Shown here one piece after another: positions 1 through 64,000 of a stretch of 64,000 bases of DNA. The stretch spans positions 434,001 through 498,000 of the forward strand of contig NZ_CP101137.1 in the NCBI RefSeq assembly GCF_028473745.1. Direction: 5' to 3'. This stretch comes from Streptomyces sp. M92 (lineage in GTDB: Bacteria > Actinomycetota > Actinomycetes > Streptomycetales > Streptomycetaceae). Position 1 is the first letter of the stretch, and every line of letters begins with the position of its first letter. The notes under the pieces are model-generated. The model was not told the origin of the DNA and made no database searches. It saw nothing but the letters and a program-made list of their open reading frames with translations. Both the position numbers and the translations under genes were made by a program.

Positions 1-566
1 AGAGCGCCGTCAGCGCGCCGGTGACCGACTCCAATCAGCCCCGTGACCCGCAGGCCCCCAAGGGCCGGCCGACACCCAAGCGCAGCGTGGCCCAGTCCCA
101 GCGCCGCAGCGTCGCCAATACGCCGATGACGCGCAAGGAGGCCGCCAAGCGCCAGCGCGAGGAGCGCCGGACCGCGCTGGCCAAGCAGCGCGAGGCGCTG
201 GCCAGCGGTGACGAGCGGTACCTGCCGGCCCGCGACAAGGGCCCGGTCCGCAAGTTCGCGCGCGACTTCGTCGACTCGCGGTTCAACATCGCGGAGTACT
301 TCCTGCCGATGGCCGTGATCATCCTCGTGCTGAGCATGATCCGGGTGCCCGCGCTGCAGAACGCCGCGCTGCTGATGTGGCTGGTCGTGATCGTGCTGAT
401 CGTGCTCGACTCGATCGTCACCGGCTTCCGGCTGAAGAAGCGCCTCGCCGAGCGCTTCCCCGACGACCGCAGGCGCGGCGCGGTGGCCTACGCGCTGATG
501 CGCTCGCTCCAGATGCGCCGGCTCCGGCTGCCCAAGCCCCAGGTCAAGCGCGGGGAGCGGCCCTGA
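1..566 (+). CDS. DUF3043 membrane protein (5' end cut by window)
   Basis: The reading frame is open from the window edge, so the true start lies upstream; the GTG at 21 is only the first in-frame start codon visible. The visible part has a long, very basic N-terminal region rich in Arg, Lys and Gln. Two adjacent hydrophobic segments follow (about 300-355 and 365-425), then a basic C-terminal tail. This matches the actinobacterial DUF3043 family of two-pass membrane proteins of unknown function. It is followed directly by a methyltransferase gene whose start overlaps this stop codon. Confidence 0.8.
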   Translation, partial: SAVSAPVTDSNQPRDPQAPKGRPTPKRSVAQSQRRSVANTPMTRKEAAKRQREERRTALAKQREALASGDERYLPARDKGPVRKFARDFVDSRFNIAEYFLPMAVIILVLSMIRVPALQNAALLMWLVVIVLIVLDSIVTGFRLKKRLAERFPDDRRRGAVAYALMRSLQMRRLRLPKPQVKRGERP

Positions 567-1351
567 GCACGACGCCGTTCGCCGGGGACGCGGCGGATGC
601 CTGGCTGGACGGGCTGGGGGCTCTGCGGGACGTCGTACGGCAGGAGCTGGTGGCCCGGCAGCTCGACGAGCAGATAGTCGGCCGCTTCCCGGTGGGCAAG
701 CGGCTGCGGGTCCTCGACGTCGGTATGGGCCAGGGCACCCAGGCGCTGCGGCTGGCACGGGCCGGGCACCAGGTGACCGGGGTGGAGCGGGACGCGACGA
801 TGATCGCCGCGGCGCGGGAAGCGCTGGCCGGGCAGCCCGAGGGCATCCGGGAGCGGATGCGGATCGTCGAGGGCGACGGCCGGGACACCGGCGTCCACTT
901 CCTGCCCGGCAGCTTCGACGTGGTGCTGTGCCACGGCGTGCTCATGTACGTCGAGGAGCCCGACCCGCTGCTCGCGGGGCTGGCCCGGATGCTCGCCCCG
1001 GGCGGACTGCTGTCCCTCCTGGTGCGCAACGGCGACGCGCTCGCGCTGCGCCCCGGCCTGTACGGCGACTGGGCGGGTGCCCTGGCCGCCTTCGACACCG
1101 TCGAGTACACCAACCGCCTCGGCCTGCACGTCCGCGCGGATCGGCTGGCGACGCTGACGGCGAAGCTCGCGGGCATCGGCGCCCCGCTGCACACCTGGTA
1201 CGGCGTCCGGGTCTTCACGGACACGGCCCCCGACGGCGCCACGCCCCCGGCCGACCTGGAGACGCTGCTGGCGGCGGAGGAGCGGGCGGGCCGCACCGAC
1301 CCGTACCGCGGCGTCGCGGCGCTGCTGCACCTGTGCGGGGTGCGGGGCTAG
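563..1351 (+). CDS. class I SAM-dependent methyltransferase
   Basis: The protein of about 262 residues has the Rossmann-fold glycine motif VLDVGMGQGTQALRLA, then an acidic loop (EGDGRD) and the post-motif FDVVLCHGVLMYVEEP. It resembles SmtA/CmoM-like methyltransferases; the substrate cannot be read from sequence. The start is uncertain. I chose CTG at 563, which overlaps the upstream TGA and has GGGGAG 6 bases before it; the next in-frame alternative is GTG at 650. Overlap with the DUF3043 gene suggests translational coupling. The reading frame is open far upstream, but there it overlaps the DUF3043 gene and has no conserved look. Confidence 0.75.
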   Translation: MSTTPFAGDAADAWLDGLGALRDVVRQELVARQLDEQIVGRFPVGKRLRVLDVGMGQGTQALRLARAGHQVTGVERDATMIAAAREALAGQPEGIRERMRIVEGDGRDTGVHFLPGSFDVVLCHGVLMYVEEPDPLLAGLARMLAPGGLLSLLVRNGDALALRPGLYGDWAGALAAFDTVEYTNRLGLHVRADRLATLTAKLAGIGAPLHTWYGVRVFTDTAPDGATPPADLETLLAAEERAGRTDPYRGVAALLHLCGVRG

Positions 1352-1546
1352 GGCCCGTCCGACAATGCCCGTCGTCGCCCGAAGGGCGGCCGCGCGGCGT
1401 CAGGTGCGTGCTCTGGAGGTCCCCCCGGCCGGAGGCTGGGGGGTGCCGGTCCCAGACCCGCGTACTGGCCGTACCCGCGTCCGGGGCCGGTGCGGCGAGA
1501 GTGCGTGCATGGCGTCGCGCGGCAGACGGGAATGGTCGGACAGGCC
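1352..1546. mobile_element. MITE-like element, about 195 bp, no ORF
   Basis: The ends form an imperfect terminal inverted repeat. Left end 1352-1373 begins GGCCCGTCCGACAATGCCC, and the reverse complement of 1525-1546 begins GGCCTGTCCGACCATTCCC, with 3 mismatches over 22 bases. Similarity continues inward in patches (GCGCGGCGTCA against GCGCGACGCCA). A further copy of the end sequence follows at 1555-1567. The element sits directly against the stop codon of the methyltransferase gene and encodes nothing. It looks like a non-autonomous, miniature inverted-repeat element; the parent transposon is not in the window. Confidence 0.45.
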
Positions 1547-1566
1547 CTGTCCAAGGCCTGTCCGAC
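1535..1566. repeat. 12-bp perfect inverted repeat (hairpin)
   Basis: GTCGGACAGGCC at 1535-1546 is perfectly repeated inverted at 1555-1566 with an 8-base spacer. The left arm coincides with the right end of the MITE-like element. It may act as a terminator after the upstream operon, but there is no T-run. Confidence 0.5.
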
Positions 1567-1628
1567 AGGGGCGCCCGTTCGGGTGTCCTCCGGGAGCCGG
1601 GCCGCCACCGCGCGACGAGACTCGGGGC

Positions 1629-2705
1629 ATGGACGCTTCCCGCACCCGCCCGCCCAGGCTGCTCGCCCCGGCCGCCCTCCTGGCCTGCGCGTCGCTGTTC
1701 GTCACCGGCTGCACGGGCGCCGCCCCCGCCCCTCCCGGCGGGCGGGAGGGCGACACGGCGCAGGCCGCCGCGCCGGCCGCGGCCAACGACCTCCAGGCCG
1801 ACTACCAGCGGGTGATCGAGGACGTCCTCCCGTCGGTCGTGCAGATCCAGGCGGGCGACTCCCTGGGATCCGGCGTCGTGTACGACGACAAGGGGCACAT
1901 CGTCACCAACGCGCACGTCGTCGGGGACAGCAGGGCCTTCCGGGTGACGACCGCCCGCACGGAGGAGGCCCTCGCCGCCGAGCTGGTCTCCTCCTACCCC
2001 GAGCAGGACCTCGCCGTCATCAAGCTGGACCGGCTGCCCGAGGGCATCGAGGCGGCCCGCTTCGGCGACTCCTCGAAGGCGGCGGTCGGGCAGATCGTGC
2101 TGGCGATGGGCTCGCCGCTGGGCCTGTCCTCCAGCGTGACGCAGGGCATCGTGTCGGCGGTCGGACGGACCGTCACCGAGGGCCGCCAGGGCGGCGGCAC
2201 GGGCGCGACGATCGGCAACATGGTGCAGACGTCGGCGGCCATCAACCCCGGCAACAGCGGCGGCGCCCTGGTGAACCTCGACAGCGAGGTGATCGGCATC
2301 CCGACGCTGGCCGCGACCGACCCGGGCATGAGCGACAGCGCGGCGCCCGGAATCGGGTTCGCCATCCCGTCGTCGATGGTGAGGACGGTCGCCGACCAGA
2401 TCATCGAGGACGGCCGGGTGACCGACTCGGGACGGGCGGCGCTCGGCATCACCGCCCGCACGGTCGTCGACGACGGCTACCGGCCCGCGGGCGTGGCCGT
2501 CGTCGAGGTGAGCGACGGCGGGGCCGCCGACGACGCGGGGCTGCGGCCCGGCGACGTCATCGTCCGGCTGGGCGACACGGACATCACCACCATCACCTCC
2601 CTGGCCGAGGCGCTGGCGTCGATGCAGCCGGGCGACCGGACGAAGGTGACGTACACCCGCGACGGCGACGAGCGCACCGCCGAGGTGACCCTGGGCGAGC
2701 AGTGA
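1629..2705 (+). CDS. HtrA/DegP-like serine protease lipoprotein with PDZ domain
   Basis: This 358-residue protein starts at ATG 1629 with a lipoprotein signal ending LFVTGC, so it should be anchored outside the membrane. The trypsin-like domain has the complete triad: His96 in TNAHVVG, Asp127 in EQDLAVIKL and Ser210 in NPGNSGGALV. A C-terminal PDZ domain occupies about residues 265-355 (PAGVAVVEVSDGGAADDAG...GLRPGDVIVRLGD). The S1C family degrades or refolds damaged exported proteins. The reading frame runs further upstream through the MITE-like element, but the signal peptide fixes the start. Confidence 0.9.
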   Translation: MDASRTRPPRLLAPAALLACASLFVTGCTGAAPAPPGGREGDTAQAAAPAAANDLQADYQRVIEDVLPSVVQIQAGDSLGSGVVYDDKGHIVTNAHVVGDSRAFRVTTARTEEALAAELVSSYPEQDLAVIKLDRLPEGIEAARFGDSSKAAVGQIVLAMGSPLGLSSSVTQGIVSAVGRTVTEGRQGGGTGATIGNMVQTSAAINPGNSGGALVNLDSEVIGIPTLAATDPGMSDSAAPGIGFAIPSSMVRTVADQIIEDGRVTDSGRAALGITARTVVDDGYRPAGVAVVEVSDGGAADDAGLRPGDVIVRLGDTDITTITSLAEALASMQPGDRTKVTYTRDGDERTAEVTLGEQ

Positions 2706-2741
2706 GGGGCGGGGCCGGCCGGACCGGACCCGCCCCGGCGC

Positions 2742-2990
2742 TCAGCCCTCCGCCGGTTCCGCGGCGTCCTCGGCGTCCTCGGCGTCCTCGGCGTGCAGGC
2801 TCATCGGCCCGTAGATCTCCGTGGAGTCCTCGAACAGCCGCACCTGGTCGGTGCCGCCCTCCTGGAGTTCCTTCCAGTGCTCCCCGATCCAGGACTCGGC
2901 GTCCCCTTGCGTGGTGAACTCCTCGGGCTGCACCGCGGGCCGGACCTCAGTCCCGCCGGCCGTCTCGAACCGCCACGTCCATGCCGCCAT
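2742..2990 (-). CDS. small conserved hypothetical protein, acidic C-terminus
   Basis: An 82-residue soluble protein. ATG at 2990 is preceded by GGGAGG 6 bases away, which decides the start; the longer frame upstream is not supported. The N-terminal part is Trp-rich (AAWTWRFE, ESWIGEHWKEL) and looks folded. The C-terminus is a repeated acidic run (AEDAEDAEDAAEPAEG) that corresponds to a GTCCTCGGC nucleotide repeat at about 2766-2793. Function unknown. It converges with the HtrA-like gene and diverges from the cobU fusion. Confidence 0.75.
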   Translation of the reverse strand: MAAWTWRFETAGGTEVRPAVQPEEFTTQGDAESWIGEHWKELQEGGTDQVRLFEDSTEIYGPMSLHAEDAEDAEDAAEPAEG

Positions 2991-3009
2991 GTACGCCTCC
3001 CAGATGTGA

Positions 3010-3120
3010 GCACATGCAGAGCGGAAGCCGGATCTTGGTCCGGCCTCCGCCCGCAGCCTATGCGCTGAGCCGACCGCGTCGTAGCAGGCCCGGGAGACAG
3101 ACCCCGCCCCCTTATGGGGC
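3010..3120 (+). promoter_or_regulatory. candidate cobalamin riboswitch before the cobU fusion
   Basis: The divergent gap before the cobU fusion holds elements in the order of a cobalamin riboswitch: GCGGAAGCCGG, a short loop, TCCGG, then CTCCGCCCGCAG, which resembles the conserved GGGAA-CCGG...UCCGG-CCCGCA core. A B12-box-like GGCCCGGGAGACAGACC at 3088-3104 follows. A GCCCC-CTTAT-GGGGC hairpin at 3106-3120, 42 bases before the GTG start, could be the expression platform. The match was made by eye and several core bases deviate, so this is a candidate only. Confidence 0.4.
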
Positions 3121-3162
3121 CTCGGGCGCGCACCCCGCCGCCCCACCGGGGAAAATCGGGGC

Positions 3163-4362
3163 GTGGACGTGACTCTGCTCGGCACCGGTGCCCCCGCGGG
3201 CCTGCCCCGCCCCGACTGCCCCTGTGCGGCCTGTGCCGCCGCCCAGGGCGAGAACGCGCGCGCGGCGACCGCGCTGCTGGTGGACGGGGCCCTGCTGCTG
3301 GACCTCACCCCGGGCGCCGCGTTCGCCGCCGCACGCGCCGGGCACTCCCTGACCGGCGTACGCCAGGTGCTGCTGTCGCACCCGCACGACGGGCCGGCGC
3401 TGGAGGTGCCCGCCGGGCTGCCGCAGCCGGGCCGGGTGCCGGACGGCCGGGAGCTGGCGCTGCTGACCGGGCACCGGGTGCGGGCGGTGGCGATGGACGC
3501 GCCGGGCACCGGGTACGCCGTGACGGGACCGGACGGACAGCGGCTCCTCTACCTGCCGCCGGGCGGTGCTCCGGCGGGCCTGGAGGAGCCCGCCGAACCG
3601 TACGACATGGTCCTCGTGGACGTCGTGGGCCGCCCGGACGCCCTGGCGAGGCTGCGCGCGGTGGGCGCGGTCGGCGCGGCCACGGACGTCGTCGCCGTCC
3701 ACCTGGGCCACGACGTGCCGCCGGGCCGGGAGCTCGTCCGCCGTCTCGCGGCGGCCGGGGCACGGGCCGTGCGGGACGGCACGACGCTGGTGGTGGGCGC
3801 CTACGAGGACGTACCCGACGTACCGCGCCGCACCCTCGTGCTGGGCGGCGCCCGTTCGGGCAAGTCGGTGGAGGCCGAACGCCGGCTGGAGTCGTTCCCG
3901 GAGGTGCTGTACGTCGCGACGGGCGGCTCCCGGGGCGGCGACACGGAGTGGGCGGCCCGGGTCCGCGCGCACCGCGAGCGGCGCCCGGGCTCCTGGCGCA
4001 CGGTGGAGACCTGCGACCTGGTCCCGCTCCTCAAGGACGACGGAGCGCCCCTCCTCGTCGACTGCCTGTCCCTGTGGCTGACGGACGCGATGGACGCCGT
4101 GGGGGCCTGGGACGACGCGGAGTGGGCCGACGGCGGCGAACGGGCCCTGCGCGACCGGGTGCGGGACCTGGCGGAGGCGGTGCGCGCCACCCGGCGCACG
4201 GTCGTCGCCGTGTCGAACGAGGTCGGCTCCGGCATCGTCCCGGCCACCGCCTCCGGCCGCCGCTACCGGGACGAACTCGGCCGCCTGAACGCCGCCTTCG
4301 CGCACGAGTGCGAGCAGGTGCTGCTGGTGGTGGCGGGCCAGGCCCTCGTCCTACGCGGGTGA
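3163..4362 (+). CDS. cobU: MBL-fold domain fused to CobU (adenosylcobinamide kinase/guanylyltransferase)
   Basis: A 399-residue fusion starting at GTG 3163. Residues 1 to about 215 resemble a PhnP-like metallo-beta-lactamase fold (LLGTGAP, CPCAACAAAQ), but the metal motif HxHxDH is degraded to HPHDGP (His73, His75). From about residue 225 the protein is CobU: Walker A GGARSGKS with Lys234, then VDCLSLWL and VSNEVGSGIVP. CobU phosphorylates adenosylcobinamide and transfers GMP to it in nucleotide-loop assembly of cobalamin. CobT and CobS downstream serve the same pathway. The last 12 bases overlap the convergent methyltransferase gene. Confidence 0.85.
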   Translation: MDVTLLGTGAPAGLPRPDCPCAACAAAQGENARAATALLVDGALLLDLTPGAAFAAARAGHSLTGVRQVLLSHPHDGPALEVPAGLPQPGRVPDGRELALLTGHRVRAVAMDAPGTGYAVTGPDGQRLLYLPPGGAPAGLEEPAEPYDMVLVDVVGRPDALARLRAVGAVGAATDVVAVHLGHDVPPGRELVRRLAAAGARAVRDGTTLVVGAYEDVPDVPRRTLVLGGARSGKSVEAERRLESFPEVLYVATGGSRGGDTEWAARVRAHRERRPGSWRTVETCDLVPLLKDDGAPLLVDCLSLWLTDAMDAVGAWDDAEWADGGERALRDRVRDLAEAVRATRRTVVAVSNEVGSGIVPATASGRRYRDELGRLNAAFAHECEQVLLVVAGQALVLRG

Positions 4363-5091
4363 GCCGGGCCCCTTGCGCGCGACGACGCGCCGGCTCCGCG
4401 CGCCGGTGAGCACGGTGCAGCCCAGTCCGGCCAGTTCAGCGCGCACGCCCGCCGGACGGACGAGCAGCCGCCGCGGGTCCGCCACGTCGACGAGCAGGTG
4501 ACCGCCGGGCCGCAGCACGTGCAGCGCGGCCCGCAGTTCGGCACGCGGGTCGGGCACCCGCTCCAGCTGCTGAAAGAGGCTCACCACGTCGTAGCGGCCC
4601 CGCAGCCGCGCCTGGATGTGCGGGTCCGTCAGCCTGCCGACGAACGCCTCCTCGACCCGCTCGACGGCACGGGCCCGCAGCACCCGGTGCGTGGGGTCCA
4701 GGCCGTCGAAGGACGTGTACGGGAAACAGGCCCGTGCGGCGTGAGGGAAGTCGGCGTCGCCGGTGCCCACGTCCAGCCAGCTCTCGGGCTCCGGGCAGCG
4801 GCGGAACACCGCGCGGGCGGCCGCTCCGTGCCGGAGGCGGACGCCGGCCCGGACGAGCGGGTGCTCGGGCCCCGGCTCGAGCGGCGGATTGCGGAACCCG
4901 TGCCCGCACGCCAGACAACGCTCGAGCACGCAGCGACCGGGTGCGGCCCGCCGCGGCCCCTGGCCCAACAGACGGGAACGCAGCCGCCGGGACCCGCACC
5001 AGGGGCAGTCCGCACGGTGCGGCCCGTAACCGGGGAAGGGAGGGACCGGGGGCACGGGAGGCGGCGCCGAGGGGACGGGCGGTGCGGACAT
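4351..5091 (-). CDS. class I methyltransferase with N-terminal Cys-rich (zinc-ribbon-like) segment
   Basis: A 246-residue protein. ATG at 5091 is preceded by GGGAG 6-7 bases away. After a Pro-rich leader there are two CxxC pairs (CPWCG and CLACGHGF) about 30 residues apart, which probably bind zinc. The SAM-binding motif WLDVGTGDADFPHAAR and a C-terminal LRPGGHLLVDVADP follow. This resembles the two-part architecture of small-molecule or nucleic-acid methyltransferases, but the substrate is unknown. It lies on the opposite strand between cobU and cobT and is convergent with cobU. Confidence 0.75.
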   Translation of the reverse strand: MSAPPVPSAPPPVPPVPPFPGYGPHRADCPWCGSRRLRSRLLGQGPRRAAPGRCVLERCLACGHGFRNPPLEPGPEHPLVRAGVRLRHGAAARAVFRRCPEPESWLDVGTGDADFPHAARACFPYTSFDGLDPTHRVLRARAVERVEEAFVGRLTDPHIQARLRGRYDVVSLFQQLERVPDPRAELRAALHVLRPGGHLLVDVADPRRLLVRPAGVRAELAGLGCTVLTGARSRRVVARKGPGSPA

Positions 5092-5242
5092 GGGCGGCTC
5101 CCGACGCGCGAGGAAGAGAACGAACGACAATCCAGGCAAAACGTTACGTAGGTGATCGCCGTCGGACGGGGAACGACGCCTCCCGGGCGCGGTGCGGACG
5201 GGCCCGCCGCCGTGTTCGACCCAGGCCGGTACTGTTCGGCGA

Positions 5243-6301
5243 ATGAGCTCGCTGAATCTCGACGACTTCACCGATCTGATCGAGCGTCCCGACGGCGGGG
5301 TGCGCCGCGACGCCGAGGCGCGCCGGGAGCGCCAGGTCGTGCCGCCCGGATCGCTGGGCCGCCTGGACGAACTGGGCGAGTGGCTGGCCGCGGCGCGGTC
5401 CGCCGTGCCGGTGCGGCCGGTCGAACAGCCCCGGGTGGTGCTCTTCGCCGGTGACCACAAGGTCGCCGAACTGGGCGTGTCGGCACGGCCCGCGGGCGGC
5501 GCGGGCGAGCTGGTGCGCGAGGTGCTGGAGGGCGGCCGGCCCGTGTCCGTACTCGCCCGTCGCCTCGGCGTACCGGTGCGGGTGGTCGACATGTCCCTGG
5601 ACTGCGACCCTCAGACGCTGCCCGCCGGCGTCTCGGCGCACCGGGTGCGGCGCGCGGGCGGACGCATCGACATCGAGGACGCGCTGACCCTGGAGGAGGC
5701 GGAGGCCGCCTTCCGGGCCGGGATGGCGGTGGCCGACGAGGAGGCCGACTCCGGTACGGACCTGGTGGTGCTGGGCGACGTGAGCGTGGGCGGCACCACG
5801 GCGGCGGGCGTGCTGGTCGCCGCGCTGTGCGGCACCGACGCGTCGGTGGTCACCGGGCGGGGCGGGCTGGCCATCGACGACCTGGCCTGGATGCGCAAGT
5901 GCGCGGCGATCCGCGACGCGTTGCGCCGCGCGCGGCCGGTCCTCGGGGACCAGCTGCGGCTCCTCGCGACGGTGGGCGGCGCCGACCTGGCCGCGATGAC
6001 GGGCTTCCTGCTGCAGAGCGCGGTGCGGAAGACGCCGGTGATCCTGGACGGCGTCGTGACGGCCGCGTGCGCGCTGGTCGGGCAGCGGGTCGCCTTCCGG
6101 GCGCCGGACTGGTGGCTGGCGGCGCACGACAGCGGGGAGCCGGGGCAGGCCAAGGCGCTGGACCGGATGGCCATGGAGCCGCTGCTCTCCCAGGGCGTGA
6201 CGGTGGGCGAGGGGGCGGGGGGCCTGCTGGCGCTTCCGCTGGTACAGGCCGCGGCGGCACTGGCGGCGGAGCTGCCGGTCGTCTCCGACGAGGAGGGTTA
6301 G
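5243..6301 (+). CDS. cobT: nicotinate-nucleotide--dimethylbenzimidazole phosphoribosyltransferase
   Basis: A 352-residue CobT homologue starting at ATG 5243; the in-frame GTG at 5192 has no ribosome site. Family motifs are present: PPGSLGRLDELGEW near the N-terminus, FAGDHKVAELGVSA, the glycine-rich GDVSVGGTTAAGV and, near the C-terminus, GEGAGGLLALPL containing the probable catalytic Glu323. The enzyme makes alpha-ribazole phosphate for the lower ligand of cobalamin. Length is normal for the family. Confidence 0.9.
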   Translation: MSSLNLDDFTDLIERPDGGVRRDAEARRERQVVPPGSLGRLDELGEWLAAARSAVPVRPVEQPRVVLFAGDHKVAELGVSARPAGGAGELVREVLEGGRPVSVLARRLGVPVRVVDMSLDCDPQTLPAGVSAHRVRRAGGRIDIEDALTLEEAEAAFRAGMAVADEEADSGTDLVVLGDVSVGGTTAAGVLVAALCGTDASVVTGRGGLAIDDLAWMRKCAAIRDALRRARPVLGDQLRLLATVGGADLAAMTGFLLQSAVRKTPVILDGVVTAACALVGQRVAFRAPDWWLAAHDSGEPGQAKALDRMAMEPLLSQGVTVGEGAGGLLALPLVQAAAALAAELPVVSDEEG

Positions 6302-6421
6302 CGGGGTTTCAGCGCCCCCGGCGCGGGGGTGGGCGTCGGGAGTGGGCCGCGCGGGCCGGCGTGACGGGGTGCCGCCGCGCCCGCCCCCGGCACCACTGCA
6401 CGCGGGCGGGGCGGCAGCGGC

Positions 6422-7159
6422 CTACCCGTCCGGCCGCCCGCCGATCCAGTCCTGCACCGCCCGGCGCGGCCCGGACCAGCGGCGGTCGTGGCGGTAGGCC
6501 CGCAGGTGGGACTTGGCGCGGGCGTGCGGCCGGCGGGCGTAGAAGCGGCGGGCCCACAGCGAGCCGGGCCGCGCCAGGCGGACCGCGCCGATCAGGGCGA
6601 CGAGCGGCACGATCACGCCGAAGACCGCGAGCCGCGCCTTGCCCTTGGCCAGGGCGAGGAGGGAGAAGAAGAAGTTCCCCGCGACGGTCGCGATGACGTT
6701 CGCCCGGTCCTGCAACTCGTCCTCGGACATGCCGTCGACACCGAACGGGGTGAACCCGGCGAGGACCAGCCCCACCAGCGCCGCCGTGAGCACCACGGCC
6801 TCCACGCTCTTGCGCCCCGCCTCGCTCCAGTACACGTCGTCGAGATGCAGGATCAGCGCGAACTCGTCCAGCACCAGCCCCGCCCCGACCCCGAAGACGA
6901 CCGCCGCCAGCGCGGAGCCGAACCCGTGCCGGCCCCCGGCGACGGCGGCGAAACCGCCGACCACGGTGAGGACGACCCCCGGAACGACGTGGTGCACGTG
7001 CACCCCGCCCGCCTCGACGTTGCCGAAGGGACCCTTGCCCGCCCGGATGAGCCGGGTGATCACCCGCGTGATCAGGAACGTGAGCACGAAGGCACCCAGG
7101 GCGAGGAGCAGCGGCAGCTTCCCGGGTTCCATGATGTTGCGCTGCCACCAATCTCCCAT
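6422..7159 (-). CDS. conserved integral membrane protein
   Basis: A 245-residue protein with about six hydrophobic segments spread over residues 15-205 and a strongly basic C-terminus. Conserved-looking polar motifs sit between the helices: HVHHVVPG near residue 55 and DEFALILHLDDVYW near residue 100. His and Asp clusters of this kind may bind metal, but I cannot assign a function. ATG at 7159. It sits on the opposite strand between cobT and cobS, 60 bases from the cobS start, so the two genes share a divergent promoter region. Confidence 0.7.
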   Translation of the reverse strand: MGDWWQRNIMEPGKLPLLLALGAFVLTFLITRVITRLIRAGKGPFGNVEAGGVHVHHVVPGVVLTVVGGFAAVAGGRHGFGSALAAVVFGVGAGLVLDEFALILHLDDVYWSEAGRKSVEAVVLTAALVGLVLAGFTPFGVDGMSEDELQDRANVIATVAGNFFFSLLALAKGKARLAVFGVIVPLVALIGAVRLARPGSLWARRFYARRPHARAKSHLRAYRHDRRWSGPRRAVQDWIGGRPDG

Positions 7160-7219
7160 ATGCGCACTTTATCCCCGGTCGGCGCCGACGCCCTCCCGGC
7201 CGCCGGGTAGTCTGCGCCG

Positions 7220-8002
7220 GTGCTCAGGACCCCCTCCCCCGACGGCCTCCGCTTCGCCTTCGGCACCCTCACCGTGTTCCCGGTCGCGGTGACCCGCTGG
7301 GACCGCGAGGCGGCCCGCGCCGGCATGCTGTGCGCACCGCTGGCCGGCCTGGCCGTCGGCGCCGCGGCCGCCGCGGCCGGGCTCCTGCTGCTGTTCCTCG
7401 GCGCGGGCACCCCGCTCGCCGCCGTCGCGACCGCCGCCGTACCCGCCGTGCTCACCCGCGGCCTGCACCTGGACGGCCTGGCCGACACCGCGGACGGACT
7501 CGGCAGCGGCAAGCCCGCCGAGGACGCGCTGCGGATCATGAAGCAGTCGGACATCGGCCCGTTCGGCGTGCTCACGCTGCTCTTCGTGCTGCTGGCCCAG
7601 GTGGCCGCGCTGGCGCAGGCCTACGACGCGTCCTGGGCGCACGGCGCGCTCGCCGCCGTGGTCTCGGCGGCCGCCGCCCGGCTGGCGCTGACCCTCGCCG
7701 CCCGCACCGGGGTGCCCGCCGCCCGCCCGGAGGGCCTGGGCGCGGCGGTCGCGGGAGCGGTGCCGGCCGGTGGCGCGCTCGCGGCCACCGCCGCCGTCAC
7801 GGCGGCCGCGGCGGCGGCCGGCGCGGTCCTGGGCCCGTACGACGCGGTCCGTACGGCGCTCGCGGTACTGTGCGCCGTCGCCGTCGCCGAACTCCTCCTG
7901 CGCCACTGCGTCCGCCGCTTCGGCGGGGTCACCGGCGACGTCTTCGGCTCGGTCGCGGAGACGGCGGCCACCACCGCCCTCGTCGTACTGGTCCTCGGCT
8001 GA
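7220..8002 (+). CDS. cobS: adenosylcobinamide-GDP ribazoletransferase (cobalamin synthase)
   Basis: A 260-residue polytopic membrane protein starting at GTG 7220. The CobS signature LHLDGLADTADGLG is at about residues 85-98, followed by MKQSDIGPFGV. Many Ala- and Leu-rich transmembrane helices fill the rest, and RRFGGVTGDVFG near the C-terminus is a family motif. It joins adenosylcobinamide-GDP to alpha-ribazole, the last step after CobU and CobT. Confidence 0.9.
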   Translation: MLRTPSPDGLRFAFGTLTVFPVAVTRWDREAARAGMLCAPLAGLAVGAAAAAAGLLLLFLGAGTPLAAVATAAVPAVLTRGLHLDGLADTADGLGSGKPAEDALRIMKQSDIGPFGVLTLLFVLLAQVAALAQAYDASWAHGALAAVVSAAAARLALTLAARTGVPAARPEGLGAAVAGAVPAGGALAATAAVTAAAAAAGAVLGPYDAVRTALAVLCAVAVAELLLRHCVRRFGGVTGDVFGSVAETAATTALVVLVLG

Positions 8003-8014
8003 CCTCGGCTGACC

Positions 8015-8800
8015 TCAGCAGGCCTCCCGCCACACCCCCAGCTCGTACTTCTTCAGCATCGAACTCAGCCCCAGCTCCCGCGACTCGGCACAGAACCGGT
8101 CGGTCGGCAGCTCGTACTCGACGTGGAAGACCGCCTTGCCCGCGTCGACGAACGGCTTGTTGTCGGCGCACTCGCCGTACTGGGCGCACTGCTCGTTGAC
8201 CGCGAAGTCGAAGTCGTCGACCAGCTCCGGGATCTGGTCCAGGTCGTTCTTCAGGCCGACGGCCATGCCCCGGTCGTGGGCGAGCCTCGCGATCAGCCGG
8301 TTGTAGCGGAGCTGGTCGTCGGCGGTGAGCGGGAAGCCGGTGTCGTTCTTGTAGCCGTCCATGTTGTCCGGCTCGACCGCGTCGAAGCCCTTGTCGCGGC
8401 ACATGTCGATCCGCTCGGCCATCAGCGGTTCGAGGACGTCGGTCTCACGGATGTCCAGCCACCGCTCGCCCTCCCAGCCGTTGCCCTCGCCCAGCACCGA
8501 CTCCGGGAACCTCCCGGCGTCCGGGCGGAAGTCCTCCCAGGCGCCGGTGGAGAGGTAGCAGACGACCTTGCGGCCGTCGTCGTGCAGCCCGGCGACCGTG
8601 GCCCCGGTGTGGTCGAAACCGTCGATGTCGTAGACCGGTACGTCGACGGAGGTGTCCAGCTCGCCGCTGAGCTGCCACTGCCAGGCGGTGCCGGGGCGCG
8701 GCTGCCAGTGACCGGCGTCGTCCCGCTCGCCGTCGGGGGACGCCGAGGAGCAGCCCGCGAGCAGCAGGAGAAGGGCCGACAGCAGGACCGGGCGTCTCAT
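8015..8800 (-). CDS. secreted GH114-type lipoprotein (endo-alpha-1,4-polygalactosaminidase-like)
   Basis: A 261-residue lipoprotein with lipobox LLLLAGC; ATG at 8800 follows GGAG by 9 bases. The fold resembles TM1410/GH114 proteins: WQWQLSGELD, VPVYDIDGFD, VVCYLSTGAWEDFRPD, GFDAVEPDNMDGY (probable acidic active-site residues) and VGLKNDLDQIPELV. The family is reported to cleave galactosaminogalactan-type polymers; the substrate here is inferred only from the family. It converges with cobS and diverges from pepA. Confidence 0.8.
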   Translation of the reverse strand: MRRPVLLSALLLLLAGCSSASPDGERDDAGHWQPRPGTAWQWQLSGELDTSVDVPVYDIDGFDHTGATVAGLHDDGRKVVCYLSTGAWEDFRPDAGRFPESVLGEGNGWEGERWLDIRETDVLEPLMAERIDMCRDKGFDAVEPDNMDGYKNDTGFPLTADDQLRYNRLIARLAHDRGMAVGLKNDLDQIPELVDDFDFAVNEQCAQYGECADNKPFVDAGKAVFHVEYELPTDRFCAESRELGLSSMLKKYELGVWREAC

Positions 8801-8923
8801 GGCGCGTGCTCCAGGGGTGGGGATGGCGTGGCCAGTAATGATCGCGTACGCCCCCGGGGCACGGGAAACGCGGGGCGCGGGAGGGAGCGGACGCGGGCGC
8901 GAGCGTAGGCTCGTGCCGGGTGT

Positions 8924-8939
8924 TTGCCTGCCCAGGCAA
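8924..8939. promoter_or_regulatory. palindrome, candidate operator upstream of pepA
   Basis: TTGCCTG-CC-CAGGCAA is a perfect 7-bp inverted repeat with a 2-base spacer in the divergent gap between the GH114 gene and pepA, about 100 bases before pepA. It looks like a protein-binding site; no regulator can be named. Confidence 0.35.
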
Positions 8940-9040
8940 GGACCGCATCGCAGGAGGGATCTAGGGTCGGTTGTCGGGCCCGGTCGACCCACCCGCATTC
9001 GGCCGCACAAGACTTCATACGGAAGCGAGAATTCACCACC

Positions 9041-10567
9041 GTGACTGCTCTCACTCTCTCCACCGCCGCGGCGCCCGGCCTGCGGGCCGACGCGATCGTG
9101 ATCGGTGTCGCCAAGGGCGCCAAGGGACCGGTCGTCGCACCGGGCGCCGAGGCCGTGGACAAGGCGTACGACGGCCGGCTCGCCGGCGTCCTGGAGACCC
9201 TCGGTGCCTCGGGCGCCGAGGGCGAGGTGACGAAGCTGCCCGCGCCGTCCGGCTTCAAGGCACCCGTCGTGGTGGCGGTGGGCCTGGGCGCCGAGCCCGA
9301 CAAGGACGCCGGGTTCGACGCCGAGGCGCTGCGCCGGGCCGCCGGTGTGGCCGCCCGCGCGCTCGCCGGCTCCAAGAAGGCCGCCTTCGCCCTGCCGCTC
9401 ACCGAGGCCGCCGACGCCGGCGCCGTCGGTGAGGGCGTGCTGCTCGGCGCGTACTCCTTCGACGCCTACAAGGAGATCGGCAAGGACGCGAAGGCCAAGA
9501 ACGGCAAGGCCCCGCTGGCGGAGGCCGCGCTGCTGGGCGGCAAGCCCCGCGACAAGGCGTACAAGGCGGCGATCGAGCGTGCCGCGGCCGTCTCCGAGGA
9601 GCTGAACCGCGCCCGCGACCTGATCAACACCCCGCCGAACGACCTCAACCCCGAGGCGTTCGCCGCGGTGGCGCAGGCCGCCGCGAAGGAGCACGGCATC
9701 AAGGTGCAGGTGCTCGACGAGAAGGCGCTCACCAAGGGCGGCTACGGCGGCATCCTGGGCGTCGGCGCCGGTTCGGCGGCCGGCCCCCGGCTGGTGAAGC
9801 TGTCGTACACCTCGGCCAAGGCGACGAAGTCGCTCGCCTTCGTCGGCAAGGGCATCACCTACGACTCGGGCGGCATCTCGCTGAAGCCGGCCGGTCACAA
9901 CGAGACGATGAAGTGCGACATGGCCGGCGCCGCCGCCGTGTTCGCCGCGGTCGTCGCCGCCGCGCGCCTGGGCCTGGAGGTCAACGTGACCGGCTGGCTG
10001 GCGCTGGCCGAGAACATGCCGTCCGGCTCCGCCACCCGCCCGGGTGACGTGCTGCGCATGTACAGCGGCAAGACGGTGGAGGTGCTGAACACCGACGCCG
10101 AGGGCCGGCTGGTGCTCGCCGACGCGCTGTGGGCGGCCTCGCAGGAGAAGCCGGACGCGATCATCGACGTGGCGACGCTGACCGGCGCGATGATGCTGGC
10201 GCTGGGCAACCGGACGTACGGGATCATGGCGAACGACGACGCGTTCCGCACCGCGGTGCACGAGGCGTCGGAGGAGGTCGGCGAGCCGGCGTGGCCGATG
10301 CCGCTGCCGGAGCACCTGCGCAAGGGCATGGACTCGCCGACCGCCGACATCGCCAACATGGGCGAGCGGATGGGCGGCGGTCTGGTGGCCGGCCTGTTCC
10401 TGCGCGAGTTCGTGGGCGAGGGCATCGCGTGGGCGCACCTGGACGTCGCGGGTCCGGCGTACAACGAGGGCGGTCCGTTCGGGTACACGCCGAAGGGCGG
10501 TACGGGGACGGCGGTGCGGACGCTGGTGCGGGTTGCCGAGCTGGCGGCTGCGGGGGACCTGGGCTAA
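9041..10567 (+). CDS. pepA: leucyl aminopeptidase (M17)
   Basis: A 508-residue protein starting at GTG 9041. The C-terminal catalytic domain holds the M17 motifs: VGKGITYDSGGISLKP, KCDMAGAAAV and the signature NTDAEGRLVLADAL at residues 350-363. These provide the ligands for two divalent metals. The N-terminal domain (about residues 1-170) is more variable, as usual in PepA. It is a cytosolic aminopeptidase that releases N-terminal residues. It is followed by a 377-bp gap, so it is probably a separate unit from lpd. Confidence 0.93.
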   Translation: MTALTLSTAAAPGLRADAIVIGVAKGAKGPVVAPGAEAVDKAYDGRLAGVLETLGASGAEGEVTKLPAPSGFKAPVVVAVGLGAEPDKDAGFDAEALRRAAGVAARALAGSKKAAFALPLTEAADAGAVGEGVLLGAYSFDAYKEIGKDAKAKNGKAPLAEAALLGGKPRDKAYKAAIERAAAVSEELNRARDLINTPPNDLNPEAFAAVAQAAAKEHGIKVQVLDEKALTKGGYGGILGVGAGSAAGPRLVKLSYTSAKATKSLAFVGKGITYDSGGISLKPAGHNETMKCDMAGAAAVFAAVVAAARLGLEVNVTGWLALAENMPSGSATRPGDVLRMYSGKTVEVLNTDAEGRLVLADALWAASQEKPDAIIDVATLTGAMMLALGNRTYGIMANDDAFRTAVHEASEEVGEPAWPMPLPEHLRKGMDSPTADIANMGERMGGGLVAGLFLREFVGEGIAWAHLDVAGPAYNEGGPFGYTPKGGTGTAVRTLVRVAELAAAGDLG

Positions 10568-10944
10568 GGGCGCCTGAGAGCTCGGGGGTGCGGGTGATTC
10601 TGGCGGCTGCGGGTCCGTTGTGGCTGGTCGCGCAGTTCCCCGCGCCCCTGGCGGCGTCGTCCCTCCGTGGGTGCCCGACTGACCCGGCCGGTCGCGCCCA
10701 CGCGGCGGAGTCGCAGATCGAACACAGCCCCGCGCCCCTACGGACGTCTCCGCTTCCTCCGCTACGAGCGAACGTGGGGCGTCTCACACACCGGCCCCAC
10801 GTCTCGTCGGTCCCCTACAAGTGCGAAGATGGGGCTCGGCAGGACAGGGCCCCCACCTAAGGGCCGAGAACAAAGAGCGGCCGGACACCAGCCGCCGACC
10901 GGTCACTGGAGACCGGCGTGGCGCACATGCATGGAGGACGTGAC
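10568..10944. other. intergenic region before lpd with dispersed repeat and hairpin
   Basis: No coding region was seen. Bases 10618-10649 (GTGGCTGGTCGCGCAGTTCC followed by CCGCGCCCCT) are a copy of a dispersed Streptomyces repeat that recurs inverted at 15129-15170. A hairpin CGTGGGGC/GCCCCACG lies at 10773-10780/10794-10801. The final 100 bases must hold the lpd promoter, but no clear -35/-10 pair was recognised. Confidence 0.5.
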
Positions 10945-12333
10945 GTGGCGAACGACGCCAGCACCGTTTTCGACCTAGTGATCCTCGGCGGTGGCAGCGG
11001 TGGTTACGCCGCGGCCCTGCGCGGGGCGCAGCTGGGCCTGGACGTCGCCCTGATCGAGAAGGACAAGGTCGGCGGTACCTGCCTGCACAAGGGGTGCATC
11101 CCCACCAAGGCCCTGCTGCACGCGGGCGAGATCGCCGACCAGGCCCGCGAGAGCGAGCAGTTCGGCGTGAAGGCCACGTTCGAGGGCATCGACGTGGCGG
11201 CCGTGCACAAGTACAAGGACGACGTGATCTCGGGCCTGTACAAGGGCCTGCAGGGTCTGATCGCCTCGCGCAAGGTGACCTACATCGAGGGTGAGGGCCG
11301 CCTGTCCTCCCCGACCTCCGTGGATGTGAACGGCCAGCGGATCCAGGGCCGCCACATCCTGCTGGCGACCGGCTCCGTGCCGAAGTCGCTGCCGGGCCTG
11401 GAGATCGACGGCGACCGGATCATCTCCTCCGACCACGCCCTCAAGCTCGACCGCGTGCCGAAGTCCGCGATCGTCCTGGGCGGCGGCGTCATCGGCGTCG
11501 AGTTCGCCTCCGCGTGGAAGTCCTTCGGCACCGACGTCACGATCGTCGAGGGCCTCAAGCACCTCGTGCCGGTCGAGGACGAGAACAGCTCCAAGCTGCT
11601 GGAGCGCGCCTTCCGCAAGCGGGGCATCAAGTTCAACCTGGGCACCTTCTTCGAGAAGGCGGAGTACACCCAGGACGGCGTCAAGGTCACCCTCGCCGAC
11701 GGCAAGGAGTTCGAGGCCGAGGTCCTGCTCGTCGCCATCGGCCGCGGCCCGGTCTCGCAGGGCCTGGGCTACGAGGAGGCCGGGGTCGCCATGGACCGCG
11801 GCTTCGTCCTGGTCGACGAGTACATGCGGACCAACGTCCCGACGATCTCCGCCGTCGGTGACCTCGTCCCGACCCTCCAGCTCGCGCACGTCGGCTTCGC
11901 CGAGGGCATGCTGGTGGCGGAGCGGCTGGCCGGTCTGAAGACCGTCCCGGTCGACTACGACGGCGTGCCGCGGGTGACGTACTGCCACCCCGAGGTCGCC
12001 TCCGTGGGCATCACCGAGGCCAAGGCCAAGGAGATCTACGGTGCGGACAAGGTCGTCGCCCTGAAGTACAACCTGGCGGGCAACGGCAAGAGCAAGATCC
12101 TGAAGACCACGGGCGAGATCAAGCTCGTCCAGGTCAAGGACGGTGCCGTGGTCGGCGTCCACATGGTCGGCGACCGCATGGGCGAGCAGGTCGGCGAGGC
12201 CCAGCTGATCTACAACTGGGAGGCGCTGCCGGCCGAGGTGGCCCAGCTGGTGCACGCCCACCCGACGCAGAACGAGGCGATGGGCGAGGCGCACCTGGCG
12301 CTGGCCGGCAAGCCGCTGCACTCCCACGACTGA
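10945..12333 (+). CDS. lpd: dihydrolipoamide dehydrogenase (E3)
   Basis: A 462-residue flavoprotein. GTG at 10945 follows GGAGG by 7 bases, which favours it over the ATG at 10927 (MHGG). The FAD motif GGGSGGYAAALRG is at the N-terminus and the redox disulfide is CLHKGC (Cys46, Cys51). The NAD motif LGGGVIGVEFAS is central, and the C-terminal active-site HAHPTQNEA is present. It reoxidises the lipoyl groups of 2-oxoacid dehydrogenase complexes. The E2 gene begins 65 bases downstream and is probably cotranscribed. Confidence 0.95.
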   Translation: MANDASTVFDLVILGGGSGGYAAALRGAQLGLDVALIEKDKVGGTCLHKGCIPTKALLHAGEIADQARESEQFGVKATFEGIDVAAVHKYKDDVISGLYKGLQGLIASRKVTYIEGEGRLSSPTSVDVNGQRIQGRHILLATGSVPKSLPGLEIDGDRIISSDHALKLDRVPKSAIVLGGGVIGVEFASAWKSFGTDVTIVEGLKHLVPVEDENSSKLLERAFRKRGIKFNLGTFFEKAEYTQDGVKVTLADGKEFEAEVLLVAIGRGPVSQGLGYEEAGVAMDRGFVLVDEYMRTNVPTISAVGDLVPTLQLAHVGFAEGMLVAERLAGLKTVPVDYDGVPRVTYCHPEVASVGITEAKAKEIYGADKVVALKYNLAGNGKSKILKTTGEIKLVQVKDGAVVGVHMVGDRMGEQVGEAQLIYNWEALPAEVAQLVHAHPTQNEAMGEAHLALAGKPLHSHD

Positions 12334-12397
12334 CCTCCCTCGGTCACTGGGCGCGACGACACAGACTTCCGCAATTTCGTAAGGAGCAACCGAAACC

Positions 12398-14215
12398 ATG
12401 GCGGTTTCCGTAACCCTTCCGGCGCTCGGCGAGAGCGTCACCGAGGGCACCGTCACCCGTTGGCTGAAGGCCGAGGGTGAGCGTGTCGAGGCCGACGAGC
12501 CGCTGCTCGAGGTCTCGACCGACAAGGTCGACACCGAGATCCCGGCGCCCGCCTCCGGCGTGCTGTCCTCCATCAAGGTCGCCGAGGACGAGACCGTCGA
12601 GGTCGGTGCCGAGCTGGCGCTGATCGACGACGGCACCGGCGCCCCGGCCGCCGAGCAGGCCCCGCAGGCCGAGCAGGTCGCCGAGCCGGCACCCGAGCCC
12701 GCTCCGGCCGCCCCGTCCACCGAGCAGGCCGCCCCGGCGCCCGCTCCCACCGCCGAGGCCGCTGCCGGCGGCTCCGCCGAGGGCACGGACGTGGTCCTGC
12801 CCGCACTCGGCGAGTCCGTCACCGAGGGCACCGTCACCCGCTGGCTGAAGTCGGTCGGCGACAGCGTCGAGGCCGACGAGCCGCTGCTCGAGGTGTCCAC
12901 CGACAAGGTCGACACCGAGATCCCCGCCCCGGCCTCCGGCACCCTGTTGGAGATCGTGGTCGGCGAGGACGAGACCGCCGAGGTCGGCGCCAAGCTGGCC
13001 GTCATCGGCGAGGCGGGTGCCGCTCCCGCCGCCGCTCCCGCGCAGGAGGCCCCGGCCGCCCCCGCGCAGCCCGAGCCCGCCCAGGCCCCGGCTCCGCAGC
13101 AGGCCGCTCCGGCCCAGCAGGCCCCCGCCGCCCCGGCGCCGCAGGCCCCCACGGCCCCGGCTCCGCAGCAGCAGACCACCCCGGCGCCCGACCCGGTTCC
13201 GTCCGTCCGCCCCGGCGCCCGCGCCGGCCCCGGCTGCCGCTCCGGCCGCCCCGGCCGCCGCCCAGCCGGTGGACGACGGCGCCTACGTCACCCCGCTGGT
13301 GCGCAAGCTCGCCGCCGAGAACGGCGTCGACCTGTCCACCGTCAAGGGCACCGGCGTCGGCGGCCGCATCCGCAAGCAGGACGTCGTCGCCGCCGCCGAG
13401 GCCGCGAAGGCCGCCGCGCCGCGGCCGCCGCCGCGGCCGCCGCTGCCGCCCCGGCCGCCGCCGCGAAGAAGGCCCCCACCCTGGAGGCCTCCCCGCTGCG
13501 CGGCCAGACCGTGAAGATGCCGCGCATCCGCAAGGTCATCGGCGACAACATGGTCAAGGCCCTGCACGAGCAGGCCCAGCTGTCGTCGGTCGTCGAGGTC
13601 GACGTCACCCGCCTGATGAAGCTGCGCGCCCGTGCCAAGGACGCGTTCGCGGCGCGTGAGGGCGTCAAGCTCTCGCCGATGCCGTTCTTCGTCAAGGCCG
13701 CGGCCCAGGCGCTGAAGGCGCACGCGCCGATCAACGCCAAGATCAACGAGGCCGAGGGGACCATCACCTACTTCGACACCGAGAACATCGGTATCGCGGT
13801 GGACTCCGAGAAGGGCCTGATGACCCCGGTCATCAAGAACGCCGGTGACCTCAACCTGGCCGGCATCGCCAAGGCGACCGCCGACCTGGCGGGCAAGGTC
13901 CGGGCCAGCAAGATCAGCCCGGACGAGCTGGCCGGCGCGACCTTCACCATCTCCAACACCGGTTCGCGCGGCGCGCTGTTCGACACGATCATCGTGCCGC
14001 CGGGCCAGGTCGCCATCCTCGGCATCGGTGCCACGGTCAAGCGTCCGGCCGTCATCGAGACGGAGGACGGCCCGGTCATCGGCGTCCGCGACATGACGTA
14101 CCTGACCCTGTCCTACGACCACCGCCTGGTGGACGGCGCCGACGCCGCCCGCTACCTGACGGCGGTCAAGGCGATCCTGGAGGCGGGCGAGTTCGAGGTC
14201 GAGCTCGGCCTGTAA
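12398..14215 (+). CDS. sucB: dihydrolipoamide acyltransferase (E2), E3-binding domain out of frame
   Basis: A 605-residue frame with two N-terminal lipoyl domains (lipoylated Lys43 and Lys170, both in [16 protein letters not shown]), Ala/Pro/Gln linkers and a C-terminal catalytic core ending in [16 protein letters not shown]. Between about 13198 and 13430 the frame reads as Arg-rich nonsense. The expected peripheral-subunit-binding domain ([30 protein letters not shown]) is in the +1 frame there. A third tandem TCCG at 13198-13209 explains the shift, and a GC-rich Ala tract near 13411-13440 restores it. Whether the acyl substrate is succinyl or acetyl is not decided by sequence; the symbol follows Streptomyces usage. 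Confidence 0.85.
13198..13209 (+). repeat. TCCG x3 tandem repeat at a frameshift point in the E2 gene
   Basis: Three consecutive TCCG units. With two units the frame would continue as [14 protein letters not shown] into the E3-binding domain; the third unit adds four bases and shifts the frame. This is the signature of slipped-strand mutation or of a read error. Confidence 0.7.
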
Positions 14216-14236
14216 TTCCCTGCCAGTGGGCCTGTA

Positions 14237-14274
14237 CGGTGCCCCCGCCCGGAGCTCTCCGGACGGGGGCACCG
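14237..14274 (+). terminator. terminator after the lpd-E2 unit
   Basis: A 17-bp stem (14237-14253 with 14258-14274, one wobble pair) around a GCTC loop begins 22 bases after the E2 stop codon. It is GC-rich with no T-run, as is common in Streptomyces. Confidence 0.75.
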
Positions 14275-14422
14275 TCGCGTTCCGGCGTCGGCACGCTGTG
14301 TAAGTCTCGTCTCACCTGCGTAAAAGCGCCCCCGTGCGCCCTTCCCGCCCGCCGCGACGGCCGTATTGTCTAACCGTCAAACGCCCCAAGGGTCCGAAGG
14401 GGACCCTCCCGAAGGAGCTCTC

Positions 14423-15046
14423 ATGACCGCGCCCGTCGTCCACTCGCTGCGCGAACAGATCCGCGAGCACATCCTGGAAGGGATCATCAGCGGACGCTGG
14501 CAGCCGGGCGAGCGGATCGTGGAGCGGCGGATCGCCACCGAGCTGGAGGTCAGCCAGACGCCGGTGCGCGAGGCGTTGCGCGAGCTGGAGTCCCTGCGGC
14601 TGATCGAGTCGGCGCCGAACAAGGGCGTGCGGGTGCGCAACCTGACCGCGGCCGACCTGGAGGAGAGCTACCCCGTCCGGGCCGGCCTGGAGGCGATCGC
14701 GGCCGAGCTGGCGGCGGAGCGGCTGGCGGTGGACTGCTCGGCCCTCGAACCGCACGTCGCCGCGCTGTACGAGGCCGACCGGGCCGCCGACGGGACGGCG
14801 CAGGTCCGGCACACGGTGGGCTTCCACCGGGAGCTGGTGCGGGCGGCGGGCAACTCGGTGCTGCTGCACACCTGGGAGGGGCTGGGCATCGAGGTGTTCA
14901 CGGCGCTGTCGATACGGTGGCTGGGGACGGTGCAGCAGTCGTACGCGGAGGAGCACGAGGAACTGGTCGCGGCGTTCCGCCGCCGGGACCCTCGTATCGC
15001 GGACCTGGTCAAGGCCCACGTCCTGGGCTGCGCCCCGCGCGCCTGA
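14423..15046 (+). CDS. GntR-family (FadR-type) transcriptional regulator
   Basis: A 207-residue regulator. ATG at 14423 follows GAAGGAG. The N-terminal winged helix has the GntR pattern (LREQIREHILEGIISGRWQPGERI, then TELEVSQTPVREALRELESLRLI). The C-terminal FCD-type all-helical ligand domain spans about residues 80-200. Its position between the E2 gene and aceE suggests control of 2-oxoacid dehydrogenase genes, perhaps through the palindrome before aceE; this is inference from position. FadR-type regulators often sense carboxylates. Confidence 0.88.
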   Translation: MTAPVVHSLREQIREHILEGIISGRWQPGERIVERRIATELEVSQTPVREALRELESLRLIESAPNKGVRVRNLTAADLEESYPVRAGLEAIAAELAAERLAVDCSALEPHVAALYEADRAADGTAQVRHTVGFHRELVRAAGNSVLLHTWEGLGIEVFTALSIRWLGTVQQSYAEEHEELVAAFRRRDPRIADLVKAHVLGCAPRA

Positions 15047-15107
15047 TTTTCTTCGCCCCCGCCGCCCCTTCCCGTCCCGTCCCTGGGGGCTCCGCCCCCA
15101 GACCCCC

Positions 15108-15158
15108 GTTCGCGCAGTTCCCCGCGCCCCTTTCAGGGGCGCGGGGAACTGCGCGAAC
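15108..15158. repeat. 24-bp perfect inverted repeat with 3-base loop (dispersed Streptomyces repeat)
   Basis: GTTCGCGCAGTTCCCCGCGC plus CCCT at 15108-15131 pairs perfectly with 15135-15158 around TTC. The core CGCAGTTCCCCGCGCCCCT also occurs at 10631-10649. A second small hairpin, CTGGGGGC/GCCCCCAG, lies just upstream near 15083-15101. Together they probably terminate the GntR gene transcript. Confidence 0.75.
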
Positions 15159-15315
15159 AACCACGGCGCACCGGTACCCGCCACACCCCCGAACCACCCG
15201 AGCTCTACGGCGCTCACCTGCACAAACACTCACCAGCACAGGTCACTCCGTGCCATCGCCGAAGGCACCCCGTGCCGACTTTCTCGTAATCAAGAGGTTT
15301 TGCCCCTCAACCCTT

Positions 15316-15332
15316 TGATCGATCATCGATCA
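15316..15332. promoter_or_regulatory. 17-bp perfect palindrome, candidate operator of aceE
   Basis: TGATCGAT-C-ATCGATCA is a perfect palindrome 120 bases before the aceE start, in the only AT-rich part of this gap (CCCTTTGATCG...AGGGAGTTACAGT). Its position fits a repressor or activator site near the promoter. The neighbouring GntR regulator is the first candidate to bind it. Confidence 0.5.
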
Positions 15333-15451
15333 GGGAGTTACAGTCACGGACGGGCTTGCACCCAAGCCCAGCCCTGTCCTGCCAAAGACCAAGGGCACCC
15401 CCGATCCCCTTACCGATGAGGGAACCCCCTTCGACTGAGGAAGGCGGCGAC

Positions 15452-18154
15452 ATGACCGACCCCAAAGCCATCCAGCCGAGCGAGCTCGACCAGCTCCCGG
15501 ACCGCGACCCCGAGGAGACCGCCGAATGGCAGGCCTCCCTGGACGCCGTCACCAAGGCGGCCGGGCCGCACCGTGCCGCGTACCTGATGCGCCGCACGCT
15601 GGAGCGCGCCGAGGGCGCCGGCCTCGCCCTGCCGAAGCTCCTCGAGACGGACTACGTCAACACCATCCCCACCTCCGCCGAGCCCGCCGTTGACGGCGAC
15701 GAGGCGATGGAGCAGCGGATCACCGCCTGGAACCGCTGGAACGCGGCGGCGATGGTCACCCGCGGCAGCAAGTACGGCGTCGGCGGCCACATCGCCACCT
15801 TCGCGTCCGCGGCCTGGCTGTACGAGACCGGCTTCAACCACTTCTTCAAGGGCAAGGAGGGTGACGGCTCCGGCGACCAGCTCTACGTCCAGGGCCACGC
15901 CTCCCCCGGCATCTACGCCCGCGCCTTCCTCGACGGCCGCCTGAACGAGGAGCAGCTCGACAACTTCCGCCGCGAGTCCGGCGGCAACGGCCTGCCCTCC
16001 TACCCGCACCCGCGCCGTCTGCCCTGGCTGTGGGAGTTCCCCACCGTCTCCATGGGCCTCGGCCCGATCTCCGCGATCTACCAGGCGCGCTTCAACCGCT
16101 ACCTGACCAGCCGCGGCATCAAGGACCTGAGCAACTCCCACGTGTGGGCGTTCCTCGGCGACGGCGAGATGGACGAGCCGGAGTCCACCACCGCGCTCAC
16201 CCTCGCCTCCCGTGAGGGCCTGGACAACCTGACCTTCGTCATCAACTGCAACCTGCAGCGCCTCGACGGTCCGGTCCGCGCCAACTTCAAGATCGTGCAG
16301 GAGCTGGAGGCCCAGTTCCGCGGCGCCGGCTGGAACGTCGTGAAGTCGCTGTGGGGCACCGCCTGGGACGAGCTGTTCCAGCTCGACACCACCGGCGCCC
16401 TCGTACGCCGCCTGCGCGAGGTACCCGACGCGCAGGTGCAGACGTACCAGACCCGCGACGCCGCCTACATCCGCGAGGACTTCTTCAACAAGGACCCGCA
16501 GCTCGCCGAGATGGCGAAGCTGCTGTCCGACGACAAGATCCTCGAGTGCTTCCACTACTCGCGCGGCGGTCACGAGTCCCGCAAGGTCTACGCCGCGTAC
16601 AAGGCCGCGCTCGCCCACAAGGGCGCGCCGACCGTGATCCTGGCCCAGACGGTCAAGGGCCACACCCTCGGCACCGGCTTCGCCTCCAAGAACGCCAACC
16701 ACCAGATGAAGAAGCTCTCGGTGGACGAGTTCAAGGACATGCGCGACCTGCTCGGCCTGCCGATCAAGGACAGCGACTTCACCGACGGCGTGGTCCCCTA
16801 CGGCCACCCGGGCGCCGACTCCCCCGAGGTCCGCTACCTCCAGGAGCGCCGCGCCGCCCTCGGCGGTCCCGCCCCGGCCCGCCGCGTCCACCCCCTCGCG
16901 CCGCTGCCCGCGCCCGCCGAGAAGGCGTTCGCCTCCTTCGACAAGGGCTCCGGCTCGCAGAGCGTGGCCACCACCATGGCCTTCGTCCGCCTGGTCAAGG
17001 ACCTGGTCCGCGACAAGGAGACCGGCAAGCGCTGGGTGCCGATCGTCCCCGACGAGGCGCGCACCTTCGGCATGGAGAGCCTCTTCCCGTCCCTGGGCAT
17101 CTACTCGCCCAAGGGCCAGACGTACGAGCCGGTCGACCGCGACCAGCTGATGTACTACAAGGAAGCCAAGAACGGTCAGATCCTCAACGAGGGCATCACC
17201 GAGGCCGGGTCGATGGCCGACTTCATCGCCGCTTCGACGTCGTACGCGACGCACGGCGAGGCGATGATCCCGTTCTACATCTTCTACTCGATGTTCGGCT
17301 GGCAGCGCACGGCAGACCAGATGTGGCAGCTCGGCGACCAGCTCGGCCGCGGCTTCCTGGTCGGCGCCACCGCGGGCCGCACCACGCTGACCGGTGAGGG
17401 CCTCCAGCACGCGGACGGCCACTCCCCCGCCATCGCGGCGACCAACCCGGCCGCCCTGACGTACGACCCGGCCTTCGCCTACGAGGTCGCGGCGATCGTC
17501 AAGGACGGTCTGCGCCGGATGTACGGCGAGGCCGCCCCGGGCGAGGACCCGAACGTCTTCTACTACCTGACGGTCTACAACGAGCCGATGCCGCAGCCGG
17601 CCAAGCCGTCCGGCCCCGGCATCGACGAGGGCATCGTCAAGGGTCTGTACCGGTTCAACACGGCGGAGTCCGCGGGTCTGACCCCGGCCGCCAACGCCCC
17701 GCGCATCCAGCTGCTGGGCTCCGGCACGGCGATCCACTGGGCGCTGAAGGCTCAGCAGCTGCTCACCGAGGAGTGGGGCGTGGCCGCCGACGTGTGGTCC
17801 GCGACCTCCTGGACGGAGCTGCGCCGGGACGCCATGGACGCCGACGCGGCACTGCTGCGCGGCGAGGAGCGGGTGCCGTACGTCCGCCAGGCGCTCCAGG
17901 GCGCCGAGGGCCCGGTCCTCGCGGTCTCCGACTACATGCGCCAGGTCCCGGACCAGATCGCGCAGTGGGTCGAGCAGGACTACTCGTCGCTCGGCGCCGA
18001 CGGCTTCGGTCTGTCGGACACCCGTGAGGCCGCCCGCCGCCACTTCGGCGTCGACGCCGAGTCCATCGTGGTCGCGGCCCTGGCCCAGCTCGCGGGGCGC
18101 GGCGAGGTCAAGGCGACGGCCGTGAAGGAGGCGCGCGAGCGCTACGGCCTGTGA
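15452..18154 (+). CDS. aceE: pyruvate dehydrogenase E1 component, homodimeric type
   Basis: A 900-residue E1. ATG at 15452 (MTDPKAIQ) follows AGGAAGG, which favours it over ATG 15416. The single-chain length and motifs such as GDGEMDEPES at about residue 236 (thiamine diphosphate and Mg binding), PHPRRLPWLWEFPTVSMGLG and LTGEGLQHADGHSP mark the homodimeric AceE type. It decarboxylates pyruvate and acetylates lipoyl-E2. Its partners E2 and E3 lie upstream, and LipB and LipA at 30-32 kb make the lipoyl cofactor. Confidence 0.95.
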   Translation: MTDPKAIQPSELDQLPDRDPEETAEWQASLDAVTKAAGPHRAAYLMRRTLERAEGAGLALPKLLETDYVNTIPTSAEPAVDGDEAMEQRITAWNRWNAAAMVTRGSKYGVGGHIATFASAAWLYETGFNHFFKGKEGDGSGDQLYVQGHASPGIYARAFLDGRLNEEQLDNFRRESGGNGLPSYPHPRRLPWLWEFPTVSMGLGPISAIYQARFNRYLTSRGIKDLSNSHVWAFLGDGEMDEPESTTALTLASREGLDNLTFVINCNLQRLDGPVRANFKIVQELEAQFRGAGWNVVKSLWGTAWDELFQLDTTGALVRRLREVPDAQVQTYQTRDAAYIREDFFNKDPQLAEMAKLLSDDKILECFHYSRGGHESRKVYAAYKAALAHKGAPTVILAQTVKGHTLGTGFASKNANHQMKKLSVDEFKDMRDLLGLPIKDSDFTDGVVPYGHPGADSPEVRYLQERRAALGGPAPARRVHPLAPLPAPAEKAFASFDKGSGSQSVATTMAFVRLVKDLVRDKETGKRWVPIVPDEARTFGMESLFPSLGIYSPKGQTYEPVDRDQLMYYKEAKNGQILNEGITEAGSMADFIAASTSYATHGEAMIPFYIFYSMFGWQRTADQMWQLGDQLGRGFLVGATAGRTTLTGEGLQHADGHSPAIAATNPAALTYDPAFAYEVAAIVKDGLRRMYGEAAPGEDPNVFYYLTVYNEPMPQPAKPSGPGIDEGIVKGLYRFNTAESAGLTPAANAPRIQLLGSGTAIHWALKAQQLLTEEWGVAADVWSATSWTELRRDAMDADAALLRGEERVPYVRQALQGAEGPVLAVSDYMRQVPDQIAQWVEQDYSSLGADGFGLSDTREAARRHFGVDAESIVVAALAQLAGRGEVKATAVKEARERYGL

Positions 18155-18176
18155 GCCCCGGGCAGTGATCGGAAGG

Positions 18177-18198
18177 CCCCCGCCACGCACGGCGGGGG
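18177..18198 (+). terminator. terminator after aceE
   Basis: CCCCCGCC at 18177-18184, loop ACGCAC, GGCGGGGG at 18191-18198, followed by TCTTCCTC. It starts 22 bases after the aceE stop codon and separates it from the WYL regulator. Confidence 0.75.
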
Positions 18199-18227
18199 TC
18201 TTCCTCGTTCTCCTGCATCATGTGGGG

Positions 18228-19220
18228 ATGCGCGCTGCCCGCCTCATCAAGATGGTGCTGCTCCTCCAGTCCCGCCCCACCATGACCGCGGCCGAACTGG
18301 CCCGCGAACTGGAGGTGTCGGAACGCACCGTCACCCGGGACGCGCAGGCGCTGTCGGAGGCGGGCGTGCCGGTCTACGCCGAGCGGGGCCGGGCCGGCGG
18401 TTACCGGCTGATCGGCGGCTACCGCACCCGGCTGACCGGCCTCGCCCGGGGCGAGGCGGAAGCCCTCTTCCTGTCCGGAGTGCCGGGGGCCCTGCGCGAG
18501 ATGGGCCTGGAGGACGCCGCGTCGGCGGCCCGCCTGAAGGTGTCGGCGGCCCTGCTCCCCTCCCTGAGGGACGCCTCCCGTACGGCGGCCCAGCGGTTCC
18601 ACCTGGACGCGCCGAACTGGTTCCGGGAGCCCGAGACGCCCGAGCTGCTGCCGGCGGTCGCGGACGCGGTCTGGGACGACCGGCGGATCACCGCGCGCTA
18701 CCGGCGCGGCGAGGACGAGGTCGTCCGCGAGCTGGAGCCCTACGGTCTCGTGCTGAAGGCCGGGGCCTGGTACCTGTGCGCGCGGATCACGCGGTCGACG
18801 GGCGACGGGCCGTTCCGCGTCTACCGCATCGACCGCTTCACGGCCGCGGAGACGAGCGAGGAGCGCTTCGAACGGGACGAGGGCTTCGACCTGCCCGCGT
18901 TCTGGACGGAGCGGGCCGAGCAGTTCGCGCGGTCGATCCTGCGGTCCGAGGCCGTGGTGCGGCTGTCGCCCCGGGGTGTACGGGCCCTGCACCACGCCGT
19001 CGACGCGCTGTCCGCCCGGGAGGCGCTGGAGACCGCGGGGGCACCCGACGCGGACGGGTGGGTGACGGTGACGCTGCCGGTGGAGTCGGAGGAGATCGCG
19101 CATGCGCAGCTCAGGGGGCTGGGCCCGGAGGCGGAAGTACTGGCGCCGAGTGCGCTGCGGGAACGGTTCGCCCAGGACGCACGACGGCTGGCGAGCCTGT
19201 ACGACCGCACGGACGGCTAG
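18228..19220 (+). CDS. HTH and WYL-domain transcriptional regulator
   Basis: A 330-residue regulator with an N-terminal winged helix (TMTAAELARELEVSERTVTRDAQALSEAGVPVYAERG) and a central WYL domain at about residues 140-215 (ITARYRRG...ELEPYGLVLKAGAWYLCARI). The DeoR-like/WYL class responds to small molecules or nucleotides. The start is ATG 18228; GTG 18222 two codons upstream is equally possible. No target is evident. Confidence 0.85.
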   Translation: MRAARLIKMVLLLQSRPTMTAAELARELEVSERTVTRDAQALSEAGVPVYAERGRAGGYRLIGGYRTRLTGLARGEAEALFLSGVPGALREMGLEDAASAARLKVSAALLPSLRDASRTAAQRFHLDAPNWFREPETPELLPAVADAVWDDRRITARYRRGEDEVVRELEPYGLVLKAGAWYLCARITRSTGDGPFRVYRIDRFTAAETSEERFERDEGFDLPAFWTERAEQFARSILRSEAVVRLSPRGVRALHHAVDALSAREALETAGAPDADGWVTVTLPVESEEIAHAQLRGLGPEAEVLAPSALRERFAQDARRLASLYDRTDG

Positions 19221-19681
19221 CCGCGTACGGCGGGAAGGGGACGTGTCGGGAGGGGTCCGCCCGCAGCGGTTGGCGCGTCAGCGCCGCCCACCCCCGTAGC
19301 CGACCGATTCCGCGCCGTTCCGAGGACGGCCCCCCGGCGCGGCCCCGACCCAACACACGACACACCGCGCTACCCGCACCCCCACCGAACCCGCAGCGGC
19401 GCCGCAGGCATCCACACCCCCACCGAACCCACACAGGCAGCCGCAGCCACCCCACCCGCCCCACCGCCGGAAGCACCCGCACCCCCACCGAACAGCCACA
19501 GGCCGCCGCAGGCATCCCGCTCAACGACCGAACCCACACAGGCAGCCGCAGGCATCCACACCCCACCGAACCCGCACAGATCGCCGCAGGCGCCCCGCTC
19601 AACCGCCGGAGGCAACCGCACATAACGATCCGCCGCACTCCACGTGCGCCACCCCCGCCCAGGGCCGATGCTGGACCCGTG
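19221..19681. other. long gene-free region with repeats
   Basis: 461 bases with no credible gene. The C-rich tract reads open on the minus strand, but the products are low-complexity Gly/Cys/Ala strings. The repeated units at 19384-19604 are listed separately. The last 70 bases lead into the DUF4240 gene. Confidence 0.6.
19384..19604. repeat. imperfect tandem repeat, about 38-40 bp period
   Basis: The motif ACCGAAC recurs at 19384, 19422, 19487, 19527 and 19565, giving spacings of 38, 65, 40 and 38. Units share ACCGAACCC-ACACAGGCAGCCGCAGGC and then CATCC(AC)ACCCC or CCCGCTCAACG. The repeats are noncoding and degenerate; function unknown. Confidence 0.65.
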
Positions 19682-20203
19682 ATGGACGAGACGGAGTTCT
19701 GGGAGCTGATCGACGCCACCCGGCAGGGTGCCGACGGCGATCCCGAGGACCAGGCCGACCTCCTCGTGGAGCGGCTCCTCGGGCTGGACCCGGACCTGGT
19801 GCTGGACTTCGCCCGCCATTTCGAGGCCCGCTACAACCGCGCCTGCACCTGGGACGTGTGGGGCGCCGCGTGGGTGCTGCTCGGCGGCGCGAGCGACGAC
19901 GCCTTCGACTACTTCCGCTGCTGGCTGATCGGCCAGGGCCGCGAGGTGTACGAGGGTGCGGTGCACGAGCCCGACTCGCTCGCCGAGCTGCTGGACGACT
20001 TCGACGAGGAGCTGGACGGCGACGGCGAGGAGCTGGGCTACGCGGCCGACGAGGCGTACGAGCAGCTCACCGGCACCGTCGCCCCCGACTTGGGCATCGC
20101 GCCCGCCCCGGCGGAACCGCTGGGCACCCCGGTCGACCTGGAGGACGACCGGGCCGTGGCCGCCCGCTTCCCACGCCTGTGGGAGCGGTTCGGTCAGGAC
20201 TGA
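19682..20203 (+). CDS. DUF4240 domain protein
   Basis: A 173-residue acidic soluble protein. It matches the DUF4240 pattern: MDETEFWELIDATR at the N-terminus, YNRACTWDVWGAAWVLLGGASDDAFDYFRCWLIGQGREVYE in the middle, and an Asp/Glu-rich region (DDFDEELDGDGEELGYAADEAYEQLTG). Function unknown; such proteins often occur near toxin-immunity or SMI1-like loci, but none is seen here. ATG 19682 follows an in-frame GTG at 19679. Its end overlaps the convergent amidase gene by 10 bases. Confidence 0.8.
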   Translation: MDETEFWELIDATRQGADGDPEDQADLLVERLLGLDPDLVLDFARHFEARYNRACTWDVWGAAWVLLGGASDDAFDYFRCWLIGQGREVYEGAVHEPDSLAELLDDFDEELDGDGEELGYAADEAYEQLTGTVAPDLGIAPAPAEPLGTPVDLEDDRAVAARFPRLWERFGQD

Positions 20204-21063
20204 CCAGCCGGCCGGCCCTGGAGCCGGGCCGCGGCCTCCCTGATGTCCGGGAGGCGCGCCGTCAGCGCCGCGCCCGGGCAACTGGTCTGGTAGCCCTCGT
20301 CGTGGCCGGCGACGGCGGGCAGCGTGGCCGTGGCGCCGGCGGCGTACCGGCTGAGGCCGTTGCTGGAGACCAGGCGGACCTTGCCGCGGGGGTCGCTGCC
20401 GGTCCCGCCGAGTTTCCAGGCGGCCAGCGCGGCGATCGCGTCGGTCAGCGCGTCGGGCACGGGCACGCCGGCGGTGAAGGTGCCGAGGGCGGCGATGCCG
20501 GTGGTGCGGTGGTTGAAGCCCTGGGTGTGGGCGCCGGTGACGGCGCGGTCGATGCCCCCGGCGCGGCCCTCGTAGATGGTGCCGCAGCGGTCGACGACGA
20601 AGTTGTAGCCGATGTCGTCCCAGTCCCGCCCGCCCGTCTGGCCGGAGTACACGCCGCGGAGGATGGCCGGCACGTCGGCGCAGTCGTAGCCGTTCGGCGT
20701 GTCCGTGTGGTGGACGAAGACGGCGAGGACCTTGTCGTCGTAGCGCGGCGGCGGCTGTGCGCGGGCGGCTTCGCCCAGCCAGACCGACCGGGGCACGACG
20801 GGCGGCCGGGGCGCGGTGTACGGGTCGGCGGCGGCCGCCCGGGGGTCCGTGGCGGCGGCCCTCTCCACCCCGTTCGCGCACAGCGCCAGCGCGACGACGG
20901 CGGCGAGGCCGGGGAGGCAGCCGAGCACCACCGGCGCCACGCCCGGTCCACCGGGCACGCGCACGCGCTTCGCCCACTCACGTGCGCGAGCCGCGCCGGA
21001 TGCGCCGGGGAGGGAAGCCGCACTCCGCCACCGGGACCGGCGCCGTCCTCGGAAGACCCGCAT
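20194..21063 (-). CDS. peptidoglycan-recognition / N-acetylmuramoyl-L-alanine amidase domain protein
   Basis: A 289-residue exported protein. ATG at 21063 (MRVFRGRRR) gives a basic N-terminus and a hydrophobic segment near residues 38-62, so it is either secreted or anchored. The amidase-2/PGRP domain follows: WLGEAARAQPP, AVFVHHTDTPNGYDCADVPAILRG, DWDDIGYNFVVDRCGTIYEGRAGG and GAHTQGFNHRTTGIAALG. His in VHHT and GAHT plus a Cys in TSCPG are the expected zinc ligands. It probably trims peptidoglycan stem peptides. It diverges from the MarP-like protease. Confidence 0.87.
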   Translation of the reverse strand: MRVFRGRRRSRWRSAASLPGASGAARAREWAKRVRVPGGPGVAPVVLGCLPGLAAVVALALCANGVERAAATDPRAAAADPYTAPRPPVVPRSVWLGEAARAQPPPRYDDKVLAVFVHHTDTPNGYDCADVPAILRGVYSGQTGGRDWDDIGYNFVVDRCGTIYEGRAGGIDRAVTGAHTQGFNHRTTGIAALGTFTAGVPVPDALTDAIAALAAWKLGGTGSDPRGKVRLVSSNGLSRYAAGATATLPAVAGHDEGYQTSCPGAALTARLPDIREAAARLQGRPAGQS

Positions 21064-21240
21064 GGTCCCACTGTCCGGCGCATCGGGTCCGCCCGCGACG
21101 TGTGCTGTGCCACCTGGTGGAACCATCCTCCCGGTCCCCGACGTTTTCCGGTTGACCCCAGCTGATCACGGGACCCGTCCGGCACGTACTCAGGGTTCCG
21201 GGACGGACCCGGCCGAGGGTCCGGCAGAAAGGCGGCTCGC

Positions 21241-22425
21241 GTGGACCTGCTCGACATCGTGCTGGTGCTGGTGGTGCTGGCCTACGCGGCCTCCGGCTAC
21301 CGGCGCGGACTGGTGGCCGGCTGTGTCTCGCTGGCCGGTTTCGTGGGCGGCGCGGTGGTCGGCGTGTGGATCCTGCCGTGGGTGATGGACCTGGTGTCGC
21401 CGGGCTCGACGGCGGCGACGGTGACGGCCGTGGTCACGGTGCTGCTGCCGGCGGTGGTGGGCCACGAGCTGGCGGGACGGCCGGCGCTGCGGCTGCGCCG
21501 GGAGCTGGACGCCGGTCCGCTCCGGGTGGCCGACGGGGCCGGCGGCGCGGTGGCCAACGCGGCGGCCGCGCTGATCGTGGCGTGGGTGGCGGCGAGCGTC
21601 CTGGCGGCGTCCTCGTCGCCGCTGCTGACCTCGGCGATCCGTGACTCGACGCTGCTGGGCGCGGTGCAGCGGGCGATGCCGGACACCACTCCGGCATGGT
21701 TCTCCAGGGCGACGTCCGCGCTGACGGAGGCGGGGTTCCCGCAGGTCTTCAACCCCTTCGAGAACGAGTCGACCGCCCAGGTCGCCGAGCCCTCCGGCGA
21801 CAGTGTCACCGCCGCGGCCACCAACGCGGCCAAGCTCAGCACGGTGAAGGTGGAGGGCGTCGCCGGCAGCCAGGGCCGGGAGGGCAGCGGCTTCGTCTAC
21901 GCGCCCCGGCACGTGATGACCAACGCCCACGTGGTGGCCGGCATCGACGACCCGACCGTCCGCGTCGGCGGGGTCGGACCGGCGTACGAGGCGCGGGTGG
22001 TGCTCTTCGACCCGGCCGAGGACGTGGCCGTGCTGTATGTGCCGGACCTGTCCGCGCCCGCGCTGCGGTTCGACGACGACGCGGAGCGCGGCGACCCGGC
22101 GGTGGTCGCCGGGTATCCGCAGGACGGCGACCTGGACCTGCGCGCGGCGACGGTGGCGAACCGGATCCGGGCGACGGGCCAGAACATCTACAGCGACGCG
22201 AACGTCACCCGCGAGATCTACTCGATCCGCTCCACGGTCCGCCCCGGCAACTCGGGCGGCCCGCTGCTCACCACCGACGGCCGGGTGTACGGCGTGGTCT
22301 TCGCCCGCTCCACCTCCGACGCCCGGACCGGGTACGTGCTGACGGCGGACGAGGTGGCCGACGAGGCCCGGCGCGCGGCCGAGGCGACGGAGGCGGTGGA
22401 CACGGGCGAGCCGGTCGCGTCCTGA
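21241..22425 (+). CDS. MarP-like membrane-anchored serine protease (CvpA domain + trypsin-like domain)
   Basis: A 394-residue protein starting at GTG 21241. Four hydrophobic helices in residues 1-135 form a CvpA/colicin-V-production-like anchor (MDLLDIVLVLVVLAYAASGY). The periplasmic-side trypsin-like domain has His230 in TNAHVVAG, Asp261 in EDVAVLYVP and Ser338 in RPGNSGGPLL. This matches mycobacterial MarP (Rv3671c), which is needed for acid and envelope stress tolerance and activates a peptidoglycan hydrolase. The divergent neighbour here is a peptidoglycan amidase. Confidence 0.88.
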   Translation: MDLLDIVLVLVVLAYAASGYRRGLVAGCVSLAGFVGGAVVGVWILPWVMDLVSPGSTAATVTAVVTVLLPAVVGHELAGRPALRLRRELDAGPLRVADGAGGAVANAAAALIVAWVAASVLAASSSPLLTSAIRDSTLLGAVQRAMPDTTPAWFSRATSALTEAGFPQVFNPFENESTAQVAEPSGDSVTAAATNAAKLSTVKVEGVAGSQGREGSGFVYAPRHVMTNAHVVAGIDDPTVRVGGVGPAYEARVVLFDPAEDVAVLYVPDLSAPALRFDDDAERGDPAVVAGYPQDGDLDLRAATVANRIRATGQNIYSDANVTREIYSIRSTVRPGNSGGPLLTTDGRVYGVVFARSTSDARTGYVLTADEVADEARRAAEATEAVDTGEPVAS

Positions 22426-22445
22426 CCCGCCGCGGGGGCGGACGC

Positions 22446-22940
22446 TCAGGCCCCGGTGAGCATCTGCCCCATCAGCACGTCGTCGACGTACTGGCCGTCG
22501 AGGTGGAACTCCTCGGGCTGCACGCCTTCGACGACGAAGCCCTCCGACTCGTAGAGCCCCCGGGCGGCCGTGTTGTGGCCGAGGACCCGCAGGGTGATGC
22601 GGCGGAAGCCCTTCTCACGGGCCTCCTCGACGGCGGCCCGGACCAGGGCCCGCCCCACGCCGTGACCGCGGGCCCGGCCGGCGACGGCGAGACCGCGGAT
22701 CTGCCGGACGTGGGTGTTGGAGGCCAGCTCCGTGGGGAGGCCGAGGCGGACGTAGCCGACCACGGCACCGTCGAGTTCGGCGACCAGGTGGGCCTCGGGC
22801 CCGCAGGCGTCGCGGAAGAAGGGGTCGTCCGGTCCCGGCGGGGGCGAGACGGCGTGCAGGTGGGACCACGTCTCGAGGTCGATCCGGCGCAGCGGCTGCT
22901 CGTCCTCGGGCCTGGCGCGGCGTATGTGCGGGGCTGGCAT
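22446..22940 (-). CDS. GNAT-family N-acetyltransferase
   Basis: A 164-residue protein with the GNAT motif A region VRQIRGLAVAGRARGHGVGRALVRAAVEEAREKGF (R/Q-x-x-G-x-A type acetyl-CoA loop) and LRVLGHNTAARGLYESEGFVVEGV downstream. The acceptor substrate is unknown. ATG 22940 is chosen; GTG 22949 three codons upstream is possible, and neither has a clear ribosome site. Confidence 0.82.
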   Translation of the reverse strand: MPAPHIRRARPEDEQPLRRIDLETWSHLHAVSPPPGPDDPFFRDACGPEAHLVAELDGAVVGYVRLGLPTELASNTHVRQIRGLAVAGRARGHGVGRALVRAAVEEAREKGFRRITLRVLGHNTAARGLYESEGFVVEGVQPEEFHLDGQYVDDVLMGQMLTGA

Positions 22941-23011
22941 GACGGTCACTGTACGACGCGGGCGCGCGGCCCCGTCCAGCGTTTTCCGGGGCGGCCCGGC
23001 AGGATGGGCGC

Positions 23012-23929
23012 ATGGACGATGGACGCAAGGACGCGGGGCGTTCCCGGGTCGCGGTGGCCGGCGCGTCGGGTCTGATCGGCGGCGCGCTGGCGCGGTCCCT
23101 GACCGCGGACGGCCACGAGGTGGTGCGCCTGGTACGGCGCCCGCCCCGAGGCGCGGACGAGGTGCGCTGGGACCCGGAGGGCGGACGCGTGGACACGGCC
23201 GGGCTGGCCGGCTGCGACGCCGTGGTCAACCTGGCCGGGGCCGGGGTGGGAGACCGCCGCTGGACCGACGCGTACAAGACGCGTATCCGCAGCAGCCGGG
23301 TGCACGGCACGACGGCGCTGGCCGAGGCCGTCGCCTCGATGGAGCAGCCGCCGCGGGTCTTCCTGAACGGCAGCGGGATCGGCTTCTACGGGGAGACCGG
23401 TGATCGGCCGGTGGACGAGGGCGCACCCGCGGGAGAGGGTTTCCTGCCGTCCCTGTGCGTGGAGTGGGAGGGCGCCGCGGCGCCCGCCCGGCACGCGGGG
23501 GTGCGGACGGTGTTCGCCCGGACCGGTCTGGTCGTCTCCCGCCGGGGCGGGGCGTGGGGCCGGCTCTTCCCGCTCTTCCGGGCGGGGCTCGGCGGGCGGC
23601 TGGGCGACGGCTCCCAGTACTGGTCCTTCGTGTCCCTGCACGACGAGGTGGCCGCGCTGCGGCACCTGCTGGACCGGGACGACCTGTCCGGCCCCTTCAA
23701 TCTGACGGCTCCGCGTCCGGTGACGAACCGTGAGGTCACCGTGGCGATGGGGCGGGTGCTGCACCGCCCGACGCCGTTCGCAGTGCCGGCGCCGGTGCTG
23801 CGCGCGGTGCTGGGCGAGCTGGCGGGCGACGTCCTGGGCAGCGCGCGGGTCCTGCCGAACCGTCTGCTGGAGTCGGGCTTCCGCTTCGCGTTCCCGGAGA
23901 TCGACGGGGCGATCCGGGCGGCGGTGTGA
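23012..23929 (+). CDS. TIGR01777-family epimerase (SDR, DUF1731)
   Basis: A 305-residue protein starting at ATG 23012. It has the NAD(P)-binding motif VAVAGASGLIGGALARSL, then VVNLAGAGVGDRRWT, SSRVHGTT and NGSGIGFYGETGDRPVDE, which are typical of TIGR01777 proteins. The C-terminal DUF1731 part ends GFRFAFPEIDGAIRAA. In other bacteria this family is linked to cell division or nucleoside-sugar chemistry, but its reaction is not settled. Confidence 0.88.
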   Translation: MDDGRKDAGRSRVAVAGASGLIGGALARSLTADGHEVVRLVRRPPRGADEVRWDPEGGRVDTAGLAGCDAVVNLAGAGVGDRRWTDAYKTRIRSSRVHGTTALAEAVASMEQPPRVFLNGSGIGFYGETGDRPVDEGAPAGEGFLPSLCVEWEGAAAPARHAGVRTVFARTGLVVSRRGGAWGRLFPLFRAGLGGRLGDGSQYWSFVSLHDEVAALRHLLDRDDLSGPFNLTAPRPVTNREVTVAMGRVLHRPTPFAVPAPVLRAVLGELAGDVLGSARVLPNRLLESGFRFAFPEIDGAIRAAV

Positions 23930-24152
23930 GCGCCGTCTGCCGCGCACGAGACCGCGAGAGACCACTCATGACCGTGTGAGCCCGTTCGAGCATCACATGG
24001 CCGCCACATGCGACCAGCGTGCGACCGTGCCCTGCCCGCGTGCGATTCCCGTTGTCCGTTTCCGGTTCTAACCTCGTGTCGAACTCGGGTATCCCTCAAG
24101 CCGGTTGGGGGCATGACGTCTCCAGCGGCCGCGCAACCTCGAGGAGGGGCAC

Positions 24153-25556
24153 GTGCTTGAGCCCGCGTACCAGGCGGACGTCGTCGTCGTGGGGGCCGGG
24201 ATCGCCGGACTCGCCGCGGCGCATCGGCTGACCAGCGCAGGAGTGACGACCACGGTCCTGGAGGCCGCCCATGCGGTGGGCGGCAGGATGGCCACGGAGA
24301 AGGTCGACGGCTTCCGGCTCGACAGAATCGGGCAGTTGCTGCCGACGGCGTGCCCCGAACTGCGGCTCACCCCCGGGCTGGACGGCCTCGCGCTGCTGCC
24401 CTTCGCCCCCGGGGTGCTGCTGCACAGCGAGGGCCGCCACCACCGGGCGGGCGTCCCGGCGGGGGCCCGGGGCGCAAGGGGCGCACTCCACGCCGTGCGC
24501 GCCCTGGCAAGCGCCCCCCGCTCGGTTCCCGCGCCCCGGCGCCCGGTATCCGCGGTCCGCACTCCGGGGAGGCCCGCCCCCGTTTCCCGCGCCCGCGCGG
24601 GCGCCCCGCTCGGCACGGCCGTCGACCAGGCCCGCCTCGGTGCGGCGCTGACCCGCCTGGCCGCCACCCCCCTCGAACGGCTGCTGGCCCGTCCCGAGCT
24701 GTCCGCGGCCCAGGCCCTGGCGGTCCGCGGACTGCCGCCCCGCACGATCGACGGTTTCCTGCGCCCGCTGCTCGCCGCCCTGCTGTCCGACCCGGACCTG
24801 ACCACCTCCAGCCGGTGCGCCGACCTCGTGCTGCGGCAGTTCGCGGGCGGGCGCCTGGGGCTGCCCGAGGGCGGCTCGGAGGCGCTCCCGGAGCTGCTGG
24901 CGCGGCGGCTGCCGCCGGGCACCGTGCGCACCGGGGTCCGGGTCACCTCGGTGGCCACCAACGCCGTCGCCACCGCCGAGCACGGTGTCATCCGCTGCCG
25001 GGCCGTCCTGGTGGCGACCGACGCCCGGGCGGCGGCCGAGCTGCTGCCGGGCCTGAGGGTGCCGGACTTCCACCCGGTGACAGTGGTGCACCACACCACC
25101 GACGAGCCGCCGGCGACCGGCACCGCCCTGCTGCTCGACGCGGACCGCGGTGGTCCGGTCGCCCACACGGCGGTGGTCAGCCATGTGGACCCGTCCCGCG
25201 CACCGGCCGGACGGACCCTGGTCTCATCGACGGTCCTCGGCCCCCGCCCGCCCGACGTCGACACCGCCGTACGCATCCACCTGTCCCGCCTCTACGGCAC
25301 CCCGACCACCCGCTGGGAGACCCTCGCCGTGCACCACACGCCCGACGCGGTGCCCGCGATGCGCCCGCCGCACGACCCGCGCAGGCCGGTACGGCTGCTG
25401 GCCGGCCTGTACGTGTGCGGCGACCACCGCGACACCAGTGGCGTCCAGGGCGCCCTGCACTCGGGCCACCGGGCCTCGGCGGCGATCCTGACGGACTTGG
25501 GGGCGGGGCGGCCGATGCACTCGGCGGAGGCGGCGGGGACCGTGCGGGCAGCGTGA
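24153..25556 (+). CDS. FAD-dependent amine-oxidase-type oxidoreductase
   Basis: A 467-residue flavoprotein; GTG at 24153 follows GAGGAGGGG. The dinucleotide motif VVVVGAGIAGLAAAHRLTSAGVTTTVLEAAHAVGGRM is at the N-terminus, and the C-terminal FAD contact YVCGDHRDTSGVQGALHSGHRAS is complete. The central region has an Arg/Pro-rich insert at about residues 105-150. It resembles phytoene desaturase/protoporphyrinogen-oxidase-like enzymes; the substrate cannot be told. A 223-bp gap with no recognised features precedes it. Confidence 0.83.
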   Translation: MLEPAYQADVVVVGAGIAGLAAAHRLTSAGVTTTVLEAAHAVGGRMATEKVDGFRLDRIGQLLPTACPELRLTPGLDGLALLPFAPGVLLHSEGRHHRAGVPAGARGARGALHAVRALASAPRSVPAPRRPVSAVRTPGRPAPVSRARAGAPLGTAVDQARLGAALTRLAATPLERLLARPELSAAQALAVRGLPPRTIDGFLRPLLAALLSDPDLTTSSRCADLVLRQFAGGRLGLPEGGSEALPELLARRLPPGTVRTGVRVTSVATNAVATAEHGVIRCRAVLVATDARAAAELLPGLRVPDFHPVTVVHHTTDEPPATGTALLLDADRGGPVAHTAVVSHVDPSRAPAGRTLVSSTVLGPRPPDVDTAVRIHLSRLYGTPTTRWETLAVHHTPDAVPAMRPPHDPRRPVRLLAGLYVCGDHRDTSGVQGALHSGHRASAAILTDLGAGRPMHSAEAAGTVRAA

Positions 25557-26001
25557 CGCGAAGTGGAGGGTGCCGTCCCGATCGGACGACACCCTCCGCG
25601 GACCGGTGGGAAGAGCGCCCGTCAGCACCCACCCAGGTGCAGCCCGCTGACGAAGCGTGACATCCAGCACGCAAGAGCTATTCCGTGTTATTTCACTGTG
25701 AATAGCACGTCACCCTCACATCACCATCGACGGAGTCGGCCACCGAAGCTGGCAACGAGTGCACCTCGAATGGTTGTTTGATACTCTTTCCTCCGATTGC
25801 CAGGGGGGCATCAAAGACAGTGCATGACTACTGACGCGCTGGAGGGGCAGTCGCCGCCATGAATTCACTCTCATGCGCTCGGCCATCCCCAATACCTCTG
25901 CACCCTCCGGATGCCTTCCCAGCTTGAATTGACCTGTGCTTCCGCTGTCGGACATCGCAGACGACAGAAGCCATTCACATGTAATCACCGGAGGAAGTGC
26001 G
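25557..26001. other. locally AT-richer upstream region of the secreted-protein pair
   Basis: 445 bases without a credible gene. From about 25675 the base composition is visibly less GC-rich than the surroundings (GTGTTATTTCACTGTGAATAG; GGTTGTTTGATACTCTTTCC). An 11-bp palindrome TTCAC-T-GTGAA lies at 25692-25702. TTGTTTGATACTC at about 25773-25785 looks promoter-like. A good ribosome site (GGAGGAAG) precedes the ATG at 26002. Confidence 0.55.
25692..25702. promoter_or_regulatory. 11-bp palindrome TTCACTGTGAA
   Basis: A perfect palindrome with a one-base centre, in an AT-rich setting between the FAD oxidoreductase gene and the secreted-protein pair, about 300 bases before the pair. It is a candidate regulator site; which gene it serves is unknown. 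Confidence 0.3.
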
Positions 26002-26511
26002 ATGCTCTCCCGTACCCGAAAAATTGCCGCGTCTGCCTTCGCAGCGACTGTAGCGGTCGCTGGTTTTGCGACCATGGCTTCGGCAGACAGCGGAACCGTG
26101 CCACGCGCAGCCGCTGAGGAAATGCCGTCTGCGGTGGAATACTTCAATTATCCCGGCGCGGACAGGATCCTGGCCGAGGAGGGCATCGAGCTGAAGCGCG
26201 GGGACGGCCGTATTGTGCTGGCCGAGTGCGGCCAGACCTCCGACCAGATCAGAATTTACACCGTCGCGGACCAGGCCGTCGGCCGTAAGGGAACCTACTG
26301 TTTCCGAGCCACGGCGAATTCTGGCTACCTCACCCTGGAGCTGCCTCGCGTCTTCGGCCTCGAGACCAGTACGCAACCCATAAGTGCGGACCTGACGGCG
26401 GAGGGTCGGACTCAAACCGTCGACATGGCCGAGGACACGTACAAGAGTGTGGGTGAAGGAACCGTCGGCGGTGCTCACTCGGTCCTCGTCGAGATCCGGG
26501 TCACGGGCTGA
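26002..26511 (+). CDS. small secreted protein of unknown function, coupled to the pseudoprotease gene
   Basis: A 169-residue protein starting at ATG 26002 with GGAGGAAG 6 bases before. A Sec signal peptide (MLSRTRKIAASAFAATVAVA...ASA-DS) is predicted to be cut near residue 29. The mature part has two Cys (LAECGQTSD and GTYCFRATAN), a likely disulfide, and beta-rich sequence ending SVLVEIRVTG. I recognise no family. Its stop overlaps the start of the next gene (TGATG), so the two are coupled and probably work together outside the cell. Confidence 0.8.
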   Translation: MLSRTRKIAASAFAATVAVAGFATMASADSGTVPRAAAEEMPSAVEYFNYPGADRILAEEGIELKRGDGRIVLAECGQTSDQIRIYTVADQAVGRKGTYCFRATANSGYLTLELPRVFGLETSTQPISADLTAEGRTQTVDMAEDTYKSVGEGTVGGAHSVLVEIRVTG

Positions 26512-28676
26512 TGTCGATCACCGCCGTGTCCGGCACAACAGATGGGAACAGAGCCCGCATCGGGTTCTCACCGCGCTTCCACGCCGCGTTGGCCACGGGC
26601 CTGATGGCCACCGGCCTGACCGCCGGGTGTCTCACCGCCGGCACCGCCCAGGCCGCCACCGGGCCGGCCAGCTCGTCCAACGCCTACAACTTCACCGCGC
26701 GCCTGCAGATAGGCGACGACCAGCGAGGCTGCTCCGCGGTGCTGATAGCCCCGCAGTGGCTCGCCACCGCCGCGAGCTGCTTCGCCGACGACCTCGGCGC
26801 CGGCCCGGTCGCGGCGGGCGCGCCGAAGTGGAAGACCACGGCCGTCCTCGGCCCCGCCCCGGGCACCAACAAGCCCGTCGACGTCGTCGAACTCGTGCCG
26901 CGTACCGACCGGGACATGGTGCTGGCCCGGCTCGCCACACCCGCCACCGGCATCGCTCCCGCCCCCCTCGCCACCACCGCGCCCGTCGCGGGCGAGGAGC
27001 TGACGGTCGTCGGGTTCGGCCGGACCAGGGACGAATGGGCGCCGCTCGCTCGGCACACGGCCGCCTTCACGGTCCAGTCGGTCTCCGGCACCACCCTCGC
27101 GCTCGACGGCAAGACCGACGACGACGCCATCTGCGCCGGCGACGCCGGCGGCCCCCTGGTGCGGCAGAAGGACGGCAAGTTCGAACTGGTCGCGCTCGCC
27201 AGCCAGTCCTGGCAGGGCGGCTGCTTCGGCTCCGACCCGGCCGAGACCCGCAACGAGGCCGTCTCCCCGCGCCTGGACAACATCAACGGCGGCAACACCC
27301 TCATCCCCGGCTCCGTGATGCGGGCCGGTGACAGCCTCGTCTCCAACGCCGCCCGTCTGACCCTGCGGGCCGACGGCGACCTCGTCGTCGTCTCGGGCGC
27401 GGGCAAGACGCTGTGGTCGACCGGCACCGCGGGCCACCCCGGCGCCACCGCCCGCTTCACCGGCACCGGAAACCTCACCGTCGTCGACGCCGACGGCAGC
27501 ACCGTGCTGTGGGAGTCGAAGACCACCGCCGCCGGCGGCAAGGCCGTTCTCCAGGACCGCGGCAACTTCGTCGTCCACGACGCCCAGGGCGCCTCCCAGT
27601 GGGCCGCCGGCACCGTCGTCCGCCACGACTACGACGGCGACGGCCGCAGCGACCTCGCCGACTGGTACGACTACGGCGACGGCCACGACGAGATCCACGC
27701 CTTCCCCGCCAAGGCGGACGGCGGCTTCGAGAGCCCCGTGCACGGCTGGGAGACCGCGGCCGGCAACTACTGGGCCGAGAACATGAAGCGCTTCACCGGC
27801 GACTTCGACGGCGACGGCCTCGGCGACGTCGCCGCCTTCTACGGCTACGGCAACGGCGACGTCGGCCTGATCACCTGGCTCGGCCGGGGCGGCGGCCACT
27901 TCGACGGGCCGCTGCACTCGTGGAAGGACACCGACGGCTGGAACTTCGACCGCATGACCGTCAACTCCGGTGACTTCGACGGCGACGGCCGCGACGACGT
28001 CGCCGTCTGGTACGACTACGCCGACGGCAGCGACAAGCTCCACACCTTCCTCGCCAAGGCCGACGGCGGCTTCGACAGCCCCTTCTCGTCCTTCACCCGG
28101 ACCGAGGGCTGGACGGCCTCCAGCATGAAGTTCGCCACCGGCGACTACAACGGCGACGGCCGCGACGACCTCGCCGCGCTCTACGGCTACTCCACCGGCG
28201 AGGTCAAGATCATCACCTTCCCGACCACGCCCGACGGCGGCTTCGACAACACGGCCGTCCACGGCTGGAGCAGCACCGGCTGGAACTTCGACGCCGCCAG
28301 TGTCCACTCCGGCGACTTCGACGGCGACGGCCGCGACGACCTGGCCGCCTGGTACGACTACGGCGACGGCCACGACGCCGTGATCGGCTTCACCGCCGAC
28401 GCCGCCGGCAAGTTCGGCAACCGCACCGAGCTGTGGAACACCGCGGCCGGGAACTACACACGCGACCAGATGAAGATCGTCACCGGTGACTACGACGGTG
28501 ACGGCCGCGACGACCTCGCCACCTTCTACGGCTACTCGGACGGCGGGGTGAAGACCATCACCTGGACCGCCAAGGCCGACGGCACTCTCAACTCCCCGCT
28601 GCACAGCTGGGAGGCCAGGAGCGGCTGGACCTTCGACCGCCTGCACGCGATCGAGCGCTACCACAACCCCGCCTGA
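26511..28676 (+). CDS. secreted trypsin-fold pseudoprotease with lectin-like domain and six FG-GAP repeats
   Basis: A 721-residue protein with a long signal region (to about residue 50). Residues 55-265 are a chymotrypsin-fold domain: CSAVLIAPQWLATAASCF has Ser89 where catalytic His belongs, and CAGDAGGPLV has Ala212 where the Ser belongs, while Asp135 (DRDMVLARL) remains. Catalysis should be lost. Residues about 270-365 resemble a bulb-type lectin, three repeats such as LTLRADGDLVVV. Residues 368-715 hold six FG-GAP repeats with the calcium motif DxDGDGxxD. WYDY-type and FYGY/LYGY-type repeats alternate. The gene is coupled to the preceding small secreted protein. Confidence 0.88.
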   Translation: MSITAVSGTTDGNRARIGFSPRFHAALATGLMATGLTAGCLTAGTAQAATGPASSSNAYNFTARLQIGDDQRGCSAVLIAPQWLATAASCFADDLGAGPVAAGAPKWKTTAVLGPAPGTNKPVDVVELVPRTDRDMVLARLATPATGIAPAPLATTAPVAGEELTVVGFGRTRDEWAPLARHTAAFTVQSVSGTTLALDGKTDDDAICAGDAGGPLVRQKDGKFELVALASQSWQGGCFGSDPAETRNEAVSPRLDNINGGNTLIPGSVMRAGDSLVSNAARLTLRADGDLVVVSGAGKTLWSTGTAGHPGATARFTGTGNLTVVDADGSTVLWESKTTAAGGKAVLQDRGNFVVHDAQGASQWAAGTVVRHDYDGDGRSDLADWYDYGDGHDEIHAFPAKADGGFESPVHGWETAAGNYWAENMKRFTGDFDGDGLGDVAAFYGYGNGDVGLITWLGRGGGHFDGPLHSWKDTDGWNFDRMTVNSGDFDGDGRDDVAVWYDYADGSDKLHTFLAKADGGFDSPFSSFTRTEGWTASSMKFATGDYNGDGRDDLAALYGYSTGEVKIITFPTTPDGGFDNTAVHGWSSTGWNFDAASVHSGDFDGDGRDDLAAWYDYGDGHDAVIGFTADAAGKFGNRTELWNTAAGNYTRDQMKIVTGDYDGDGRDDLATFYGYSDGGVKTITWTAKADGTLNSPLHSWEARSGWTFDRLHAIERYHNPA

Positions 28677-28769
28677 ACCCGTTGGAGCGGCCCGTGGGCC
28701 CGCTGCCCCGCCGTCCCCGGCGGAGCAGCGGGCCCGCGGCCGTATGCGGCCGGTGTGCGGCCGCGCGGG

Positions 28770-30236
28770 TCACCCGAGCGCCGCGACCTTGTCGCGGTAC
28801 CCACGCACCGGCGCCGCGTCCCTGTACGGCTCCAGCCGCCGTTCGAAGTCGCGGACGTACTCCGCCGCCCGGGCCGACCTCATCTCGGCCGCCTGTCCGG
28901 CCGCCTCGGCGGCCAGCTGGCAGGCCTGGTCGAGTTCGCCGAGGCCCAGGCGGGCGGTGGCGAGGACGATCCGGCAGAAGAGCCTGCTGCGCGCGTACAC
29001 GGGGGCGCGCAGCAGCAGCGAGCGTTCGGCGTACTGGGCGGCGGCCCGGAACTGCTGGAGGTCGCGGTGGCAGTGCCCGAACTCGTCGGCGAGCTGCGCC
29101 TCGTCGAAGAAGCGGGCCCAGTGCGGCACCTCGTCGCCGGGCCGGGCGGCCTCCAGGGCGCGCTCGGCGCGGACCAGCGAGGCGGTGCAGGCCCGCACCT
29201 CGCCGAGGACGCCGTGCGCCCGCGCCTCGGCCGCGTGCAGCAGCGTCTGCACGACCGGCGGCGCTGAGGTCCCGACCCCCTGCTGCGCCACCCGCGCGAG
29301 CTGCACGGCCTCGCGCCCGTGCCCCAGGTAGACGGCCTGCCGGCTCATGGTGACCAGCACGTACGAGCCGTACGCCCGGTCCCCGGCCGCCTGCGCGAGC
29401 CGCAGCGCCTGCACGAAGTAGCGCTGGGCGAGGCCGTGCGCGGCGATGTCGTACGACGTCCAGCCCGCGAGCCGGGTGAGGTCGGCGGCGGCGGCGAACA
29501 GCCGGCGGCCGGTCTGCTCGCCGTAGGTGCCGCGCAGCATCGGCTCCAGCTCGTGCTCCAGGTAGCGCACGAGGGCCTGGCGGGCGTGCCCGCCGCCGTA
29601 CCGGTCGTCCAGGCTGCGGAACAGCTCGCCGACCGAGCGCAGCGCGGCGAGGTCGCCGCCGGTGACCTTCTGGCCGGGGCCGCGGTCGGCGGACGGCGCG
29701 CGCCGGCGGGCCGGGTCGACCGGCACGGGCCCCCTGGGCATCGCGGGGCGGCCCTGCGCGGGGATGCGGACGGGCACCTCGGCGCGGGCCACCTTCTCGT
29801 CGGCCCGCCCGATCAGCCAGTCCCGGCTGGGCACGACCAGTCCGGCCGGCGTGAAGGCGATCTTGCGCAGCTCGGCCTGGCTGCCGGAGTCCTTGCGCCA
29901 CAGCCCGCCGACGATGTCGACGGCCTCCTCCGGGGTGGCGGCGAACTCCAGGCCCGCGTAGACGGGCGCGCAGGCGTCGAGGCCGAGGTCCTGCGCGCTG
30001 AGGCGGCGGCCGAGGCGCCGGGTGAAGACCTCGGCGATCAGCGCCGGGGTGGTGCCGCGGGGCTGCTGGCCGCGCAGCCACCGGGTGACGGACGTCTTGT
30101 CGTATCTCAGGTCCAGACCGTGTTCGAGTCCGAGCTGGTCGACGCGACGCGCGAGACCCGCGTTCGAGAACCCCGCTTCGGCGATGAGCGCGGCGAGCTG
30201 GCGGTTGGGGGTGCGCTGCGCGGGTCGTTCCGTCAT
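28770..30236 (-). CDS. HTH regulator with C-terminal TPR-like helices
   Basis: A 488-residue protein. ATG at 30236 follows AGGAG by 8 bases. The N-terminal helix-turn-helix is in [51 protein letters not shown] (about residues 10-65). The rest is all-helical and rich in Ala and Leu, with TPR-like pairs from about residue 240 ([43 protein letters not shown]). This architecture is common among Streptomyces regulators of development and antibiotics, such as the NsdA type, but no specific orthologue is claimed. It diverges from lipB with a 234-bp gap. Confidence 0.85.
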
Positions 30237-30470
30237 GGTGCGGTGCGGTCTCCTGCCTTCCGGGCGTTCGATGTGCCCGGAGCGCCTGTGAGCAGCCCTT
30301 ATGGCCTCGTGAACGGCGCGAATGTAGCGGAGAGTAAGCGCCCGATCGCACACTTTCACCGGCATTCATCCGATCGTGTGAGGATTGCCCGCCCGGCTGA
30401 CGACGCGTGGGCGGTCGTACAGTGGCGTGGGCACGCTTCGTGCCTTACGACCTTCCGGGGAGGCATTGCC

Positions 30471-31322
30471 GTGAGTGAGCTGCGGTTCGTCCGAATGGGG
30501 TTCGGTGCCGATCGCGTCGAGTACCAGGAGGCGTGGGACGAGCAGCGCCGGGTGCACGCCGCGCGATTCGCCGACGAGGTCCCCGACACCGTGCTGCTCC
30601 TCGAACACCCGCCGGTCTACACCGCCGGCCGGCGCACCGAGGACAGCGAGCGTCCGCTGGACGGCACGCCGGTGATCGACGTGGACCGCGGCGGCAAGAT
30701 CACCTGGCACGGGCCGGGCCAGCTGGTGGGCTACCCGATCCAGAAGCTCCCGCGCCCGGTGGACGTGGTGGCGCACGTGCGGCGGCTGGAGGATGCCCTG
30801 ATCCGCACCTGCGCGGAGTTCGGCGTGGAGACCAGCCGAGTGGAGGGCCGCAGCGGGGTGTGGGTCCTCGGCGACCCGGTCGAGCGGCGCCCCGCGCGAT
30901 CTGGAGGGGCAGCGCGCAGCGCTTCGGCCGAGGGTGATGGCGGGCGACGGGCGGGACTCTCCCTGGACTTCGACCCGCGCCTGACGGACGAGGAGTTCGA
31001 CCCCCGTCTGAACGGCCCCGACTACGCCCCCTCCAACGCCGGCCAGCGGCGCGAGGACCGCAAGATCGCCGCGATCGGCATCCGGGTGGCGAAGGGCGTC
31101 ACCATGCACGGCTTCGCCCTGAACGTGAACCCGGACAACAAGTGGTTCGACAAGATCATCCCGTGCGGCATCCGCGACGCGGGCGTCGCCTCGCTGGCGA
31201 ACGAGCTGGGCCGGGACGTGACCATCGAGGAGGTCCTGCCGGTCGCGGAGCGCCACCTGCGGGACGTACTGGAGAACGCGGATCTGAAGCCGAGGGTGAT
31301 CGAGAAGGCCCCTGCAGCCTGA
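30471..31322 (+). CDS. lipB: lipoyl(octanoyl) transferase
   Basis: A 283-residue LipB starting at GTG 30471 after GGGGAGG. The motif [17 protein letters not shown] is intact, and the catalytic pair is Lys198 (EDRKIAAIG) and Cys232 (IIPCGI). It moves octanoyl groups from ACP to lipoyl domains. Between [10 protein letters not shown] and the conserved catalytic block there is a long Arg/Ser/Gly-rich and Asp-rich insertion (about residues 143-190), larger than in the E. coli enzyme. LipA follows 168 bases downstream. Confidence 0.93.
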
Positions 31323-31338
31323 CCTCAGGGCATAGAAC

Positions 31339-31408
31339 AAGCCCGTCCGGCGTTTGAGGACGAGGCCGTCCAGGCCGGAAGCGGGGGCCTGGGGGCGGCA
31401 GCCCCCAG
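31339..31408. repeat. dispersed Streptomyces repeat plus hairpin between lipB and lipA
   Basis: AAGCCCGTCCGGCGTTTGAG plus GACGAGGCCGT at 31339-31369 matches a repeat that I know to be frequent in Streptomyces chromosomes. It is followed by the perfect hairpin CTGGGGGC-GGCA-GCCCCCAG at 31389-31408. It probably terminates part of the lipB transcript. Confidence 0.55.
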
Positions 31409-31490
31409 CAGGGCCAGCACCAACGCCGACCAACAAATCAACGGGCGTACCCTGGGGCACGCCGAAGAATCAATCGCTAGGGAGCCGGTC

Positions 31491-32444
31491 GTGTCCGCAG
31501 TCGCACCCGACGGACGCAAGATGCTGCGCCTGGAGGTCCGCAACAGCCAGACCCCCATCGAGCGCAAGCCCGAGTGGATCAAGACCCGGGCGAAAATGGG
31601 CCCCGAGTACACCAAGATGCAGAACCTCGTGAAGAGCGAGGGCCTGCACACGGTCTGCCAGGAAGCGGGCTGTCCCAACATCTACGAGTGCTGGGAGGAC
31701 CGCGAGGCGACCTTCCTCATCGGCGGCGACCAGTGCACCCGGCGCTGTGACTTCTGCCAGATCGACACCGGCAAGCCCGAGGCGCTCGACCGCGACGAGC
31801 CCCGCCGCGTCGGCGAGTCCGTGGTCACCATGGACCTGAACTACGCCACCATCACCGGCGTCGCCCGCGACGACCTCCCGGACGGCGGCGCCTGGCTGTA
31901 CGCGGAGACGGTGCGCCAGATCCACCAGCAGACGGCGGACCGCGAGGCCGGCCGGACCAAGGTGGAGCTGCTCGCCCCCGACTTCAACGCGGTGCCGGAG
32001 CTGCTGCGGGAGGTCTTCGACTCCCGCCCCGAGGTCTTCGCGCACAACGTCGAGACGGTCCCGCGCATCTTCAAGCGCATCCGCCCCGGCTTCCGCTACG
32101 AGCGCTCACTGAAGGTCATCACGGACGCCCGCGACTACGGCCTGGTCACCAAGTCCAACCTGATCCTCGGCATGGGCGAGACCCGCGAGGAGATCAGCGA
32201 GGCGCTGAAGGAACTGCACGAGGCCGGCTGCGAGCTGATCACCATCACGCAGTACCTGCGCCCGTCGGTGCGCCACCACCCCGTGGAGCGCTGGGTCAAG
32301 CCGCAGGAGTTCGTGGAGCTGAAGGAGGAGGCCGAGCAGATCGGCTTCTCCGGCGTGATGTCGGGCCCGCTGGTGCGGTCCTCGTACCGCGCCGGGCGGC
32401 TCTACCAGATGGCCATGGAGCAGCGCCGGACCGCCGCTGTCTGA
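31491..32444 (+). CDS. lipA: lipoyl synthase (radical SAM)
   Basis: A 317-residue LipA starting at GTG 31491. The radical-SAM cluster motif CTRRCDFC gives Cys82, Cys86 and Cys89. The auxiliary cluster motif [12 protein letters not shown] gives Cys56, Cys61 and Cys67. The C-terminal RSSYRAG motif that supplies the serine ligand is present. It inserts two sulfurs into octanoylated domains made by LipB, serving the E2 proteins of this window. Confidence 0.96.
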
Positions 32445-32711
32445 TCCGCCCGCCGGACCACCGTCCGGCGACCGTGTGAATTCACGCACAAGCTGCTACC
32501 GGCCAGTAATGGCCGATACTCCGCGGCCCCGACCGTCCTCGCAGATGAGGGCACCGGTCGGGGCCGCGGCGTCGTCGAGACTCCCGGCGTCGCGGCTTCA
32601 TGTCCGTTTGACCGGCGGGTCACGCCCTGGTAACACCAATCAGTGACCCTGGCATCACGCCACGTACACCCGTCTCCGTACCCGGAGCCGTACCGAGGGG
32701 GGACCTCCACG

Positions 32712-32927
32712 ATGCAGGCCGCGCCCGTTCGCGCCACCGTCGTCCGCGCCACCGCCATCCCGTCGTTCACCACCGCCCTGCGGGCCGTCGAGTCGCTGTT
32801 GATGAGCGGCGGTCAGCGCACCGCCCGGCGCAACGCGTGGACCTCCGTGCTGGAGGACCGCCGCCGCGCCAAGGACCGGATCGAGACGGAGCGCGTGCTG
32901 CGGCAGTCCGTCGCCGGCCGCCCCTGA
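32712..32927 (+). CDS. small basic protein, 71 residues
   Basis: ATG 32712 has GAGGGGGGACC upstream, which favours it over the in-frame GTG at 32643. The product is Arg-rich and probably helical (FTTALRAVESLLMSGGQRTARRNAWTSVLEDRRRAKDRIETERVL) with no membrane segment. The second half resembles a small basic DNA- or RNA-associated helix, but I know of no described family. It lies alone between lipA and the DUF4191 gene. Confidence 0.65.
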   Translation: MQAAPVRATVVRATAIPSFTTALRAVESLLMSGGQRTARRNAWTSVLEDRRRAKDRIETERVLRQSVAGRP

Positions 32928-33008
32928 TCACGGCCCCGGCCGTCCCGCCTCCCCGCACGCCGGGCACTGCCGTCGTCGGCGCTCGGCGGGGCACGTAGAC
33001 TTCGTGCC

Positions 33009-33713
33009 ATGGCGAGGAAGGAACCTGCAGCGGACGCTGCGAACCCCGGGCGACTGAAGCAGATCGCTCTGACCTACAAGATGACCCGCAAGGCCGACAA
33101 GAAGATCGGTCTTGTACTCGCGGGTGTCGGCATCGTCGTCTTCGGTGTCCTCCTCGCGATCGGTTTCCTGGTCGGTCACCCCATCTATCTCGGCATCCTG
33201 GGCGTGCTGCTCGCCTTCCTCGCGACGGCGATCGTCTTCGGGCGCCGGGCCGAGCGGGCGGCCTTCGGCCAGATGGAGGGCCAGCCCGGCGCGGCCGCGG
33301 CCGTACTGGACAACGTCGGCCGGGGCTGGACGACGACGCCCGCGGTGGCGATGAACCGCAACCAGGACGTGGTGCACCGCGCGGTCGGCAAGGCCGGCAT
33401 CGTGCTGGTCGCGGAGGGCAACCCGAACCGGGTGAAGTCCCTGCTCGCCGCCGAGAAGAAGAAGATGAACCGCATCGTCTCCGACGTGCCCGTGCACGAC
33501 CTGATCGTGGGCACCGGCGAGGGCCAGGTCGAGCTGAAGAAGCTGCGCACCACCATGCTCAAGCTCCCCCGCGTGCTGTCCGGCCCGCAGGTCACGGTGA
33601 CCAACGACCGGCTGCGCGCCCTGGGCGACCTCATGAGCAACATGCCGCTCCCCAAGGGCCCGATGCCGAAGGGCATGCGCATGCCCAAGGGCGGCAACCC
33701 CAGACAGCGCTGA
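33009..33713 (+). CDS. DUF4191 membrane protein
   Basis: A 234-residue protein starting at ATG 33009. A basic N-terminus (RLKQIALTYKMTRKADKKIG) leads into two transmembrane helices at about residues 36-80. A soluble C-terminal domain follows (VLDNVGRGWTTTPAVAMNRNQDVVHRAVGKAGIVLVAEG, then RVKSLLAAEKKKMNRIV) with a basic tail. This is the actinobacterial DUF4191 family, which commonly lies beside lipA; function unknown. Confidence 0.85.
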   Translation: MARKEPAADAANPGRLKQIALTYKMTRKADKKIGLVLAGVGIVVFGVLLAIGFLVGHPIYLGILGVLLAFLATAIVFGRRAERAAFGQMEGQPGAAAAVLDNVGRGWTTTPAVAMNRNQDVVHRAVGKAGIVLVAEGNPNRVKSLLAAEKKKMNRIVSDVPVHDLIVGTGEGQVELKKLRTTMLKLPRVLSGPQVTVTNDRLRALGDLMSNMPLPKGPMPKGMRMPKGGNPRQR

Positions 33714-33732
33714 CCTCGCACCCACGGCAACG

Positions 33733-33793
33733 CGCCGGTACGGCGATGGGGGCACCCGGACTGGATCCGGGTGCCCCCATCGCCGTACCGGCG
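33733..33793. terminator. bidirectional terminator, 28-bp perfect stem
   Basis: Bases 33733-33760 and 33766-33793 are perfect inverted repeats around the 5-base loop CTGGA. It lies between the convergent DUF4191 and RDD genes, so it can terminate both. Confidence 0.85.
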
Positions 33794-33803
33794 TCGTCGT
33801 GCC

Positions 33804-34271
33804 TCAGACTCGTACTTCCACGGTGCGCGCCACCCGGTCGTGCAGACCGCGGCCGTCGCGGTCCCAGATCAGGGCCGGAACGGCGACGCACAGCAGGACC
33901 GAGCGCAGCAGGGCGCGCAGCGGGCTCGGGCGGCCCGTGCTCAGCTCGACCACGCGCAGGCCGAACAGGCGCTTGCCCGGGGTGAAGCCGATCGTGCCGA
34001 CGGTCAGCACGCTCAGCACGAAGAAGATCAGCAGGGCCCAGTTGCTGGTCGCCTGGCCGTAGCCGTCCGTGATCAGGCCGTATGCGATCAGGAGGCACAG
34101 GGCCCAGTCGACGGCCAGGGCGCCGATCCGCCGACCGGGGCGGGCGATCGAGCCCGGCCCCTCCTCGGGCAGACCGAGCTGTTCGCCCCGGTACCCGAGG
34201 TCCGCGCCGGACTCCTCGATGGCGGCACGCGGCCCGGAAAGCCACGATCCGATTGCTTGCCTGTTGTCCAC
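33804..34271 (-). CDS. RDD-family membrane protein
   Basis: A 155-residue protein starting at GTG 34271. The RDD signature appears as [24 protein letters not shown] at the first helix and [12 protein letters not shown] before the third. A final [20 protein letters not shown] shows the conserved Arg-Asp pairs. About three transmembrane helices. Function unknown; some family members exchange ions. It is divergent from glnA. Confidence 0.87.
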
Positions 34272-34390
34272 CCGTCCACGGTACTGCGCCCCTGGACGCC
34301 CTACGGACGGAGGGTGCGCGAAGGGCGCCCGGGAGGGGCGCGGGCGGGGTGTGACGGGCCCGCGTGAGGCCTACGCTGGAACGGAGCCGG

Positions 34391-34428
34391 TTAACTTCTG
34401 CGAAACAAATGGGTCACGCCCGAGAAAT
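34391..34428 (+). promoter_or_regulatory. two GlnR-type boxes upstream of glnA
   Basis: The sequence fits the actinobacterial GlnR pattern gTnAc-n6-GaAAc twice. Site 1 is TTAAC-TTCTGC-GAAAC at 34391-34406, and site 2 is GTCAC-GCCCGA-GAAAT at 34413-34428. The two sites start exactly 22 bases apart, the known spacing on Streptomyces glnA promoters. GlnR activates glnA under nitrogen limitation. Confidence 0.8.
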
Positions 34429-34524
34429 CACCCGTCCCTAGGGTCGAGGAAGCGTGTGCCACCCGCACTGGCCGCACGAACGATCTACCACCCCGGCGGG
34501 ACGGTCGGGAGTAGGAGGAGCTGG

Positions 34525-35934
34525 ATGTTCCAGAACGCCGACGACGCCAAGAAGTACATCGCGGACGAGGACGTCAAGTTCGTCGACGTCCGGTTCTGCG
34601 ACCTGCCGGGCGTCATGCAGCACTTCACGTTGCCCGCCGCGGCGTTCGACCCCGACGACGAGCAGGCCTTCGACGGCTCCTCGATCCGCGGCTTCCAGGC
34701 CATCCACGAGTCGGACATGTCCCTGCGCCCCGACCTGTCGACCGCGCGCATCGACCCGTTCCGCCGGGACAAGACCCTCAACATCAACTTCTTCATCCAC
34801 GACCCGATCACGGGCGAGCAGTACTCCCGCGACCCGCGGAACGTGGCGAAGAAGGCCGAGGCCTACCTCGCCTCCACCGGCATCGCCGACACGGCGTTCT
34901 TCGGCCCGGAGGCGGAGTTCTACGTCTTCGACTCCGTCCGCTTCTCCACCAGCGCGAACGAGTCCTTCTACCACATCGACTCCGAGGCCGGCGCCTGGAA
35001 CACCGGTGCGCTGGAGGACAACCGCGGCTACAAGGTCCGCTACAAGGGCGGCTACTTCCCGGTCCCGCCGGTCGACCACTTCGCCGACCTGCGTGCCGAG
35101 ATCTCCCTGGAGCTGGAGCGGTCCGGCCTGCAGGTCGAGCGCCAGCACCACGAGGTGGGCACCGCCGGCCAGGCCGAGATCAACTACAAGTTCAACACGC
35201 TGCTCGCCGCGGCCGACGACCTCCAGCTCTTCAAGTACATCGTGAAGAACGTGGCCTGGAAGAACGGCAAGACCGCGACCTTCATGCCGAAGCCGATCTT
35301 CGGCGACAACGGCTCGGGCATGCACGTCCACCAGTCGCTGTGGTCGAACGGCGAGCCGCTCTTCTACGACGAGCAGGGCTACGCCGGCCTGTCCGACACC
35401 GCGCGCTACTACATCGGCGGCATCCTCAAGCACGCCCCGTCGCTGCTGGCCTTCACCAACCCGACGGTGAACTCCTACCACCGCCTGGTCCCGGGCTTCG
35501 AGGCGCCGATCAACCTGGTGTACTCGCAGCGCAACCGTTCCGCCGCGATGCGCATCCCGATCACGGGGTCGAACCCGAAGGCCAAGCGAGTCGAGTTCCG
35601 CGCGCCGGACGCCTCCGGCAACCCGTACCTGGCCTTCTCGGCCCTGCTCCTGGCGGGCCTGGACGGCATCAAGAACAAGATCGAGCCGGCCGAGCCGATC
35701 GACAAGGACCTCTACGAGCTCGCTCCCGAGGAGCACGCGGGCGTGGCCCAGGTCCCGACCTCCCTCGGCGCCGTCCTCGACCGCCTGGAGAGCGACCACG
35801 AGTTCCTCCTCCAGGGCGACGTGTTCACGCCGGACCTGATCGAGACGTGGATCGACTTCAAGCGCGCGAACGAGATCGCCCCGCTGCAGCTGCGCCCGCA
35901 CCCGCACGAGTTCGAGATGTACTTCGACGTGTGA
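34525..35934 (+). CDS. glnA: glutamine synthetase type I
   Basis: A 469-residue GSI starting at ATG 34525 with AGGAGGAG just before. Metal and ATP motifs are present: [52 protein letters not shown] and AMRIPI. Tyr397 in DKDLYEL is the adenylylation site, so activity is probably controlled by GlnE. It condenses glutamate and ammonia to glutamine. A terminator hairpin follows. Confidence 0.97.
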
Positions 35935-35962
35935 TCGTCCTCGATCGCCCCGCGGTCCGCCC

Positions 35963-36000
35963 GGCGCCCCTCGTCCCCGTTCCCGGGGGCGGGGGGCGCC
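35963..36000 (+). terminator. terminator after glnA
   Basis: GGCGCCCC at 35963-35970 pairs with GGGGCGCC at 35993-36000. An inner CCCC-GTTC-CCGGGG hairpin lies between them. It begins 29 bases after the glnA stop codon. Confidence 0.65.
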
Positions 36001-36108
36001 GTCGTCGGACCGGGTCGTTGGCCGAAAAGCTTCACAGGGGAAACCCGGCCCGGGATCATAGATACCGAGACTGTTGTTCGAGTCAGGGGACGGGGAGAAG
36101 GACCGGAC

Positions 36109-36369
36109 ATGTCCGAGCGGGACGACGAGGAACGCGAGTTCGACATCAAGTGGGCGGACGGCGCCGAGCACAAGGAGCCCTCCGCGCGTGCCCGGATGCT
36201 CGCCGCGCGCTGGAAGGAGAACCCTCCCGGCCCGGTCCCCTTCCGCGCCGACCCCGATCACGTGGGATCCGGACGCCGGTCGTCGTGGGTGTCCACCGCC
36301 CTGGTCCTCGGCTGCGTCGCCGCGGTGATCGTGCTGCTCGGCTACATCAACTTCCGGGCGCCCTACTAG
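36109..36369 (+). CDS. small single-pass membrane protein
   Basis: An 86-residue protein starting at ATG 36109, about 9 bases after GGGGAGAAGG. The N-terminal two thirds is soluble and charged (REFDIKWADGAEHKEPSARARMLAARWKENPPGPVPFRADP). One transmembrane helix closes it (STALVLGCVAAVIVLLGYINF). Function unknown; its place after glnA is typical of Streptomyces as far as I remember. Confidence 0.75.
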   Translation: MSERDDEEREFDIKWADGAEHKEPSARARMLAARWKENPPGPVPFRADPDHVGSGRRSSWVSTALVLGCVAAVIVLLGYINFRAPY

Positions 36370-36403
36370 GACCGCCAGTACCGTCCGTCCGCTGCCGCCG
36401 GTC

Positions 36404-37243
36404 TCAGCGGAACGCGGCGACGTTGCGGGCGGCCCAGTCGGCGAAGGGGCGCGGGGCGCGGCCGAGGACGCGCTCGACGTCCGGGCTGACGCGCAGTTCG
36501 GCCGGGCTCGGGTTCCCGACGATGTCCAGGGTGTCGTCGGCGAGTTCCGCCGGCATGCTCCGGGCCATGGCGGTCCTGGCCTCGTCGCGGGTCAGCTCGT
36601 GGAACGCCACGGGTTCGCCCAGCGCTGCCGCGAGGGCCTCCGTCTGCCCGCGCGGAGTGATCACCTCCGGGCCGGTCAGCTCGTATTCGCCGCCGGTGTA
36701 CCGGTCCTCCAGCAGGCAGGCCGCCGCCACCGCCGCGATGTCGGCCGGGTCGATCACCGGCACCCCGGTGTCGCCGAAGGGCGCCGCGACGACCCGCCGC
36801 GCGCGGACGGACTCGGCCCACCACAGGGCGTTGGAGGCGAAACCGCCCGGTCGCAGCACGGCCCACTCCAGGCCGGACTCCCGCACCGTGTCCTCCAGCT
36901 CGCGCATCGCGATCCGCGTCGCCCCGAAGGGCCTGGTCACCACGCCGAGCGTGGAGAGCAGGACGATGCGGCGGACCCCGCTGCCCGCGGCTTCGGCGAC
37001 GATGTCGGCGGGGTGGGCACCGACGGCGTGCAGATCGCCGGAGAGCAGCAGGAACAGCGACTTCGCCCCGGCCAGCGCGGGCCGCAGGCCGGCCGGCTCG
37101 GCGAGGTCGGCCACCTGGTGGCGGACGCCGTCCGGCACCGCCGCCGGGTGCCGGGACACCGCCGTCACCTGCTCGCCCGCCTCCGCCAGCGCCCGCGTCA
37201 GCGGCCGGCCGATGTTCCCGGTCGCCCCGGTCACCACGATCAT
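36404..37243 (-). CDS. NmrA-type NAD(P)H:quinone oxidoreductase-like protein (QorB-like)
   Basis: A 279-residue atypical SDR. ATG at 37243 follows AAGGAG by 7 bases. The dinucleotide motif MIVVTGATGNIGRPL is at the N-terminus, and VVRESGLEW/AVLRPGGFASNALWW-like substrate-region motifs are typical of NmrA/QorB proteins. It lacks the Tyr-x-x-x-Lys of classical SDRs. It is divergent from an HxlR regulator, the same arrangement as ytfG (qorB)-ytfH in E. coli, so reduction of quinones is a reasonable inference. Confidence 0.82.
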   Translation of the reverse strand: MIVVTGATGNIGRPLTRALAEAGEQVTAVSRHPAAVPDGVRHQVADLAEPAGLRPALAGAKSLFLLLSGDLHAVGAHPADIVAEAAGSGVRRIVLLSTLGVVTRPFGATRIAMRELEDTVRESGLEWAVLRPGGFASNALWWAESVRARRVVAAPFGDTGVPVIDPADIAAVAAACLLEDRYTGGEYELTGPEVITPRGQTEALAAALGEPVAFHELTRDEARTAMARSMPAELADDTLDIVGNPSPAELRVSPDVERVLGRAPRPFADWAARNVAAFR

Positions 37244-37319
37244 GATCAGCTCCTTGTCGATGTGCTCTGGGTCGGATGTGCTCCGAGGGCGTTCACGCTA
37301 GGAGCGAGAGCTAACTCCT

Positions 37320-37333
37320 GGTAAGGGCATACC
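37320..37333. promoter_or_regulatory. candidate HxlR operator GGTA-n6-TACC
   Basis: GGTA-AGGGCA-TACC lies between the divergent QorB-like and HxlR genes. A further GGTAAG follows at 37338. The repeated GGTA half sites suggest binding by the adjacent regulator. Confidence 0.4.
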
Positions 37334-37351
37334 TGAAGGTAAGCTCATGAC

Positions 37352-37723
37352 ATGACTGAAGGCGTGCAGCACAGGCGGGCCGAGACCGGGGCACGGTATG
37401 ACGTGTTTCACACCGACTGCCTGGCGCGGGACATGGTCGACCACGTGACCAGCCGGTGGGGCGTCTGGGTTCTGATCTCCCTGCGCCACACCGACCTCCG
37501 GTTCTTCGAGCTGCGCGAGAGCATCCAGGGCATCAGCGAGAAGATGCTGGCCCAGACCCTGCGCGCACTGGTCGGGGACGGCCTGGTCTGGCGGAAGGTC
37601 GAACCGACGACGCCGCCGCAGGTCACGTACGGGCTGACCGAGTTCGGCCGGGACGTCGGCGAGCCGCTGACGGAGCTGTTCGACCGGATCACCCGGCGGC
37701 TGTCGGCGCCCGACAGCCCCTAG
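37352..37723 (+). CDS. HxlR-family transcriptional regulator
   Basis: A 123-residue winged-helix protein starting at ATG 37352. It shows the HxlR pattern: DCLARDMVDHVTSRWGVWVLISLRHTDLRFFELRESIQGISEKMLAQTLRALVGDGLVWRKVEPTTPPQVTYGLTEFG. The conserved N-terminal Cys23 sits where redox-sensing HxlR proteins such as HypR and QorR carry their reactive cysteine. It probably represses itself and the divergent oxidoreductase gene. Confidence 0.88.
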   Translation: MTEGVQHRRAETGARYDVFHTDCLARDMVDHVTSRWGVWVLISLRHTDLRFFELRESIQGISEKMLAQTLRALVGDGLVWRKVEPTTPPQVTYGLTEFGRDVGEPLTELFDRITRRLSAPDSP

Positions 37724-37803
37724 CGTCCGCTGTCAGTGGTGCCGGGCACCATGTCCCTACCGAGACACGCACCGAGGACGTTGCGAACGGGCGGAGGGCC
37801 TGT

Positions 37804-38603
37804 ATGGGTGACGGCGGGCGACGGCACATCGGGGCGGCCGAGCGGCGGGAGCGGCTGGCCCTGCGACAGCGGCTGGCCGGGGCCGCGCGGGCGGCAGGAC
37901 CGGAGGAGGTCACCGGCTCACTGGTCGCGCTGCACGGCACCGACCCGGCGACGGTGTACCTGGCCGTGGGCGCGCGGCTGGCGGACGCGGCGAAGACCGT
38001 GGGCGCGACCGAGCGGGCGCTGTACGAGGACGGCTCCCTGGTCCGGATGCACGGCATGCGGCACACCGTCTTCGTGTTCCCGAGGGAACTGACCGCGGTG
38101 GTGCACGCCTCGACCGGCCTCACGGTCGCCGCGCGGGAGCGGGCCGCGCTGATCAAGAGCATGGCGGACGCCGGAGCCCCGGACGCGGCCTGGCTCGCGG
38201 AGGTCGAGGAGTCGGCGCTGGCCGCGCTGGCCCGGCGCGGCCAGGCGACGGCCGCCGAGCTTGCCCGGGACGAGCCGCGCCTGAAGGAGCAGTTCGTCTA
38301 CGCCGCCGGGAAGAGCTACGAGGGCGTGCACACCGTCTCGACCCGGCTGCTGAAGGTGCTGGGCGTGGAGGGCAGGGTCGTACGGGGCCGGCCCCTGGGC
38401 TCGTGGACGTCCAGCCAGTTCCGCTGGGCGCCGGCGCCCGACCATCCTGAGCTGGACGCGGGCGAGGCGCAGGCGGAGCTGCTGCGGAGGTGGCTGACCG
38501 CGTGCGGGCCGGCCACCGAGGACGACCTGAAGTGGTGGGGGTGGGAACGACGCGGGTGACTCCGCGGTTCCGGACGCCCTTGGAGCGGGAGCTGTCAGCG
38601 TGA
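37804..38603 (+). pseudogene. AlkZ-like winged-helix DNA glycosylase with internal deletion and frameshift
   Basis: The frame from ATG 37804 (ribosome site GGAGG) encodes the N-terminal two thirds of a DUF1006/AlkZ-like protein, ending TEDDLKWWG then a short foreign tail and stop at 38559. In another frame, just after the breakpoint, 38547-38603 reads TRVTPRFRTPLERELSA and stops. That is the usual C-terminal end of the family. About 100 codons between the two are therefore missing and the join is out of frame. The family removes DNA crosslinks or alkylated bases; this copy is probably inactive. Confidence 0.65.
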
Positions 38604-38669
38604 ACAGCCGGTCAGCGGCGCCGGGCACCCCGCGAGACGAACGGCACCCGGCGCCACCGCTTCACCGCT

Positions 38670-38984
38670 TCACCGCGAGTACCGCATCAACGCCCGCACC
38701 ATGTGGCACGTGGTGTCCGACGGCGGGTGGACGCCGATGGTCAGCGCGGCGCTCCGTATCCTCTCGTTGCGCGCCTGGTCGGCCAGGTAGACGCCGGAGT
38801 CGAGCAGGGCGATGGCGAGCCGCATCGCCTTGAGCCGGCGGTTGTGCGTGATGTACCACTCGCGGGGACGGCCCGCCGGCAGCGGACGCTTCTCCACGGG
38901 CTCGTAGGGCAGGTCGAGCAGGACGGGCCGCTTGGCGGTGGACTGGGTGGGCAACGGCTTCGGCTTCAGTGCGGCAGCGGGCAC
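38670..38984 (-). CDS. conserved hypothetical protein, 104 residues
   Basis: The start is decided by spacing: AGGAGG sits 6 bases before GTG 38984, whereas ATG 38990 would touch it. The product has a Lys/Pro-rich N-terminus and a conserved-looking core (EWYITHNRRLKAMRLAIALLDSGVYLADQARNERIRSAALTIGVHPPSDTTCHMVRALM), which is mostly helical. No function recognised. It diverges from the ArsC/Spx-like gene. Confidence 0.65.
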   Translation of the reverse strand: MPAAALKPKPLPTQSTAKRPVLLDLPYEPVEKRPLPAGRPREWYITHNRRLKAMRLAIALLDSGVYLADQARNERIRSAALTIGVHPPSDTTCHMVRALMRYSR

Positions 38985-39073
38985 GAGCATCCTCCTGTCG
39001 CGGTCAGGGCGCCGTCCGGACCGCCCGGCGACACCCTCGAACACTGCTTCTATTTTACCGCCCACCACTGACA

Positions 39074-39097
39074 AAAGCCCCTGGCCACAAGGGCTTT
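39074..39097. promoter_or_regulatory. hairpin in the divergent gap before the ArsC/Spx-like gene
   Basis: AAAGCCC at 39074-39080 pairs with GGGCTTT at 39091-39097 around 10 bases. It resembles a terminator, yet both neighbouring genes start away from it. TCTATTTTACC nearby (39048-39059) is a possible reverse-strand -10 region (TAAAAT). Confidence 0.35.
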
Positions 39098-39159
39098 CGG
39101 GGGTGCTGTGACGCACGGGGTGAACGAGTTTCCGCACCCCTCGGGCTACCGTGTGCGGC

Positions 39160-39519
39160 ATGGAGATCTGGATCAACCCGGCCTGTTCGAAGTGCCGCAG
39201 CGCGATCAGCCTGCTCGACGCGGAGGGCGCCGACTACACCGTCCGCCGCTACCTGGAGGACGTCCCGAGCGAGGACGAGATCCGGGAGGTGCTCACCCGG
39301 CTCGGCCTCGAACCCTGGGACATCACCCGCACCCAGGAGGCCGCCGCGAAGGACCTGGGCCTGAAGGACTGGCCCCGTGACGAGGCGTCACGCGACCGGT
39401 GGGTCACGGCACTCGCCGAGCACCCGAAGCTGATCCAGCGTCCGATCATCACGGCGGACGACGGCACGGCCGTCGTGGGCCGCACGGACGAGGCGGTCCG
39501 GGACGCCCTGTCCCGGTAG
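39160..39519 (+). CDS. ArsC/Spx-family thioredoxin-fold protein
   Basis: A 119-residue protein starting at ATG 39160. The N-terminal NPACSKCRSAISLLDAEG carries a Cys9-x-x-Cys12 pair. The rest follows the ArsC/Spx fold (VRRYLEDVPSEDEIREVLTRLGL...HPKLIQRPIITADDGTAVVGR). The RP-I-I motif near the C-terminus is the conserved glutathione/arsenate-side loop. It is more likely a redox regulator or thioltransferase than a proven arsenate reductase, since no ars genes are nearby. Confidence 0.82.
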   Translation: MEIWINPACSKCRSAISLLDAEGADYTVRRYLEDVPSEDEIREVLTRLGLEPWDITRTQEAAAKDLGLKDWPRDEASRDRWVTALAEHPKLIQRPIITADDGTAVVGRTDEAVRDALSR

Positions 39520-39621
39520 GGCGCCCGGGTCACTCGGGCGCAGGGCCGTCGCCGTTGAGCAACTCCGTTCGGTATTCCGTACATAGCGGCGTACGCTCCC
39601 CTACCTCTTCAGGAGGCGCGC

Positions 39622-40287
39622 ATGTCGCGCAGGAGAACTCTCGGTACGAAGAAGAAGATCGCACTCCTGGTCAGTGCCGCGGCGGTGGCGGGCGGTGGGG
39701 CCTTCGTGACGGCGAACGCCTCGAATGCCGCGCAGACCGACCAGAACGCGCGGACCAGGGCGGCCCAGGACTCCTCCGTCTGCCAGGGTCTGGCCACCGC
39801 GCTGGGCAACAACCGGCGTTTCATCGAGGGCCAGCGGGCCGATCCCGACGCGCAGTCGGAGGCCAGGATCGCCAACCGCGAGGCCGTCATCGCGGAGATC
39901 GAGCGCAAGCAGGAGGCGTCCGGGTGCACGGTCGGGGAGTCGGCTCAGGGCTCCCAGTCCGCACAGCCGCCGCAGGACGGCCGGGGCGCCGGAGAGGAGG
40001 CGGGCCAGGACACCGGACAGGAAGCGGGTCAGGCCGCCGGTGAGCAGGTGTGCGACGGCTCCACCGTCACCCTCTCCGGCGAGGGCGGCGCGCCCGCCGC
40101 GTCCAGCGACCAGTTCCCCGTGGGCACCAGGCTCAAGGTGACCAACCTCGACAACGCCAAGTCCACGACGGTGGAGGTCTCCTCGGTTTCGGGCAGTTGC
40201 GTGCTGCTCAACAACGCCGCGTTCGAGCAGGTCCGGGAGGAGGGCAAGTTCCTGATCCGGCGGGCGCTGATCGAGAAGGTCGGGTGA
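39622..40287 (+). CDS. secreted protein: Cys-bounded helical domain, polar linker, DPBB-like C-terminus
   Basis: A 221-residue exported protein; ATG 39622 follows AGGAGG. The signal peptide runs to about residue 36 (ALLVSAAAVAGGGAFVTANASNA). The mature protein has a helical segment between Cys54 and Cys102 or nearby (VCQGLATALGNNRRFIEGQ...REAVIAEIERKQEASGC). A Gln/Gly/Glu linker follows. The C-terminal PVGTRLKVTNLDNAKSTTVEVSSVSGSCVLLNNAAFEQV resembles a degraded RlpA-type double-psi beta-barrel. The DUF1996 protein at 46125 has the same layout. Confidence 0.75.
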   Translation: MSRRRTLGTKKKIALLVSAAAVAGGGAFVTANASNAAQTDQNARTRAAQDSSVCQGLATALGNNRRFIEGQRADPDAQSEARIANREAVIAEIERKQEASGCTVGESAQGSQSAQPPQDGRGAGEEAGQDTGQEAGQAAGEQVCDGSTVTLSGEGGAPAASSDQFPVGTRLKVTNLDNAKSTTVEVSSVSGSCVLLNNAAFEQVREEGKFLIRRALIEKVG

Positions 40288-40372
40288 GACCCGGTCACGG
40301 ACAGGCCGGCGACCGTGCGGGGGTGGCGGTCGCCGGCCGGGGGCGGTGAGAAACGCGCCACACCGCACCCGG

Positions 40373-40410
40373 GTAACACGGGGTTCACAAGCGGGCAACG
40401 GACGGGAAAT
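40373..40410 (+). promoter_or_regulatory. GlnR-like binding array upstream of glnII
   Basis: Four half-site-like pentamers follow at an exact 11-base period: GTAAC (40373), TTCAC (40384), GCAAC (40395) and GAAAT (40406). They form GlnR boxes such as TTCAC-AAGCGG-GCAAC, partly overlapping. This lies 100 bases before glnII and fits GlnR control. Confidence 0.65.
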
Positions 40411-40510
40411 CGCCGGTTGGCACGCTGCACGGCAGTAGGAGCGGCGCACCGGTGCCGCAGCGCCGCAGCACCCGCAGTGCGCCCAGACCCACCCCGAAGG
40501 ATGTGTCCCC

Positions 40511-41542
40511 GTGACCTTCAAGGCCGAGTACATCTGGATCGACGGCACCGAGCCGACGGCCAAGCTCCGTTCCAAGACGAAGATCATCACGGACGCCCCC
40601 GCGGGCCTGGACGCGCTGCCGATCTGGGGTTTCGACGGCTCCTCCACCAACCAGGCCGAGGGCAGCTCCTCGGACTGCGTGCTCAAGCCGGTCTTCTCCT
40701 GCCCCGACCCGATCCGCGGCGGCGACGACATCCTGGTGCTCTGCGAGGTCCTCGACACGGACATGACACCGCACCCGAGCAACACCCGCGCCGCGCTGGC
40801 CGAGGTCGCCGGGCGGTTCGCCGCGCAGGAGCCGGTCTTCGGCATCGAGCAGGAGTACACCTTCTTCAAGGGCGCCCGCCCGCTCGGCTTCCCCGAGGGC
40901 GGCTTCCCGGCCGCGCAGGGCGGCTACTACTGCGGTGTCGGCTCGGACGAGATCTTCGGCCGCGACGTCGTCGAGGCGCACCTGGAGAACTGCCTGAAGG
41001 CCGGTCTCGGCATCTCCGGCATCAACGCCGAGGTCATGCCGGGCCAGTGGGAGTTCCAGGTCGGCCCGCTGTCCCCGCTGGAGGTCTCCGACCAGCTGTG
41101 GGTGGCCCGCTGGCTGCTCTACCGCACCGCCGAGGACTTCGAGGTCTCCGCGACCCTGGACCCCAAGCCGGTCAAGGGCGACTGGAACGGCGCGGGCGCG
41201 CACACCAACTTCTCCACCAAGGCGATGCGCGAAGGCTACGAGGCGATCATCACCGCCTGCGAGTCACTCGGTGAGGGCTCCAAGCCGATGGACCACGTCA
41301 AGAACTACGGCGCCGGCATCGACGACCGTCTCACCGGCCTGCACGAGACCGCCCCGTGGAACGAGTACTCCTACGGCGTCTCGGACCGCGGCGCCTCGGT
41401 CCGCATCCCGTGGCAGGTCGAGAAGGACGGCAAGGGCTACATCGAGGACCGCCGTCCCAACGCCAACGTCGACCCGTACGTGGTGACCCGCCTGCTCGTG
41501 GACACCTGCTGCGCGGCGCTGGAGAAGGCCGGCCAGGTCTGA
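40511..41542 (+). CDS. glnII: glutamine synthetase type II (eukaryote-like)
   Basis: A 343-residue GSII starting at GTG 40511. Typical motifs are IWIDGTEP at the start, WGFDGSSTNQAEGSSSDCVLKP, FGIEQEYTFF, GVGSDEIFGRDVVEAHLENCLKAGL and WNGAGAHTNFSTKAMR. The short length and lack of the adenylylation loop set it apart from glnA. In Streptomyces it is induced by nitrogen limitation. A terminator hairpin lies at 41565-41593. Confidence 0.96.
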   Translation: MTFKAEYIWIDGTEPTAKLRSKTKIITDAPAGLDALPIWGFDGSSTNQAEGSSSDCVLKPVFSCPDPIRGGDDILVLCEVLDTDMTPHPSNTRAALAEVAGRFAAQEPVFGIEQEYTFFKGARPLGFPEGGFPAAQGGYYCGVGSDEIFGRDVVEAHLENCLKAGLGISGINAEVMPGQWEFQVGPLSPLEVSDQLWVARWLLYRTAEDFEVSATLDPKPVKGDWNGAGAHTNFSTKAMREGYEAIITACESLGEGSKPMDHVKNYGAGIDDRLTGLHETAPWNEYSYGVSDRGASVRIPWQVEKDGKGYIEDRRPNANVDPYVVTRLLVDTCCAALEKAGQV

Positions 41543-41564
41543 TCCGGCCGCCGACCGCCTGACG

Positions 41565-41593
41565 GGGGCGTCCACCGCGACGGTGGGCGCCCC
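41565..41593 (+). terminator. terminator after glnII
   Basis: GGGGCGTCCACC at 41565-41576 pairs with GGTGGGCGCCCC at 41582-41593 (one G-U pair) around CGCGA or thereabouts, followed by TTCG. Confidence 0.7.
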
Positions 41594-41654
41594 TTCGCGC
41601 TGCCCGCGACCGTTCGGCGACCACGTTGTCAGTGGTGCGTGGCACTGTGGGGGC

Positions 41655-42584
41655 ATGGAGATCGACGGGGACCTCGCCATCAGGGCCGAGACGGAGAACT
41701 GGCAGACGCACACCCGGATTCCGGAGTCCTGGCTGCGTGAGCTGGTGGCGCGGATCGGGGGCACCGGCGACCGGTTCCTGGTCGTCCAGCGGATACCGGA
41801 CATCCCGGACGTGTTCGTGCAGGTGTGGCACGAGGAGGGCGGGAACTACCGGCTGGAGCACCGGGCCGCCGGGCACCAGTTCTTCGGAACGGACCTCGAC
41901 GACCCCGACCGGGTGGCGGACCTCATGACCGGCTGGGCGCGACAGGAGCCCGGCTGGGACACCGGCGTCGACTGGGCACCGATCGACCTGGGGCCGGAGG
42001 AGGAGGTTCCCGAACTGCCGGACGAGGTGCGCGAGGACGTCGAGCGGCTGCTGCGGGAGCGGCTGCGCTGCGGGTACGACAGCCGGAAGGCCCTGGTCGA
42101 GATCGCTGAGGAGTACCGGGCCGCGGACGCCGAGGACAAGCGGCCGGTGTCCAGGGCCCAGGCCTGGCAGCTGGTGGACCGGCTGTGGCTGGAGCGGCTG
42201 GCGCAGCAGGAGGAGTGGGGCGACGAGACCACCGACCCCGACCGGCTCACCCGCGTCTTCGGGACGCTGGACGCGGCCGGCGTCACCGCCCGGGAGAACT
42301 TCACCTGCTGCCGCAACTGCGGCATGTCCGAGATAGGCGCGGAGCGCGAGGGGGCGCGCGGCTTCGTGTTCTTCCACCGGCAGAGCACGGAGGCCGCGGC
42401 CGAGGGGCACGGAGTGACCCTCCACTACGGCGGTTTCGACGGCTCCGAGGAGACCACCACCGCGGTCGGGCACGAGGTCGTGGCGGCCTTCACGGCGGCC
42501 GGGCTGTCCACGGAGTGGACAGGCGATCCGGGCAGAGCCATCACCGTCACGCCGCTGGACTGGCGCAAACGATTGGTGGGGTGA
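41655..42584 (+). CDS. DUF6891-type conserved protein
   Basis: A 309-residue soluble protein starting at ATG 41655. The N-terminal half holds FLVVQRIPDIPDVFVQVWHEEGGNYRLEHRAAGHQFF; the C-terminal half holds TARENFTCCRNCGMSEIGAE (a Cys cluster) and FFHRQSTEAAAEGHGVTLHYGGFDGSEETTTAVGHEVVAAFTAAG. It matches my memory of the DUF6891 family; function unknown. Its end is immediately before the degraded winged-helix gene. Confidence 0.75.
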   Translation: MEIDGDLAIRAETENWQTHTRIPESWLRELVARIGGTGDRFLVVQRIPDIPDVFVQVWHEEGGNYRLEHRAAGHQFFGTDLDDPDRVADLMTGWARQEPGWDTGVDWAPIDLGPEEEVPELPDEVREDVERLLRERLRCGYDSRKALVEIAEEYRAADAEDKRPVSRAQAWQLVDRLWLERLAQQEEWGDETTDPDRLTRVFGTLDAAGVTARENFTCCRNCGMSEIGAEREGARGFVFFHRQSTEAAAEGHGVTLHYGGFDGSEETTTAVGHEVVAAFTAAGLSTEWTGDPGRAITVTPLDWRKRLVG

Positions 42585-42868
42585 CCGGTACGGCGTCGGC
42601 TTCGCGCCACGGTCCGTGTCCCGTGGCCCCCCTCCCGACGAACCTCTCGCGCGAAGAGCTGACGTCTCATGGCGCCCCCCGTTCCCTGACCACCGTCACC
42701 CTCGACTCCCCCGAGCCGGTGGACATCGCCGGCCTCCTGCCGCCGGGCGCCACCTGGCTGCCCGCTCCCCCGTACGCCCAGCCCGACGTGCACGTGGCCC
42801 GGCTGCGCCGCAAGCTCGGTGCCGAGCACCGGCGGACGATCCAGACCGTGCGGCGCGTCGGCTACACG
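42581..42868 (+). pseudogene. winged-helix (OmpR-type) regulator remnant with internal deletion
   Basis: The frame from GTG 42581 (overlapping the upstream TGA) reads TVTLDSPEPVDIAGLLPPGATWLPAPPYAQP and jumps at about 42784 directly into DVHVARLRRKLGAEHRRTIQTVRRVGY, which ends near 42865. The second part is the recognition helix and wing of an OmpR-type DNA-binding domain. Streptomyces homologues have roughly 100 further residues between the two parts. No stop follows in this frame, as it runs on under the epimerase gene. I therefore call it a deleted remnant. Confidence 0.6.
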
Positions 42869-42947
42869 CGCCGCCCACCGGAGGCTGAGCTCTGCCGTCG
42901 GCAGAAAGGCGTTCCCCGGACGGCCTCCGGCGGGCACAGTGGCCGGC
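42585..42947. other. gap between DUF6891 gene and epimerase gene
   Basis: 363 bases that hold only the winged-helix remnant and the start region of the epimerase gene. No hairpin or promoter was recognised. Confidence 0.5.
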
Positions 42948-43952
42948 ATGAGGCTACTGGTGCTGGGCGGTACGGAGTTCGTGGGGCGGGCCGTGGTGGA
43001 GGGCGCACTCGGGCGCGGCTGGGAGGTGACCGTCCTGCACCGCGGACGGCACGCCCCGCCCCCCGGGGTGCGCGCACTGCACGGCGACCGCACCGCACCG
43101 GACGGGCTCGCCGCCCTGGCGGGCGACGGCACCTGGGACGCCGTCGTCGACACCTGGTCGGCGGCGCCCCGCGCGGTGCGGGACTCGGCGCGGCTGCTGC
43201 GGGACCGCGTCGGGCGGTACGTGTACGTGTCGAGCTGCTCGGTGTACGCCTGGGCGCCGCCCGCCGGGTACACCGAGGACGCCCCACTGGTCGAGGGCGC
43301 CTCGGCGGACGCCGGGCAGAGCGACTACGCGCGGGACAAGCGGGGCGCCGAGCTGGCCGTCCTGGACGCCTTCGGCGCGGACCGTTCGGTGCTCGCCCGG
43401 TCCGGGCTGATCCTCGGACCGTACGAGAACATCGGGCGGCTGCCGTGGTGGCTGAACCGCGTCGCGCGCGGCGGCCCGGTGCTCGCGCCGGGCCCGCGCG
43501 ACCTGCCCCTCCAGTACATCGACGCACGCGACCTCGCCGACTGGGTCCTCGGGGCGGTGGAGCGGGAGCTGAGCGGGCCGTACAACCTGATCTCTCCGCC
43601 GGGGCACACCACCATGGGCGCCCTGCTCGAAGCCTGCGTAAGGGCCACGGGCGGCGCGGCCGAGCTGCGCTGGACCGCCCCGGACGCCGTCCTGGCCGCC
43701 GGGATCGCACCGTGGACGCAGCTGCCCGTGTGGACACCGCCAGGCAGCGACCTGCACGAGGCGCTGCACACGGCCGACGTCTCCCGGGCCCTGGCCACGG
43801 GACTGGGCTGCCGCCCGGCCGACGACACGGTCACCGACACCTGGACCTGGCTGCGGAGCATCGGCGGTACGGCACCGCGGCGCCCGGACCGGCCGCCGGT
43901 CGGCCTGGACCCGGAGACGGAGGCGAAGCTGCTCGCGGCGGACGGGGACTGA
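42948..43952 (+). CDS. NAD-dependent epimerase/dehydratase (extended SDR)
   Basis: A 334-residue protein starting at ATG 42948. The motif LLVLGGTEFVGRAVVEGAL is at the N-terminus, followed by YVYVSSCSVYAWAPPAGYTEDAP and SDYARDKRGAE, the Y-x-x-x-K catalytic pair (Tyr, then Lys four residues later). LQYIDARDLADWVLGAVE and a C-terminal SDR tail follow. The family acts on nucleotide-sugar or related substrates; the substrate is unknown. Confidence 0.87.
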   Translation: MRLLVLGGTEFVGRAVVEGALGRGWEVTVLHRGRHAPPPGVRALHGDRTAPDGLAALAGDGTWDAVVDTWSAAPRAVRDSARLLRDRVGRYVYVSSCSVYAWAPPAGYTEDAPLVEGASADAGQSDYARDKRGAELAVLDAFGADRSVLARSGLILGPYENIGRLPWWLNRVARGGPVLAPGPRDLPLQYIDARDLADWVLGAVERELSGPYNLISPPGHTTMGALLEACVRATGGAAELRWTAPDAVLAAGIAPWTQLPVWTPPGSDLHEALHTADVSRALATGLGCRPADDTVTDTWTWLRSIGGTAPRRPDRPPVGLDPETEAKLLAADGD

Positions 43953-44077
43953 GACCGCACGTCTCGGGCGACCCCGGCACCGGCAGGCCCGTCCCGCACC
44001 GAGGTGTACCTGGCAACACCCCGGACCAGGGGGCTCGGCCCCGTGACCGGCTCCGTCGGCTCGGCGAGACTGACGGC

Positions 44078-45352
44078 ATGGACATCGAGACGAGGAACGA
44101 CGGCCGCGGGACCCGGCCGAACCGGACGCGGACCGTGGCACTGTCGGCCGTGCGGGGGCTGGCGCTGGCGTTCATCACCCTGCCCGGCGCGGTGCTCTGC
44201 TTCTGCCTGACCCTGGTGTCCATCGCGCTGATCCCGATCGGGATCGGCATCGTCACCACGCCATGGGTGCTGACCGGCGTGCGGATGTTCGCGGACTGGC
44301 GGCGGGTGCTCGCCGCCGAGTGGGGCGGGGTCCGCATCCAGCGGGCGTACCGGCCGCTGCCCGAGGACGCCAACCCGTGGGCGCGCACCTTCGGGATGCT
44401 CGCCGACCCGGCGACCTGGCGGGACCTCGTCTGGCTCCCGGTCGACATGACGGCGGGCTTCGTCACCGCGCTGCTGGCCTTCGCGCTGCCGCTCTACCCG
44501 CTGGAGGGGTTCGCGATCGCGGCCGGGCTGTGGCGGCTCTGGGACGACACCTACTGGTACGGCTTCGTGCCCGTCACCGACCAGACCACCGCGCTCTACG
44601 CCGCCGCCCTGGGCGCCGTCCTCCTCGTCGCCGCCGCCTGGCTCACCCCGCTCCTGCTGAAGGCCCACTTCCGGCTGACCGGCGCGGTCCTCGGCTCGGG
44701 CCAGGCCGAGCTCGCCGAGCGGGTGCGCGTGCTGACCGAGACCCGGCGGGACGCCGTCGACACCTCCGCCGCCGAACTGCGCCGCATCGAACGCGACCTG
44801 CACGACGGGGCGCAGGCCAGGCTGGTCGCCATGGGCATGGACCTCGGCACCATCGAGGCACTGCTGGAGAAGGACCCGGCGAAGGCCCGGGAACTGCTCG
44901 CCCAGGCCCGGCAGTCCTCCGCCGACGCCCTGACCGAGCTGCGCGAACTCGTGCGCGGCATCCACCCCCCGGTCCTCGCCGAACGCGGTCTGGGCGACGC
45001 CGTACGGGCGCTGGCACTGCGGCTGCCCGTCACCGTGGAGACCGACGTGGAGCTGCCCGGCCGCGCGGAGGCGCCCGTGGAGTCCGCCGCGTACTTCGCC
45101 GTCAGCGAGATCCTCACCAACGCCGTCAAGCACTCCGGCGCCGACCGGATCTGGATCGACATGCACCACGCCGAGGGCCGGCTGCGCGTCAGCGTCACCG
45201 ACAACGGCAAGGGCGGCGCGGTGATCGGCGCGGGGACGGGGCTGGCCGGCGTCGAGCGGCGACTCGGTACATTCGACGGCGTCCTGGCCGTCAGCTCCCC
45301 CGCGGGCGGCCCCACCATGGTCACCGTGGAGATCCCTTGCGCGTTGTCCTAG
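44078..45352 (+). CDS. sensor histidine kinase (NarL/DesK type, HisKA_3)
   Basis: A 424-residue membrane kinase starting at ATG 44078. Four hydrophobic helices lie in about residues 22-70 and 130-210. The phosphoacceptor His242 sits in [17 protein letters not shown]. The ATPase domain has [18 protein letters not shown] and [11 protein letters not shown]. It is paired with the LuxR-type regulator downstream, whose start overlaps its end. The signal is unknown. Confidence 0.92.
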
Positions 45353-45990
45353 CCGAAGACCTGTTCCTGCTGCGCGACGGACTGGTCCGGCTCCTGGAGG
45401 CCCACGGTTTCGAGATCGCCGCGGCCGTCGAGACCGGCCCCGAGCTGTCCCGCGCGCTGGCCGAGCTGGAGCCGGACGTCGCCGTCGTCGACGTGCGCCT
45501 GCCGCCCACGCTCACCGACGAGGGGTTGCAGTGCGCCCTCGAGGCCCGGCGCCGGCGGCCGGGGCTGCCGGTGCTGGTCCTGTCCCAGCACGTGGAGCAG
45601 CTGTACGCGCGCGAACTGCTCGCCGACGGCAGCGGCGGGGTCGGGTACCTGCTCAAGGACCGGGTGTTCGACGCGGAGCAGTTCGTGGACGCCATACGGC
45701 GGGTGGCGGCCGGCGGTACCGCGATGGACCCGCAGGTCATCCAGCAGCTGCTCAGCCGGCGGGCGGCGGCGGACCGGCCGCTGGAGCGGCTCACGCCCCG
45801 GGAGCTGGAGGTGCTGGAGCTGATGGCGCAGGGCCGGACCAACGCGGCGATCGCCGGGAAACTGGTCGTCACGGAGCGGGCGATCGCCAAGCACACGGCG
45901 AACATCTTCGCCAAACTGAGCCTCGAGGTCTCCGACGACGACAACCGGCGTGTACTGGCGGTTCTGGCCTATCTGGACCGCGGCCACTGA
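45337..45990 (+). CDS. LuxR-family response regulator
   Basis: A 217-residue regulator. I chose TTG 45337 (LRVVLAED), which follows GGAG by 6-7 bases and overlaps the kinase stop by 16 bases; no ATG or GTG is available near this point. The receiver has phospho-acceptor Asp52 in [10 protein letters not shown] and the conserved Lys in YLLKDRVF. The LuxR-type HTH is [44 protein letters not shown]. The regulon is not evident. Confidence 0.9.
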
Positions 45991-46124
45991 CCTCGTCCGC
46001 CGCACAGGACCCACCGATTCCGCAGACGACTGAACACCCCTGGGACGGCCTCCGTATGGAAAGGAGCCGCTTCACTCCTGCCGGGCGCCCTCGATGCCCC
46101 GCAAGGAAGTCAAAGAGGAGTTCC

Positions 46125-47615
46125 ATGGGACGCAACACGAGAAAACGCCGTACGCCGCTGGCCGCCAAGGTCGTAGCCGGGGCGGCGGCCCTGGCGGTCG
46201 GCGGGGGCGGGCTGGTCTGGGCCAACTTCCACGCCTCGGCGCACGAGGAGAATCCGGCCCACAACCGGACGAGGTCGGCCGCGGCGCAGGTCGCGACGAT
46301 CGACTGTCCCGACGTCGGCCAGGAGCTGTCCGACGTGCCGGACCGCGCGCGGGGGGAGGTCGACGGCGAGCTGGCCACGATGGACAGCCAGATCACCGAG
46401 GCCTACAAGCGCCTCGCCACCACGCGGCGCGCGCAGGCGGGTGACCCGCGGTTCGTCGAGAACACCATCCTCGGACCGCTCAAGGACCGGCGGAAGGCGA
46501 TCATCGACCGGATCCAGCTGGAGATCAACCGGGCCGGCGGCCGGGCCGACGACGACCTGGACCGCCTGGCCGGCTGCCAGGGACAGCCCGCGGAACAGCC
46601 GCAGAACGGCGACGGCCAGAACGACGGCGGCCAGGACGGCGACGGTCAGAACGGCGACGGCCAGGGCCGGGCCGACAACGGCAACGGGGCGGCCGGCCCC
46701 TTCGCCGAGGACTTCGTCGACATCAAGGACGTCCGGCCGAACTCACGGGACCTGGAGAACGGGCTGGCCGCCGACGGCGACGGCGGGTCGACGGGCTCCT
46801 TCACCGCGAAGTGCGGCGTCAACGAGAACAACCTGTTCAACAGTGACAATCTGATCGTCGCCCCGGGCGTCGACAACGGCGCCCACCACACGCACGACTA
46901 CGTCGGCAATCAGGACAACGACGCCTTCTCCAGCGACGAGGACCTGGCGAACGCCGGCACCTCGTGCCAGAACCAGGGCGACAAGTCCACCTACTACTGG
47001 CCGGTGCTGCGACTCCAGGACGGCACCCAGGAGTTCGACGCCGGTGACCTGGGGGGCGGGGCTGAGGGCAATGTCGGCAGGATCCTGAAGGCCGACGAGG
47101 CGGAGATCAGGTTCGTGGGCAACAAGCAGAGCGACGTCGTCGCCATGCCCAGGTTCCTGCGCATCATCACCGGCGACGCCAAGGCCTTCACGAACGGCGT
47201 GGCCAACGCCAACAGCTCGTTCAGCTGCACGGGCTTCGAGGACCGGCAGGTCACCGACAAGTACGTGCTCTGCCCCGAGGGCAGTCGGGTCGTGCGCACG
47301 TCCAACTTCCAGAGCTGCTGGGACGGTCAGAACATCGACAGCGCCAACCACCGCGACCACGTGGCCTTCGTCCGGGACGACGGCAGCTGCCCGGACGGCT
47401 TCCGGGCCATCCCCCAGTTGCAGGTGCGCCTCGTGTACGACGTGCCCACCCCGACCGTCGAGAACGGCCGGGTCCAGGACCCGTACGCCGTGGACGGCTT
47501 CCCCGAGCAGCTGCACAAGCCGATCACCGATCACAACGACTTCATCAACGTCATGGACGAGGACCTGATGAACGAGGTGGTCGACTGCATCAACAGCGGC
47601 GAGGACTGCCAGTAG
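46125..47615 (+). CDS. secreted DUF1996 protein with Cys-bounded helical module
   Basis: A 496-residue exported protein; ATG 46125 follows AGAGGAG. A signal/anchor helix occupies about residues 13-34. A Cys-bounded helical module follows ([20 protein letters not shown]...[21 protein letters not shown]...LAGC). Then comes an Asn/Gly/Asp/Gln linker ([18 protein letters not shown]). The C-terminal DUF1996 domain from about residue 230 has the typical [54 protein letters not shown] pattern. DUF1996 proteins occur in fungi and actinomycetes; their activity is not established as far as I know. Confidence 0.85.
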
Positions 47616-47644
47616 TTCCCCTGGTTCCCCGCCATAGCGCGCAT

Positions 47645-47676
47645 GGGGCCGGTGACGTGAGAACGTCACCGGCCCC
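47645..47676. terminator. terminator between DUF1996 gene and lipoprotein gene
   Basis: GGGGCCGGTGACGT-GAGA-ACGTCACCGGCCCC is a perfect 14-bp stem with a 4-base loop at 47645-47676, between two convergent genes. Confidence 0.8.
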
Positions 47677-47696
47677 TCGCGCGTCCCGGTCCGAGG

Positions 47697-48137
47697 TCAG
47701 CCGCCGTGCCCACCGTGCCCGCCGTGCCCCTCCGGATGGCTGCCGCCGCCGTGCTGGGTCCCCTGCTCCAGGGTGCCGCCGAGCCGGCCGCGCAGGTCCG
47801 CCACGACGTCCTCGTGGCCGACGGCGACCCACTTGCGGCCGACGAGGTAGTAGCCGCCGTAGTCCTTGGCCGTGTTGATCCACTCGCGCTGCCCGCGGTC
47901 GGTGGCGAAGGTGGCGAGGACGTACTTCTCGTCGCCCCTCCCGCAGAGGGCCTGGCGGATGGTGTCGGCGTCCGTCTGCATGTCGGGCTCGCACTTCACC
48001 TCGGCGGCCAGGTGCTCCAGGCTGCCGGTCGCGGTCCCGGGCACGGCCGCCTCGCCGTCCCCGTCGGAGCCGCAGCCGGTCAGCGCCAGTACCGCCGCCG
48101 CTGCGGCCGGCGCGAGCATCGGTCGGGTCAGCCTCAT
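47697..48137 (-). CDS. lipoprotein with His/Gly-rich C-terminus
   Basis: A 146-residue protein; ATG 48137 follows GGAGGAACAG. The lipobox is LALTGC. The mature part has two Cys (VKCEPDMQTD and QALCGRGDEKYV), the core YVLATFATDRGQREWINTAKDYGGYYLVGRKWVAVG, and a C-terminal tail HGGGSHPEGHGGHGGHGG that could bind metal ions. No function known. Confidence 0.8.
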   Translation of the reverse strand: MRLTRPMLAPAAAAAVLALTGCGSDGDGEAAVPGTATGSLEHLAAEVKCEPDMQTDADTIRQALCGRGDEKYVLATFATDRGQREWINTAKDYGGYYLVGRKWVAVGHEDVVADLRGRLGGTLEQGTQHGGGSHPEGHGGHGGHGG

Positions 48138-48274
48138 CTGTTCCTCCGGTCCGTTCCGGCGACATGCCGTGCGGAGCCCTCTGCGAGGGGCTCTCGCCAT
48201 CGATACGGCCGCGGGGCGCGAACCATTCAGAAACCCCGGTGTCGTTCCGAGGGCACCCGTGCGAGAGTGGCGCT

Positions 48275-48784
48275 GTGGACCAGGACTGGGAAGACCGTGT
48301 GACCGCCGCGTGGGCGACGGCCGACGACTACGCCGAGGACGGTGCCGCCGACTTCCGCGCGGTGATCGACGCCCTCGCCGACGAGTTGCCGGCGGACAGC
48401 CCGCTCGGCCTGTTCGAGCGGGCCTGCGCCTGGGACTCCACCGGCCACTCCGAGCGGGCTGTGCCGCTGTACCGCGAGGCGCTGGAGCGCGGGCTGGGCG
48501 AGGTCAGCCGCTACAAGGGCCGCCGGGCGAAGATCCAGCTCTCCAGCTCGCTGCGGAACATCGGCGAGCCGGAGGAGGGCGTCAAGCTGCTGTCGCCGGA
48601 ACTGCTCGCGCCGTCGGACGAGTTGGACGACGCCGTGCGCGCCACGCTCGCCCTGTGCCTGTCGAGCATGGGCCGCGACCGGGAGGGGCTGTCGCTGGTG
48701 CTGGGCGCGCTCGCGCCCCATCTGCCGCGCTACCAGCGGTCGATGGCCGCCTACGCGCGAGCGCTGGTGGAACCCGAGGACTGA
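48275..48784 (+). CDS. TPR-like protein
   Basis: A 169-residue soluble protein starting at GTG 48275. Helical pairs look like tetratricopeptide repeats (SPLGLFERACAWDSTGHSERAVPLYREALERGL; GRRAKIQLSSSLRNIGEPEEGVKLLSPELLAP; DDAVRATLALCLSSMGRDREGLSLVLGALAPHLPRYQRSMAAYARALVE). It probably mediates protein-protein contact; partner unknown. Confidence 0.8.
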   Translation: MDQDWEDRVTAAWATADDYAEDGAADFRAVIDALADELPADSPLGLFERACAWDSTGHSERAVPLYREALERGLGEVSRYKGRRAKIQLSSSLRNIGEPEEGVKLLSPELLAPSDELDDAVRATLALCLSSMGRDREGLSLVLGALAPHLPRYQRSMAAYARALVEPED

Positions 48785-48857
48785 CCGGTCAGGGCTGACC
48801 CGGCCAGGACTGACCTGGGCATGGTGACCATCCACCCATTCGCTCGTTCTGCTGAAC

Positions 48858-50789
48858 GTGCAGTCACAGGATGTCGCCCCGCGCCCCGCACCGTCCTCCG
48901 CCTCCCCTGCCGACCCGGTCGTCGACGTCGAACAGGCCGAGGCCGCGCTCGTCGAGCACTACCCGCGCCTGGCCCGGCTCGCCTACCTGGTGCTGCCGCC
49001 GGGCCTGGGCCGGGGCCGCCGCGTCCTGTCCGCGCACTCCATCGTCCAGCGAGCCCTGCCCCGGAACCGGACGACGGCTCCCGTGATCCCGGCCCAGTCG
49101 ACCGGCCGCGAGGTGGACCTCGGGTACGCGCTGGTCCGCCTCCGCGTGGTCCGTGCGGCGCTGGAGGCCGCCCGCCCGCTCAAGCGGCGCGCGTGGCCCA
49201 ACCGGTCCCAGCTGCCGCCCCTGCTGCCCCAGGTGCGGGGCCTCAAGCTCTTCCCGCGCTCCGGCGGGGCCGACGAACTCGCCCTGGACCAGCGGCTGTC
49301 CGCCCTCTCCGCGCCCGGCCGCGCGGCCTACGTCCTGCGGGGCCTGGAGCAGCTCCCCGACCCGGACGTGCGGCAGCTGCTCGAAGCCGCCGGGGTCGCC
49401 GACGCGGACGCCGCGCTGCGAGAGGCCGACGAGGTGCCCGCGCAGTACACGCTGCTCACCTCCTCCGAGTACGACCCCTGCTCGCTGCAGGCCCGGCCGA
49501 CCGACCTGATGCGCCGCCGCCAGCACACGCGGGCGGCGCTGGTCGCCGGGGCGGCCCTGGTGGTGTGCGGGACGCTGCTGGGCATGCCCGGCGACGGCTG
49601 GGGGCCGGACGGCGCCGCCGCCCCGTCGTACGCGCAGAACCCGGCGGCCGAGGCGGCCCTGGACCCCGCCGAGCTGACGAAGGCCGCCCCGGCCGCCTGG
49701 GAGACCTCCGCGCGCACCGACTTCTCGGTGTGGCCGGCCCGCGGCGACCTCACCGGCGACGAGGAACTGCTGCGCCGGGCCCTCGCCGTGTGGGCGCGGC
49801 CCGGCGAGAGCGTGGGCGTCTCGGCGACGCCCGGCACCCCGACCGGCGGCCCCTCCGGCCCGCCCCGGCTGCTGTACGCCGGGACCGTCGACAACGCGCG
49901 CGTGGTGATCCTGCACGACGGTCTGCGCCTCGCCCGGTACGCCGAGCCGAAGGACGGCACGGCGGGCGCCGCCCTGGACTTCGCGCGCACCGACGGCGCC
50001 GACCGGGCCGAGGCCACCGCGGTGGTCCTGGGCCGGGCCGACGGCAACGTCCGCTATCTGACGGCGCCGTGGGTGTCGAAGGCCGCCGTGCGCGATCTCG
50101 CCGACCCGGACGCCGACGCCCGTGCCCTGACGCTGACCGACGGGGTGACCTCGCCGCTGGCCAGCCCGGTGCAGCAGCAGTCCGGGGCGTGTACGTCCTG
50201 GCACGTGCTGGAGCTGACCGACGGCTCGGACACCCGGCTGGCGACCGACCTCGGCGAGCTGGTCCCGGCCCGCCTCACCACCGGCCGCCCCGGTGCGGCG
50301 AAGGACGTCTCCGGGGCCGGGGCCCGGGCCGACTGGGCGCCGTACGCGTGCTCGCTCGGCGCGGTGCGCGGACAGGGCGTGCGGTCGGTGAACGCCTGGC
50401 AGTTCGCCGCGCAGCCGCTGCCCGACGCCAGCGGCTCGGGCGACTGGGTGTGCACCCGGGCCGAGACCTGGCGGGGCGAGGGGGCACGGGTGCTGGCGCA
50501 GTTCCGCACCCCGGGCGGTGCCCGGGGTGCGGTGGCGTCGAAGGCGCAGGACGTGCCGGCGTGCGGTGAGCGCGACCCGCACGTGCTGGCCGGGGTGCTG
50601 TGGAAGTCGGAGGGCGGGCACTGGTACCTGCTCGCCGCCGGTGACCGCGAGACTCGGTCGGTCGAGGCGACGGGCGGCATCAGCGACTCCGCCGACGGCA
50701 ACCTGCTGACGGCGAAGGGCGAACAGGGCGCGCGGGCCGAGCTGAAGGGCACCCTGGACAGCGGCCGGACGATCAGCGGACTGCGGTAA
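48858..50789 (+). CDS. membrane protein with sigma-factor-like cytoplasmic part
   Basis: A 643-residue protein starting at GTG 48858. The N-terminal 190 residues look like an ECF sigma layout (AEAALVEHYPRLARLAYLVLP as region 2; AYVLRGLEQLPDPDVRQLLEAAGVADADAAL as a region-4-like part), but they lack a clear recognition helix. One transmembrane helix follows at about residues 228-245 (AALVAGAALVVCGTLLGM), and the remaining 390 residues would be extracellular. The extracellular part has no recognised domain. Function unknown; the sigma similarity is by eye. Confidence 0.72.
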   Translation: MQSQDVAPRPAPSSASPADPVVDVEQAEAALVEHYPRLARLAYLVLPPGLGRGRRVLSAHSIVQRALPRNRTTAPVIPAQSTGREVDLGYALVRLRVVRAALEAARPLKRRAWPNRSQLPPLLPQVRGLKLFPRSGGADELALDQRLSALSAPGRAAYVLRGLEQLPDPDVRQLLEAAGVADADAALREADEVPAQYTLLTSSEYDPCSLQARPTDLMRRRQHTRAALVAGAALVVCGTLLGMPGDGWGPDGAAAPSYAQNPAAEAALDPAELTKAAPAAWETSARTDFSVWPARGDLTGDEELLRRALAVWARPGESVGVSATPGTPTGGPSGPPRLLYAGTVDNARVVILHDGLRLARYAEPKDGTAGAALDFARTDGADRAEATAVVLGRADGNVRYLTAPWVSKAAVRDLADPDADARALTLTDGVTSPLASPVQQQSGACTSWHVLELTDGSDTRLATDLGELVPARLTTGRPGAAKDVSGAGARADWAPYACSLGAVRGQGVRSVNAWQFAAQPLPDASGSGDWVCTRAETWRGEGARVLAQFRTPGGARGAVASKAQDVPACGERDPHVLAGVLWKSEGGHWYLLAAGDRETRSVEATGGISDSADGNLLTAKGEQGARAELKGTLDSGRTISGLR

Positions 50790-50871
50790 CCCCGCCGGTA
50801 CGGGCCACTACGGAACACCTGTGCCCGATCCGGGCCGTTCGAAGGCTGAATTCGATCGGTAAGGTGTTCGT

Positions 50872-51561
50872 ATGACTACCGGGGTGCGCCGCAGAATGGG
50901 TGTCGAGGAACGGCGGCAGCAGCTGATCGGCGTCGCCCTCGATCTGTTCAGCCGCCGCTCGCCCGAAGAGGTCTCCATCGACGAGATAGCGTCGGCCGCG
51001 GGCATCTCCCGCCCGCTGGTCTACCACTACTTCCCCGGCAAACTCAGCTTGTACGAGGCCGCGTTGCAGCGGGCCGCGGACGATCTGGCGGCCCGGTTCG
51101 TGGAGCCGGCCGAGGGCCCGCTGGGCGCGCGGCTGCTGCGCGTCATGGGCCGCTACTTCGACTTCGTGGACGAGCACGGCCCCGGTTTCTCGGCGCTGAT
51201 GCGCGGTGGTCCGGCGGTCGGCTCCTCGCGGACGAACGCGCTCGTGGACTCCGTACGGCAGGCCGCCTACGACCAGATCCTTTCGCATCTGGGTGTCACC
51301 GACCCGCCCGCCCGACTGGAACTGGTCGTGCGCTCCTGGATCTCGCTGGCCGAGTCGACGGCCCTGATCTGGCTGGACGGGCGCCGCATCCCGCGCGCCG
51401 AGCTGGAGGTCCAGCTCGTGCACGACTTCGCCGCGCTGACGGCGGTGAGCGCCGCCCACGACGAGGAGATGGGCGCCCTGCTGCGCCGCCTCGTCGCGGA
51501 CGAGCCGGCCGACGGCCCCTTCGGGGACGTGGCCGACCGGCTCACCTCGCTCGTGAGCTAA
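50872..51561 (+). CDS. TetR-family transcriptional regulator
   Basis: A 229-residue regulator starting at ATG 50872. The N-terminal HTH matches TetR (RRQQLIGVALDLFSRRSPEEVSIDEIASAAGISRPLVYHYFPGKLSLYEAAL). The C-terminal all-helical ligand domain is unassigned. The last 4 bases overlap the convergent tautomerase gene. Confidence 0.9.
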   Translation: MTTGVRRRMGVEERRQQLIGVALDLFSRRSPEEVSIDEIASAAGISRPLVYHYFPGKLSLYEAALQRAADDLAARFVEPAEGPLGARLLRVMGRYFDFVDEHGPGFSALMRGGPAVGSSRTNALVDSVRQAAYDQILSHLGVTDPPARLELVVRSWISLAESTALIWLDGRRIPRAELEVQLVHDFAALTAVSAAHDEEMGALLRRLVADEPADGPFGDVADRLTSLVS

Positions 51562-51914
51562 CTCTCGAACTTCCGGTACGACGGGTCCAGGTCGCGGACC
51601 TCCGCCGAGGCGTGCAGGGCGAGGCCGTCGCCCGGCTTCACGTGCTGACGCAGCAGCTCCAGCACGGTCTCGGTCAGACGCGCCTTGGTCTCGTCCGTGC
51701 GCCCCGCGAGCAGCCCCAGGGTGACGTGCACGACGGCGTGCCCGTCGGTGTCGGGGCCGACCGTGGTGTCCTCGGCGCGGCGGAACTGCGTCTTGCACGC
51801 CGGCGGCCTGGCGGCCGCGATCTCCACGACGGCGCCGTGCAGGGCCCGCGCGAACGCGGGCCGGTCGAAGTCGTCCGCGAGCGAGGCGGAGTAGTCGACG
51901 GTGATCTGCGGCAT
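51558..51914 (-). CDS. 5-carboxymethyl-2-hydroxymuconate isomerase-like tautomerase
   Basis: A 118-residue protein. The start at ATG 51914 puts Pro directly after Met (MPQITVDYSASLADDFDRPAF), as needed for a catalytic N-terminal proline in the tautomerase superfamily. CKTQFRRAEDTTVG and HAVVHVTLGLLAGRTDETKARLTETVLELLRQHV fit the CHMI family. No aromatic degradation genes are near, so the substrate is unknown. Confidence 0.82.
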   Translation of the reverse strand: MPQITVDYSASLADDFDRPAFARALHGAVVEIAAARPPACKTQFRRAEDTTVGPDTDGHAVVHVTLGLLAGRTDETKARLTETVLELLRQHVKPGDGLALHASAEVRDLDPSYRKFES

Positions 51915-51969
51915 GAGCCCTCCCGTTGCGTGAACAGCAGGGCTCACCCTAACCGCAGTACCGCGACCG

Positions 51970-57387
<5,418 letters not shown>

Positions 57388-57456
57388 GGCGTGAGCTCCT
57401 TGCGATGACGGCTCGTTCGGGTCCGACCCCGGCGAGACGGTAGCGCCGACGCAAGA

Positions 57457-57467
57457 CTTGCGGCAAG
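57457..57467. promoter_or_regulatory. palindrome CTTGC-G-GCAAG upstream of the amylopullulanase gene
   Basis: A perfect 11-bp palindrome 70-80 bases before the GTG start, next to another GCAAG (57451) and to CGTGAAAG/CTTTCACG repeats at about 57471-57498. Its CTTG/CAAG core is like sites reported upstream of Streptomyces alpha-amylase genes regulated by the LacI-type MalR. Confidence 0.45.
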
Positions 57468-57529
57468 GGTCGTGAAAGCAACGGAAAGAACTTTCACGTA
57501 CTCTCACGACCCCTGCCCGACCGGCCCGT

Positions 57530-58903
57530 TCAGCAGGAGGACTTCCCGGCGTACAGCGCGAGCGCCGTGTTGGCGCCGAGCGTCGCGGTGAACTGCCCGG
57601 AGCCGTTCACGGTCACCGGCTTGCCGCTCTGGACGTCGCAGTAAGTCCCCGCCGGCAGCGAGGTCTGGTAGATGCGGGTCATGGCGCCCGACTCGTGGTT
57701 GATGGCGACGTAGCCCTTGTTCCCGCGCCCGAAGGCGATGGCGTCGTTGCCGTTGTCCCACCAGTTCGTGACGGCCTGTCCGCGGGTGGCGTTGCGGAAG
57801 GCGACCATCGACCTGATCTCCGGCCAGGCGTGCTGGCACTTCCAGCCGTCCTGCCAGCAGGCGTTCACCTGGCCGCCGTTCGGCGGTCCGGCGTCGTGGT
57901 TGGACCACTCGTAGCCGGAGTTGATGTCGGGGGCGCCGTAGGGCCAGGCCAGCATGAAGACGTTGGCCAGGGTGTAGTTGGCGTTGTCCTTGTAGTTGAG
58001 CGTGGAGCCGTTGCGCTCGGTGTCGTGGTTGTCGACGAAGACACCGGCCGCACCGCTGCTCAGGTAGCCCCAGCCCTCGCCGTAGTTCTTCAGGTAGGCG
58101 AGGTTCTCGCCGTTGAAGACGCGCTTGAGGTCGTACGCGTACCGGAACTCCTGCACGTCGCCGCTGCCGGTGTACTCGGTCGGCTGGACGGCCTCGCCCG
58201 CGCCGTAGATGACCTCGTGCTTCCAGTACACGCCCGGGTCGCTCAGCCGGGACTTGATGTTCGCGAGGTCGGCGGCCGGGATGTGCTTGGCCGCGTCGAT
58301 GCGGAAGCCGTCGACGCCGAGGGAGAGCAGGTCGTTCAGGTACCCGGCGATCCTGCCGCGGACGTACTCCTCGCCGGTGTCGAGGTCGGCGAGGCCGACC
58401 AGTTCGCAGTGCTGGACGTTGTACCGGTCCCGGTAGTCGCTGATCTCGGAGCGGCAGTCGTCGAAGTCGTACGAGGAGTAGATGCCGGGGTAGTCGTACT
58501 TGCCGTACGAGGAGCCGCCGGTACCCGTGCCGCCGCCCGCCGACATGTGGTTGACCACGGCGTCGGCGACGACCTTCACCCCGGCCGCGTGGCAGGCGTC
58601 CACCATGTTCTTGAACGCGGTGCGGTCACCGAGCCGCCCGGCGATCTTGTAGCTGACCGGCTGGTACGAGGTCCACCACTGCCCGCCCTGTATGTGCTCG
58701 GCGGGCGGGGAGACCTGGACGTACCCGTAGCCCGCGGGACCGAGGGTGTTCGTGCACTCCCTGGCCACGGAGGCGAAGTTCCACTCGAAGAGGACGGCGG
58801 TGACGTCCTTGGCGCCGGGCGGGGAGGCCTGCACATTAGTCGGGGTCATGACAACGGAAGCTGCCGCGAGCGCGACGGCCGCCGTGAGGGCTCTGCGTGC
58901 CAT
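57530..58903 (-). CDS. secreted alpha-amylase (animal-type GH13)
   Basis: A 457-residue exported enzyme starting at ATG 58903; the signal peptide ends near [12 protein letters not shown]. Catalytic residues are Asp203 ([10 protein letters not shown]), Glu230 ([10 protein letters not shown]) and Asp294 ([11 protein letters not shown]), in the arrangement of chloride-activated animal amylases. The C-terminal beta-domain ends in [32 protein letters not shown]. There is no starch-binding CBM20, unlike many Streptomyces amylases. Direct CTTG-type repeats precede it. Confidence 0.94.
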
Positions 58904-58961
58904 GTGGGGTTTTCCTTCATCGTCGAAGGCGTTGCGGGGAGCCGAAGGCGCCTGAAGGCCG

Positions 58962-58999
58962 CTTGAAGACTCTTGCTGAAACCTTCAGAAACCTTGCGG
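58962..58999. promoter_or_regulatory. 10-bp periodic CTT repeats upstream of alpha-amylase gene
   Basis: CTTGAAG (58962), CTTGCTG (58972), CTTCAGA (58983) and CTTGCGG (58993) recur about every 10-11 bases, one helical turn, 60-95 bases before the amylase start. They are written on the strand opposite the gene. Such direct repeats are known to mediate maltose induction and glucose repression in Streptomyces amylase promoters. Confidence 0.55.
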
Positions 59000-59118
59000 T
59001 GACGGAGATGTTAAGGGTTCATCGACCGAAAGGGCAGTGGTCGGTGCGAAGTCGGGGCGGGGAGTTCACCGGGAAACCGGCGCCGGGGGCTGTCAGTGCC
59101 CGGTCGCATACTGCTCCC

Positions 59119-60135
59119 ATGCAGATCACCGAGGACGCACTCAAGCAGGCCTGGCACCGGCTGACCGCAGGCTCCGACCTGCTCGACGACGCCGTGTTCC
59201 CGCCCACCGGCACGTCGTACGAGCAGTACGAGGACCACGCGGAGGACGGGTACGCAGGCCTGTACCTAGTCCTGGAGGAGGACGGCTCGGTGTGCGGCTA
59301 CCACGGCCCTCACGACAACGCCTTCATCGCCCGGGACCTCGACGAGACGCTGTACTTCCTCGCCGAGGAGGCCGTCCGCCGGCTCGACGCGACCATCGCC
59401 GGGCAGGCCGGGCTGATGGACCGGATAGACCCCGCCTGGGGCCGCAGCTTCCGCGGCGGCGGCCCGGACGGTACGGAACCGGCGCCACCCTGCGGACGCG
59501 ACCCCCTGGAGGGGTTCGCCTGGATCGCGGGCTCGTGGCGCGAGCAGGCCCCCTACACGACCCTGGAGTTCTTCCGCGGCGAGAACGTCAGCGCCGAGCG
59601 GATCGCCCTGCTGTACGGAGCCGACCCGGAACACGTCGCCGCGGGGACCCGCCTGTCGGACCTGAGCGAGGGGAACGGCGGCTCCTACGGCAACTGGCTC
59701 ACGGACTGGGACAGCTGCTGCTTCGGACAGAGCGGCGACTGGACGTTCCTGCTGTACCACGAGACGGCGCCCGGCACCCGGGCCGACGCGGCCGCGTTCG
59801 CCGAGCTGGGTGTGACGGAGACCGTGGAGCTGAGCGCCTGCCTCGGCAAGGCCATCTACACGTTCGACTACATGCGCGACGGCCGCCGCCTCGACGACGA
59901 CGGCATCATCGAGCTGATCTACTACGACCGGGGCCGCACCCCGTACGTCCGGGGCGGGCAACTCGACTTCCTCAACCGGGCCCTGCGTCGCGCCGAACTG
60001 GACCACCCCGAGCTGACCGACGAGTTCGCCCTGTACTTCCACGCCCTGGAGACCTCGCTGGGTCTGGGCCTGCCCCGCAAGGAGATCGCGGAGGGGACGG
60101 TCCGGGCCGCCCGGTGGGCCCGGCGCGACGGATGA
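59119..60135 (+). CDS. hypothetical protein, possibly DUF6461-related
   Basis: A 338-residue soluble protein; ATG 59119 is the natural start after a long open frame, and it has no strong ribosome site. The part from about residue 190 (SYGNWLTDWDSCCFGQSGDWTFLLYHETAPGTRADAAAFAEL) recalls DUF6461 proteins (DWTF motif), which are often found as immunity-like proteins. The first 190 residues have DYEDHAEDGYAGLYLVLEEDGSVCGYHGPHDNAFIARDLDETLYFLAEEAVRR, unassigned. Its function is unknown. It is divergent from the alpha-amylase gene. Confidence 0.75.
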   Translation: MQITEDALKQAWHRLTAGSDLLDDAVFPPTGTSYEQYEDHAEDGYAGLYLVLEEDGSVCGYHGPHDNAFIARDLDETLYFLAEEAVRRLDATIAGQAGLMDRIDPAWGRSFRGGGPDGTEPAPPCGRDPLEGFAWIAGSWREQAPYTTLEFFRGENVSAERIALLYGADPEHVAAGTRLSDLSEGNGGSYGNWLTDWDSCCFGQSGDWTFLLYHETAPGTRADAAAFAELGVTETVELSACLGKAIYTFDYMRDGRRLDDDGIIELIYYDRGRTPYVRGGQLDFLNRALRRAELDHPELTDEFALYFHALETSLGLGLPRKEIAEGTVRAARWARRDG

Positions 60136-60179
60136 CGCGGTGAGGGGCCCGCGGTTGCGGACCCCCCCCGGGCGGGCGG

Positions 60180-61925
60180 TCAGGCCCGCGACCACCACAC
60201 CGTCGTGTCGCCCGGCACCTTCGCCTCGCCGTCGACCTCGGTCACCTCACCGCTGGCCAGCAGCAGGCGCCCGTACGCGGGCAGCGCCACCGACTCGCCC
60301 GTGGTGTTGGCGACGCACACGAACTCCCCGCGCCGGAAGGCGAGGACGCCCTCGGGTGCGCGCAGCCACTCCACGGCATCGCCCGCGCCCAGGTCGGCCT
60401 GTTCACGGCGGACCGCCAGCGCGGCGCGGTACAGCTCCAGGGTCGAGCCGGGGACGCCGGTCTGTGCCTCGACGCTCAGCTCGCCCCAGGTCGCGGGCTG
60501 CGGCAGCCAGCTGCCGCCGTCGCCGAAGCCGTACGAGGAGCCCTCGCGGGTCCAGGGGATCGGCACCCGGCAGCCGTCACGGAAGCCGTCCTGGCCGGCG
60601 CCCCGGAAGTACGCCGGGTCCTGGCGCACCTCGTCGGGGAGGTCGACGACGTCCGGCAGGCCCAGCTCCTCGCCCTGGTAGACGTAGGCCGAGCCGGGCA
60701 GCGCCAGCATGAGGAGGGTGGCCGCCCGTGCCCTGCGCAGGCCCAGCTCGCGGTCGCCGGCCAGCCGGATCTGGGTGCCGAGTCCGGCCGGGTTGGCGAA
60801 GCGGGTGGCGTGCCGGGTGACGTCGTGGTTGGACAGGACCCAGGTCGCCGGGGCGCCGACCGGGCGCATGGCGTCCAGGGTGCGGTCGATGACCGTGCGC
60901 AGCTCCTCGGCGTCCCAGTGGGTGCCCAGGTACTGGAAGTTGAAGGCCTGGTGCAGCTCGTCGGGGCGGACGTAGTTGGCGGTGCGCTCGACGGTCGGGG
61001 TCCAGGCCTCGGCGACGAAGATCCGCCCGCCCGTCTCCCGCCCCCGCCCTTCCGCGGAAGGCCCTTCGGGCCCCAGTGCATCGCTGTACTCGTCGAGGAT
61101 GCGCCGCCACTGGCGGTAGATGTCGTGGACGCCGTCCTGGTCGAAGAACGGCATGACATCGTTGCCCAGCAGCTTCAGCTGTTCGTGGTCCCCCAGGTCG
61201 GGCAGTCCCTCCGCCTTCACCATGCCGTGCGCGACGTCGATGCGGAAGCCGTCCACGCCCATGTCCAGCCAGAAACGCAGGATGGAGCGGAACTCGTCGC
61301 CGACGGCCGGGTGCTCCCAGTTGAAGTCGGGCTGCTCGGGGGCGAAGAGGTGCAGGTACCACTCCCCCGGCGTCCCGTCCGGCTCGGTGACCCGGGTCCA
61401 GGCGGGGCCGCCGAAGATGGACTCCCAGTCGTTGGGCGGCAGCTCGCCGTTCTCGCCCTTGCCGGGACGGAAGTGGTAGCGGTCGCGGGCCGGGGAGCCG
61501 GGGCCCTCGGCGAGGGCCCGCTTGAACCACTCGTACTGGTCGGAGGAGTGGTTGGGGACCAGGTCGACGATGATGCGCAGGCCCAGCGCGTGCGCGTCGC
61601 GGATCAGCGCGTCGGCGTCCAGCAGGTTGCCGAACATGGGGTCGACGGCCCGGTAGTCGGCGACGTCGTAGCCGGCGTCGGCCTGCGGGGAGGCGTAGAA
61701 GGGGCTGAGCCACACGGCGTCCACGCCCAGGTCGCGCAGGTACGGCAGGCGGGTGCGGACACCCTCCAGGTCGCCCATGCCGTCGCCGTTGCTGTCGGCG
61801 AAACTGCGCGGGTACACCTGGTAGATCACCGCGTCCCGCCACCAGTCGCGGCGCCGCGCGACGGTCGCGGTGGCGGAAGCGGAGGTGGGGGTGGAGGCCG
61901 GTGCGGCGGAAGGCTGCTGGCTCAT
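60180..61925 (-). CDS. aglA: intracellular alpha-glucosidase (GH13, oligo-1,6/alpha-1,4-glucosidase type)
   Basis: A 581-residue enzyme without signal peptide; ATG 61925 has AAGGA 4 bases before, which is close. Catalytic residues are Asp230 (DGFRIDVAHGM), Glu306 (FVAEAW) and Asp368 (LSNHDVTRH). The N-terminal WWRDAVIYQVYPRSFADSNGDGMGDL is the usual GH13 start. It should hydrolyse maltodextrins imported by MalFG. Its place next to malG matches the S. coelicolor agl/mal layout, hence the symbol. Confidence 0.9.
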   Translation of the reverse strand: MSQQPSAAPASTPTSASATATVARRRDWWRDAVIYQVYPRSFADSNGDGMGDLEGVRTRLPYLRDLGVDAVWLSPFYASPQADAGYDVADYRAVDPMFGNLLDADALIRDAHALGLRIIVDLVPNHSSDQYEWFKRALAEGPGSPARDRYHFRPGKGENGELPPNDWESIFGGPAWTRVTEPDGTPGEWYLHLFAPEQPDFNWEHPAVGDEFRSILRFWLDMGVDGFRIDVAHGMVKAEGLPDLGDHEQLKLLGNDVMPFFDQDGVHDIYRQWRRILDEYSDALGPEGPSAEGRGRETGGRIFVAEAWTPTVERTANYVRPDELHQAFNFQYLGTHWDAEELRTVIDRTLDAMRPVGAPATWVLSNHDVTRHATRFANPAGLGTQIRLAGDRELGLRRARAATLLMLALPGSAYVYQGEELGLPDVVDLPDEVRQDPAYFRGAGQDGFRDGCRVPIPWTREGSSYGFGDGGSWLPQPATWGELSVEAQTGVPGSTLELYRAALAVRREQADLGAGDAVEWLRAPEGVLAFRRGEFVCVANTTGESVALPAYGRLLLASGEVTEVDGEAKVPGDTTVWWSRA

Positions 61926-62038
61926 GTCGTCCTTGGGATGAGACGGAGTTCTGGTCATCGAGTCGTGGGTGGGGGGCGGCCGGCCGCGGTGCAGCGGGGT
62001 CGGATGGCACCGCGGCCGGACGTTTTCCCGGCCGGGCG

Positions 62039-62953
62039 TCAGCCCTTGGTGCCGCCGGCGGTGAGGCCGGTCACCAGGTTCTTCTGCACGAGGTAGAAGA
62101 ACGCGGAGACGGGTATCGCCACGAGCACGGCGGTGGCCGCCATCAGGTGACGCTGCGCGTCGTGCTCGCTGATGAAGCTCTGCAGTCCGACCGCGAAGGT
62201 GTACTTCGTGTCGCTCAGCATGAACGTCGAGGCGAAGGCGACCTCGCCGAAGGCCGTGATGAAGCTGTAGAAGCCGGCCACCGCCAGGCCCGGCCGGGCC
62301 AGCGGCAGGATCAGTCGGAAGAAGGTGCCGAAGGGGGTCAGTCCGTCGACGCGTCCGGCCTCGTCGATCTCGAACGGGATGGTGTCGAAGTAGCCCTTGA
62401 GCAGCCACGCGCAGTACGGCACCGCGGTCGAGCAGTAGACGAGGATCAGGCCGAAGTAGCTGTCGACGAGCCGGAGCTCGGACAGGATCTGGTACATCGG
62501 CACGATCAGCACGGCGATGGGGAACATCTGGGTGACCAGGAGGACCCACATGAGCTTGCGGTAGCCCGGGAAGCGCATCCGCGAGACCGCGTAACCGGTG
62601 GTGGCGGCGACCATGACGCCGATGACCGTGGTGCCCAGCGAGACGATCAGCGAGCTCTTCAGCCACTCGAAGAAGTTGGTCTCCTGGAGCACGAACACGT
62701 AGTTGTCGAAGGTCATCTTCGACCAGATGCGCTCGGGGTGCAGGTAGTCGTTCTTGTCCGGGCCGAGGGACAGGTAGACCAGCCAGGCGACCGGGAAGAG
62801 GGCGACGAGGCTCGCCACGGTCAGGATGCCGTGCGAGGCCACGGAGGCGACGCGGCTGCGCTCGCCGCGGGAGCGCACCTTGCGCGGCGGATCGGCGGGC
62901 GCGGTGCCGGCCTGCTCGGCCGGAGCGGACGCCGGAACGGTCGTAGTGCTCAT
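62039..62953 (-). CDS. malG: maltose/maltodextrin ABC transporter permease
   Basis: A 304-residue permease; ATG 62953 follows GGAG by about 5 bases (ATG-like start at 62989 would overlap malF and lacks a site). Six transmembrane helices are visible from about residue 30. The EAA loop motif EAGRVDGLTPFGTFFRLILPLARPG contacts the ATPase. The ATPase (MsiK type) is not encoded here, as is usual for Streptomyces sugar importers. It is 14 bases from malF. Confidence 0.93.
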   Translation of the reverse strand: MSTTTVPASAPAEQAGTAPADPPRKVRSRGERSRVASVASHGILTVASLVALFPVAWLVYLSLGPDKNDYLHPERIWSKMTFDNYVFVLQETNFFEWLKSSLIVSLGTTVIGVMVAATTGYAVSRMRFPGYRKLMWVLLVTQMFPIAVLIVPMYQILSELRLVDSYFGLILVYCSTAVPYCAWLLKGYFDTIPFEIDEAGRVDGLTPFGTFFRLILPLARPGLAVAGFYSFITAFGEVAFASTFMLSDTKYTFAVGLQSFISEHDAQRHLMAATAVLVAIPVSAFFYLVQKNLVTGLTAGGTKG

Positions 62954-62966
62954 GGTGGCTCCTGCC

Positions 62967-63971
62967 TCAGATCGCGAGCTGCTGCTCATTGCGGTTCAGC
63001 CAGCGGCGGTAGAAGGAGGTGAAGACGATCAGGATGGCCAGCAGCAGGATGCCGTAGGCCGCGGACTGCGCGAAGTCGCGCGGCTGCTGTCCGAAGCCGA
63101 GCTGGTACGCCCAGGTGACGAGGATCTGCGCCTCGGGGGCGGTGTTGCCGAACAGCAGGAAGATCACGGCGAACTGGTTGAAGGTCCAGATGACACCGAG
63201 CAGGACGACCGTGGAGCTGACCGACCTGAGGCCGGGAAGGGTGACGTAGCGGAACCGCTGCCAGGCGTTCGCGCCGTCCATCTCGGCGGCCTCGTAGAGG
63301 CTGTTGTCGATGGACTGCAGGCCGCCGAGGAGCGAGACCATCATGAAGGGCACGCCGCACCAGGTGTTCACCATGATCGCGGAGAACCGCTGCCAGAAGG
63401 TGTCCTCCAGCCACGCGGGCGTGGGCAGGTGCAGCCAGTCCAGGGCGGAGTTGATGATGCCCTGGTCGGCGAGCATGAAGCGCCAGCCGAAGACGGTGAC
63501 GAAGGTGGGCACGGCCCACGGCAGGACCAGCATCAGCCGGTAGAAGGTGCGGCCGCGCAGCTTCTGGTTGAGCAGCAGGGCGAGGCCGAGACCGATGAAG
63601 AAGTGCAGGCCGACGCAGACCGCCGTCCACACGATGGTCCAGATGAAGTGGGACCAGAACCGGTCGTACGCCGTCGGGCCCCACAGGATGTCGGCGTAGT
63701 TGTCCAGGCCGACGAACTGGTAGGTGGCCTCGATCTCGTTGACGCCGATGGTGCGCGCGGTGTTGAGGCTGTTGGCGTCGGTGAGGGTGAGGTAGAGGCC
63801 GTAGCCCAGCGGGTACAGCACGAGGACGCCGATCACGACGGCCACCGGCGCGATCATGGCGTAGGCGTACCAGTGCCTCTGGTAGCCGTCTTTCAGACGC
63901 CGGCCGAGGCCGGGCCGCGGGGTGCGGTCACCGCGGCGCTTGCCGGTCGCGCGGTCGATGGCGACTGTCAT
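62967..63971 (-). CDS. malF: maltose/maltodextrin ABC transporter permease
   Basis: A 334-residue permease starting at ATG 63971. Six hydrophobic helices are visible (first at about residues 38-60, YAMIAPVAVVIGVLVLYPLGYGLYLTL). The EAA loop EAAEMDGANAWQRFRYVTLPGLRSV is present. It pairs with MalG. The binding-protein gene (malE) should lie just beyond the window edge, since only 29 bases of upstream sequence remain. Confidence 0.93.
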   Translation of the reverse strand: MTVAIDRATGKRRGDRTPRPGLGRRLKDGYQRHWYAYAMIAPVAVVIGVLVLYPLGYGLYLTLTDANSLNTARTIGVNEIEATYQFVGLDNYADILWGPTAYDRFWSHFIWTIVWTAVCVGLHFFIGLGLALLLNQKLRGRTFYRLMLVLPWAVPTFVTVFGWRFMLADQGIINSALDWLHLPTPAWLEDTFWQRFSAIMVNTWCGVPFMMVSLLGGLQSIDNSLYEAAEMDGANAWQRFRYVTLPGLRSVSSTVVLLGVIWTFNQFAVIFLLFGNTAPEAQILVTWAYQLGFGQQPRDFAQSAAYGILLLAILIVFTSFYRRWLNRNEQQLAI

Positions 63972-64000
63972 GGTTCGACACCTTCGGGAGCATCGGGAAG

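What the first reader, a model, noticed from the sequence alone, without database searches (positions are those of the whole stretch)
26511..28676. Secreted serine-protease fold with both catalytic His and Ser replaced, fused to lectin-like and FG-GAP repeats
The chymotrypsin-like domain keeps its structural motifs but has ATAASCF where TAAHC is expected (Ser89 for His) and GDAGGP where GDSGGP is expected (Ala212 for Ser); Asp135 stays. The rest of the domain is not degenerate and the gene is full length, so this looks like a maintained pseudoenzyme rather than decay. Fusion to a bulb-lectin-like part and a six-repeat FG-GAP propeller suggests binding to glycans or proteins.
Basis: partly seen in the sequence, partly recalled or inferred. 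Interest (0 to 1): 0.8.

Follow-up and report, generated by a model that had tools for sequence, protein, structure and literature searches.

The report
Umbrella-toxin lectin spoke, toxin gene missing
The dead protease described here is a known kind of protein: UmbA4, a lectin arm of the 'umbrella' toxin particles with which Streptomyces attack each other. The unusual point is that this copy sits at a locus that kept its adaptor and lectin genes but lacks the toxin gene found there in its closest relatives.

Summary
ORF 26511-28676 (721 aa) has Ser89 for the catalytic His, Asp135 kept and Ala212 for the catalytic Ser, followed by a bulb-lectin domain and six FG-GAP repeats. It is not a new pseudoenzyme. 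It is a UmbA4-type protein of Streptomyces umbrella toxin particles (PDB 9oee, E 4e-263; 8w20). In that published family the trypsin fold is a catalytically dead clamp that holds the adaptor UmbB, and the lectin end chooses the target. None of 40 UmbA trypsin domains keeps the Ser and one keeps the His. The gene just upstream (26002-26511) is umbB.

What I add: (1) In three syntenic relatives an umbC toxin gene lies beside umbB; here it is missing, while umbB and umbA are intact. (2) The propeller is only 46% identical to the S. coelicolor-type UmbA4, against 80-87% for the other two domains, and two of three tested glycan contacts are changed, so another target glycan is likely. (3) The NCBI model for 'fusidic acid esterase FusH' recognises a UmbA5-like protein that also lacks the triad, an unresolved contradiction.

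The parts
26511..28676 (+). umbA (UmbA4 type), 721 aa: signal peptide about 1-48, trypsin-like domain about 49-260, bulb lectin about 261-368, six-repeat FG-GAP propeller about 369-718
   Evidence: the mature end matches the first residue of the 9oee chain (ATGPA)
26655..27290 (+). trypsin-like UmbB-docking domain (residues 49-260) with Ser89, Asp135, Ala212 and the predicted UmbB-contact Arg171
   Evidence: R171 invariant in 14 of 14 UmbA4-type proteins
27291..27614 (+). bulb-lectin domain (residues 261-368)
   Evidence: (B_lectin, 1.8e-9)
27615..28673 (+). six-repeat FG-GAP propeller (residues 369-721); positions equal to the S. coelicolor glycan contacts are I568, N648 and I683
26002..26511 (+). 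umbB adaptor, 169 aa, signal peptide by eye, docking motif AVEY (usual AVED); its stop codon overlaps the umbA start by one base
   Evidence: (8w20_B, E 8.3e-26)
25557..26001 (.). short interval where syntenic relatives carry umbC; no umbC detected; 25759-25814 resembles the L024 umbC-umbB intergenic stretch
24153..25556 (+). left flank: FAD-dependent amine oxidoreductase family gene, neighbour of the right-flank gene in genomes without the island
28770..30365 (-). right flank: NsdA-family TPR-like regulator

Best explanation
ORF 26511-28676 encodes a UmbA4-type spoke protein of umbrella toxin particles. It is secreted. Its trypsin fold does not cut: the old substrate cleft holds the extended N-terminus of the adaptor UmbB, encoded just upstream, with Arg171 pairing with the Glu of the UmbB motif. 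The bulb lectin and six-bladed propeller stick outward and bind a cell-surface glycopolymer of a competing Streptomyces. Because umbC is missing at this locus, I infer that the UmbA4-UmbB arm docks onto UmbC rings made elsewhere in the genome, at least the one with a single 1381-aa frame at about 4.88 Mb, and adds one more target specificity. Shown here: sequence, architecture, residue conservation, neighbouring umbB, missing umbC, changed glycan contacts. Shown by others for relatives: UmbB binding, no protease activity, glycan-dependent targeting. Inferred: docking onto rings from other loci, and the new target.
For: PDB sequence and fold matches to UmbA4 (9oee) and UmbA1 (8w20). Upstream umbB matches 8w20_B. 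Ser lost in 40 of 40 UmbA trypsin domains. Arg171, equal to UmbA1 Arg156 (counted by hand on the alignment), invariant in 14 of 14. Published mechanism (PMC11062931, passages; PMC13274773). Pairwise dN/dS below 1: umbA versus L022 0.31/0.38/0.45 by domain; umbB versus L024 0.153/0.624, about 0.24. Four umbC places elsewhere in the genome, one with a single 1381-aa frame.
Against: No experiment on this protein. The UmbB motif is AVEY, not AVED (20 of 23 UmbB rows read E-D at those positions). Constraint on umbA is looser than on the flanking genes (window versus L022: about 0.22 and 0.07 for the flanks), though pairs that both keep umbC are equally loose (L022-L023 0.44/0.59/0.63). Of the four umbC places, two read as frame-split and one is short, so the supply of rings may be limited. 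Orphan UmbA proteins in S. coelicolor use UmbB1-3 from complete loci; I found no tested precedent for a dedicated umbB without umbC.
Confidence: 0.88

Rival explanations
1. Stand-alone agglutinin: without umbC the UmbA4-UmbB pair acts by itself, cross-linking or masking surface glycan on competitors or on the producer's own surface.
For: No umbC at the locus; umbB and umbA both intact. PMC13274773 (section 12) reports that UmbA4-UmbB purified from a strain without UmbC formed long helical filaments with target glycan in vitro. Orphan umbB-umbA pairs recur: the window, G077:C55 and G060:C3 among 52 UmbB loci, G060 lying in a genome with no UmbC ring match at E 1e-10.
Against: The window genome still has umbC genes, so docking remains possible; no activity of a free pair is known to me; the filament was an in vitro observation. 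The ring model missed one short umbC known, so absence in G060 is not proven.
Confidence: 0.15
2. Decaying remnant: umbC was lost and umbB-umbA are leftovers not yet broken.
For: umbC missing; AVEY change in the docking motif; other umbC genes in the genome look damaged; umbA less constrained than its flanking genes.
Against: Both frames are full length and dN/dS is under 1. Pairwise values average over time before and after the loss, so a recent loss is not excluded.
Confidence: 0.15
3. The fold keeps a hidden hydrolase activity, as reported for FusH, through another residue or site.
For: The NCBIfam FusH model (cut-off 999) scores 1195.8 bits on a UmbA5-like protein lacking His and Ser, yet FusH was reported as a fusidic acid esterase (passages in PMC4476819, PMC12493156, PMC10644348).
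Against: UmbA1 and UmbA5 trypsin domains had no protease activity; no single conserved replacement at the Ser position: Ala in 12 of 40 and Thr in 28 of 40; the window protein scores only 188.9 on the FusH model.
Confidence: 0.05
4. Sequencing error or chance loss in a single gene.
For: None found.
Against: Same residues in L022 (93% identical best segment) and the same pattern across 40 domains.
Confidence: 0.01

Closest known systems
UmbA4 of Streptomyces coelicolor (PDB 9oee; PMC13274773)
   Same: Same three domains in the same order, same triad loss; trypsin 79.5% and bulb lectin 87.0% identical to the near-S. coelicolor copy L074.
   Different: Propeller only 45.7% identical; Y551 and W668 equivalents are Ile, N633 kept; a umbB lies directly upstream, whereas no umbB or umbC was found in the 18 kb fetched around the L074 copy.
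UmbA1 of the Umb1 particle (PDB 8w20/8w22; PMC11062931)
   Same: Trypsin-like UmbB-docking domain with the conserved Arg (R156 there, R171 here); triad incomplete in all S. coelicolor UmbA proteins.
   Different: UmbA1 has one lectin domain, no bulb lectin, and is encoded near its own umbC.
FusH, 'fusidic acid esterase' (NCBIfam NF000157)
   Same: Same family by sequence; the best match reads TATSCFA and GDTGGP, so also without the triad.
   Different: No bulb lectin seen, different propeller; reported as an esterase (seen only through citing papers).
Other trypsin-family (S1) matches of the same genome
   Same: Pfam Trypsin domain.
   Different: Nine of 14 print G[D/N]SGGP, five unscored; this protein reads GDAGGP.

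Membership tests
UmbA (umbrella toxin spoke protein) | Secreted, N-terminal trypsin-like domain without the catalytic triad | tested here: met
   signal peptide judged by eye, cleavage matches the first residue of 9oee
UmbA (umbrella toxin spoke protein) | Conserved Arg that salt-bridges with the UmbB motif | tested here: met
   R171 in GFGRTRDEW equals UmbA1 R156 (counted); invariant in 14 of 14
UmbA (umbrella toxin spoke protein) | C-terminal lectin domain(s) | tested here: met
   bulb lectin and FG-GAP propeller; fold match to 9oee; sugar binding itself not tested
UmbA (umbrella toxin spoke protein) | Binds UmbB and is incorporated into particles | not testable with these tools
   umbB is adjacent; binding is inferred
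UmbA4 with S. griseus-type glycan specificity | Glycan contacts Y551, N633, W668 | tested here: not met
   I568, N648, I683: one of three kept
Complete umb locus (umbA-umbB-umbC) | umbC with ALF repeats within about ten genes of umbB | tested here: not met
   No UmbC match at E 1e-3 in the window for 8 UmbC queries; no ALF hit in C1:434001-498000
Active S1 serine protease | His-Asp-Ser triad | tested here: not met
   Ser89, Asp135, Ala212
FusH fusidic acid esterase | NCBIfam equivalog score above 999 bits | tested here: not met
   188.9 bits

The most novel reading that the evidence does not exclude
A disarmed umbrella locus: a complete umbC-umbB-umbA4 cassette entered at the oxidoreductase/NsdA-family site, then lost its toxin gene while the adaptor and lectin stayed under selection. 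UmbA4-UmbB would then be a free-standing module, either a lectin arm shared by rings from other loci or a toxin-free agglutinin that cross-links a glycan different from the one bound by S. coelicolor UmbA4.
Probability: 0.3. Interest if true: 0.55.

Novelty: new member of a known kind. Interest (0 to 1): 0.38.

Why it matters
The headline is already explained: it is a published protein family whose dead trypsin domain serves as a clamp. What remains useful is narrow but testable. The locus is a natural umbC-less case, so adaptor and lectin can be studied without the toxin gene beside them. The domain-by-domain contrast with UmbA4 predicts a changed target. The FusH/UmbA5 overlap asks whether an antibiotic-inactivating 'esterase' was misassigned or whether a triad-less UmbA protein can hydrolyse.

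Tried and rejected
Considered and rejected: decay of an ordinary protease (relatives share the changes); sequencing error (same residues in L022); FusH orthology of the window gene (188.9 bits against a 999 cut-off).

Considered a programmed frameshift in umbC because two own-genome umbC genes (L061, L062) change frame in the first coiled coil. The breaks lie at different places and a third case (L036) is an assembly gap of N, so I do not claim it.

dN/dS above 1 for the propeller against L074 (1.46) is not claimed as positive selection: synonymous values are similar across domains (0.37, 0.28, 0.37), probably saturated in this GC-rich genome, and domain exchange explains the low identity (L070 has a propeller 84.6% identical to L074 but a trypsin domain only 51.0% identical).

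Led nowhere: the search of the PDB with the N-terminal 1002 aa of the L027 protein; the paper search for FusH by name, which returned unrelated words.

Full report
Observation. The ORF at 26511-28676 (+) encodes 721 aa. Ser89, Asp135 and Ala212 stand at the trypsin triad positions. Pfam finds a Trypsin domain, a bulb lectin (B_lectin) and FG-GAP repeats. I count six repeat motifs by eye.

Identity. The whole mature protein matches PDB 9oee (E 3.8e-263); 8w20 chain C matches at 4.6e-63, mainly over the trypsin part. Both chains are labelled 'Secreted esterase' there. Foldseek on an AlphaFold2 model (mean pLDDT 79.8, pTM 0.69, 14-row alignment) gives the entry titles: 'S. griseus TUA bound UmbA4 complexes' and 'Umb1 umbrella toxin particle'. 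The TM-score to 9oee is modest (0.49 by query length, rmsd 19.8), which I put down to domain placement in the model. The gene upstream, 26002-26511, matches 8w20 chain B (8.3e-26), the UmbB of that particle by size and by its AVED-type motif (my assignment; the chain is labelled only 'Secreted protein'). It has a Shine-Dalgarno-like GGAGG before its ATG, and its TGA overlaps the umbA ATG by one base.

Known mechanism. From PMC11062931 (abstract, sections 5 and 10, and passages): UmbC is a ring of ALF repeats with a stalk and toxin, UmbB proteins sit on the ring, and UmbA proteins attach through a trypsin-like domain whose cleft holds the UmbB N-terminus. No S. coelicolor UmbA has the full triad, and UmbA1 and UmbA5 trypsin domains had no protease activity. 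From PMC13274773 (abstract, sections 12 and 13, and passages): UmbA4 has trypsin, bulb lectin and propeller domains, binds a teichuronic-acid-like polymer of S. griseus, and contacts at Y551, N633 and W668 matter for toxicity.

Conservation. I aligned 40 UmbA trypsin domains from own-genome and relative loci. Loci with the propeller but no trypsin domain (L027-L033, L035, L071, L078, L079) and a 217-aa ORF in L065 were left out. Triplets (His/Asp/Ser positions): S/D/T 25, S/D/A 9, A/D/T 3, A/D/A 1, H/D/A 1, N/N/A 1. Rows include paralogues from one genome, so they are not independent. Later UmbA proteins seen show the same kind of motifs but were not added to the count. In the same genome, 7 of 7 UmbA proteins read GD[A/T]GGP, and 9 of 14 other trypsin-family matches read G[D/N]SGGP, 5 unscored.

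Missing toxin gene. The locus is syntenic with L022 (Streptomyces sp. CB02414), L023 (WAC 04229) and L024 (A108) on both sides. In those three, an umbC (1178, 1332 and 1241 aa open frames, 8 ALF repeats each by Pfam) runs divergently from umbB. In the window there are only 445 bp between the left gene and umbB, and 8 UmbC queries find nothing at E 1e-3 in the whole window. One 56-base stretch (25759-25814) resembles the umbC-umbB intergenic region of L024 (78.6%). The island measures about 3.2 kb here against 7.0-7.4 kb there (gene ends). In 19 of 19 further genomes, which I picked from the 28 best other matches to the right-flank gene among 392 genomes, the left and right genes lie next to each other with no umb gene detected; the gap is up to about 1.3 kb (L123), and in L112 the left gene reads in two frames. 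The simplest order is insertion of a full cassette, then loss of umbC; partial acquisition is not excluded. The window umbB is 76% identical to that of L024 but 45-47% to those of L023 and L022, so umbB itself seems to have been exchanged among these loci.

Selection. Pairwise dN/dS of umbA against L022, L023 and L024 lies between 0.31 and 0.56 over the three domains; umbB against L024 is about 0.24. The flanking genes are tighter (window versus L022 about 0.22 and 0.07). Pairs that both keep umbC are as loose as the window (L022-L023 0.44/0.59/0.63), so looseness is not specific to the umbC-less copy.

How unusual. In 81 Streptomyces genomes I found 52 UmbB loci (53 rows, two pieces merged). 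By script, 47 of 52 have an ALF-ring match within 10 kb; one of these, G000 at 901.7 kb, counts only because I added an ALF place, so the ring model alone gives 46. The other five: the window; G077:C55 (umbB-umbA with 8.8 kb of upstream sequence and no ring or ALF hit); G060:C3 (umbB-umbA, no ring match in that genome); G078:C22 (umbB alone, no ring match in that genome); and G014:C281 (800 bp from the contig end, undecidable). So orphan umbB-umbA pairs look uncommon but recur. In the two umbrella papers 'UmbB alone' gave no hit, and in the Cell paper 'without umbC' gave none and 'lacking umbC' one, a laboratory deletion strain. The supplements could not be read, so I do not claim that such pairs are undescribed.

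Specificity. Against L074, a near-S. coelicolor UmbA4 (an assignment inferred from its near identity to 9oee), identity is 79.5% in the trypsin domain, 87.0% in the bulb lectin and 45.7% in the propeller. Using the only start among those scanned in L074 that places Y551, N633 and W668 on the right residues, the window has I568, N648 and I683. L070 keeps all three and its propeller is 84.6% identical to L074, although its trypsin domain is only 51.0% identical. This fits exchange of propellers between UmbA proteins and predicts a different glycan for the window protein. The general idea of lectin diversification is already published (PMC13274773).

Rest of the system in this genome. Matches: 7 UmbA, 4 UmbB and 4 umbC places. 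The umbC at about 4.88 Mb has one 1381-aa frame; those at 1.32 and 4.15 Mb are split between two frames; the one at 0.90 Mb is short. The split genes may be real or assembly errors.

FusH. The NCBIfam equivalog for fusidic acid esterase FusH scores 1195.8 bits on a protein in G278. That protein reads TATSCFA and GDTGGP. With a 520-aa start, the length of the model, its GFGR arginine is residue 166, the number the text of PMC11062931 gives for UmbA5; the mutant in its extended data is written R176E, so the numbering there is not uniform. FusH and UmbA5 therefore appear to be the same protein type; I did not have the FusH or UmbA5 reference sequence itself. FusH is cited as an esterase that acts on fusidic acid (passages in PMC4476819, PMC12493156 and PMC10644348). 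The 1997 source was not available. The main texts of the umbrella papers do not use the word esterase, the Cell paper does not mention fusidic acid or FusH, and no held paper has both 'umbrella toxin' and 'fusidic'. How a triad-less protein would be an esterase is open.

Verdict. Ordinary in kind, a UmbA4-type spoke protein; mildly unusual in its toxin-less locus and diverged, probably exchanged, propeller.

Noticed in passing
L135 9210-10853 (G278 C1:1776209-1777768); own genome about 924 kb and 1095 kb: The NCBIfam FusH 'fusidic acid esterase' model recognises UmbA5-like proteins without the catalytic triad (1195.8 bits; own copies 968.3 and 995.6, just under the cut-off of 999).
   Followed up: partly
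L061 7722-8276 and L062 8053-8668 (own genome about 1.32 and 4.15 Mb): Two of the genome's umbC genes change reading frame in the first coiled coil, at different places; real frameshift or assembly error not decided.
   Followed up: partly
own genome about 1.32 Mb (L061): A umbC place with no umbB or umbA found in the 16 kb fetched around it, the mirror image of the window locus.
   Followed up: partly
L027 5094-9551 and similar ORFs in L028-L033: Large open frames (1461-1577 aa) with a UmbA4-like propeller but no trypsin domain found; L027, the only one scanned, also has a C-terminal bulb lectin and its N-terminal part has no PDB match at E 0.1.
   Followed up: partly
L071 7900-10530: Bulb lectin and the same kind of propeller followed by a weak match to a glycerophosphodiester phosphodiesterase domain (GDPD, E 1e-4), without a trypsin domain found.
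   Followed up: no
L159 8335-9033 (G078): A UmbB-like protein with a long Ser/Ala/Pro-rich stretch, with no umbA found at the locus and no UmbC ring match in the genome.
   Followed up: no
L065 6215-7612 (G090): Two consecutive UmbB-like ORFs in one umb locus; the second has a divergent motif (SVKD) and also matches the UmbA trypsin query (1e-14).
   Followed up: no
window 26131-26142 (within umbB): The UmbB docking motif reads AVEY, where 20 of 23 UmbB rows have E-D at the last two positions.
   Followed up: partly
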